Source of the DNA: a virus | DNA length: 29,114 bases | IMG/VR virus record: IMGVR_UViG_3300044682_000088 | Coordinates: 1 to 29,114 of that record | Strand: one strand, 5' to 3' | Shown: in pieces, positions 1-29,114 of the stretch | How positions within the stretch are numbered: the stretch's first letter is position 1 | Layout of the letters: every line of letters starts with the position of its first letter | Notes under the pieces: model-generated | The model's input: the letters and a program-made list of their open reading frames with translations, nothing else | The model's database searches: none | Told to the model about the DNA's origin: nothing | Position numbers and translations under genes: made by a program

Positions 1-219
1 ACCTTCGCTTCTCTCTATCGGCGGGTACAAAAAGACAATCCTACTCCGATGCCTTGCGTCGTTTGTGGAAAACCGGGAAAGCACCGACACCATCCTAACT
101 ACGACGAACCTGAGAGAATTGTTTGGATGTGTGTTCCATGCCATCGCCGAACACACCAGCTCGGAAAGAAGCGAAGCCTCGGCGAGTACAAGGCCCGGTG
201 CAAAGCGCCTGTGGTATAG
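1..219 (+). CDS. HNH-type endonuclease, C-terminal part (5' end outside window)
   Basis: The frame is open from the first base of the window and stops at 217..219, so only the C-terminal 72 residues are seen. A first CxxC (CVVCG) is followed by KHRHHPNYDEP, then WMCVPCHRRTH. This is the arrangement of small HNH/zinc-finger endonucleases: two Cys pairs, an HH-x-(D/N)-Y core and a CHxxxH end. Such proteins are usually homing-type DNA nicking or cutting enzymes in phages. The gene is read one base ahead of the methyltransferase frame that overlaps it completely. Its last codons (from about 200) use the same bases as conserved methyltransferase codons. It looks like a mobile HNH gene inserted into a methyltransferase gene. 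An intron-borne HNH is an alternative that cannot be tested without the upstream sequence. Confidence 0.7.
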   Translation, partial: TFASLYRRVQKDNPTPMPCVVCGKPGKHRHHPNYDEPERIVWMCVPCHRRTHQLGKKRSLGEYKARCKAPVV

Positions 220-541
220 TTCCAAGGCTGATGCAGACGACCGCCTCGGCTCTAAACATCCGACCGTCAAGCCGATCGATCTCATGCAGTACCTCATCCG
301 GCTGGTGACGCCGCCGGGCGGTCTAGTCCTCGACCTCTTTGCTGGCACTGGCACGACCGGGGAGGCGGCATGGCGCGAGGGTATGCGGGCCGTACTCATT
401 GAGCGCGAGGCCGAGTACCAAGCCGACATCCGCCGACGCATGGCGTTGGCGCTGGCTGGTCCGGACGAGAGGGCATACGCTGCGGCCAAGGAGAGGGCCA
501 AGGACAAGCCGCTCGACCACGGGCCGCTGTTCTCGACCTGA
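2..541 (+). CDS. N4/N6 DNA methyltransferase, C-terminal part (5' partial)
   Basis: Frame 2 is open from the window edge to the stop at 541. From about base 200 it reads as the C-terminal half of a type II N4-cytosine/N6-adenine methyltransferase: an aromatic segment (RLWYSSKAD), then HPTVKPIDLMQYLIRLV, then VLDLFAGTGTTGEAA (the SAM-binding FxGxG motif I) and an IEREAEY acidic strand. This order, with the SAM motif at the C-terminus, fits the permuted beta-type enzymes. Bases 2..199 in this frame read as low-complexity Ser/Thr/Glu-rich residues because they are the shifted reading of an HNH gene in the next frame. The catalytic DPPY/SPPY motif would lie upstream of the window. Whether the split gene makes a working enzyme cannot be judged here. 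Confidence 0.75.
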   Translation, partial: PSLLSIGGYKKTILLRCLASFVENRESTDTILTTTNLRELFGCVFHAIAEHTSSERSEASASTRPGAKRLWYSSKADADDRLGSKHPTVKPIDLMQYLIRLVTPPGGLVLDLFAGTGTTGEAAWREGMRAVLIEREAEYQADIRRRMALALAGPDERAYAAAKERAKDKPLDHGPLFST

Positions 542-544
542 GGC

Positions 545-560
545 TGTTTCACATGAAACA
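545..560. promoter_or_regulatory. parS-like palindrome
   Basis: The sequence TGTTTCACATGAAACA starts four bases after the methyltransferase stop codon. It has two perfect 7-base arms around a 2-base centre. It differs at one central base from the widely conserved chromosomal parS site (TGTTTCACGTGAAACA) bound by ParB. I see no second copy nearby. A ParB-domain protein is encoded at 7561..8148, but it lacks an obvious ParB helix-turn-helix, so host ParB is the more likely binder if the site is used. Confidence 0.5.
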
Positions 561-678
561 TTTCCTGGCGTGCCAATAGTAGTGATTCCAGTTTTCCCCG
601 CTATCCGTAGCGGCTTGCTCGGAATCAGATTCGCACCGTAGCAATGGCGTCGTCGAGCCGACGGGCGAGACTGAAAAA

Positions 679-728
679 GGGCGGGGCGGCAGCCGGTATT
701 CTGCCTTCCCGGTAGCGTGGCCCCGCCC
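679..728. other. GC-rich hairpin upstream of the Vsr-like gene
   Basis: Nine-base perfect arms (GGGCGGGGC at 679..687 and its complement at 720..728) flank a 32-base loop. A second small inverted repeat (CCTTC/GAAGG) follows at about 731..741. An A-run just before the left arm would give a T-tract on the minus strand, so it could terminate leftward transcription. On the plus strand it would form leader structure before the TTG start at 751. The rest of 542..750 shows only the parS-like site. Confidence 0.4.
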
Positions 729-750
729 GCCTTCAGAAGGCAGATAAACC

Positions 751-1251
751 TTGCAGAAATTCGGCTATGAACTCCTACACTCACAAGCCGCATATTGGCT
801 GGCTGGCGAACTCGAAGACGTACCCAGCGATTCCGAGATTGAGCGTCTGCTGTTGGCAGCGCTGATCGCAAGGGCGCGGCTCTCGGCAACCGAGTATACT
901 GATCTCATAGTGGTTGCCGATGATGCGGCCGCCGCCCAACAGTTGGATGCCTTCCGTCGCATGATCGTCCGCCCACAGGCGCCGATCGATCGGCGCCGGG
1001 TCGATTTTCTCATCAAGGTCTTGGATTGGCGCGGACCAAAGGAGCGTTGGTATTGGCGTTCGCTTATCATCGAGTGCGATGGCCATGACTTCCATACGTC
1101 GAAAGAGCAGACGGCCCGCGATCGCGCCAAGGACCGGACGGCAACGCTCGACGATTTCGACTTCTTCCGGTTCACCGGCTCCGAGATTTGGCGGGACCCT
1201 TGGGGATGCGCCGAGCAAATCACGGATTGGGCTGTCAAGGGGTTCGGGTGA
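751..1251 (+). CDS. Vsr/DUF559-like PD-(D/E)XK endonuclease-fold protein
   Basis: 166 aa from a TTG start. The C-terminal two thirds match the Vsr/DUF559 type of restriction-endonuclease fold: RRVDFLIKV (first catalytic Asp strand), SLIIECDGHDFH (Glu-x-Asp strand followed by the typical DGxxFH), a charged helix with DRAKDR, then FFRFTGSEIWRDP, the closing strand and helix. Vsr enzymes nick T:G mismatches that arise from deaminated 5-methylcytosine. DUF559 proteins are more varied and often unassigned. Two C5 methyltransferase genes lie in the same module, so a repair partner role is attractive but inferred. The gene ends in a one-base overlap (TGATG) with the next gene, indicating translational coupling. 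Confidence 0.65.
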   Translation: MQKFGYELLHSQAAYWLAGELEDVPSDSEIERLLLAALIARARLSATEYTDLIVVADDAAAAQQLDAFRRMIVRPQAPIDRRRVDFLIKVLDWRGPKERWYWRSLIIECDGHDFHTSKEQTARDRAKDRTATLDDFDFFRFTGSEIWRDPWGCAEQITDWAVKGFG

Positions 1252-2027
1252 TGGGCGCTCCTGACGTCATGCCCCTCTCGACCTCGGCCTACATCGCCGA
1301 TACGCAGCACCTCGCGCTGCCGCAGACTGGTGCCTACCTCCTCATCCTCATGACGATGTGGCGCGCCAACGGCTGGATCGCCGACGATGACCGCATCCTC
1401 GCCAGTATCTGCAAGATTTCGGTATTGAAGTGGCGGGCCATGGCGCCGGTCCTGCGGCCGCTATTGATGACCAAGGACGGTAAGCTGAGCCAAAAACGCC
1501 TGCTTATCGAACTCGAAAAGGCTACCAATTTTTGCGCGAAAGCCCGCTTGAACGGCAGCAAGGGTGGGAAGGCTAAGGCATTGAAACTAAAGGAAGGCAG
1601 TCTAGCGACCGCTACGGTTTCGCCAGCCGCTCCGCCAGCGCCTAGCCAAGGTAGTCCGAAGAACGACTCTCTCTTTCCTTCTACAGACTCTGAGACTCAA
1701 GCCGGAAGGAAGAAAACAAGTAACCGCGGAACGACGCTGCCTAGCGACTGGCAACCGAGTGCCAGCCTCGTCGAGTACGGTTTGGCGCAAGGGTTGAGCA
1801 AGCAGCGGGTCGAGGCGGCCGCGGAGGATATGCGGCTGTGGGCGCTCGGAAACGCGAACCGCGGCGTAGCGAGGAAGGCGGACTGGGGCGCAACCTTCCA
1901 AGGTTGGTTGCGCCGCATTGCTGAAAAAAACGGAGGAGGAAATGAAAGCAATCGGGCAAGTGGCGACCGGAATCGCGGTGGCTTCTCGAGCCTCGCGGCA
2001 AGGCGTGCCAGCGAGGCGTTCGGCTGA
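1251..2027 (+). CDS. DUF1376-family phage replication-type protein
   Basis: 258 aa, starting at the ATG that overlaps the previous stop. The N-terminus has the DUF1376 pattern: PLSTSAYIADTQHLALPQTG, then AYLLILMTMWRANGWIADDD and a short helical segment. In phages and prophages these proteins often sit in the replication region and resemble DnaD/helicase-loader proteins. A Ser/Pro-rich linker (residues about 125-165) joins this to a C-terminal helical part with LPSDWQPS and WGATFQGWLRRIAE, a pattern common to replication-initiation accessory proteins. The tail (about residue 230 onward) is low complexity and overlaps the next gene. Confidence 0.6.
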   Translation: MGAPDVMPLSTSAYIADTQHLALPQTGAYLLILMTMWRANGWIADDDRILASICKISVLKWRAMAPVLRPLLMTKDGKLSQKRLLIELEKATNFCAKARLNGSKGGKAKALKLKEGSLATATVSPAAPPAPSQGSPKNDSLFPSTDSETQAGRKKTSNRGTTLPSDWQPSASLVEYGLAQGLSKQRVEAAAEDMRLWALGNANRGVARKADWGATFQGWLRRIAEKNGGGNESNRASGDRNRGGFSSLAARRASEAFG

Positions 2028-2667
2028 ACCGCCGGCTGGGTTCGACCGCACCATCGACCTCGATCTGCGGCGGTTAGTGGCGTTCTGGCCAGACGAGGGC
2101 CCGCTGGAGCTGCGTCGGGCGCTGACGGCGGAGGAACGGGTCGCCGCAGAGCGGAGGGCGGCCGAGCTCGCGGAGGCCTTGCGGCCGCACGGTGATGCCG
2201 ACCGGGCGCGGGTCGAATCCGCGTTGGCGGCGATGCTCGGCGGCTTCAGGTCGATGCGGCAGACCGGGGAGGACGCCGAGACGGTCGTTACCGTGCTGCG
2301 GGCCGTGTTGCGGGAGTTCCCGGCTTGGGCGGTCGAGCGGGCCTGCCTGCGCATCGCGCGCCGCGAGGCCGGGCTGGATGCGAGGTGGGCACCGAACGAC
2401 GCCCAAGTAGCGGAGATCTGCCGCGGGGTAGTCGCGGAGTACCGCGAGGCGCTGGAGAACGCCGAGGGCCTGCTCTTGGCCGTCGTTGCGAAAGGTTACC
2501 TCCCTCCCAAAGGGGGAGGTACCGAGGTCGCCAAGCCGCCGCCGTTGCACCGCGACACCGGCTATGCCGCCAGGGTCGCCGACGACCTCGCCCGCCGCAA
2601 GGCAGCGCGGGAGAACGAGCCGGCCGAAGCGGAGTCCGACGCCTATTACGGGGACGACGTTGGGTAA
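1942..2667 (+). CDS. Unrecognised phage protein in replication/modification operon
   Basis: 241 aa. The start is placed at the ATG at 1942 because a strong GGAGGAGG ribosome-binding site lies just upstream. The gene overlaps the end of the DUF1376 gene by 86 bases. The protein is Ala/Arg/Glu-rich and mostly helical, with no enzyme motif that I recognise. The middle (residues about 95-170) has regularly spaced hydrophobic residues suggesting a helical bundle (VTVLRAVLREFPAWAVERAC, then RWAPNDAQVAEICR). The last phrase resembles helicase-loader or DnaT-like segments, but that is weak. It ends inside the likely TTG start of the C5 methyltransferase. Confidence 0.6.
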   Translation: MKAIGQVATGIAVASRASRQGVPARRSAEPPAGFDRTIDLDLRRLVAFWPDEGPLELRRALTAEERVAAERRAAELAEALRPHGDADRARVESALAAMLGGFRSMRQTGEDAETVVTVLRAVLREFPAWAVERACLRIARREAGLDARWAPNDAQVAEICRGVVAEYREALENAEGLLLAVVAKGYLPPKGGGTEVAKPPPLHRDTGYAARVADDLARRKAARENEPAEAESDAYYGDDVG

Positions 2668-5212
2668 CGCCGCCGCCGAGGTGCTGGCCGCCTACTCCGG
2701 CTCGAACGCCGACCGGACGCGGGCGCTGTACGCCAAGCTGTCGGCCCTCGGGCCGGCCGGGGAGGTCGCCGTCAACTTGCTGAGGAGCTGCAAGACCTCG
2801 GAGAGGGCGAAGGTCTACCGCCGCCGATCGAGCCGCGGCGCCGCCTACGACACGAAGGGTTGGGCGATGGACAACCTCTGCAGGCTGCTCGGCGAGCACG
2901 CCGGCGCGCTCGGCGTCGGCTGGGGATGGGGGGAGGACGCCGAGACGCCGGGCTTCCCTTGGGTCTTATACGTCGAACTCTCCGACGGCGTCGGACAGGT
3001 CAGCTTCCACGCCGCGGCGCGCGGCGAGGGGCCTGCCTACGGCAAGCCTTGGGACGGTGCCAAGGGCGTCTCTGGGCAGAGGGCCTGCTCGTGGGCGGCT
3101 ACCTTGCTCGAACGTGCTGTCGGCCCTCCGCCGCCTGCCGCGGGGCCTCCCAAGATCAAGGCCGCCACGCTCTTCTCGGGGATCGGGGCTCCCGAGGTCG
3201 CTTGCCCGGACTGGGAGTGGCTTTGGCACGCCGAAGTCGAGAGCTTCCCCTGCGCCGTGATGAAGGCGCGCCATCCCGAATCCGTCAACCTTGGAGATGT
3301 CAATGCCGAAGACTTCGTCGAACGGGCAACGGCAACAGGAAAGCCCGACGTCATCGTATGGGGCTCGCCGTGCCAATCGTTCTCGGTAGCCGGGAAGAGG
3401 CTAGGTCTTGACGATCCGCGTGGAAACTTGACGCTGCTCGGGATCAAAAGGATCGGCGAACTCAAACCAAAATATAGCGTGTGGGAAAACGTACCTGGCG
3501 TCCTCAGTGACGAGGACGGCCTTACGATTCAAACCGTCGTAGAGTTGTTTACTCAAATAGGATATATTTGCGATATTGATATTTGGGACGCGCAATGGGG
3601 CGGCGTGCCCCAACGTCGCCGCAGGGTTTTCATCGTATGCGCGAGGTTAGACGATTTACTTCAGAAGAGGACGCCTACATCCGAGCGCATCGCGGCCGAT
3701 CTACTTGTACAAGCGTTGCTCGCCACTTGGGACGCAGCCTTGGAAGCATCGTCTCCAAGGAGATCACCCTCGGTATCAGAACCAAGAATAGGCGTATCCG
3801 AAAGTTCAGCAAACGCGAAGATGCGTTCCTTAGACGCTCTTTCGGGAGGATCAGCGGTCACGAGATTGCTCGCATTCTGGGCCGATTCTCAGATGGCAAG
3901 CGGCGTTGGCGACAAGAACATCGCGTCGTCGCAGAGGCAGTTTTGGGGAGACCTCTGGAGCAAGCTGAGAGGCCGCACCACGTCGACCTCGACGGAAGCA
4001 ACAACTCCGAACGAAATCTGTACGTTTGCCGAAATGAGTCTCATCATCGTTCGGTCCATAATCACCTCGCCAACCTCCTCGCTCAGCCAGCCTTGGTCCA
4101 GCGACTATTGGAGCTTGGCGTTCTTCGCTTTGACCATCATGAAGGAAATTATCGCCTATGCGGGATCGGCAAGTTGCGAACTCTTTAGCACTTCGGAATT
4201 GCGTTCTCGTTGGTGGGCTTGTCTCAACGACGCGAACTCCTGTTTCCTCGAGCTTGAGCGATATATTGGAAACTGGGCAACTTCCGAGCAAATACTTTCT
4301 CTCGCCGAAAGCTTGCGCTGGAATCCTGCGCCGGGCCGAGAAGCGGGGGAAGGAGTTGCCCCAACAATTAGCGCGCGCCCTACGGCTGGCGGCGGCCTCG
4401 GCACCGACTTCGATCTAGACGGCGGACTGATCCAGCAGGAAGCCTTCAACAACCAAGGCCACGGCTGGTGGGACAAAACCGACGCCGCACAGACGGTGCG
4501 GAAGGGCGACGATGGCGGGAGCGGCGGCGCGCGGGAGAGCACGCTGGTGGTCGCCCCTCCGCTCAACGCCGGGATGGGCCGCAGGCGCGGCAGCGGCGCG
4601 CATGGTGACCCGCTGGTCTCTGGTGCCGTTTCCGCGAAGTGGTCGAAGGGCACCGGCGGCCCGAGCGGGGACGAGTGCTACAACTTAGTCGCCTTCGACT
4701 ACAAGGCTGGCGGCGAAACCTCGTTCGCGGTCGGGCGCCAAGCCGGCGCGCTGCGCGGGGACGGTCACGGAGGCGGTCATGCCGCGATAGCCTTCCAGAC
4801 CCGCGTTGCCCGCAACGGTAGGGGCGGTGGTGAAGACGTCGTGCCGGCGCTCAACGGGGCGGACGCCGGGGCGACCTCCGACATGCGGCCGTGCGTCGCC
4901 GTGTTCAAGCCGTCGCATTTCACGAGGGACAAGGACGCCGGACCGTCCGACATCGTACCGCCGCTCACCGCCGACGCCGACAAGGGCGACCAAGACCCCG
5001 TACTGATGGATGGCGTCGCCGTGCGCAGGCTTACGCCGAGGGAGTGCGCAAGGCTTCAGGGCTTTCCAGACAATCATTTGGACATCACGTTCCGCGGAAA
5101 ACCCGCAGCTGATGGCCCAAAATATAAGGCGTTGGGGAATGCGATGTGCGTAAAAGAGGTCCGCTGGATCCTGCGGAGGATCGAGAAGTTCGAGCGCGAG
5201 GTGCGGAAGTGA
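2660..5212 (+). CDS. Phage C5-cytosine DNA methyltransferase with N-terminal extra domain and internal insert
   Basis: 850 aa from a TTG start that overlaps the previous stop by eight bases, with GGGG about six bases upstream. Residues 1-155 form an extra module (SERAKVYRRRSSRGAAYDTK, WAMDNLCRLLGEHAG, WVLYVELSDG, VSFHAAARGEGPAYG) of a kind seen alone or fused in phages. Then come the C5 motifs: I (KAATLFSGIGAPE), IV (VWGSPCQSFS, catalytic Cys238), VI (ENVPG), VIII (QRRRRVFIV). A roughly 210-residue insert follows (about 326-536), and it overlaps an HNH gene in another frame. The enzyme frame then resumes with a long Gly-rich target-recognition region, motif IX (RRLTPRECARLQGFPD) and motif X (KYKALGNAMC). 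It transfers methyl groups to cytosine C5, probably as phage self-protection. The insert is odd: it is open but low-complexity and lower in GC. Splicing at RNA or protein level cannot be excluded. Confidence 0.85.
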   Translation: MGNAAAEVLAAYSGSNADRTRALYAKLSALGPAGEVAVNLLRSCKTSERAKVYRRRSSRGAAYDTKGWAMDNLCRLLGEHAGALGVGWGWGEDAETPGFPWVLYVELSDGVGQVSFHAAARGEGPAYGKPWDGAKGVSGQRACSWAATLLERAVGPPPPAAGPPKIKAATLFSGIGAPEVACPDWEWLWHAEVESFPCAVMKARHPESVNLGDVNAEDFVERATATGKPDVIVWGSPCQSFSVAGKRLGLDDPRGNLTLLGIKRIGELKPKYSVWENVPGVLSDEDGLTIQTVVELFTQIGYICDIDIWDAQWGGVPQRRRRVFIVCARLDDLLQKRTPTSERIAADLLVQALLATWDAALEASSPRRSPSVSEPRIGVSESSANAKMRSLDALSGGSAVTRLLAFWADSQMASGVGDKNIASSQRQFWGDLWSKLRGRTTSTSTEATTPNEICTFAEMSLIIVRSIITSPTSSLSQPWSSDYWSLAFFALTIMKEIIAYAGSASCELFSTSELRSRWWACLNDANSCFLELERYIGNWATSEQILSLAESLRWNPAPGREAGEGVAPTISARPTAGGGLGTDFDLDGGLIQQEAFNNQGHGWWDKTDAAQTVRKGDDGGSGGARESTLVVAPPLNAGMGRRRGSGAHGDPLVSGAVSAKWSKGTGGPSGDECYNLVAFDYKAGGETSFAVGRQAGALRGDGHGGGHAAIAFQTRVARNGRGGGEDVVPALNGADAGATSDMRPCVAVFKPSHFTRDKDAGPSDIVPPLTADADKGDQDPVLMDGVAVRRLTPRECARLQGFPDNHLDITFRGKPAADGPKYKALGNAMCVKEVRWILRRIEKFEREVRK
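3637..4188 (+). CDS. HNH homing-type endonuclease nested inside the C5 methyltransferase
   Basis: 183 aa from ATG 3637, read one base ahead of the methyltransferase codons. The first half has two helix-turn-helix/SANT-like segments (FTSEEDAYIRAH with ARHLGRS; FSKREDAFLRR with EIARILGR). The second half is a clear HNH nuclease: EHRVVAEAVLGRPL, then HHVDLDGSNNSERNLYVC with the paired His and Asn, and a final HHRSVHNHLANLL. These are the landmarks of phage HNH homing enzymes. Protein-like sequence is in this frame, while the overlapping host frame reads as shifted residues (Thr/Ser-rich at the HNH core). Base composition is visibly less GC-rich than the flanks. Its ATG sits at the point where methyltransferase similarity breaks after motif VIII. 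Confidence 0.8.
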   Translation: MREVRRFTSEEDAYIRAHRGRSTCTSVARHLGRSLGSIVSKEITLGIRTKNRRIRKFSKREDAFLRRSFGRISGHEIARILGRFSDGKRRWRQEHRVVAEAVLGRPLEQAERPHHVDLDGSNNSERNLYVCRNESHHRSVHNHLANLLAQPALVQRLLELGVLRFDHHEGNYRLCGIGKLRTL

Positions 5213-5800
5213 TCAAGATCATCGTAGGAGACTGCCGCGCCGTGATGCGCTCGCTGCCAGAGGAATCCGTGCAGGCCTGCATTACGTCGCCCCCCTATTA
5301 CGGCTTGCGTGAATACGGAATCGAGCCATCGCTGTGGGACGGCGACTTGGTCGACTGCGACCACGAGTGGGGTCAACCCCACCGGACAGCTTGGGCGAAC
5401 AGCGTGCAGGGCGAGAAGGGCGGCCGCGGCGGCAAGAACATCAATTATCGCACCACCGCGAAGGAGACTGGCCCGTTCTGCGTCAAATGCGGGTGCTGGC
5501 GCGGCGTCCTCGGTATGGAGCCCGACTTCCGCGAGTTCATCGCGCACGTCGTTGATGTTTTCCGCGAGGTCCGCCGCGTATTGCGGCCCGACGGGGTCGT
5601 CTTCCTGAACTTGGGCGACTCGTACGCGACGGGCGCCGGGGCAGTCGGCGATCATCCCGGCGGCGGCGAGCAGGGAGCCAGGTGGGTCGGCCGGCCAGCG
5701 CTTGGCAAGACAGCTTGGGCCGGCCGCAACGTACCGGGCAATCATCGCGGGCAGGAAGGCAGGTGGCGCGGCGAGGGCTCGAAGCATGACTACGGCATAG
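5209..5800 (+). pseudogene. N4/N6 DNA methyltransferase, N-terminal half only
   Basis: The start is a GTG overlapping the C5 gene stop (GTGA). The protein begins VIKIIVGDCRAVMRSLPEES, then QACITSPPYYGLREYG, where SPPY is the catalytic motif IV of amino-methyltransferases. A CxxC pair (CVKCGC) and a FREVRRVLRPDG/FLNLGDSY segment follow, all typical of phage-borne enzymes of this class. Similarity stops near 5790. The frame then runs on to 6354 through sequence that is the antisense of a minus-strand gene. The expected SAM-binding FxGxG motif and C-terminus are missing. The likely cause is insertion, with loss of the 3' half. The C-terminal fragment at the window start looks like a different subfamily, so it is not simply the missing half. 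Confidence 0.7.
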
Positions 5801-5806
5801 GGCGGC

Positions 5807-5850
5807 TTTGCCTAATAATCCTCGTTTGCCTAATAACTCTCGCATTTGCC
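5807..5850. repeat. Short tandem repeat at the insertion junction
   Basis: Two 18-base units (TTTGCCTAATAATCCTCG and TTTGCCTAATAACTCTCG) differ at two bases and are followed by a third partial TTTGCC at 5845..5850. They sit exactly between the truncated methyltransferase and the stop of the minus-strand gene, marking the join between phage-like GC-rich sequence and AT-richer cargo. Confidence 0.6.
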
Positions 5851-5865
5851 CAAAAAGCCTATGCC

Positions 5866-6734
5866 TCAAGTAGGATCGCCAGCGCTCATCAATTCAACCA
5901 AGATCATATTGCCGGCGTCAACGTTGCGCCCGTCGAGGTTGAACGTCAGCCGAGCGCGGACGTCGCCATTGGTGCGCCAGAGGTGATAGACGAATGGAGT
6001 GTAATGAGGCTCCCGCTCGCCGAACGAAAAATAATATTCAATCGATCCCAAAATAACCGGCACCATTTCTACCGCCGGGTCTCCCCTAAAATCTTTCAGA
6101 CTGGCGATTTTAGTTTCTGGAATAATCAGCGTGCGGGGAATAATCAAATCGTCCTGAGCACCGGGAAACAATGGGCGTTCGATTATCGGGCGTCGAGTAG
6201 ATGTGCGGTGGCTTTCTTGCAGCTTAGCCATCTCACCGGGAATATCGTCGTTCAAGAGGAATGGGAAAATCGCTGCGGCCAAAGAGACGCGCTGCGCGGG
6301 CGAAGTTCCCTGTTTTTACAAAAAACATTGATTCTGAAGATTGCATTCCGTTGAGCCCATGCGAGGCCAACGGTAATTGCTACGCATGTGACCGAAACCC
6401 ACGGCCTATGCGTCGCATTGAAATCGTCGCGAGCAATGGCAATGGACTCTCTAGTGATGCTCCACATTTTCTCGTTGGATTTCCAGAGCGTATAGGTGAA
6501 AGCGGCAATAGCTACGGTCGCGAGAGCGGTAAAAGCAGCGGCGCTGCTATCCAAGAACCTTCCAATTTCGAGGAGAAAGAACGCCGCGAGATTGTGAACG
6601 GTGCAGTATTCTTGGCCGGATTGGGCGCGCTCGCATATCTGGCTTTGAAAGCCGGATAGCCATGCGGCGAGTAATAGAAGACACGATCCGCCAACGAGAC
6701 CAGAAGCGACGCGCTTTAGCATTGGCGTTACCAT
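5866..6734 (-). pseudogene. Two-TM membrane protein gene with an apparent frameshift
   Basis: Two minus-strand frames join into one protein. The upstream part (6252..6734, ATG at 6734, GGAG upstream) has a hydrophobic N-terminal segment, a second segment (SSAAAFTALATVAIAAFTYTLW), then a helical stretch ending THRPWVSVTCVAI. The downstream part (5866..6282) continues as the soluble beta-rich domain of the same family (PVILGSIEYYF, FVYHLWRTNGD). This two-TM plus HRPW layout is common in uncharacterised proteobacterial inner-membrane proteins. The frame changes between about 6282 and 6330, near runs of T and A, so the gene is either decayed or carries a sequencing error. Its orientation and lower GC oppose those of its neighbours. 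It looks like cargo inserted into the methyltransferase operon. Confidence 0.6.
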
Positions 6735-6787
6735 CAACGGCTCCGCCTCAAATATCTTCTAGCCTGATAACATCCGACTTGATCGCG

Positions 6788-6958
6788 ATGAGCGATGCGC
6801 GCGCTGACGAGCGGTGGCCGGGCCAGCGCCACTACACCTACGTTACGCCGTCGCGCCTGCGCAGCACCAACCCCGGCTATTGCTTCTTGGCGGCGGGTTG
6901 GCGACGTTGCGGCTGGAGCAAGAGCGGGCGGCTGGTCTTGGAAAGGGCGCCGACGTGA
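6788..6958 (+). CDS. Small phage protein, 56 aa
   Basis: Starts at the ATG at 6788, because upstream codons are antisense to the inserted membrane-protein gene. The protein has HYTYVTPSRLRSTNPGYCFL, then AGWRRCGWSKSGRLVLE, a compact beta-rich pattern found in small proteins next to phage methyltransferases. Function is unknown. No strong ribosome-binding site is visible. Its stop overlaps a GTG start (GTGA). Confidence 0.5.
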   Translation: MSDARADERWPGQRHYTYVTPSRLRSTNPGYCFLAAGWRRCGWSKSGRLVLERAPT

Positions 6959-7092
6959 GGTATCTCCTCGCCCGCGCCCTGCTGAGGCTGCTCGGAATCG
7001 TGGCGCGGATGCTCGGGCGCGTTCTTCCCCGCGACCTTGATGGGAACGGCGTCGATAAGCGAACCAGCGCGCGGTTGAGGTGGAAACCATGA
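6955..7092 (+). CDS. Small basic/hydrophobic protein, 45 aa
   Basis: Begins at a GTG overlapping the previous stop and ends in an ATGA overlap with the next gene, which is the main support for it being translated. Residues 1-25 form one amphipathic or membrane-associated helix (YLLARALLRLLGIVARMLGR), followed by a polar basic tail. I do not recognise the family. Confidence 0.45.
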   Translation: MRYLLARALLRLLGIVARMLGRVLPRDLDGNGVDKRTSARLRWKP

Positions 7093-7286
7093 ATTTCATC
7101 GAAGTCCTGTTCGACCAAGTCATGACGGCCAAGGGCAACGTGCGCCCGCCGCGCGATCAAGCTGGCGCGCACGCCGCGCTGAAATTCTTGGGGGCTTTGG
7201 AGGCCGAGACCGCCGTCGACCGCAATCTGAGATATGACGCGGCGGCTCCGCCGCGCGCGCTATGGCCGAACGAACCAAATGCCTAG
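7089..7286 (+). CDS. Small phage protein, 65 aa
   Basis: ATG at 7089, preceded by GAGGTGG. The sequence begins MNFIEVLFDQVMTAKGNVRP and continues with a helical ALKFLGALEAETAVDRNL. No known domain is seen. It sits in a chain of overlapping small genes: ATGA with the previous gene, eight bases with the next. Confidence 0.5.
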   Translation: MNFIEVLFDQVMTAKGNVRPPRDQAGAHAALKFLGALEAETAVDRNLRYDAAAPPRALWPNEPNA

Positions 7287-7497
7287 CATCAACGAGCGCG
7301 TCAAATACGTCTCGCCGTACCGCACCGGCACTTACGATGCCGTTGTGACGGCGGTGAATCCCGACGGCACCGTCGCGATAGACGTCTACATGCCTGTCGC
7401 CGTCGGGCGCCGCTACGCAATGGACCTCGAGCCGGTAGTAAGGTTGCGCGGCGTGTCCTATGGCCCCGAAGGGCTGGCGAGGCCGCTGGTGGGCTGA
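7279..7497 (+). CDS. Small beta-rich phage protein, 72 aa
   Basis: ATG at 7279. Alternating hydrophobic residues (RVKYVSPYRTGTYDAVVTAV, then DGTVAIDVYMPVAVGRRYAM) suggest a small beta-barrel, SH3-like in size, as seen in unassigned proteins of phage early regions. An ATG at 7234 in the same frame would give a longer form but overlaps the previous gene heavily. Function is unknown. Confidence 0.5.
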   Translation: MPSINERVKYVSPYRTGTYDAVVTAVNPDGTVAIDVYMPVAVGRRYAMDLEPVVRLRGVSYGPEGLARPLVG

Positions 7498-7560
7498 CAT
7501 GAAAAAACTGCGCAATTATACTGACGAAAGTTGCGCGACGTTTTGTCATCAAGGACATCA

Positions 7561-8148
7561 ATGCCGAAAAAGCCCAAGCCTGACGATTGGTCAACGCCGA
7601 AGAGTTGGCCAGCATCGAAGGTAGAGATGCGCCCACTCTCATGGATCAAGCAATACGAAGGCAATCCGCGGACGCACCCGCCAGCGCAAATCGACCTTTT
7701 AGCGCGGTCAATGCGCGACGACGGCGTGACGATGCCAATCTTGGTGGACGAGGGCGGGATTATCATCGCGGGGCACGGGCGCCGCCTTGCCGCGCTACAA
7801 AACAGCTACGATGAGTTTCCGGTCGTAATCGCATACGGTTGGTCCGACGAGAAGAAGCGCGCCGCAAGGATCAAGGATAATTCATACGGGCTAATGAGCG
7901 GATGGGACAAGGAGCTGCTTCGCGCTGAAATCATCCACCTCCAAGCACTCGACGGCGACCTGCAACTCCTCGGCTTCGGCGACGCCGAGCTGGTACAGTT
8001 CACCACGCTGCCTGGACCGCCAGATCAGTTCCCTGCGGTCGGGGACGTCAATACGAGTTACTGCTGCCCGCGCTGCGGCCACTCTTGGTCTGGCGACCCA
8101 ATGGCCGGCGAGCGGAAGGCCAAGAACAAAAATGCCAAGAAGCGGTGA
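7561..8148 (+). CDS. ParB N-terminal domain protein with C-terminal zinc ribbon
   Basis: 195 aa from ATG 7561, with AAGGA eight bases upstream. Residues 25-110 form a ParB/Srx-type nucleotide-binding domain: PLSWIKQYEGNPRTHP, then DGVTMPILVDEGG and IIAGHGRRLAA, the GHGRR box that contacts nucleotide in ParB relatives. A helical region and YCCPRCGHSW (a CxxC half zinc ribbon) follow, then a basic tail. Phage proteins of this type are commonly found beside DNA methyltransferases. Some are nucleases, while others probably have a DNA-modification role. There is no clear helix-turn-helix like that of plasmid or chromosome ParB. The next gene starts inside its last 17 bases. Confidence 0.75.
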   Translation: MPKKPKPDDWSTPKSWPASKVEMRPLSWIKQYEGNPRTHPPAQIDLLARSMRDDGVTMPILVDEGGIIIAGHGRRLAALQNSYDEFPVVIAYGWSDEKKRAARIKDNSYGLMSGWDKELLRAEIIHLQALDGDLQLLGFGDAELVQFTTLPGPPDQFPAVGDVNTSYCCPRCGHSWSGDPMAGERKAKNKNAKKR

Positions 8149-10222
8149 CCTCGTCGCGGCGTCGCTTTTTGCGGGGGTCGGCGGCAGCAGCTTGGGGTAC
8201 CGCTCGGTCGGCTTCCGCGTCGTCTACGCCAACGAGTTCTCGCCCCACGCCTCGGGCTGCTACGCGCTGAACATGGACCGGGCGACGAAACTCGACGCCA
8301 GCGACGTCCGCGAGGTCAAGGCGGCCGCCTTCGGTGTTGCCAAGGGTGAGTTAGACCTTCTCGACGGCAGCCCGCCGTGCTTTACGGCTGAGGCGCTGAT
8401 CATGACTAAGGCTGGCCTACGGCCGATTACGGACGTTAAGATAGGCGATCTGGTACTTACGCATCGGCTGCGGTGGCGCCGCGTTACCAATACTTCCCAG
8501 CGGCGCGCAGAAACGATCAAGCTCAAGGGCCAAGGTCATCCAGGGCTCGCGACGACGAATGAGCATCCGTTCTGGGTGCGCCAACTCGGTCGAAAGTTTA
8601 ACCGAGCGAAGCGCAGATATGATCGCGCTTTCGGCAACCCAGAATGGATAGGGGCTGGCAAGTTGCGGCCAGACGCGAAGGGTCACCACCAAGGTGGCCG
8701 CGCTTGGTTCTGGTCGGCGCCGTCTGCTTTTCCGAAAGCGCGGGTTCCTTTGATACCGACGCTAAACAAGCGAAGCCATATCTTCAATACGAGTTCGGCG
8801 GCGCTCATGTGGGTTGTCGGCGCGTGGCTTGGGGATGGCTGGCTTCGAACCGGCCCGACATCGGATCATAAGGGGACACGCGGGGAAGTGCTCATTTGCA
8901 GTAGCAAAGCTGAAGCGCCGTGGCTCGAAGCTTCTCTACGCCGTGCCGGTTTGCGGTTTTCATCCAGGGACGAGCGAACTACGCGCCGCTTCGCGATCAT
9001 GAGCAAGCCGTTCGCTATATGGCTTGAGAAGCATTTCGGGAGATACAGCGGCGGTAAGCGTCTTCCAGCATGGGCTTACGGCATGCACCGCGATCTGCGC
9101 GAGGCGCTGCTTTCGGGGTACCGCTTCGCAGACGGGACCGAGGCCGTACAAGTCAGAGGTGGGTGTCCCATTCAGCGGTTCTCAACCGTAAACAAAGGGC
9201 TCGCTATTGGCTTTCGCCTGCTGGCCGGTACGCTCGGTAAATCGGCTACGATTATGTGGAGCGACATGCCGACCAAGAAGAAAATTGAAGGGCGCATCGT
9301 CAACCAGCGCGGCTTTTATCAACTCACGATCTATGATCGCGCTCGAAGTGCTTTCGCTGAAGGCGGCATGTTCTGGGGCAAGATCCGAAGTATCGCCGAA
9401 ACCGGCATCGTTGCGGATGTTTTCAATATCGAGGTCGAGGAAGACAATAGCTACGTCGCTGATGGCATCGTAGTTCATAACTGCCAAGCATTCTCGATGT
9501 CAGGCAAGCGCGCCGAGAACTGGGGCAAGGAGAGGCGCTACGCCCACGGCGCCACGCAACGCAACGAGGACTTGTTCTTCGAGTTCGTCAGGTTGCGCGA
9601 CGAGGCCATGCCGCGCGCGTTCGTGGCGGAGAACGTACCTGGCTTGGTCAAGGGGGTAGCGAAGGGGTACTTCCTCGACATCATGCGGGAGTTGCGGCGC
9701 GGCTACCGCGTCGAGGCCCGCCTCCTCGACGCGCAGTGGCTGGGCGTCCCGCAGGCCAGGCAGCGCTTGGTCTTCGTCGGCATCCGCGACGACCTCGGCA
9801 TGGACCCAGTATTTCCGGAGCCACAGCGGCACCGGATCTCGGTGAAGGAGGCCCTGCCAGGGATAGCGGTCGCTTGGCGCGACCGGCGCGGCGCCTTCGG
9901 CAACAGCGGCGACATGACCAACAAGCCGGCTCCGACCGTCCTCGCGGACAGCGTCGGGACCCATTGGGTCGTCGACGTCGGGTCGACTGAGCGTCGGAAG
10001 ATGACGATCGACGAGCTCAAGGTCGTCTGCGGTTTCCCCCGGGACTACAAGATGGACGGCAGCTACGCCGAGCAATGGAAGGGGCTCGGCAATTGCGTGC
10101 CGCCGCCGATGACGGCCGCCATCGGCGCCGCGCTCAGGGACCGCGTGCTGCTTCCCGCGCGAGCCGCCGCCAGAATCGCCGCGCGCGGGCGACGTTCGAC
10201 GGCGAGTTCCAAAAGTGGCTGA
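8132..10222 (+). CDS. C5-cytosine DNA methyltransferase precursor split by an intein
   Basis: 696 aa precursor; removing the 368-residue intein leaves 328 aa, a normal size for a C5 methyltransferase. Motif I is SLFAGVGGSSLGYRSVG near residue 10. Motif IV is interrupted: the extein reads GSPP, then the intein begins with Cys83, and after the intein the extein resumes CQAFSMSGKR with Cys451. Splicing therefore restores the catalytic PPCQ. Later motifs are AENVPGL (VI), QARQRLVFVG (VIII), LKVVCGFPRDY (IX) and WKGLGNCVPPPM (X). The enzyme methylates cytosine at C5, probably to protect phage DNA. Activity should depend on splicing because both copies of the Cys are splice-junction residues. The 3' end overlaps an antisense uracil-DNA glycosylase-like gene. 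Confidence 0.9.
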   Translation: MPRSGDLVAASLFAGVGGSSLGYRSVGFRVVYANEFSPHASGCYALNMDRATKLDASDVREVKAAAFGVAKGELDLLDGSPPCFTAEALIMTKAGLRPITDVKIGDLVLTHRLRWRRVTNTSQRRAETIKLKGQGHPGLATTNEHPFWVRQLGRKFNRAKRRYDRAFGNPEWIGAGKLRPDAKGHHQGGRAWFWSAPSAFPKARVPLIPTLNKRSHIFNTSSAALMWVVGAWLGDGWLRTGPTSDHKGTRGEVLICSSKAEAPWLEASLRRAGLRFSSRDERTTRRFAIMSKPFAIWLEKHFGRYSGGKRLPAWAYGMHRDLREALLSGYRFADGTEAVQVRGGCPIQRFSTVNKGLAIGFRLLAGTLGKSATIMWSDMPTKKKIEGRIVNQRGFYQLTIYDRARSAFAEGGMFWGKIRSIAETGIVADVFNIEVEEDNSYVADGIVVHNCQAFSMSGKRAENWGKERRYAHGATQRNEDLFFEFVRLRDEAMPRAFVAENVPGLVKGVAKGYFLDIMRELRRGYRVEARLLDAQWLGVPQARQRLVFVGIRDDLGMDPVFPEPQRHRISVKEALPGIAVAWRDRRGAFGNSGDMTNKPAPTVLADSVGTHWVVDVGSTERRKMTIDELKVVCGFPRDYKMDGSYAEQWKGLGNCVPPPMTAAIGAALRDRVLLPARAAARIAARGRRSTASSKSG
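8378..9481 (+). mobile_element. LAGLIDADG intein at the methyltransferase catalytic Cys
   Basis: 368 codons. Block A starts CFTAEALIMTKAGLRPITDV. Block B has GLATTNEHPFWV (the TxxH site). The central endonuclease shows two LAGLIDADG-like motifs, VVGAWLGDGWLR and LLSGYRFADGTEAV. Block F/G is DVFNIEVEEDNSYVADGIVV followed by the terminal His-Asn, with Cys as the +1 residue. All residues needed for class 1 splicing (Cys1, the TxxH His, penultimate His, Asn, +1 Cys) are present. Base composition is less GC-rich than the exteins, consistent with separate origin. The endonuclease probably recognises the empty methyltransferase motif IV site. Confidence 0.9.
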
Positions 10223-10706
10223 TGCCGGAAGGATGCGGGCTGATCGCGAACAGTGGGGGCGATACGTCCCCATTGACCGCGCCAGCGAGTACCTCGCCCT
10301 CGGCTGGATGCCGGCGCCGCCGATCGGCGGTAGCCACGACGAGTACCGGGTTCTGATGGTCTGGACGTGCTGCTGCCGCCGCCGCCGCGAGCGACCACCT
10401 GAGCCAAGGCGCCCTCCAGCCGAACGCGGATGCCACGCCGTTGCCCAGCAGGACGACGCGGCGGTCCAGGCAGCGGCCGGCAAGGGAGCGCGCCAGCGGC
10501 CTTGCCAAGGCCACGGGGAAGCGGTCGCCCTTGCCAATCTTGCCGGGGAACTCGGGCAGGAGGTTCGCCCGCTCGAAGCGGGCGAGGAACTCCTCGAGGT
10601 CGAGGCCGCAGAGGGCGGCCAGCCGCTTCCCCGACGCGCCAGATAGCGGCTCCGAGGGGTCGGTGTTCGGGCCCGGCGCTTGCCCGATTAGAAGTGGCCT
10701 CAGCAT
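10134..10706 (-). CDS. Uracil-DNA glycosylase-superfamily protein
   Basis: 190 aa, ATG at 10706 in a seven-base overlap with the upstream gene. The N-terminus LLIGQAPGPNTDPSEPLSG carries the GQAPG(x)N motif 1 of the UDG superfamily. FPGKIGKGDRFP, RRVVLLGNGVASAFG and ISPHPSGISHFWN (the His-rich motif 2 loop) follow in the expected order. Such enzymes remove uracil or damaged bases; phage members often serve repair or modification. Between AFG and ISPHPSG there is a stretch of roughly 40 residues more than usual, low in complexity, whose antisense reads as a plausible small phage protein. Residues beyond the last motif overlap the methyltransferase 3' end by 89 bases. Confidence 0.7.
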   Translation of the reverse strand: MLRPLLIGQAPGPNTDPSEPLSGASGKRLAALCGLDLEEFLARFERANLLPEFPGKIGKGDRFPVALARPLARSLAGRCLDRRVVLLGNGVASAFGWRAPWLRWSLAAAAAAARPDHQNPVLVVATADRRRRHPAEGEVLAGAVNGDVSPPLFAISPHPSGISHFWNSPSNVARARRFWRRLAREAARGP

Positions 10707-10918
10707 TTCCTCGATTTTGAGTTCTTAGCGCGCTTGTCCAAAAAGTTCTCAAGCGGGTAACGCTCCGCTCGGCTATGAGAAAGAGGGCCGCACTCGCGCT
10801 CTAAGCAGCCGACGCACAGCCATCTTTCTTGCGGTTCGAGTTGGTGCCAAACGTCGATGCCAACGAAGCTAACTCCGCAGAGGTCGCAACAGTCGATTTC
10901 CGTTGTATCGAGCGGCAT
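10700..10918 (-). CDS. Small zinc-finger protein, 72 aa
   Basis: The start is taken at the ATG at 10918 (MPLDTTEID) because GAGGAA lies five bases upstream; an ATG four codons earlier lacks such a site. The protein has two Cys pairs, CDLCG and CVGC (with a further C in ERECG), separated by about 25 residues, the layout of a small treble-clef or zinc-ribbon protein. The C-terminus is basic. It overlaps the UDG-like gene start by seven bases, so the two are probably translated together. Function is unknown. Confidence 0.65.
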   Translation of the reverse strand: MPLDTTEIDCCDLCGVSFVGIDVWHQLEPQERWLCVGCLERECGPLSHSRAERYPLENFLDKRAKNSKSRKC

Positions 10919-10954
10919 TAGGTTCCTCATTTTGGAGCGGCTATTGCGTTAGTT

Positions 10955-10982
10955 AAAAAAGCCGAGGTGGCGCGGTTTTTCT
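10955..10982 (-). terminator. Probable intrinsic terminator after the H1-like gene
   Basis: An A-run plus CCG is followed, after a short loop, by CGG plus a T-run (with one bulged base), so an A/T-flanked hairpin can form in either direction. It lies directly downstream of the minus-strand gene ending at 11001. Confidence 0.4.
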
Positions 10983-11000
10983 TTCCGCACCCCTCCAAGG

Positions 11001-11405
11001 TCAGGCCGCCTCTTTCGCGGCCGCAGGCGCCCTGCCGACGTACCGCTTGGTCGTCTCGACGTACTCGATGTGGTAGCCGAGCTTGTGTCGGGCGGTGAAG
11101 ATCTTGGACCGCAAGGGATGGGCGTCCATCTTGAACTTCTTCTCGATGGCCGACATCTCGACGCCGGCCTCGCCGGCGGCCACGATGAAGTCGCCGATGG
11201 TCGCCGGGCTGCGGTCGACCTTCGCCGCCGTCTTCTTCTGGACCTTGGCCTTGGCGGCCTTCTTGGCGGCCTTCGGCTTCGCCGTCGACTTCGGCTTCTC
11301 CGGTTTCGGCTTGGCGGCCTTCGGCGCCGTCGCCTGCTCGGCCCCTCGGTTTGAGGCCCGTTGCTCGCGCAACTTGCTCTCCTTCGGGCCCAATGGCTTG
11401 TTCAC
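11001..11405 (-). CDS. Histone H1-like Lys/Ala/Pro-rich protein with C-terminal folded domain
   Basis: 134 aa from a GTG at 11405 with GAGGAG upstream; the longer open frame beyond it is not protein-like. Residues about 20-65 are a disordered tail of Lys, Ala and Pro repeats (KAAKPKPEKPKSTAKPKAAK), like bacterial H1/AlgP-type DNA-binding tails. Residues 70-125 form a compact domain (TIGDFIVAAGEAGVEMSAIE, then TARHKLGYHIEYVETTKRYV) that looks like a small winged-helix. A DNA-binding or nucleoid-associated role is inferred from composition. It sits in the minus-strand cluster with a helix-turn-helix gene. Confidence 0.6.
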   Translation of the reverse strand: MNKPLGPKESKLREQRASNRGAEQATAPKAAKPKPEKPKSTAKPKAAKKAAKAKVQKKTAAKVDRSPATIGDFIVAAGEAGVEMSAIEKKFKMDAHPLRSKIFTARHKLGYHIEYVETTKRYVGRAPAAAKEAA

Positions 11406-11419
11406 GTTCGAACTCCTCT

Positions 11420-11770
11420 TCACGCGCCCATTTGCACCGCGAGCCTGCGGCCGATCCCGAACAGGGCGCATTGGTTCAGGACCGGGTCGCCGCAGATCCA
11501 CATCGTCGGCGTCCGCGGCGCGCGCTCGCGCGCGATCGCCTCGAACACGAGGTGGGTGGGCGGCCGGACGACTTGTTCGTCGAGGCTCGCCATGATCTTC
11601 ATCGTCATTATCTCGTGCGGGAGGGCGCGGGCCTTCGGCTTCAGGATTCGATGGATTCCGTAGATGGTCCTGCCGGGGAAGAACTTCGCTATTTCCCGGA
11701 GCTTCATGCTCCGCCGCGCCATCGACCTTACCAACTCCTTGTCCGACTCCGACCACGGCCTGTTGCTCAC
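11420..11770 (-). CDS. Helix-turn-helix (SANT/GcrA-like) small protein
   Basis: 116 aa. The GTG at 11770 is chosen because GGGGAG lies eight bases upstream and protein-like sequence begins there: RPWSESDKELVRSMARRSMK, then LREIAKFFPGRTIYGIHRIL. This is a three-helix DNA-binding unit like SANT/Myb or GcrA N-termini. The remaining part has no known motif, though MWICGDPVLNQCALFG includes two Cys. The first gene of the leftward cluster and a consensus -10 box in front of it suggest an early regulator. A sequence-specific role is inferred. Confidence 0.55.
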   Translation of the reverse strand: MSNRPWSESDKELVRSMARRSMKLREIAKFFPGRTIYGIHRILKPKARALPHEIMTMKIMASLDEQVVRPPTHLVFEAIARERAPRTPTMWICGDPVLNQCALFGIGRRLAVQMGA

Positions 11771-11798
11771 TTTTTCACTCCCCGCGTACAAAGGACTA

Positions 11799-11829
11799 AT
11801 TATATGCACCTTCGCCGCCGCCCCGTCCA
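11799..11829 (-). promoter_or_regulatory. Sigma70-like promoter for the leftward cluster
   Basis: On the minus strand a perfect TATAAT (11804 to 11799) is preceded, 19 bases upstream, by TGGACG (11829 to 11824), a four-of-six match to the -35 box. The transcript would begin near 11792, about 20 bases before the GTG start. A quasi-palindrome (GGGAAA-A-TTTCCC, 11841..11853) lies just upstream and could be an operator. Confidence 0.5.
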
Positions 11830-11930
11830 CGCCCCAGAGGGGGAAAATTTCCCGCCGTGGGGTCTTGCCGCCGCGCCTGGTCGCACGGTAGGGTGATTGA
11901 GAGCAGAATCGCTCGAGAGGAGCATCGAAA

Positions 11931-12158
11931 ATGGCGAAGCATTTGGTGATGGATCGTTCTGGGCACTCCACGATCGAGTTCGACGAGGTCGACGCGAGGC
12001 AGCTCGATGACGCGAACCGGCGGTTCATGGATCTGGTCGGCGAGCAGAAGTTCATCGCTGCGACGCGTCATGCCGGGGAACGCGACTACCAGAAGATCAA
12101 GTCGCCGGACCAGCAGCTCGACGAGACGCTCTTCCTGCCGCACAACGTCGGCGGCTGA
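11931..12158 (+). CDS. Small phage protein, 75 aa
   Basis: ATG at 11931 with GAGAGGAG about ten bases upstream. The protein (HLVMDRSGHSTIEFD, then a helix and TRHAGERDYQKI) shows no known motif. It resembles the class of conserved, uncharacterised phage proteins that begin a structural operon. Its stop overlaps the ATG of the next gene (TGATG), so the pair is translationally coupled. It opens the rightward structural region after the divergent promoter area. Confidence 0.6.
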   Translation: MAKHLVMDRSGHSTIEFDEVDARQLDDANRRFMDLVGEQKFIAATRHAGERDYQKIKSPDQQLDETLFLPHNVGG

Positions 12159-13123
12159 TGGCCATCCCGACCATCGAGGGCGCCGTGCGCGCCCTCGCCC
12201 AAGCGCTCGCGAACAGCGCTGGCTTTCATAGCCAGTTCTGGACCTCGATGGTCAACTCGCTCGCGGCGCTGGTGCAGCCGATTACCGCAGCGCGGGGACG
12301 CCGCGACGAGCCATCGCCGTCGGTCCATTGCGTGGACTTTACGGCGCTCCCCAGCCCGCCGGCGGTGGAGGGGGTGGCCGAGATGATGCAGCAAATCGTC
12401 CAAGCAATGGCCATCCCGGCGGCATTTTTGACTGGCGAGCGGCAACCGGGCCGTCTCGATGCGATGGGGGGTCCTGGCCAGTTCATCTTCGAGAGCGAGG
12501 AGACCACGACACGATCTGGGCTGATTGATAGGCGGGCGACCTTGCGCGAAGTTCTCGGCGCTTGGAATTTCGGTAACAACGCGCTCGTGGTCGAACAGGC
12601 CCTCGGCCAAGGAACTAGGCGGATGGAAATCTTCTTCACTGGATTGGAGCCGAGGCTCGACGCCGGCCGTGTCTATGAGGCCGCCGATGTAGAATCCCTG
12701 CTTGATGCGGCCGTCAGATGGGGGATGACGTTGGAGTATCCCGACGGCATCGGCGGCATCGGGTACGCGCGATACGTCGGCAACCCTCGTTCGCCCAACG
12801 CCGTATATGATGCCGAGAAGAAGGCCTTCGCCCTCCTCAAGGACTGGCTCTCGCCGGAACAGCTTGATCAGTACCAGCGCACCAGCGCCTTCGACGTCAT
12901 CGGCTCGGCGAGCAAGAAGCGGTACCGCGTCACGTCGTCGGACGTCTTCAACGTGGTTGATACCGAAACTTGGCAGGAATACTGCTTCGTGCCCGTCGGC
13001 GCTCCCGCGCGCGGCGACAAGATGCTGGCGCAGAAGATCGCGCTGGAGACCGACGAGGAAGCGGCCCTCGCCGTCGCGCATATAAAGCATTCCCGCGCCA
13101 TGTTGCGCTTCCTCGACATGTGA
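12158..13123 (+). CDS. Unrecognised phage protein, 321 aa
   Basis: Starts at an ATG overlapping the previous stop. Residues 1-30 are helical. Near residue 80 there is MMQQIVQAMAIPAAFLTGE, a helix-loop found in several phage proteins. The C-terminal 90 residues carry a conserved-looking module: DWLSPEQLDQYQRTSAFDVI, then SKKRYRV, NVVDTETWQEYCFVP and DKMLAQKIALETDEEAALAV. That module occurs in phages alone or fused, with no assigned function known to me. A structural or DNA-end role would be a guess. Confidence 0.6.
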   Translation: MAIPTIEGAVRALAQALANSAGFHSQFWTSMVNSLAALVQPITAARGRRDEPSPSVHCVDFTALPSPPAVEGVAEMMQQIVQAMAIPAAFLTGERQPGRLDAMGGPGQFIFESEETTTRSGLIDRRATLREVLGAWNFGNNALVVEQALGQGTRRMEIFFTGLEPRLDAGRVYEAADVESLLDAAVRWGMTLEYPDGIGGIGYARYVGNPRSPNAVYDAEKKAFALLKDWLSPEQLDQYQRTSAFDVIGSASKKRYRVTSSDVFNVVDTETWQEYCFVPVGAPARGDKMLAQKIALETDEEAALAVAHIKHSRAMLRFLDM

Positions 13124-13142
13124 CTGTACACGGAGGTTTGAG

Positions 13143-13649
13143 ATGGACGCCAACGACAAGGCCCACTATGGCATCGCCGCGCTCCTCGTAGTCGGCGTCG
13201 CCTTCCTCGGCTGGCACTGGGCCAAGGACGTCCGCACGCAGGTCAACGTCACGAAGCCTGGCGGGTTCGGCTTCGCTGAGATGGTGCGCGCCAAGGCCAG
13301 CAAGGTGCGCGGTACTTGGCCAGAACTCGGCCAAGACAAGACCGTCAAGCTCGGCGAGGCGCTGAAGGCGGCCGGGCCAGCCAAGGTCGTGATCTTCTGC
13401 CCAGGCGACGCCTGCAAGGCGCTGATGGCGGACATCGACGACGCCTTCCAGATCGCCGGCTGGAGCGACGAGGAGGAGACCAGCCCGCTCGCGGTCGGCG
13501 AGGCCGGCCTGATGATCGGTCCCGATGGGCCGAAGGCCGACGCCCTCAAGGCCGCGCTCGTCGACGTCGGGCTCGCCCCAGTGCGATACGTCCCGGCAAA
13601 TCCGCAGAACGCGGACCTCTACCTCATCATCGGCAAGAAGCCGCGATGA
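13143..13649 (+). CDS. Membrane-anchored phage protein, 168 aa
   Basis: ATG at 13143 with a GGAGG site. Residues 9-26 form one N-terminal transmembrane helix (YGIAALLVVGVAFLGWHW). The rest is soluble with two Cys (IFCPGDACKALMADIDDAF) and a pattern resembling a small alpha/beta domain (GLMIGPDGPKADALKAAL; LYLIIGKK at the end). Paired Cys near CPGDAC suggest a periplasmic disulfide if the N-terminus is an anchor. I recognise it only as a conserved phage protein. Confidence 0.6.
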   Translation: MDANDKAHYGIAALLVVGVAFLGWHWAKDVRTQVNVTKPGGFGFAEMVRAKASKVRGTWPELGQDKTVKLGEALKAAGPAKVVIFCPGDACKALMADIDDAFQIAGWSDEEETSPLAVGEAGLMIGPDGPKADALKAALVDVGLAPVRYVPANPQNADLYLIIGKKPR

Positions 13650-13719
13650 GCGTCATACCGCAGGTCTCGCACCGCGAAGGGGTAGCATTTCCGAACCTAT
13701 TTTCCTAAAGTGAACCGCC

Positions 13720-14256
13720 ATGACCCAACCCGTCGCCCAGAAGCGCAAGCCAGGACCCCCGAAAGGGGTGCGCCACGCCGGCCGCCAGAAGGGCATCAAG
13801 AACAAGGCGACCATCGAGCGCGAGCAGCGCCTGCTCGACGAGTTGCGCGGCAAGGCGGCAAGGCTGACCCCGCAGGTCTGGGCCAAGGACGCCCTCGAGG
13901 ACCTGATCCCGGCCGCGCAGAACTTGGTCGACTCCGTCAGGAGCGTGGTCGCCAACCTTCAGAGGCTCGCCTTCGCCGACCTCCAAGCCGGGAGGATCAC
14001 GAAGAAGCTGGACAAGCTCAAGGAGTGGTCGGCCCTCCTGAAGGAGACCGAGGTGGCGGCATCGCTGATCATGTCGCGCGCCGGCGACTTCCAGAGCCCG
14101 AAGCCGCAGCGCATCATGGTCGGCATCGGGATCGGCATGCTGGGCGGTGCCCAAGAGGCGCTGCCCCCGCCGACCGACGACGGAAACGTGGTCCAGATCG
14201 ACGACCCCGTGGCGGCGTCGCGGGTCTACCAGCGGTTCGTGCAGAGGGCGGCATGA
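13720..14256 (+). CDS. Probable terminase small subunit
   Basis: 178 aa. Basic N-terminus KPGPPKGVRHAGRQKGIKNK, followed by helices with ERE, LLDELRGKAARL and an amphipathic helix near RITKKLDKLKEWSALLKE. A basic, Gly/Lys-rich start leading to helices, two genes before the large terminase, is typical of small terminase or DNA-recognition proteins of this phage type. The assignment rests on position and composition; no diagnostic motif is visible. Its stop overlaps the next ATG (ATGA). Confidence 0.5.
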   Translation: MTQPVAQKRKPGPPKGVRHAGRQKGIKNKATIEREQRLLDELRGKAARLTPQVWAKDALEDLIPAAQNLVDSVRSVVANLQRLAFADLQAGRITKKLDKLKEWSALLKETEVAASLIMSRAGDFQSPKPQRIMVGIGIGMLGGAQEALPPPTDDGNVVQIDDPVAASRVYQRFVQRAA

Positions 14257-14468
14257 TAGACATCATCGGCATCGTGGTCGCCACCATCATCTGTTGCGCG
14301 GCGATCTACTTGGTAGATCGGAGGCCGCGCTATCTCATCCGCGTCGGCGATGTGGAGATCGGCGCCCATACTTTGGCTGAACTGCGGGAACTCTGCCGGG
14401 AGCAGCGTGAGCAAAATGAGCGCAACGAAAAAGAGATGGACGAGGCGCTCGAACTCCTAGAGCCGTAA
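14253..14468 (+). CDS. Small membrane protein with coiled coil, 71 aa
   Basis: Starts in an ATGA overlap with the small-terminase candidate and ends in a TAATG overlap with the large terminase. Residues 2-20 form a transmembrane helix (IDIIGIVVATIICCAAIYLV). Residues 45-70 are a charged coiled coil (LRELCREQREQNERNEKEMD). Such small anchors occur in phage packaging operons; function unknown. Confidence 0.55.
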   Translation: MIDIIGIVVATIICCAAIYLVDRRPRYLIRVGDVEIGAHTLAELRELCREQREQNERNEKEMDEALELLEP

Positions 14469-16141
14469 TGCTGCACGCAGACTTCGACTGGAAGCGCCCC
14501 GACTACGCCAAGGCCTTCCGGCAGCGGATGCGCTTCCTCGACGACCTCCGCGCGCACCCCGAAGACCTCCGCGCGCTGAAGCTGCACTACGCCAGCAATT
14601 ACGCCGATTTCATCTCGGACTGGGGCGTCACGCACGAGCCGCGCAACGCCGAGAAGAAGCTGCCGACGCTGATCCCGTTCATTTTGTTCCCCAAGCAGCG
14701 GGAGTGGGTCGACTGGGTCGTCGGGCATTGGCGCGCCGGCACGCCTGGCCTCACCGAGAAGTCCCGCGACATGGGGGTCTCGTGGCTGATGATGGCGGTC
14801 TCCTGCACGATGTGCCTGTTCAACGACGGCGTCGCGGTCGGCATCGGCAGCCGCAAGACGGAGTACGTCGACAAGATCGGGACCTTCAAGCCGCTGCTGC
14901 CGAAGGCGCGCATGTTCATGGAGTACCTGCCGCCGGAGTTCAGGGAGGGTTGGGCGCCGACGCAGGCCCCGTTCATGCGGGTCGGCTTCCCTGCGACCGG
15001 CTCCCTGATCGCCGGCGAGGGCGGCGACGACCTCGGCCGCGGCGACCGGACCTCGATCTTCTTCGTCGACGAGTACGCCTTCTTCGAGCGGCCAGACCTC
15101 ACCGAGATGTCGCTGTCGCAGACCACGAACTGCCGCATCGACGTCTCGACCCCGAACTCGATGAACAACCCCTTCGCGCAGAAGCGCTGGGGCGGCAAGG
15201 TCGACGTTTTCATCTTCGACTGGCGCGACGATCCCCGAAAGGACGACGAGTGGTACCGGCTGCTGCCGCTGCCCGAGGACGAGGGCGGCAAGGGCCTCAA
15301 CGAAGTCACGATCGCGCAGGAGATCGACCACAGCTACACGGCCTCGGTGCACGGCGTCGTCATCCCGGCCACCTGGGTCAAGGCCGCGATCGACTTCGAC
15401 AAGCACGTCGGCCTTGACCCGCCGACCGGGGCACGCGGCATGTCGCTAGACATCGCCGACGAGGGCGTCGACAAGAACGCGGCCTGCGTCACGAAGGGCT
15501 ACATGATCGAGAGCAGCCAGGACTGGAGCGGCAAAGGCGACGACCTCTTCGTCACCGCCGAGAGGGCCTTCGAGATCTGCGACGAGCACGGGCTCTCGGA
15601 GTTCGACTACGACGCCGACGGCGTCGGGGCCAGCATCCGCGGCGACGCCAGGGTGATCAACCAGCGGCGGGCGCACGCCAACCAGCGCCGGATCGCGCCG
15701 ATCGGCTATCGCGGCTCGGAGGCCGTGGCCGACCCGGACAAGATCGTCGAGGGTACCATCGGGCGGGAGGGCGACAAGGGCCGCACCAACGCGGACTTCT
15801 TCCTCAACCGCAAGGCCCAGAGCTGGTGGGAGTTGCGGCGCCGCTTCGAGCGGGTCTACCGCTGGAGGACGAAGGGCGTCGCCAGCAAGCCCGACGACAT
15901 CGTCGTCATCTCCTCGGCGTGCCCGAATCACATGCGGCTCGTCGCCGAACTCAGCCAAGCGACCTTCGAGACCAACGCGGTGGGCAAGATCGTGGTCAAG
16001 AAGACCCCGCAGGGCCAGAAGTCGCCGAACCTCGCCGACGCCGCGGTGATCCGCTTCGCCCCAAAGGGACTGCGCCCGATCCAATGGACCCCGGAGATGG
16101 CGGCCGCGGTTCGCCGCGCCGGGAAACGTCCCCGGACGTAG
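14468..16141 (+). CDS. terL: Terminase large subunit (packaging ATPase/nuclease)
   Basis: 557 aa. The N-terminal ATPase has a deviant Walker A (TEKSRDMGVSW, residues 96-106), Walker B with the catalytic Glu-like position (SIFFVDEYAFFE, 196-207) and a coupling motif (DVSTPNSM, about 226). The C-terminal RNase H-like nuclease has SLDIADEGVDKNA (about 326), FDYDADGVGASI (about 379) and NLADAAVIRF (about 520), giving the Asp triad. It pumps DNA into the prohead through the portal and cuts the concatemer. The start overlaps the previous stop (TAATG). Confidence 0.9.
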   Translation: MLHADFDWKRPDYAKAFRQRMRFLDDLRAHPEDLRALKLHYASNYADFISDWGVTHEPRNAEKKLPTLIPFILFPKQREWVDWVVGHWRAGTPGLTEKSRDMGVSWLMMAVSCTMCLFNDGVAVGIGSRKTEYVDKIGTFKPLLPKARMFMEYLPPEFREGWAPTQAPFMRVGFPATGSLIAGEGGDDLGRGDRTSIFFVDEYAFFERPDLTEMSLSQTTNCRIDVSTPNSMNNPFAQKRWGGKVDVFIFDWRDDPRKDDEWYRLLPLPEDEGGKGLNEVTIAQEIDHSYTASVHGVVIPATWVKAAIDFDKHVGLDPPTGARGMSLDIADEGVDKNAACVTKGYMIESSQDWSGKGDDLFVTAERAFEICDEHGLSEFDYDADGVGASIRGDARVINQRRAHANQRRIAPIGYRGSEAVADPDKIVEGTIGREGDKGRTNADFFLNRKAQSWWELRRRFERVYRWRTKGVASKPDDIVVISSACPNHMRLVAELSQATFETNAVGKIVVKKTPQGQKSPNLADAAVIRFAPKGLRPIQWTPEMAAAVRRAGKRPRT

Positions 16142-16201
16142 GGTTGAAAAAATCCCCCCTTTGGTTTAGACCGCTAAGTGTGGAAATGAAGGAGGACCAA
16201 T

Positions 16202-16378
16202 ATGCCGATGATCGCAGAAGATAAAAAAAAGCTTGAAAAGTTCTTGCGCGAAATGGGCGACCTGTCGCGCCGTTACGGTTTTGCTCTGGGTGAGCCCAGT
16301 ACCATTTTCGTCATGGAACCAGAGGACTATCAGACCGAATATCGATGCGACGAAAATTCGGTCATGTCCTTCGGGTGA
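16202..16378 (+). CDS. Small acidic protein, 58 aa, duplicated at the window end
   Basis: ATG at 16202 behind a very strong AAGGAGG site. Charged N-terminal helix (EDKKKLEKFLREMGDLSRRY), then STIFVMEPEDYQTEYRCDEN. Function is unknown. The last 14 codons and 12 bases beyond the stop are repeated exactly, in opposite orientation, at 29060..29114, so a second copy of this gene begins to the right of the window. Sequence from here to about 17270 is less GC-rich than the terminase gene, suggesting accessory insertion between packaging genes. Confidence 0.6.
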   Translation: MPMIAEDKKKLEKFLREMGDLSRRYGFALGEPSTIFVMEPEDYQTEYRCDENSVMSFG

Positions 16379-16390
16379 CGTGGTTACTCC
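16336..16390 (+). repeat. 55-bp inverted repeat, left copy
   Basis: Identical over 55 bases to the reverse complement of 29060..29114. It covers the 3' end of the small gene, its stop codon and the following 12 bases. The match then breaks (T versus C, followed by ACT shared) and the two flanks diverge to different downstream genes. Confidence 0.9.
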
Positions 16391-16411
16391 TACTAACCAC
16401 GGAGGCTGAAA

Positions 16412-17008
16412 ATGCCAACAGGATATACCGCAGCGGTGGTTGACGGCAAAGTTACTGAGTTCAAGGACTTTGCCATGTCCTGCGCTCGGGCTTTCGGCGC
16501 GCTGATCACAATGCGAGACGATCCATCCGATGCTCCGATTCCTGACAAGATCGAACCGCGTTCTTACTATCAGGACCGGATAGCCGAGCATCAGAAGCGC
16601 CTCGGCGACGTACTCGCGATGAACAATGTGGAAGCTGAGGCCGCCGCGAAAGCTGCCCACGCAGAAGCCCTCAAATATCGGGCCGATTATCTAGTACGCC
16701 AAGATCAGGAAGCCGCTAGATTGAATAACATGCTGGCGAAGGCCCGCGCCTGGAAACCGCCGACGCCAGATCACGTCGAAATGAAAGACTTTATGATCCA
16801 GCAGTTGATGGTATCGCTGCCCGGCTCATATGCCCCAGCCATTCCCGAATTGCTCGACGGCGAGACGTGGCGCAAGCGGGAAGGTGACCGGATCGCGAAA
16901 GACATCGTCTATTACAAAAACGAATGGGCCAAAGAACAAGAGCACGCGGCCAACAGAACACAATGGCTCAAAGCGTTGAGGGCGTCACTCAACGGCTCAG
17001 CGCACTAA
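16412..17008 (+). CDS. Conserved hypothetical protein, 198 aa
   Basis: ATG at 16412 with GGAGG upstream. Starts PTGYTAAVVDGKVTEFKDFA, then CARAFGALITMRDDPSDAPI, a pattern common in uncharacterised proteins of phages and proteobacterial genomes. The middle is a long charged helix (residues about 55-115), and the end is again helical (YYKNEWAKEQEHAANRTQWL). No catalytic motif is visible. Likely a soluble, mostly helical protein; role unknown. Lies with its neighbours in a lower-GC accessory segment. Confidence 0.65.
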   Translation: MPTGYTAAVVDGKVTEFKDFAMSCARAFGALITMRDDPSDAPIPDKIEPRSYYQDRIAEHQKRLGDVLAMNNVEAEAAAKAAHAEALKYRADYLVRQDQEAARLNNMLAKARAWKPPTPDHVEMKDFMIQQLMVSLPGSYAPAIPELLDGETWRKREGDRIAKDIVYYKNEWAKEQEHAANRTQWLKALRASLNGSAH

Positions 17009-17021
17009 AAAGACCTGAGAG

Positions 17022-17273
17022 ATGGAAATGGCCGCGATCCGCAAACTGATCTATATCGGGCTCGCCTTGGGCGTGCTCGCGAACGTCGGGCTTTTCTTCT
17101 TCGGACCGCAGGTCGCGTTGTTCTACATCAACGCCAAGGGCGGATGTTTTCCTTGGTCGCCGGCCGAGGTCGAATACTACGACGGCATGACCATCTGCCC
17201 CGGTCAGTCCGCGCGCATGACCATCCCCCTGATAATCGAGTATCAGCCTCAGAAACCGAGGCCAAGAATTTGA
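17022..17273 (+). CDS. Small membrane protein, 83 aa
   Basis: ATG at 17022, or 17028 (a GGAA precedes the second). One transmembrane helix (LIYIGLALGVLANVGLFFFG) is followed by a short exported or cytosolic part with two Cys (GGCFPW and ICPGQSAR), which could pair if outside. Function unknown. It follows the conserved hypothetical gene by 13 bases. Confidence 0.5.
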   Translation: MEMAAIRKLIYIGLALGVLANVGLFFFGPQVALFYINAKGGCFPWSPAEVEYYDGMTICPGQSARMTIPLIIEYQPQKPRPRI

Positions 17274-17290
17274 ACCAGAGGAGTTCCACG

Positions 17291-17701
17291 ATGAACGACG
17301 TCGCGCGAAAGAACGGAAAAGCAAATGGACGTGATGCCGTTGCCCGCGGCCTCGAGGCCTACGACGACCTCAGGCACCGCGCCGACGATTGGCACGTCCG
17401 CGCGGAATCGGCCGAGCATGCGGCATTGATCGCGGAGGCTGAGGTCGACCGGCTCTCCAAGGAGCTCCACAAGGTCAAGGCGCAGCGCGACCACTTCATG
17501 CGGCACGCCGCAGCTCTGAAGGGCAAGCTGGAGGGCTTCGTCCACCTCCAGAAGAGCGGCGCGGCGATGCTCGATGACGCGCTCAAGATGACCGAGAACC
17601 AATCCTATGGGAACGAGCCCGCCGTCGAACCGGAGATGCCCCGCAAGGCGATCATGGAGATGCCGCTCCCGACCTTCTTGCGGCAGGGCCCGGCGGAATG
17701 A
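17291..17701 (+). CDS. Coiled-coil phage protein, 136 aa
   Basis: ATG at 17291 with GAGGAG ten bases upstream. Residues 20-100 form an uninterrupted heptad-like helix (AEHAALIAEAEVDRLSKELH, then KVKAQRDHFMRHAAALKGKL). The C-terminal 30 residues are Pro/Met-rich and probably disordered. This layout is common for small phage structural or scaffold-associated proteins, but no family is recognised. Confidence 0.6.
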   Translation: MNDVARKNGKANGRDAVARGLEAYDDLRHRADDWHVRAESAEHAALIAEAEVDRLSKELHKVKAQRDHFMRHAAALKGKLEGFVHLQKSGAAMLDDALKMTENQSYGNEPAVEPEMPRKAIMEMPLPTFLRQGPAE

Positions 17702-17750
17702 CGATGATAGCGTACTTGGCCATGATCTGTCGGGCAGAGGATGCCCCGCA

Positions 17751-18230
17751 ATGATGCGCAAGTTCCTCTTCGAGGAGAACAAGCCCGACAACGAGCGCGT
17801 CAATGTCGTCAACGTCGTCCAGAAGTTCATCGGCGACGTCATAAACCCGTGGCTGCTGTCTGGCCTCGACCCGACCAAGGACCCCCGCAGGATCGATGTC
17901 ATCGCCGAGGCCAAGCGCCGGATCATAGAGGAAATCCAGCAGGGCAGGCTCGGCATCACGCACGGCCAACGCGAGATCGAGGCCGTGGAGGACCTCGCCC
18001 GCCGGTTCGGCTCGAGGAAGAAGGCCGACGGCTTCGTCGCCCGCCACCTGCGCGACCGCGTCGCGGCCGCACGCGAGCACATCGCCCACATCGAGCGCGT
18101 CATCGCGGTCAACGAGGAAGCCCTCAAGCTGCTGGGCGACATGTGGTTCCGCTTCGACCCCCCAGAGTCGGCGATTACGCAAACCGGCCAAGCCGGCATC
18201 CCCGGGATGATGTTCATCCGCGTGGGATAG
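17751..18230 (+). CDS. Helical phage protein, 159 aa
   Basis: Starts at ATGATG (17751 or 17754), with GCAGAGG upstream. MRKFLFEENKPDNERVNVVN, then a helical core (RIDVIAEAKRRIIEEIQQG; HLRDRVAAAREHIAHIERVI) and a C-terminal GDMWFRFD. No known domain. A 17-residue reading between this and the previous gene (17698..17754) is too short to support. Confidence 0.55.
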   Translation: MMRKFLFEENKPDNERVNVVNVVQKFIGDVINPWLLSGLDPTKDPRRIDVIAEAKRRIIEEIQQGRLGITHGQREIEAVEDLARRFGSRKKADGFVARHLRDRVAAAREHIAHIERVIAVNEEALKLLGDMWFRFDPPESAITQTGQAGIPGMMFIRVG

Positions 18231-18283
18231 TGCGTCGTCTTGATTTCCGTGTTAATCAAGTCCGCGAATCAAGTCGGGGGACG

Positions 18284-18946
18284 ATGGTGGCGAACGACGG
18301 TCTGCGTTCAATTAGTCCGCTGGGGCGGGATTCCATGCGCGGGATCACCCCATCGCCGATCATCGGCAAGCGCCCCATCATCGCATCGACCACGGCCGAG
18401 GACTGGACGGCGCGGGGCCAAGTAGAATCGGTCGCCACCGGCAACGCATTGGCCGTCGCTGTTGCGGCCTTGTGGTGCCGACGCCTCGACATCGACGCGC
18501 CAGAGATCGTCCTGAAGGGCAACCCGTCTGACCACGCCAGGATCATCGGGAAGCCGCAGGAGCCGAAGCAGGCACCGCCGAAGGCCAAACCCGTTCCTGC
18601 CGCTGCCGCGCCCGCGGTTCTGGCGCCCGATCCCGGCGGCCGCTACGTCCGGCGCAACGGCGTCGTCGTGGACTTGTTCGATTCGGTGCTTACCTGCCGC
18701 GGCGTCAGCGTAGACTTGGTGGGCGACGAGATGCCGATGGTCGCCGCTCTGGCCCGCGTGATGCCGTCGCTCCTCGACTTCTCCCACCTCGAGCGCAAGG
18801 CGTTCGGCAAGATCACGATGAACGGGCCGTCGCGGTTGCGATTGCTCGCCGACCAAGCCAACGTGGGCCTCGCGCGCGCCGGACTGCAGATCAAAACCAT
18901 GCCCAAGATGGGCATGACGTTGTCGGAATTGGCGGGGGCGGCATGA
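18284..18946 (+). CDS. Protein with possible C-terminal winged-helix domain, 220 aa
   Basis: ATG at 18284 with GGGGG upstream. An N-terminal part (residues 25-85, with ALAVAVAALWCRRLDIDAPE) is followed by a Pro/Ala linker (about 95-115). The C-terminal 90 residues read GVSVDLVGDEMPMVAALARV, then LLDFSHLERKAFG, LRLLADQANVGLARAGLQIK and TMPKMGMTL. The order and spacing resemble an OmpR/PhoB winged helix (strand, helix, helix, recognition helix with LRxxL, final hairpin). DNA binding is therefore possible but inferred. The stop overlaps the lipoprotein start (ATGA). Confidence 0.5.
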   Translation: MVANDGLRSISPLGRDSMRGITPSPIIGKRPIIASTTAEDWTARGQVESVATGNALAVAVAALWCRRLDIDAPEIVLKGNPSDHARIIGKPQEPKQAPPKAKPVPAAAAPAVLAPDPGGRYVRRNGVVVDLFDSVLTCRGVSVDLVGDEMPMVAALARVMPSLLDFSHLERKAFGKITMNGPSRLRLLADQANVGLARAGLQIKTMPKMGMTLSELAGAA

Positions 18947-19125
18947 TCCGGCTCGGCCTTGCGGCGTTGGCCTTCGCCTTCGCGCTCTCCGGTTGCGCCG
19001 CCGTGCCGTTGGCGACTGGCATCGCGGTCGCCGGGGCGGTCGTCGGCGCTGGCGGCCTCGCGCTCTCCGGCATTCATGACTGCAAAGCAGACGGTGGCTG
19101 CAAAGCGATTCCACTGCCGCCATGA
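18943..19125 (+). CDS. Small lipoprotein, 60 aa
   Basis: Begins in an ATGA overlap. The signal peptide MIRLGLAALAFAFALSGC ends in the lipobox LSGC, so Cys18 should be lipidated. The mature part has a glycine-rich hydrophobic stretch (GIAVAGAVVGAGGLALSG) and two Cys (DCKADGGC). Phages use such lipoproteins as outer-membrane spanins or superinfection factors. No spanin partner or lysis gene is visible next to it, so the role is open. Confidence 0.65.
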   Translation: MIRLGLAALAFAFALSGCAAVPLATGIAVAGAVVGAGGLALSGIHDCKADGGCKAIPLPP

Positions 19126-19138
19126 ATGGAGTAACCGC

Positions 19139-19525
19139 ATGACCAACGAACAAGCCGCATGGTTGCGCGAAAACCCTGCATACGCGCCGATCGGCGTAGC
19201 CGGCGGCACCGCCAGGTGGACGAAGCGCGGGACGCTGAAGGCCGACGGCACCTTCGTCGGGGCGACGCGCGCGAACCCCCTCCCCAATCCCTCAGATCGC
19301 AGCGGCGCCTTCGGCGTCGGCGTGCTGGAGGTGGGCGGCGATCAGGGCCGCGCGGTCAACCCGAACGACCCCGCGCTCCAGTCGACCGTGACGGCACCTG
19401 GCCTGCGCCGCGGCGCGAAGACGGTCGGGGACCAACCGATGGGCGACGAGTCGGCCCCGAGCAACCCCCGCGACTACGTCGACAACTGGCAGGGCGGCAA
19501 CCGCAACCTGCGGCGTCAGACCTGA
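19139..19525 (+). CDS. Small structural-region protein, 128 aa
   Basis: ATG at 19139 with GGAG. The protein is Gly/Asn/Pro-rich with no long helices: RWTKRGTLKADGTFVGATRA, then NPSDRSGAFGVGVLE and SNPRDYVDNWQGGN. It looks like a beta-rich or partly disordered virion-associated protein. Its stop overlaps the ATG of the portal fusion (TGATG). Confidence 0.55.
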   Translation: MTNEQAAWLRENPAYAPIGVAGGTARWTKRGTLKADGTFVGATRANPLPNPSDRSGAFGVGVLEVGGDQGRAVNPNDPALQSTVTAPGLRRGAKTVGDQPMGDESAPSNPRDYVDNWQGGNRNLRRQT

Positions 19526-22500
19526 TGGCCAAGAACCGACACGGCGGAGTGCGCGAGGGTTCCGGACGCCCCAGCAAGGAGGAGCTGGAGGCCGTCGCCC
19601 GCGGCGCGCCGCGCAAGGTCATCAACGAGATACGCAAGCGCAAGGCGGATGAGGCCAGCAAGAGGCGCGAGCGCAAGGGCACCATCGAGCCAATACCCAA
19701 AGTCGCCGCCGAGCCGAAGGCCCCTGGCAAGCAGTTGGTGGCGGTCAACTGGCGCAACGTCAGCAGGCGCAGCGTCGAGGTACGCAAGAACAAGCGCGCC
19801 GATCTCAATCCCTTCGGCCTGCCGGCGTTCCCCCCCATCGCCATCCCACCGAAGGAATCCGGCCTGCAGATGGGGGACTACCTGAAGGAGAAGGCTCGCT
19901 CGGGCATGGCGATGGACGACTCGTTGAGTTGGGCCGGCCAAGCTTGGGCAGGGAGCGTCATCGAGGGTGCCACCGACGCCGGCCTCGCCTTCATGGGCTA
20001 TCCCTTCCTGTCGCTGTTGGCGCAGCGGCCTGAATACCGCATCCCGGCGGAGACGATCGCCGACGACGCCACGCGCCGCTGGATCGACTTCGAGATCACC
20101 GGCGAGAAGAAACGCAAGGCGAAGGAGAACGAGGAGAAGCTCCGCCAAAACGGCGCCGCGCAAGGTCCGCGCTCCCCCGAGGGGATTCAGCGCAACCCAG
20201 GCCGCGGCTTCGACGAGGCCGATCCGGACCAGCGGCAGAAGAACACCGAGGAATCTGGCAAGGCCGACAAGGTCAAGGCCATCAAGGACAAGCTGCTCGA
20301 GCTGGAGGCGCGCGACCGCTTCTACTGCAACAGCCGCGACGACTCGTTCTTCGGGCGCTCTCACCTTTACTTCAACTTCGGCACCGACATCGACGGCGAT
20401 GCCCCCGACGAGCTGCGGACGCCGATCGGCGACGGCCGCGACGCCACCAGCCAAGGCAAGGTCGGCAAGGAAGCGCCCCTGAAGTCGTTGCGCGTCATCG
20501 AGCCGGTGTGGACGTACCCGACGACCTACAACGCCGTGAACCCGCTGCGCGAGGACTGGTACAACCCGCAGGTGTGGTACGTGCTCGGCAAGGAGATCCA
20601 CCGCTCCAGGCTGCCCACCTTCATCGGCCGACCGGTGCCGGACCTGCTGAAGCCGGCGTACAGCTTCGGCGGCATCTCGCTGTCGCAGCTCCTGAAGCCG
20701 TACGTCGACATCTGGCTGACGACGAGGGACAGCATCGGGGCGCTGATCCACTCGTTCTCTGTCATGGTGCTGATGACCGACGTCCAGACGATCCTGCAGG
20801 ACGGCGGCGGCATGGAGGGGCCCTACGGCCTGCTGGCGCGGGTCCAGCAGTTCAACGACATGCGCGACAACCAGAACACGTTCGTCCTCAACAAGATGAC
20901 GGAGGACTTCAAGAACGTGTCGGCGTCGCTGGCCGGGCTGCACGAGCTCCAAGCCCAGGCGCAGGAGCACATGGCGGCCACGGCCCGGATCCCCTTGGTC
21001 AAGTTCACCGGCATCGCGCCGTCGGGCCTCAACGCATGTTTGACTGGAGATACTTTGATCGAAGCTGATCAAGGATACGTACCGATTCGGGATGTACGCG
21101 TAGGTCAGAAAGTGATGACCCGTGAGGGTTGGGCGCCAATTGCGAAGGCCGGATGCACGGGCTACGCTATTGAATTGATTGAGATTGAGACTGCGGAGTC
21201 GGTAATTCGATGCACGGCAGATCACCGGATTTGGCTACCTTCGATAAACGCATTTGTGCCTGCCGAGAATGTGCGTCGTGGGGACCTGCTATTGCATCGT
21301 GGCGCAATCGAAAACCGAAATACGGCGAATCAATTGCATATGGGGGCCGGTTTTGGTGGGACAGGGGGGATGGCTATTACGCCACCTCAGCGTCTCACGA
21401 TGGGGAGCATCTGCTTGAATTTTGCTGCAATTGGTGCAGGCTCGCTGATCGACGAGGGAGGAGAATCTCACAGGCTAGGCCTCGTCCGATCTGTATTTGC
21501 CTCGTGTGCGGCATATCTTTCGAGGCGAAGCGAAAGGATGCAAAATATTGTTCTCGAAAGTGCTCAAGCGCGAGCCAAGACCGGGCGGCCTATATGTCCA
21601 ACTACTACAAAGAAAATCGTGAGAAATGGATCGAATGTAGCAAGCGCCGAAATCCGAGGCGTCGTCTCCAGCGTGCGGCGCGTGCCAGCGCAAGAGTTCG
21701 TATATGACATCCAAGTAGCGCATGGATTTCTGCCAGAATTTTTCGCAAATGGTATTTGCGTCCATAATTCGTCAGAGGGTGAAATCCGCGTCTACTACGA
21801 CACCATCGCGGCCTACCAGAACCGCTTCTTCCGGCCGAACCTCACGAAACTCATCAACTTCGTGCAGCTGTCGTTGTTCGGCGAGATCGACCCCGAGATC
21901 ACGTTCGAGTTCGAGCCGCTGTGGGAGATGAGCGAGAAGGAGCGCGCCGAGCTCCAGAAGGAGCAGGCCGAGACCCACAAGACCTACGTCGACATGGGCG
22001 CCATCGGCAACGACGAGGTCCGCCAAGTCGCGATCGACGACCCGAAGATGCCGTACAGCGATCTCAACCCCGACGACGTACCCGAACTCCGCAAGGAGGA
22101 GGAAGAGGGCTTGGTGCCAGAGGGCGGGGCCAAGGCCGTCGAGGGCCTCGTCGAGGGCGGACCCGGCACCGGCGGCGGCGCGGCCCCTGGCGGCGGCGCG
22201 GCCCCGAAGAAAGGCGGCGGCGGCAAGGATCCAGCGTTCGAGGACGGCCCCGGAGGTGCCGCCGCGGTGCTCCCTTTCCTGCACGCCGCCGACGCCAAGC
22301 TGACAAAGGCGGAGGCTGAGTATGTCCCCTCGATCGAGGACGTCACCGAGCAGTGCTCGCAGTGCTCGATGTTCGAGCGGACCGCCGACACCTTCGAGGA
22401 CAACCGCTGCAACTTGGTCGACGGCGACATCTCCGCGCTCGGCCACTGCAAGCGCTTCCAGCGGCTGAGCCCGCAGGAACAGCGTGAGGACGCCGACGCC

Positions 22501-25500
22501 ATCTTCTGGGGCTCCGGTGCTCGCGACGAGGAGCCGTACTGGGCCGAAGGCAGCAACGTCGGGCCGCGACCGCCCGGCAAGACCGTCCACGACGCTTGGA
22601 ACCCCGGCGATCATCCCCGCGGCGGCAACCCCGACAATGCGGGGCAGTTCTCCACCGGCGGCGGTGGGGGCAACAGGGGCTTCAGGGCGCCGCAGTTCGG
22701 CCTGAGCGCGCCGCTGGCATCGCCGTCGGGGGGATGGGGCGGCGGCCAGTTGCATTCATGGTGGCGGCCGCCGAAGCCGCTGAAGCCGGAGGACCTGAAG
22801 CGCGTCGGGCCGCAGATGGGGTCGAACCCCGGTGGCGTCTTCGAGGACGGCGCCGGCAAGCACTACTACGTCAAGAAGGGCCAGACCAAGGACCACGTCC
22901 GCAACGAGCTCCTGGCGGCGGACCTCTACCGCCTCGCCGGCGCGCCGACGCTGCGTTACGTCCCCGTCAAGGGTGCGGGCCACGTCGCCACCGAGATGGA
23001 GAAGCTGAAGAAGAACAACGCCGCGCAACTGACGGCCGACGAGGTGCACCGCGCCCGCCGCGACTTCGCCGCGCACGCCTGGACCGCGAACTACGACGCC
23101 GTAGGTACCGGCGGCGACAACTTGGTCGTCGCGATGGACGGCGTCCCGTTCAGCGTCGACCTGGGCGGCGCGCTCGAGTACCGCGCCCGCGGCAAGCCGA
23201 AGGGGGGCGCCTTCGGCGACGAGGTCACCGAGCTCGACACCATGCGCGACCCATCGATCGCGCCCGACGCCGCAGAGGTCTTCGGCGACATCACGCCGGC
23301 CGAGTTCGTCGAGTCGGCGCAGCGCGTCGCCTCCATCACCGACGACGAGATCCGCGACGCCGTGGCGGACAGCGGGTCTTCCCCCGAGTTGGCCGACAAG
23401 CTGATCGCCCGCAGGAACGACGTCGCCGAGCGCGCCCGCCGGTTCGGCTCGAGGGGCGACCCCAAGAAGGCGGACAGCGCGGTGGTGTTCGCGGCTGGCG
23501 ACGAACTCCCGGTAAAGACGCTCAACGGCGTCAAGTTCAAGGAGTGGGAGCCGCCGAAGGACGACGAGTGGAACGAGGTCGACGGCCAGAAGGAGCTGGG
23601 CGAGGAGCCGCTGCCGGAACATTTGCCGAACTACAAGCAGCTGGCGTCGGGCCTGATCATCAAGGAGAAGGATGGCCGGGTCTGGCTGGCGAAGCCGAAG
23701 AACATGTTCGGCGGCTACGTCTCGACCTTCCCGAAGGGTCGCGTCGAGCCCGGCCTGTCGCTGCAGGCCAACGCCATCAAGGAGGCTTGGGAGGAGACCG
23801 GCATCAAGGCCAAGGTCGTCAGCCTGTTCGGCGACCGCGAGGGCGACCAGACGACGACGCGGTACTACCTCGCCGAGCGCGAGACCGGCGACCCCTCCAA
23901 GCCGGGCTGGGAGAGCGACGGCGTCGCCTTGGTCCCGGCCGACGACTTGGACGGCTTCCTCAACCGCGGCCGCGACCACGCCATCGCGCGCGAGCTCCGC
24001 GGCGGCGACCAAGCCTTCGACTCGGCGTGGGATGGCCCGCCAATGGCCACGGACGCGCCGTGGGAGGAGTCGAAACACAAGCGCGGCCAACCCGACAACG
24101 CTGGGCAGTTCGGCTCAGGGGGCGGCGGAGGCGCGCAGAAGGCCAAGCCGTCGCAACTGCCTGGGCGGCCCGTCAGGTCTGGCGGGGGTCAGGCGCAAGG
24201 GCAGCAGGGGCGGCCGCAACAAAGCGGCATCACGGCGCAACGCATCGCGGCGGCCACGCAACAACTCCGGCAGGAGCGCCACGTCCAGCAGCAGGCGTTC
24301 ACCAAGCACGTCGCCGAGCAGGTCGAGAAGCTCGACCCGGCGGGCAAGGAGAAGCACGCCAAGCACGCCAAGCAGACCCGCGAGTTCTTCTCGTCTGACG
24401 GCGCCAGGCGGACGACGGCCAAGGCGCTCGCCGAGTTCGTGACGCAGCACGCCGTCGGCGTCGCCGAGCACCACCTCACCGACGCCGTCATGCTGCCGGT
24501 CGTCCACCACGTCGTCGAGCAGGCCGTGGAGATGATCGGGTTGGGCGGCATAACCGGGGTCACGCTCGGCGCGACGGCAGTGGCGTCCTACGCCGTGCAC
24601 CACATCATGGAGCACTTCGGCTTCTCGCTCGCCGGCGGGGTCGAGCTGCTGGGCGGCGTCGTCAAGAAGATGATCGGGCTGTCGCGCGGCTCCAAGGGCG
24701 CCGCCGAGGGCCACGCCGCGCGCGACGGTACCGTGACAGCGCGCGACGCCGAGCCAGATCCGGTGCTCGACGCCCTGCTGAAGCTTCAGGCCGCGCTCGA
24801 CGAGATGATCGAGGGTAATGACGACGGGGGCGAAGGTGGCGACGACAGGGGCAAAGGCGGAGGCGGGGCGGCCGACGAGGCTCCGTTCGTAGAGTCGCAG
24901 CATCCCCGCGATGCCGGGGGCAAGTTCGCAGAGAAGGGGGAAAGCGCCGCGACCCAAGCTGCAGTCGAGATCCAGAAAGAACAGGCGTTCCACGACCTCA
25001 AGGAGTTGGTCGACGCGTATGCCAAGGAAAAGAGCCCGGAGAAGCTCTCGCAGATCAACGCGATCCTCACGAACATGGAGGAGGCCGACCTGATCGGCTC
25101 GGCCGTCGAGGGCCTCCAGATCGTCGGCGCCGACCCCAACGACTTCGGCGGCCAGCCGTTCGGGCAGGGGAAGGCGAAGAAGGCCACCAAGTTTGGCGGC
25201 CTGTGGAAGGAGACTGGCGAGGGCGAGCAGGCCGACTACACGAAGAACACCGACGCCGTCCTGGCGAAGTCGGCCTTCCCGGGCCAGAGTTACCGCTCGA
25301 TGCTGATGTTCCTCGTCAAGCAGTCGGAGAAGTTCGGGCAGACGGATTATACGGCGAAGCTGAAGGCGAAGCTCATCGAGGCGCTTTATCTCGCGCAGAA
25401 CAAGGCGCTCGGCCTCGGCAAGCAGGGTGACGCCGACAAGATCACCAAGGCGATCCTTTCGATCAGCGCCGAGGACCAAGTTGCGGTGCAATCTGGTTAC

Positions 25501-26835
25501 AAGGCCTACCAAGCCTCCAAGCCGGGCGGCACCGCGACGAAAGCGGTCCAGGAACCTCCTCCGCCGCCGGCGCCGACCAAGTCAGACCTTGAGAAGTTCA
25601 CCCCGGCGTTCGCCGCCGCGCTTGAGGAGATCAAGAAGACCAACCCGATCTCCTCCTACTCATCGGTGCAGAAGAAACTCAAAGCCGCGGTTATGAAGAC
25701 TGCGACGGTGGAGGCTTTCGAGGCGTCGCTGAAGCCGGCCGAGAAGAAGAAGCTCGACAAGAAATGGGCCAAGAAGGCCGATAGCCTCGGCATCACCCCG
25801 GCCCAGGCGGCCTACAACCAATACAAGGCTTGGTACGGCGGAGCGATGCCGACCACACCGCCGACGCCGACCACCACCGAGCCGACCGAGGCCGAACTCA
25901 CCAAGGCCAAGAAGAGCGCCACGCTGCAGATGCAGTACGTGCCGGGCGCGCCGGAGAGCGACGCCGGCCAGAAGGAGGCGCAGAAGTTCCTCGACAAGTT
26001 CAACGAGAAGTACGCCGGCAAGGAGTTGACCGAGCACGGCGCGCTCAAGCAGAAGGTCGCCGACTTCAAGGCGATGGCGGCCGAGGTCGCCAAGGTGACG
26101 GCCAAGGAGGCCGACCATCAGTCCGAGTGGGCGAAGGAGCAGCAGAAGAAGCAATCCGAGCAGGCGGCCAAGGCCAAGGAGGTTGCCGAGAAGGCCGCGG
26201 CGGCGGCGAAGGCGACCCACGAGGAGCTCAAGAAGGAACTCGGCATCAGCGACGCCGAGGCGGACGGCTTCGAGGGGCTCGTCTCAATGATCGGGAGCGG
26301 CAAGAAGGCGGACATCATCAAGGAGTTCAAGAGCCACGCGGCTGCAGCCAAGAACCTCGGCTACAACATGAGCGGGTTCGAGGCAGCGCTGATCGCCAAT
26401 TACAAGGCCAGCAGCGGCGTCAACGAGGAACTCCGCAAGCCGGTCGCGTCGTGGAGCGACCCGCAGTGGGCCTACTCGAAGGTCCTGAACTCGGCGCTGT
26501 CGAAGCTGCCGCCGTACAAGGGCGTCGTGATCCGGAACACAGACCTCACCTCCGACATCCAAGGGCGCTACACGCCGGGCCACGTCGTCCTCGAGCACGG
26601 TTTCACCGGGACGTCCGACAAGAAACCGTACGGAGTATTCCATGGCAATACGAGGTTCTACATCAACGCGATCGGGAAGCGGGCCGCCAACATCAAGGAG
26701 ATGTTCGGCTTCGAGAACGAGGGCGAGGTCCTCTTCCAAGCCAGGACGGCGTTCCACATCGACAAGGTCGAGGGATCGCCGGGCAGCAGCGGGGGCGCCA
26801 GCTACAAGGTCTACATGACCGAGGTAGAGGCCTGA
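19525..26835 (+). CDS. Giant portal-polyvalent fusion protein with an intein (2436 aa precursor)
   Basis: Starts at ATG 19525 (TGATG overlap). Basic N-terminus; residues about 95-504 plus 749-910 are a portal of the DUF1073-like type (MDDSLSWAGQAWAGSVIEGA, LRVIEPVWTYPTTYNAVNP, FTGIAPSGLNA, then EGEIRVYYDTIAAYQNRFF). A 244-residue intein interrupts it at 505-748. Downstream come a Cys-rich patch (about 943-980), a linker, a kinase-like domain (about 1112-1305), a Nudix domain (1364-1500), a second linker, a helical hydrophobic domain (about 1570-1725), a third linker, long charged helices, and a C-terminal ADP-ribosyltransferase (about 2300-2436). The portal forms the packaging channel. The additional domains look like effectors carried in the head. 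I saw no frameshift in the reading frame across the whole length. Cleavage between domains in the virion is possible but not shown. Confidence 0.85.
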   Translation: MAKNRHGGVREGSGRPSKEELEAVARGAPRKVINEIRKRKADEASKRRERKGTIEPIPKVAAEPKAPGKQLVAVNWRNVSRRSVEVRKNKRADLNPFGLPAFPPIAIPPKESGLQMGDYLKEKARSGMAMDDSLSWAGQAWAGSVIEGATDAGLAFMGYPFLSLLAQRPEYRIPAETIADDATRRWIDFEITGEKKRKAKENEEKLRQNGAAQGPRSPEGIQRNPGRGFDEADPDQRQKNTEESGKADKVKAIKDKLLELEARDRFYCNSRDDSFFGRSHLYFNFGTDIDGDAPDELRTPIGDGRDATSQGKVGKEAPLKSLRVIEPVWTYPTTYNAVNPLREDWYNPQVWYVLGKEIHRSRLPTFIGRPVPDLLKPAYSFGGISLSQLLKPYVDIWLTTRDSIGALIHSFSVMVLMTDVQTILQDGGGMEGPYGLLARVQQFNDMRDNQNTFVLNKMTEDFKNVSASLAGLHELQAQAQEHMAATARIPLVKFTGIAPSGLNACLTGDTLIEADQGYVPIRDVRVGQKVMTREGWAPIAKAGCTGYAIELIEIETAESVIRCTADHRIWLPSINAFVPAENVRRGDLLLHRGAIENRNTANQLHMGAGFGGTGGMAITPPQRLTMGSICLNFAAIGAGSLIDEGGESHRLGLVRSVFASCAAYLSRRSERMQNIVLESAQARAKTGRPICPTTTKKIVRNGSNVASAEIRGVVSSVRRVPAQEFVYDIQVAHGFLPEFFANGICVHNSSEGEIRVYYDTIAAYQNRFFRPNLTKLINFVQLSLFGEIDPEITFEFEPLWEMSEKERAELQKEQAETHKTYVDMGAIGNDEVRQVAIDDPKMPYSDLNPDDVPELRKEEEEGLVPEGGAKAVEGLVEGGPGTGGGAAPGGGAAPKKGGGGKDPAFEDGPGGAAAVLPFLHAADAKLTKAEAEYVPSIEDVTEQCSQCSMFERTADTFEDNRCNLVDGDISALGHCKRFQRLSPQEQREDADAIFWGSGARDEEPYWAEGSNVGPRPPGKTVHDAWNPGDHPRGGNPDNAGQFSTGGGGGNRGFRAPQFGLSAPLASPSGGWGGGQLHSWWRPPKPLKPEDLKRVGPQMGSNPGGVFEDGAGKHYYVKKGQTKDHVRNELLAADLYRLAGAPTLRYVPVKGAGHVATEMEKLKKNNAAQLTADEVHRARRDFAAHAWTANYDAVGTGGDNLVVAMDGVPFSVDLGGALEYRARGKPKGGAFGDEVTELDTMRDPSIAPDAAEVFGDITPAEFVESAQRVASITDDEIRDAVADSGSSPELADKLIARRNDVAERARRFGSRGDPKKADSAVVFAAGDELPVKTLNGVKFKEWEPPKDDEWNEVDGQKELGEEPLPEHLPNYKQLASGLIIKEKDGRVWLAKPKNMFGGYVSTFPKGRVEPGLSLQANAIKEAWEETGIKAKVVSLFGDREGDQTTTRYYLAERETGDPSKPGWESDGVALVPADDLDGFLNRGRDHAIARELRGGDQAFDSAWDGPPMATDAPWEESKHKRGQPDNAGQFGSGGGGGAQKAKPSQLPGRPVRSGGGQAQGQQGRPQQSGITAQRIAAATQQLRQERHVQQQAFTKHVAEQVEKLDPAGKEKHAKHAKQTREFFSSDGARRTTAKALAEFVTQHAVGVAEHHLTDAVMLPVVHHVVEQAVEMIGLGGITGVTLGATAVASYAVHHIMEHFGFSLAGGVELLGGVVKKMIGLSRGSKGAAEGHAARDGTVTARDAEPDPVLDALLKLQAALDEMIEGNDDGGEGGDDRGKGGGGAADEAPFVESQHPRDAGGKFAEKGESAATQAAVEIQKEQAFHDLKELVDAYAKEKSPEKLSQINAILTNMEEADLIGSAVEGLQIVGADPNDFGGQPFGQGKAKKATKFGGLWKETGEGEQADYTKNTDAVLAKSAFPGQSYRSMLMFLVKQSEKFGQTDYTAKLKAKLIEALYLAQNKALGLGKQGDADKITKAILSISAEDQVAVQSGYKAYQASKPGGTATKAVQEPPPPPAPTKSDLEKFTPAFAAALEEIKKTNPISSYSSVQKKLKAAVMKTATVEAFEASLKPAEKKKLDKKWAKKADSLGITPAQAAYNQYKAWYGGAMPTTPPTPTTTEPTEAELTKAKKSATLQMQYVPGAPESDAGQKEAQKFLDKFNEKYAGKELTEHGALKQKVADFKAMAAEVAKVTAKEADHQSEWAKEQQKKQSEQAAKAKEVAEKAAAAAKATHEELKKELGISDAEADGFEGLVSMIGSGKKADIIKEFKSHAAAAKNLGYNMSGFEAALIANYKASSGVNEELRKPVASWSDPQWAYSKVLNSALSKLPPYKGVVIRNTDLTSDIQGRYTPGHVVLEHGFTGTSDKKPYGVFHGNTRFYINAIGKRAANIKEMFGFENEGEVLFQARTAFHIDKVEGSPGSSGGASYKVYMTEVEA
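21037..21768 (+). mobile_element. Portal intein with an out-of-frame nested ORF
   Basis: 244 codons in the portal frame. Block A is CLTGDTLIEADQGYVPIRDV, block B is VIRCTADHRIWL (TxxH), and the C-terminal blocks are EFVYDIQVAHGFLPEFFANG followed by ICVHN with Ser as +1 residue. Splicing would join SGLNA to SSEGEIRVYYD, a normal portal sequence. Between blocks B and F the intein frame is low-complexity and shows no LAGLIDADG or HNH motif. Instead a zinc-ribbon ORF occupies this region in the frame one base earlier. GC content drops sharply against the flanks. Confidence 0.88.
21210..21707 (+). CDS. HNH-associated zinc-ribbon ORF nested inside the portal intein
   Basis: 165 codons from ATG 21210; the first 25 are probably only shadow of the intein. 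Protein-like sequence starts near 21280: RKPKYGESIAYGGRFWWDRG, then YYATSASHDGEHLL, a lead-in typical of phage HNH enzymes. Then CLVCGISFEAKRKDAKYCS, RKC and a helix YYKENREKWIECSKRR, the zinc ribbon that often ends such enzymes. The expected central His-His-x-Asp-Gly core is not visible, so it may be a deleted or degenerate homing endonuclease. It is read one base before the intein codons, as are the HNH ORFs at 1..219 and 3637..4188. No strong ribosome-binding site is seen. Confidence 0.55.
   Translation: MHGRSPDLATFDKRICACRECASWGPAIASWRNRKPKYGESIAYGGRFWWDRGDGYYATSASHDGEHLLEFCCNWCRLADRRGRRISQARPRPICICLVCGISFEAKRKDAKYCSRKCSSASQDRAAYMSNYYKENREKWIECSKRRNPRRRLQRAARASARVRI
22351..22461 (+). other. 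Cys-rich patch in the portal fusion
   Basis: Four Cys in the order CSQC, then C in NRCNLVDGDI, then C in GHCKRF, a compact metal- or cluster-binding candidate. Small domains of this pattern occur after phage portal and head proteins. Metal binding is inferred from Cys spacing. Confidence 0.5.
22591..22650 (+). repeat. HPRG linker copy 1
   Basis: Encodes WNPGDHPRGGNPDNAGQF followed by Ser/Thr and a Gly run. This is the first of five related linkers in the two fusion proteins and separates the portal and Cys-rich part from the kinase-like domain. Confidence 0.75.
22858..23445 (+). other. HipA/PI-kinase-like domain in the fusion protein
   Basis: The order of motifs recalls atypical kinases of the HipA or actin-fragmin/PI-kinase fold: HYYVKKGQ (ATP Lys), RNELLAADLYRLAG (Glu helix), VATEM, then HAWTANYDAVGTGGDNLVV (catalytic Asp/Asn loop) and VPFSVDLGGALEYRARG (metal-binding Asp). 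A family of phage proteins carries this domain. Kinase activity is inferred from motifs only. Confidence 0.55.
23614..24030 (+). other. Nudix hydrolase domain in the fusion protein
   Basis: LASGLIIKEKDGRVWL, then a Nudix box at 23737..23805 with GRVEPG, KEAWEETGI and the metal-binding Glu pair. The box departs from consensus: the first Glu (after Gx5) is Leu, and the Arg before the Glu is Lys. Nudix enzymes cleave nucleoside diphosphates linked to another group, such as ADP-ribose or alarmones. Substrate unknown. Confidence 0.75.
24055..24111 (+). repeat. HPRG linker copy 2
   Basis: Encodes APWEESKHKRGQPDNAGQF followed by a Gly run; joins the Nudix domain to the helical domain. The Pro of HPRG is Lys here. 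Confidence 0.75.
24230..24700 (+). other. Helical domain with hydrophobic hairpin
   Basis: A Gln-rich helix (TQQLRQERHVQQQAFTKHVA) is followed by hydrophobic helices: VMLPVVHHVVEQAVEMIGLG, then ITGVTLGATAVASYAVHHIM and VELLGGVVKKMIGL. Length and hydrophobicity suit insertion in a membrane or a packed helical bundle. No family recognised. Confidence 0.4.
24880..24927 (+). repeat. HPRG linker copy 3 (divergent)
   Basis: Encodes APFVESQHPRDAGGKF, a shorter form in which RGQPDNAGQF is replaced by RDAGGKF. This variant is also frequent in phage head proteins. It precedes the long helical stem of the ADP-ribosyltransferase. Confidence 0.7.
26440..26835 (+). other. ADP-ribosyltransferase domain (R-S-E type)
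   Basis: C-terminal domain of the fusion. YKGVVIRNTD holds the NAD-binding Arg (residue 2337), HGFTGTS the Ser-Thr-Ser-like motif (Ser2364), and NEGEVLFQAR the ExE catalytic pair (Glu2399, Glu2401). All three elements of Arg-type ADP-ribosyltransferases (ARTC/VIP2 class) are in order and spacing. It would transfer ADP-ribose to host proteins, as phage T4 Alt does after injection; the target is unknown. Confidence 0.75.
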
Positions 26836-28451
26836 TGGCCAAGAAGGACCAGGACTACGGGGTCGGCGAGCAGGCTGATGGCACCGTCGACGTCTTCCCG
26901 GCCGCCGATCTCGCGCAGCGCATGGCCGAACTGCGCGCGATGGAGAAGGCGGCGACGGAGCCCGACGACCTTTCCGACCTCGACGAGATCGAGGACTTGT
27001 TCGTCGAGGACGACGACGGCGAGGCTGAGGATGCCTGGGATCCCGGCAAGCACCCGCGCGGCCAGCCAGAGAACGCTGGCGAGTTCGGGCCCGGCGGCTC
27101 GGCCGGGAGCAAGAGCACTGGCAACGGCGGTGGCTTAGGGAAGTGGTTCGGCAAGAGCGAGGTGGCCGATGCCGAGGGACGCCCGCGCGTCGTCTACAAG
27201 GCGATGAGGGGCGATACGCCGCACATGAACGACGGCCTGACGCACGTCGCGTTGCGCCGAGAGGTCGCCGAAGCATTCGCTGAGAAGGGCAAGCCAGTGC
27301 GACGGGTCTACGTCAAGGCGGAGAACCCGTTCGACTACCGGGATGACGCCGACCGCGGCTGGCTCATCAAGGAGATGTCGAAGAAGAAGAACATCGACCT
27401 CTTCAACAAGCAGACCAACGAGATGATGGGGCCGGACTACGATTGGACGGCCGATGCCGATTACATCGCTGCCGGGATCGAGGACGGTGAATACCCCGTC
27501 TTCGAGATCCCGATGGTCGTCGACCTCATCAAACGCCGCGGCTACGACGGCATCTACATGGCAGAGAGCGGCGAAGGGCACCGCGAGCCCAACCTCGCCG
27601 TGTTCGACCCCGGCCAGGTCCGGCCGGTCGCCAGTTTCGCCAAGGACGAGGCGATGGCTTTCGGATGCGCGGGGGACGAGTGGGACGCCGCTTTGGCGGC
27701 GGACGCCGAATGGAACGAAACAGACCATCCCCGGGGGCAGCCGGCGAACGCCGGACAGTTCTCGTCCTCGGGAAGGGGGGCGAAGTCTGGCGGCAAGGGT
27801 GTCGGCCCAGACCCAAAGACCGACCTCTCCCGCGGCTTGAACAAGGACCTCGCCGCGCAACCAGTCAAATCGCTCGATGAACTCTACGAAGGGGCGAGGA
27901 AGGCTGAGCCCGGCTTCAAGTCAGCCGTCGAGGGCGCCGCGGCCGCCGTCGGCGCTGGCGTCCTCTATACCCCGGCCGAGTTCGCAGAACCTGGTACCAC
28001 GCTCAAGAGCCGCAAGTCGGCCGAACGCAAGGTTCGGGACGAGCTCGGCGGTGATCCCAGCTTGGTGCGCGACGTCATGCGGGCGACGATCATCGGCAAG
28101 ACTGTGGCGGACGCCCGCGCCAGCGCCGCCAAGTTCATCGGCGACCACGGGGACGCAGTGTTGCGCGTGAAGGACCGCTACAACAAACCGGTCAACGGCT
28201 ACCGCGACATCTTGGTAAACTACCGGACGCCGGAGGGCCTCGTCGCCGAGGTGCAGTTCGGCAGCGAGCAGATGCTCAAGGCCAAACTCGGCGACGGCCA
28301 CGCGCTCTACGAGCGGATGCGCGAGATCAAGCCAGGCTCGTCGCTCGGCCCCGGCCCCGGGGCCGACGAGGTTGCCAAACTCGAGGCGCTGTCAACGGAG
28401 ATATACGAGCGCGCCTACCAAGCCGACGGCGACGGCAAATGGGCGCATTGA
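26835..28451 (+). CDS. Second polyvalent protein: ART-PolyVal-like plus RelA/SpoT-like domains
   Basis: 538 aa; ATG 26835 overlaps the previous stop (TGATG) and begins MAKK, like the portal fusion (MAKN). Residues 1-65 are acidic. Linker copy 4 follows, then a domain at about 105-262 with VVYKAMRGDTPH, an HVALRREVAEAFAE helix, RRVYVKAENPFDY and the RGYDGIYM/AVFDPGQVRPV end of ART-PolyVal proteins. Linker copy 5 follows. Then a RelA/SpoT-like domain (about 340-535): LKSRKSAERKVRD, RDVMRATI, RVKDRYNKPVNGYRDILVNY, LVAEVQFGS, ALYERMREI. It sits directly behind the portal fusion and shares its linkers, so it is probably packaged with it. The RelA/SpoT fold could make or modify nucleotide alarmones or tRNA. 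Activity is inferred from motifs. Confidence 0.75.
   Translation: MAKKDQDYGVGEQADGTVDVFPAADLAQRMAELRAMEKAATEPDDLSDLDEIEDLFVEDDDGEAEDAWDPGKHPRGQPENAGEFGPGGSAGSKSTGNGGGLGKWFGKSEVADAEGRPRVVYKAMRGDTPHMNDGLTHVALRREVAEAFAEKGKPVRRVYVKAENPFDYRDDADRGWLIKEMSKKKNIDLFNKQTNEMMGPDYDWTADADYIAAGIEDGEYPVFEIPMVVDLIKRRGYDGIYMAESGEGHREPNLAVFDPGQVRPVASFAKDEAMAFGCAGDEWDAALAADAEWNETDHPRGQPANAGQFSSSGRGAKSGGKGVGPDPKTDLSRGLNKDLAAQPVKSLDELYEGARKAEPGFKSAVEGAAAAVGAGVLYTPAEFAEPGTTLKSRKSAERKVRDELGGDPSLVRDVMRATIIGKTVADARASAAKFIGDHGDAVLRVKDRYNKPVNGYRDILVNYRTPEGLVAEVQFGSEQMLKAKLGDGHALYERMREIKPGSSLGPGPGADEVAKLEALSTEIYERAYQADGDGKWAH
27030..27086 (+). repeat. HPRG linker copy 4
   Basis: Encodes DAWDPGKHPRGQPENAGEF followed by GPGG. 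It sits before the ART-PolyVal-like domain in the second fusion protein and is very close to copies 1 and 5. Confidence 0.75.
27705..27761 (+). repeat. HPRG linker copy 5
   Basis: Encodes AEWNETDHPRGQPANAGQF followed by Ser/Gly-rich residues; separates the ART-PolyVal-like domain from the RelA/SpoT-like domain. Confidence 0.75.
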
Positions 28452-28453
28452 AC

Positions 28454-28681
28454 CTACTCGGGCAGGCTCGGCAGCGCCTCGACTGCCACCCGCTCGACGT
28501 CCCAGTCGGAGAGTTTCTGCTCTGGCATCACCAGGTCGGCGAAGTGCAGCGAGTCGTCGCGCTGCCATCCGCCGCTGCGGTCGGTGACTACTGCGACGCC
28601 TTCGCCTAGCTGCACTACGGCGGCATGGAACGGCGGGCCGCCAGGCGGTTGCAGTTTGTAGGCGCGGATTACCGTGGTCAT
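28454..28681 (-). CDS. Small protein, 75 aa
   Basis: ATG at 28681 with GAGAGGA nine bases upstream; the start overlaps the stop of the preceding gene (ATGA). Beta-rich N-terminus (TTVIRAYKLQPPGGPPFHAA, then VVQLGEGVAVVTDRSGG) followed by a charged C-terminus. No family recognised. Converges with the second polyvalent gene, two bases apart. Confidence 0.55.
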   Translation of the reverse strand: MTTVIRAYKLQPPGGPPFHAAVVQLGEGVAVVTDRSGGWQRDDSLHFADLVMPEQKLSDWDVERVAVEALPSLPE

Positions 28682-28785
28682 TTTATCCTCTCGTTGCTGC
28701 CGCCCCTCGATGGAGGCTCGACCGCTCGCTTCCCACCCCGGCTTGATGCGATCTCACGGGCCAAAGCCTCGTCCGTCGGCTCCAT
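28678..28785 (-). CDS. Very small basic protein, 35 aa
   Basis: ATG at 28785 with AGGAA five bases upstream and an ATGA overlap with the next gene, the main reasons to accept it. Short helix (EPTDEALAREIASSRGGK) and a basic Pro/Gly tail. Function unknown. Confidence 0.4.
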   Translation of the reverse strand: MEPTDEALAREIASSRGGKRAVEPPSRGGSNERIK

Positions 28786-28811
28786 CGAAGTTCCTAATGG
28801 TGGTTGGGTCT

Positions 28812-29039
28812 TTACAACGCGGGCGCCTTCGGTAGGGGCATCCAATGCGTTGCCGCATGTGGAAGAACTACGTAGCCGCGGCCAGTCGCTCCGACTGGCG
28901 TTGACCAGAAGCCGGGACCATCCTCGTACTCCAACGCCCACCATGCCTCGAATACAGGCTTGCGCTCGTGTTTCGGGCAATAGATCAAGATCGGCGTTCC
29001 GTCCTTCGGCGCTGTCTCGATTGGTTGCCATTCGCTCAT
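28812..29039 (-). CDS. DUF551-like small protein, 75 aa
   Basis: The ATG at 29039 is chosen because GAGGAAA lies about seven bases upstream and the sequence then reads MSEWQPIETAPKDGTPILIY, the hallmark of a common phage and prophage protein family (WxPIxTAPKDG). It continues VFEAWWALEYEDGPGFWSTP and ends THWMPLPKAP, with the final W-M-P-L typical of the family. Role unknown. Confidence 0.75.
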   Translation of the reverse strand: MSEWQPIETAPKDGTPILIYCPKHERKPVFEAWWALEYEDGPGFWSTPVGATGRGYVVLPHAATHWMPLPKAPAL

Positions 29040-29059
29040 AGGCTTTTCCTCACTCAGTG

Positions 29060-29114
29060 GGAGTAACCACGTCACCCGAAGGACATGACCGAATTTTCGT
29101 CGCATCGATATTCG
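29060..29114 (-). repeat. 55-bp inverted repeat, right copy (runs off the window)
   Basis: Reverse complement is identical to 16336..16390 over 55 bases up to the window edge, so the repeat is probably longer on the right. Confidence 0.9.
29072..29114 (-). CDS. 3' end of a second copy of the 58-aa acidic protein (partial)
   Basis: The last 13 codons plus stop read YRCDENSVMSFG in the same frame as the gene at 16202..16378. The rest lies beyond the window. Confidence 0.6.
   Translation of the reverse strand, partial: EYRCDENSVMSFG

Follow-up and report, generated by a model that had tools for sequence, protein, structure and literature searches.

Homing elements that lie within genes are thought to require splicing in order to be tolerated. 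The described system closest to the locus reported here is the ShiLan domain, an HNH endonuclease gene read out of frame within a phage methylase gene, where the host frame is stop-free and splicing signals are lacking (Arsenault, Gosselin and Gogarten 2025, PMC11855218; earlier PMC9957025). No ribosome site was found for the ShiLan element, and how its hidden HNH gene is translated was left open (PMC11855218). The same work describes the Pacc40 gp60 insertion, in which a helicase-methylase gene contains an HNH-like ORF out of frame; its HNH assignment is weaker according to the authors (PMC11855218).

The DNA analysed here (the window) is a whole IMG/VR virus record of 29,114 bases with a G+C content of 64%. 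In it an HNH gene is read inside the gene of a C5-cytosine DNA methyltransferase (MTase). An earlier note on this DNA had suggested an intein-like strategy without splicing blocks; an arrangement of this kind has a precedent in the ShiLan domain (PMC11855218). The window element resembles ShiLan in having a shifted-frame HNH gene in a phage methylase, an open host frame, no intron or intein signal and a patchy distribution; even the relative frame is identical (HNH in the host +2 frame). The two differ in that: (i) ShiLan gp65 is, from its sequence, an amino-MTase (TDPPY) that lacks the C5 motifs and is interrupted at a different site, whereas the family described here sits at motif VIII of C5 MTases; (ii) the ShiLan HNH protein is of the zinc-finger type, with flanking zinc fingers and a GTG start, whereas the HNH proteins of our family have an HTH-like N-terminal half; (iii) several of our loci have a Shine-Dalgarno-like sequence in the motif VIII codons; (iv) our family reaches beyond actinophages, as far as metagenome phages show; and (v) selection on both frames has been measured in it. 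The Pacc40 insertion differs in both host protein and position. The window element is thus a different family of the ShiLan kind and not the ShiLan domain itself. We consider it highly probable that this is a family of splice-free homing elements in phage C5-MTase genes in which both frames code.

Anatomy of the window locus

The host frame is free of stops over 2432..5212 and matches C5-MTase profiles with high significance (PF00145, E 3e-45; TIGR00675, E 4e-44). Motifs I, IV, VI, VIII, IX and X all lie in this one frame. MTase homology starts near 3155, and the gene start given below is provisional. The features of the locus are as follows.

2486..5212, plus strand: C5-cytosine DNA methyltransferase host gene (PF00145, TIGR00675 and phrog_116 matches; open frame 2432..5212)
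3611..3637, plus strand: MTase motif VIII, QRRRRVFIV, directly 5' of the insert (translation and alignment; Q codon at 3611)
3622..3626, plus strand: weak Shine-Dalgarno-like CAGGG in the motif VIII Arg codons, 5' of the HNH start (sequence)
3637..4188, plus strand: nested HNH endonuclease gene, one base ahead of the MTase codons (profile matches, HNH residues)
3637..3945, plus strand: two HTH-like DNA-binding segments, residues about 5-45 and 55-103 (alignment repeat, model helices)
3638..4263, plus strand: in-frame insert of about 209 residues, stop-free in the MTase frame (same DNA as the HNH gene)
3919..4059, plus strand: HNH nuclease core, residues 95-141 (PF13392 match over residues 95-138; invariant H/N residues)
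4158..4418, plus strand: ORF B, 86 aa, a third overlapping frame running from within the HNH 3' end into the resumed MTase
4264..4400, plus strand: resumed MTase, IGNWATSEQIL..REAGEG (counterpart of GYLGDW...REAG in empty-site MTases)
5006..5212, plus strand: MTase motifs IX-X region, RRLTPRECARLQGFPD...KALGNAMCV, in the same frame as the N-terminal half (translation, alignments)

The HNH ORF starts with the ATG at 3637, ends with the stop at 4186-4188 and encodes 183 aa. This ATG spans two host codons: its A completes the Val codon at the end of QRRRRVFIV, and its TG opens the Cys codon behind it; host-frame homology resumes at about 4264, 75 bases past the HNH stop. These coordinates bear out what the earlier note had read from the letters, namely that the reading frame of the HNH gene precedes that of the MTase by one base, that motif VIII ends at the HNH ATG and that the host frame stays open for about 210 codons before resuming at IGNW.

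The HNH protein matches PF13392 (HNH_3) with an E value of 1e-4 and 22.1 bits, slightly below the cut-off of 24.8; several HNH PHROGs match it as well and every invariant HNH residue of the family is present. When the model of the HNH protein was submitted to Foldseek, only weak HTH matches were returned and no HNH structure was matched, so that the HNH assignment rests on profiles. Ahead of the nuclease core the model predicts two three-helix groups (residues 9-44 and 59-103), in line with the two HTH segments proposed previously; Pfam HTH or Myb domains were detected solely in relatives.

Relatives and empty sites

Starting from the HNH protein, a search turned up nine records of Omegavirus mycobacteriophages that have the same HNH type (34% identity) within a DNA methylase gene, and the open host frame of these phages resembles that of the window (BLASTP 5e-10). 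Their annotations vary, giving methylase only, both genes, or the remark 'unable to determine intron boundaries'. Two further loci (L008 and L010) were found by a DNA pattern of motif VIII plus the next codons and six more (L015, L016, L029, L030, L047 and L200) by profile scans, which with the window and the Omegaviruses makes ten independent loci, in at least ten phage lineages. When the phage collection was searched with the window host-frame insert alone there was no match, and single-protein scans of viral contigs did not reach the family; it was therefore reached by way of the Omegavirus HNH match and DNA patterns. A scan of genome contigs yielded no relative, an alignment of six HNH sequences was too diverse for scanning, and the sole match to a DNA pattern of the HNH/B junction (L011) was set aside as a chance match.

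All ten loci share the insertion site after motif VIII, the frame offset and the stop-free host frame, at G+C contents from about 50% (L008, L010) to 68%, and motifs IX-X are retained in frame downstream of the insert in nine of the ten. The search that the earlier note had suggested, for other MTases with an HNH gene in the shifted frame, was thus positive in nine further loci, and host-frame stops across the insert, which by its account would have spoken against the idea, were found in none of them.

The Omegavirus MTase is split after the insert, in HNH-free Omegaviruses as well. A poly-G tract past the insert site differs in length among these phages (L002, L003, L005, L020, L021, L027); the length change shifts the MTase frame and places the C-terminal motifs in a separate ORF, which is possibly phase-variable. 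Separately, in L003 and L009 (Thibault) the MTase frame is shifted upstream of the insert by a single-base difference near its 5' side, in the 5' part of the gene, and the HNH and B frames are intact.

Invaded and empty alleles occur at the same conserved site. The distance from QRRRR to REA is 35-36 residues in empty-site MTases versus 242-325 in those that bear the element. Among Omegaviruses, Constella carries the HNH gene and Dove lacks it. Identity between the two is 93% as far as MTase nt 109 and 97% from the insert end onward, and between these break points the whole 5' MTase part and the insert are replaced; KashFlow and Lucky2013 have identical break points. Such a replaced tract is as expected after homing with co-conversion, although ordinary recombination could also leave it.

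The open host frame and competing explanations

For the window alone, the openness of the host frame is not significant (P(open) is 0.077 after synonymous shuffling of the HNH codons and 0.097 when the codon usage of the genome is applied). It is significant across the family: in nine loci we observed 0 host-frame stops versus 34 expected from own-codon shuffles and about 58 expected from local codon usage, whereas the third frame, taken as a control, held 142 stops versus 145 expected. Moreover, all of 37 related HNH ORFs without a C5-MTase context, a set that includes several near-duplicates, carry 1-32 stops in the same relative frame. Free-standing HNH homing endonucleases share the HNH_3-type nuclease family with our element and differ from it in being located between genes and in having stops in their shifted frames.

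To look for selection on the host-frame reading we made use of the fact that the third bases of fourfold-degenerate HNH codons are position 2 of host codons, and compared the agreement at these sites between divergent lineages with a codon-usage expectation. Fourfold HNH sites of the nested genes agree in 45.3% of cases versus 30.8% expected. The same test on single-coded MTase gave 28.7 versus 26.7 for the N-terminal part and 26.4 versus 26.1 for the C-terminal part, and free-standing HNH genes at like divergence gave 28.2 versus 27.0; as these free-standing genes show little excess at the same divergence, the nested excess does not come from recent divergence. Lineage pairs share branches and are not independent, so the z of 11 is inflated and we attach no formal probability to it. 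Between the closely related L008 and L010, 10 changes alter both proteins at once, versus 28.8 expected. Host-frame replacements in this pair are commoner in the insert than in single-coded MTase (Fisher 0.001), and the insert is therefore less constrained than the MTase core. A test in this pair for constraint from the host frame on HNH position-1 changes was no more than suggestive (P 0.08), and the many-lineage fourfold-site test was used instead. Since sites that are synonymous for HNH are conserved where a change would alter the host residue, the host-frame insert is judged to be under selection, a selected stretch of protein and not a chance opening. The earlier note had pictured a homing gene that doubles as a tolerated in-frame insertion without splicing blocks; the dual coding holds up, 'tolerated' is too weak a word for residues that are selected, and the homing is presumed.

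The L010 MTase was modelled with AlphaFold from 21 sequences. The mean pLDDT was 58, with confident core blocks of 80-96, and the modelled core matches M.HhaI (Foldseek E 7e-13). The insert is predicted as helices, with moderate confidence at the start, low confidence in the middle and values up to 85 at the end (residues 379-407), a pattern that would suit a stalk of helices loosened in its central part.

Could the HNH ORF instead be carried by a group I, group II or unknown intron that is spliced from the mRNA? HNH genes are frequent in phage introns, and it is the Schatzie record that carries the remark on intron boundaries. However, an Rfam search of the window and seven element loci by covariance models gave no match to any family, ribozyme cores included, so that the intron boundaries named by the earlier note as a refuting outcome did not appear there; the insert outside the HNH ORF amounts to only about 75 nt, insufficient for a group I core; and an intron would leave a stop-free, selected host frame without reason. 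Group I introns with HNH ORFs are similar to our element in placing the ORF within a host gene, and differ from it in that it has no detected ribozyme core and an open, selected host frame. We rejected an intron on the lack of an Rfam match together with the selected open frame, and regard it as very unlikely, if slightly better placed than the readings that follow.

A shade less credible is programmed frameshifting that fuses HNH to the N-terminal half of the MTase, with the host frame as a by-product. The HNH frame is indeed -1 immediately past motif VIII, but the HNH gene has a start codon of its own in all loci, preceded in several by a Shine-Dalgarno-like AGGAGG, and the host frame is under selection.

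The insert could also be a protein-splicing element of unknown chemistry that starts with Cys and excises itself. A Cys directly follows motif VIII in seven of the ten loci, but it mostly follows from the overlap, in which a C comes after the ATG, and is absent in L015, L029 and L200; a C-terminal Asn-Cys/Ser/Thr end is not conserved. Hint/intein profiles gave no match to the host frame, although the same searches detected, as a positive control, the intein that the window's second C5 MTase carries (8132..10222). An intein was rejected on these grounds, and we give self-excision of any kind hardly any credence. Inteins with homing endonucleases and our element are alike in being inserted in frame where the gene of an enzyme is conserved, and both presumably spread by homing; in our element splicing domains are lacking, the endonuclease is in the other frame and the insert is apparently retained. 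The control intein is a canonical one (Hint_2, TIGR01443) and interrupts motif IV at PP/CQ.

Equally improbable, and rejected on the comparative data, is that a free-standing HNH gene inserted into and killed the MTase and that the open frame is an accident of G+C-rich DNA, which the window alone would allow (P(open) 0.08-0.10) but which is contradicted by the lack of any stop in all ten loci, among them L008 and L010 with a G+C content of about 50%, by the stops in related HNH genes located elsewhere and by in-frame motifs IX-X in nine of ten loci.

Translation, ORF B and presumed spread

In L005, L008, L029 and L030 the Arg codons of motif VIII form AGGAGG or AGGAG before the HNH start (a strong AGGAGG in L005, L029 and L030); the remaining loci, the window included, have weaker purine-rich matches there. 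This Shine-Dalgarno-like sequence probably serves in HNH translation and would suggest an answer, in several lineages, to the question of how a hidden HNH gene is translated.

The third frame, ORF B (...LSDILET..PQRYFLSPKACAGILRRAEKRGKKLP...), is in the MTase +1 frame and shares its DNA with the motif VIII region and with what comes next in the gene. It was found in 78 of 79 phage C5 MTases chosen without regard to B; the empty-site MTases in this comparison were L117-L195. Its positional entropies are 0.65, 0.65 and 1.29, with codon positions 1 and 2 conserved and position 3 variable, and it therefore looks like a real gene under selection. Searches with ORF B gave no match in Pfam or NCBIfam and no clear one in PHROG. 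The element breaks the upstream frame of B, and a new B start (M[RP]D.QV; MDRQ in L047) lies in or near the HNH 3' end, preceded in most loci by a Shine-Dalgarno-like sequence.

In the splice-free, dual-coding model that we favor, an HNH homing gene would enter C5-MTase genes exactly behind the motif VIII codons, where the variable target-recognition region begins; motif VIII is conserved and would make a suitable target. The HNH protein would be started from its own codon, with the Shine-Dalgarno-like sequence provided within the Arg codons of motif VIII, and the same DNA would be read as an in-frame MTase insert of roughly 200-290 residues, after which motifs IX-X would follow in the same polypeptide. 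MTase alleles that lack the element would be cut by the HNH enzyme and would then acquire it through repair. The model builds on what the sequences show: the anatomy and its conservation in ten loci, a host frame free of stops, selection acting on both frames, no match to a known splicing element, and the replacement of alleles within a single phage genus. To these it adds cleavage, homing, activity of the long MTase and use of the Shine-Dalgarno-like sequence, which we infer.

On balance we favor the view that, next to self-splicing introns and inteins, dual coding gives homing genes a third and widespread means of living within coding sequences. The DNA of the element would be selected for the endonuclease and also for a folded domain that it adds in frame to the host enzyme, and in the present family it would supply the start of a third ORF as well; two HNH types would have taken to dual coding in one MTase gene (L030). 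Ten independent loci that lack a splicing signal and have both frames under selection make splice-free dual coding testable as a general solution. There is also a warning here for annotation, as records so far give methylase, or HNH, or a suspected intron.

Two minor observations concern other insertions. In L030 (3794..4402; the same element is in L198) a second in-frame insert lies between motifs IX and X of the same MTase. Read in the host +2 frame it codes for an HNH protein of the zinc-finger type (PF01844), and the host frame is open here too, so that two different out-of-frame HNH elements occupy one C5 MTase gene. In the window, an amino-MTase-like ORF at 5146..6354 loses its MTase similarity after about 5815, and minus-strand ORFs at 5866..6282 and 6252..6737 lie where the similarity is lost, perhaps marking another insertion.

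Follow-up and report, generated by a model that had tools for sequence, protein, structure and literature searches.

A predicted LAGLIDADG intein splitting a phage C5 cytosine methyltransferase at its catalytic cysteine

The 29,114-nt virus DNA of IMG/VR record IMGVR_UViG_3300044682_000088 (the window, by which we mean this whole stretch) carries a C5 cytosine methyltransferase gene with a long in-frame insertion at the codon of the catalytic Cys. A preliminary description, made without database searches, took the insertion for an intein and proposed that its splicing times methylation. The locus raises the question of whether the insertion is indeed an intein and, if so, whether it serves the phage as a switch or is carried as a mobile element. 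From the analyses below, we regard it as very probable that the insertion is a full-length class 1-type intein with a LAGLIDADG domain, and that it is a selfish element tolerated by the phage and not a switch.

The methyltransferase and its intein

The gene occupies positions 8132 to 10222 of the plus strand and encodes a precursor of 696 residues (P0002), recognized by its open frame, translation, family profiles and fold. Pfam identified DNA_methylase (PF00145, E=2.7e-42) and NCBIfam identified dcm (TIGR00675, 138 bits against a cut-off of 100.65), and structure comparison likewise placed the host enzyme among the C5 methyltransferases. The N-extein of 82 residues (8132 to 8377) includes LFAGVGG (8165 to 8185), which we take to be motif I, and ends in DLLDGSPP. 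The C-extein (9482 to 10219) begins CQAFSMSGKR, its first residue (+1) being the catalytic Cys (9482 to 9484), and contains ENV (9629 to 9637), QARQR (9752 to 9766), and GNCVPP (10088 to 10105), to which we assign the roles that we presume these motifs to have in C5 enzymes. Motif I, the motif IV Cys, ENV, QxRxR, and the motif X GN were all found by translation and alignment, and Cys451, E500, V502, R543, and R545 were unchanged throughout a 34-row alignment of precursors. By its sequence, the host enzyme around the intein looks intact.

The AlphaFold model of the precursor, built with 34 sequences, had a pLDDT of 82.8 and a pTM of 0.60, and matched both solved C5 methyltransferases (Z of about 24 to 30) and solved inteins (Z of about 25 to 29). 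Stretches with pLDDT below 50 were residues 81-84 at the break, 452-479 in the loop following the +1 catalytic Cys, 586-591, 605-609, and the C-terminus. In the model, the low values at 81-84 and 452-479 would fit a catalytic loop held out of its normal place.

The start of the methyltransferase gene is overlapped by a ParB-like gene (7531 to 8148, plus strand; phrog_620, E=3.5e-40). A ParB-like gene also lies directly 5' of the methyltransferase kin of Streptomyces phage TurkishDelight, Erwinia phage Yoloswag, and Yersinia phage fHe-Yen9-02 (loci L091, L147, and L151). The solved protein nearest in sequence to the window methyltransferase is 8yf3, titled a C5-carboxymethyltransferase (E=2.5e-37). 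We take C5-carboxymethyltransferases to be marked by an Arg or Lys where motif X otherwise has Asn, and the window enzyme has GN at this position, as does L140. GR was found instead in all five jumbo-phage kin and TurkishDelight (L090, L091, L149, L150, L151, and L147), as well as in 8yf3; given this residue, the jumbo-phage enzymes may carboxymethylate.

The intein itself comprises 368 residues (CFTAEALIM...GIVVHN; 8378 to 9481, plus strand), and the preliminary description had located it correctly to the base, as judged from the frame, boundaries, splicing residues, profiles, and fold. It was also right that the insertion splits PP|CQ such that Cys1 and the +1 Cys each stand in the catalytic position. 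A TGC codon is found at both ends of the intein, and the DNA alone would therefore permit a boundary one codon later; the boundary was set at PP|C because splicing chemistry demands it. Pfam matched Hint_2 (E=8.3e-07) above its gathering score and Intein_splicing (E=2.4e-05) below it (24.6 versus 35.8 bits), and NCBIfam intein_Cterm (TIGR01443) scored above its cut-off in P0002.

Conservation was read from 89 sequences (80 IMG/VR loci, eight phage loci, and the window), of which 15 were dropped for other exteins, stops, or short flanks, leaving 45 representatives at 90% identity. The residues of a class 1 intein are present in the window: Cys1, the block B TxxH (T60-N-E-H63; 8555 to 8566, plus strand), and a C-terminal splicing region (9416 to 9481, plus strand; TIGR01443 at residues 347-368) ending in VVHN|C with the penultimate His, the terminal Asn, and the +1 Cys. 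Cys1, His63, His367, Asn368, and the +1 Cys are found in 45 of 45 representatives, as are a Thr or Ser at position 60 and a Ser at +5; residue -1 is Pro in 32, Asp in 11, and Thr and Glu in one each. Two LAGLIDADG-type motifs, both helical in the model, lie around WVVGAWLGDGW (8810 to 8842, plus strand) and LLSGYRFADG (9104 to 9136, plus strand), and their acidic residues, Asp153 and Asp252, are kept in 43 and 44 of the 45, respectively. Splicing and endonuclease functions thus both appear, from this conservation, to be under constraint in most lineages.

The AlphaFold model of the intein, made with 47 natural sequences, reached a pLDDT of 95.3 and a pTM of 0.92 and had the HINT splicing fold of solved inteins. 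Foldseek returned as best matches the TliVMA intein (7qsu, E=9.1e-18) and PI-SceI (1ef0, E=3.2e-17), and the endonuclease part matched I-DmoI as well as PI-SceI. A phmmer search of the intein against PDB sequences gave no match, and the link to solved inteins is by fold comparison only. The best relative of the intein aligned over 368 of 368 residues (E=1e-57). Together, the sequence and modeled fold place the identification far beyond chance. An RNA intron was ruled out: the window had no Rfam match at gathering thresholds, and the frame is open across the insertion.

The C5 cysteine site in phages, plasmids, and genomes

The preliminary description had proposed searching for inteins at the same Cys of other phage C5 methyltransferases, and many were found. 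With tblastn, the intein matched 78 of 50,697 phage records and 133 of 72,556 plasmid records. A single-protein scan of IMG/VR with the intein gave no close relatives; a profile scan did find 158, of which the best 80 were used. The profile was the pattern of the intein C-terminus, which biases the scan toward inteins like that of the window. Judged by reading the junctions, 74 of these best 80 of 158 loci carry the intein at the same C5 catalytic Cys, and the other six (L034, L045, L046, L051, L069, and L089) carry it elsewhere. Among the same best 80 of 158, the PF00145 domain was found in 70 of the 79 C-exteins scanned, that of L088 being too short.

Junctions were also read in eight phage loci. 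In seven, the intein precedes the C5 catalytic Cys: EBPR siphovirus 2, P1 Dmt, Pseudomonas phage Lana, Propionibacterium phage B22, Mannheimia phage 587AP2, and two fecal phages, one of which (L008) has stops within the intein. The eighth, Mycobacterium phage Pacc40, has its intein in an N4-type methylase. Further cases at the C5 site were Lactobacillus phage Nyseid, two Erwinia jumbo phages, and one Rhizobium plasmid. In the Mannheimia phage locus (L007) and in L074 and L075, the gene with the same-site intein has a C-extein frame of only 20 residues; in L007, a separate C5 fragment and an HNH gene lie downstream of it.

A scan of cellular genomes gave 45 loci, with a C5 C-extein by Pfam in 22 and ribonucleotide reductases in nine. 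The titles of the C5-type records name Pseudomonadota, Bacillota, Actinomycetota, Verrucomicrobiota, Spirochaetota, and Syntrophorhabdus, and many of these cases may be prophages or binning errors.

Two phage protein families bear on how such genes are labeled. One, phrog_36001 (function unassigned), covers both methyltransferase and intein of P0002 (E=2.8e-92); the other, phrog_26446, named "anaerobic ribonucleoside reductase", matches the intein part and is the likely source of the reductase label on mycobacteriophage methylases. Intein sharing suggests a cause for database mislabels of this kind, in which methylases are named after a protein with which they share only the intein.

The earlier proposal that the site offers a homing target shared by phages and hosts stands in part. 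The site is indeed common to many phages and some bacterial genomes; at the DNA level, however, its conservation is short and partial, and a similar site in the same window has not been invaded. The joined, intein-free form of the window site is GGCAGCCCGCCG-TGCCAAGCATTC. The motif IV site of a second C5 gene, at 3347 to 3400 (TCGCCG-TGCCAATCGTTCTCG), is uninterrupted, and its core, CCGTGCCAA..TTCTCG, resembles the invaded one.

Movement and retention of the intein

In the mechanism we propose, Cys1 would attack the bond joining PP to Cys1 after translation, and the enzyme's own catalytic Cys would receive the chain as the +1 nucleophile. Asn368 would cyclize and the two halves would be ligated, restoring the motif IV Cys without a scar. 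The LAGLIDADG endonuclease would cut intein-free methyltransferase genes at the site, and repair would copy the intein in. Three properties would make the site suitable for an intein: the enzyme provides the needed +1 Cys, the gene is comparatively well conserved there, and loss must be exact for the enzyme to stay alive. C5 methyltransferase chemistry needs the motif IV catalytic Cys, so it is plausible that the precursor is inactive until splicing, as the preliminary description had predicted.

The exteins closest to those of the window, in L139-L142 (about 62-64% identity), lack the intein and have an uninterrupted PPCQ, and the TurkishDelight methyltransferase (55% identical to that of the window) is likewise uninterrupted at the site. 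Among the sequences compared, there was no intein-free allele of the window gene closer than about 62-64% identity. The intein nearest to that of the window (L010, 43% identity) resides in a methyltransferase that is only 31% identical. We had expected a close intein in the Erwinia and Yersinia jumbo-phage kin, whose exteins are 42-45% identical to those of the window; their inteins are just 25-26% identical, with worn LAGLIDADG motifs, which would fit a later stage of the homing cycle.

Similarity of inteins and exteins was compared across the 45 representatives using anchored alignments. The two were correlated (Mantel r=0.75, with none of 5000 permutations as high), so for a large part the inteins have descended together with their exteins or passed between similar enzymes. 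Some groupings made by the inteins were nonetheless rejected by the extein data: the window with L010 (AU p=0.037); the window with L010, L098, L002, L032, and L109 (p=3.2e-5, the source intein branch being weak at 89/39); and one further, larger set (p=4e-6). A grouping of L021, L023, and L039 was also rejected (p=0.0005), having first been spotted in a comparison that used both inteins and exteins, and the p values are accordingly to be read as guides. This conflict between the intein and methyltransferase trees supports horizontal movement as its probable source. In an intein tree of 71 rows, the 57 rows at the C5 site required five changes, compared to a mean of 13.1 when shuffled, and none of 500 shuffles was as low. 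The strong (starred) branches forced at least two of these changes, and therefore the C5 site was entered, or left, more than once. A single origin, with all C5-site inteins in one clade, was not upheld.

P1-like plasmid-prophages provide empty and filled copies of the site with nearly identical flanks. The Dmt of reference P1 (NC_005856) lacks the intein and reads an uninterrupted GTPCQAF; P1 record OP279344 has an intein of 341 residues at the Cys of the Dmt C5 domain. The two flanks were joined into a 531-base query. Of the 497 plasmid records it hit, 361 matched as a single block covering at least 80% of the query; of the 5,426 E. coli genomes, 492 were hit, 337 as a single block. Among the matches listed (25 per search), the flanks were contiguous at 529-533 bases. 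Of the 133 intein-bearing plasmid records, 129 are from Escherichia, Salmonella, or Shigella, which, set against the matches to the flank query, means that about one quarter of P1-like elements carry the intein. Since most copies are without it and the flanks are near-identical, the intein is dispensable to the enzyme there.

In one further P1-like locus, L057, the intein matches that of OP279344 at 1021 of 1023 bases. The 450 bases following it are identical to intein-free reference P1 at every position, and to OP279344 at only 437; the same intein thus occurs in different backgrounds. Among 22 P1-type inteins (13 distinct), variable codons comprised 13 nonsynonymous and 14 synonymous, compared to possible changes of 2389:680 (p=0.0007); when 70% nonsynonymous was expected, p was 0.014. 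This deficit of nonsynonymous change indicates that the P1-type intein sequence is still under selection. The P1 group is a ready laboratory system, since its dmt genes are nearly the same whether or not they contain the intein, and such a pair would permit direct tests of splicing and homing and of what the intein costs the phage.

These findings bear on the readings that compete with a tolerated mobile element. Were the insertion an assembly join or a chance frame, it would not be an intein at all; in favor of this is that the window comes from a 29-kb virus record whose completeness is uncertain. Yet independent phage isolates align with the insertion along its entire 368 residues, at an identical position and with matching ends, and records of cultured phages and of plasmids are arranged likewise. 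We rejected this reading on account of those identical boundaries, and it is hardly credible. It is also very unlikely that the intein has lost splicing and that the gene is dead or dying. Broken copies are known, as L088 has a stop inside the intein and L074 and L075 have the 20-residue C-exteins, and residue 357, in block F of the window intein, is Asn, whereas it is His in some relatives. However, the window intein has every residue that is invariant in the family, its 696-residue frame is open, it is modeled with confidence, and Asn at position 357 is common (of the 45 representatives, Glu in 19, Asn in 17, His in eight, and Ser in one).

Conditional splicing is improbable as well. In that reading, the intein is kept because redox, metals, or temperature set its splicing rate and with it the moment at which the methyltransferase turns active. 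In its favor, both splicing nucleophiles are Cys, and oxidation of an intein Cys is documented as a brake in a mycobacterial DnaB intein (PMC6195587). Residue -2 is Cys in two of the 45 representatives, and the resulting CP|C junction, which L002, L032, and L098 have, could allow a disulfide with Cys1. The window junction is SPP|C, however, without a Cys at -2; no signs of a sensor were found in the sequence, and most P1-like elements do without the intein. The earlier claim that splicing times methylation thus drew no direct support. A broader proposal is that a group of inteins specialized for the C5 Cys uses the enzyme's nucleophile and roams through unrelated phages, P1-like plasmid-prophages, and prophages of several phyla, with Cys oxidation as an on-switch for methylation in some hosts, most plausibly those with CP|C; taken as a whole, this is doubtful. 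A selfish, tolerated intein is the reading we retain.

The window holds other elements of interest. The second C5 methyltransferase gene (2618 to 5209) contains, after motif VIII, an out-of-frame HNH open reading frame (3583 to 4188; phrog_15471, E=1.8e-11), throughout which the host frame remains open, an arrangement like that of the ShiLan element (PMC11855218). A single-protein scan of IMG/VR gave no relative of this HNH frame. Two partial N6/N4 methylase genes are also present, a C-terminal part at the left edge (65 to 541) and an N-terminal part (5146 to 6354) whose family match stops at about residue 164 of 402.

The portal-protein gene of the window has a second intein (21037 to 21768, 244 residues) with an out-of-frame open reading frame inside it (21210 to 21707), and the portal intein of a related locus, L152 (2328 to 3425, 366 residues), has one at 2501 to 3364. 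The hidden frame matched phrog_1271, HNH endonuclease (E=1.6e-6), and had no Pfam match. The window copy is missing a stretch relative to L152, whose hidden frame has what we take to be a fuller HNH-like stretch. Substitutions between window and L152 at intein codon positions 1, 2, and 3 numbered 7, 2, and 26 before the overlap and 1, 1, and 8 after it. Inside the overlap they numbered 20, 53, and 25 (of 165 each), with the peak at intein position 2, the equivalent of position 3 in the hidden frame. This pattern points to a putative endonuclease hidden out of frame within the portal intein.

Comparison with known systems

Inteins at enzyme active sites are already known. An intein at the Cys of a C5 methyltransferase was not found reported in the open-access literature searched, nor did any paper there turn out to name the P1 Dmt intein, and earlier notice is possible, above all for P1 Dmt; our best call is that the inteins at the C5 Cys are a new allele family. 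They would represent an insertion site that is widespread, has apparently gone unreported, and lies in an enzyme family that ranks among the best studied.

The inteins DNMT-1 and DNMT-2 of actinophages (PMC5050341, PMC9957025) are similar in that a LAGLIDADG intein with patchy spread resides in a phage DNA methylase. Their hosts are N6/N4 methylases (PMC5050341), whereas that of the window is a C5 enzyme invaded at its catalytic Cys; the word "cytosine" does not occur in the main text of PMC9957025. The methylase intein of Pacc40 is homologous to the window intein over its full length at about 30% identity, and in the intein tree a starred branch of their own unites the two N4/N6 rows.

The archaeal VMA inteins and yeast PI-SceI (7qsu, 7qss, and 1ef0) are the best fold matches and likewise combine HINT and LAGLIDADG domains, but they are only 13-16% identical to the window intein and reside in another host protein at another site. 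The ShiLan element (PMC11855218) is, like the window intein, inserted into a phage methylase and shows a pattern of homing; by that paper's account, it differs in having an out-of-frame HNH and no self-splicing domains, and it is not an intein. The P1-like Dmt intein shares with that of the window the Cys site of the C5 domain and its residues, at 32% identity, and differs in its length, 341 residues compared to 368, and in a host enzyme that also has a Dam domain.
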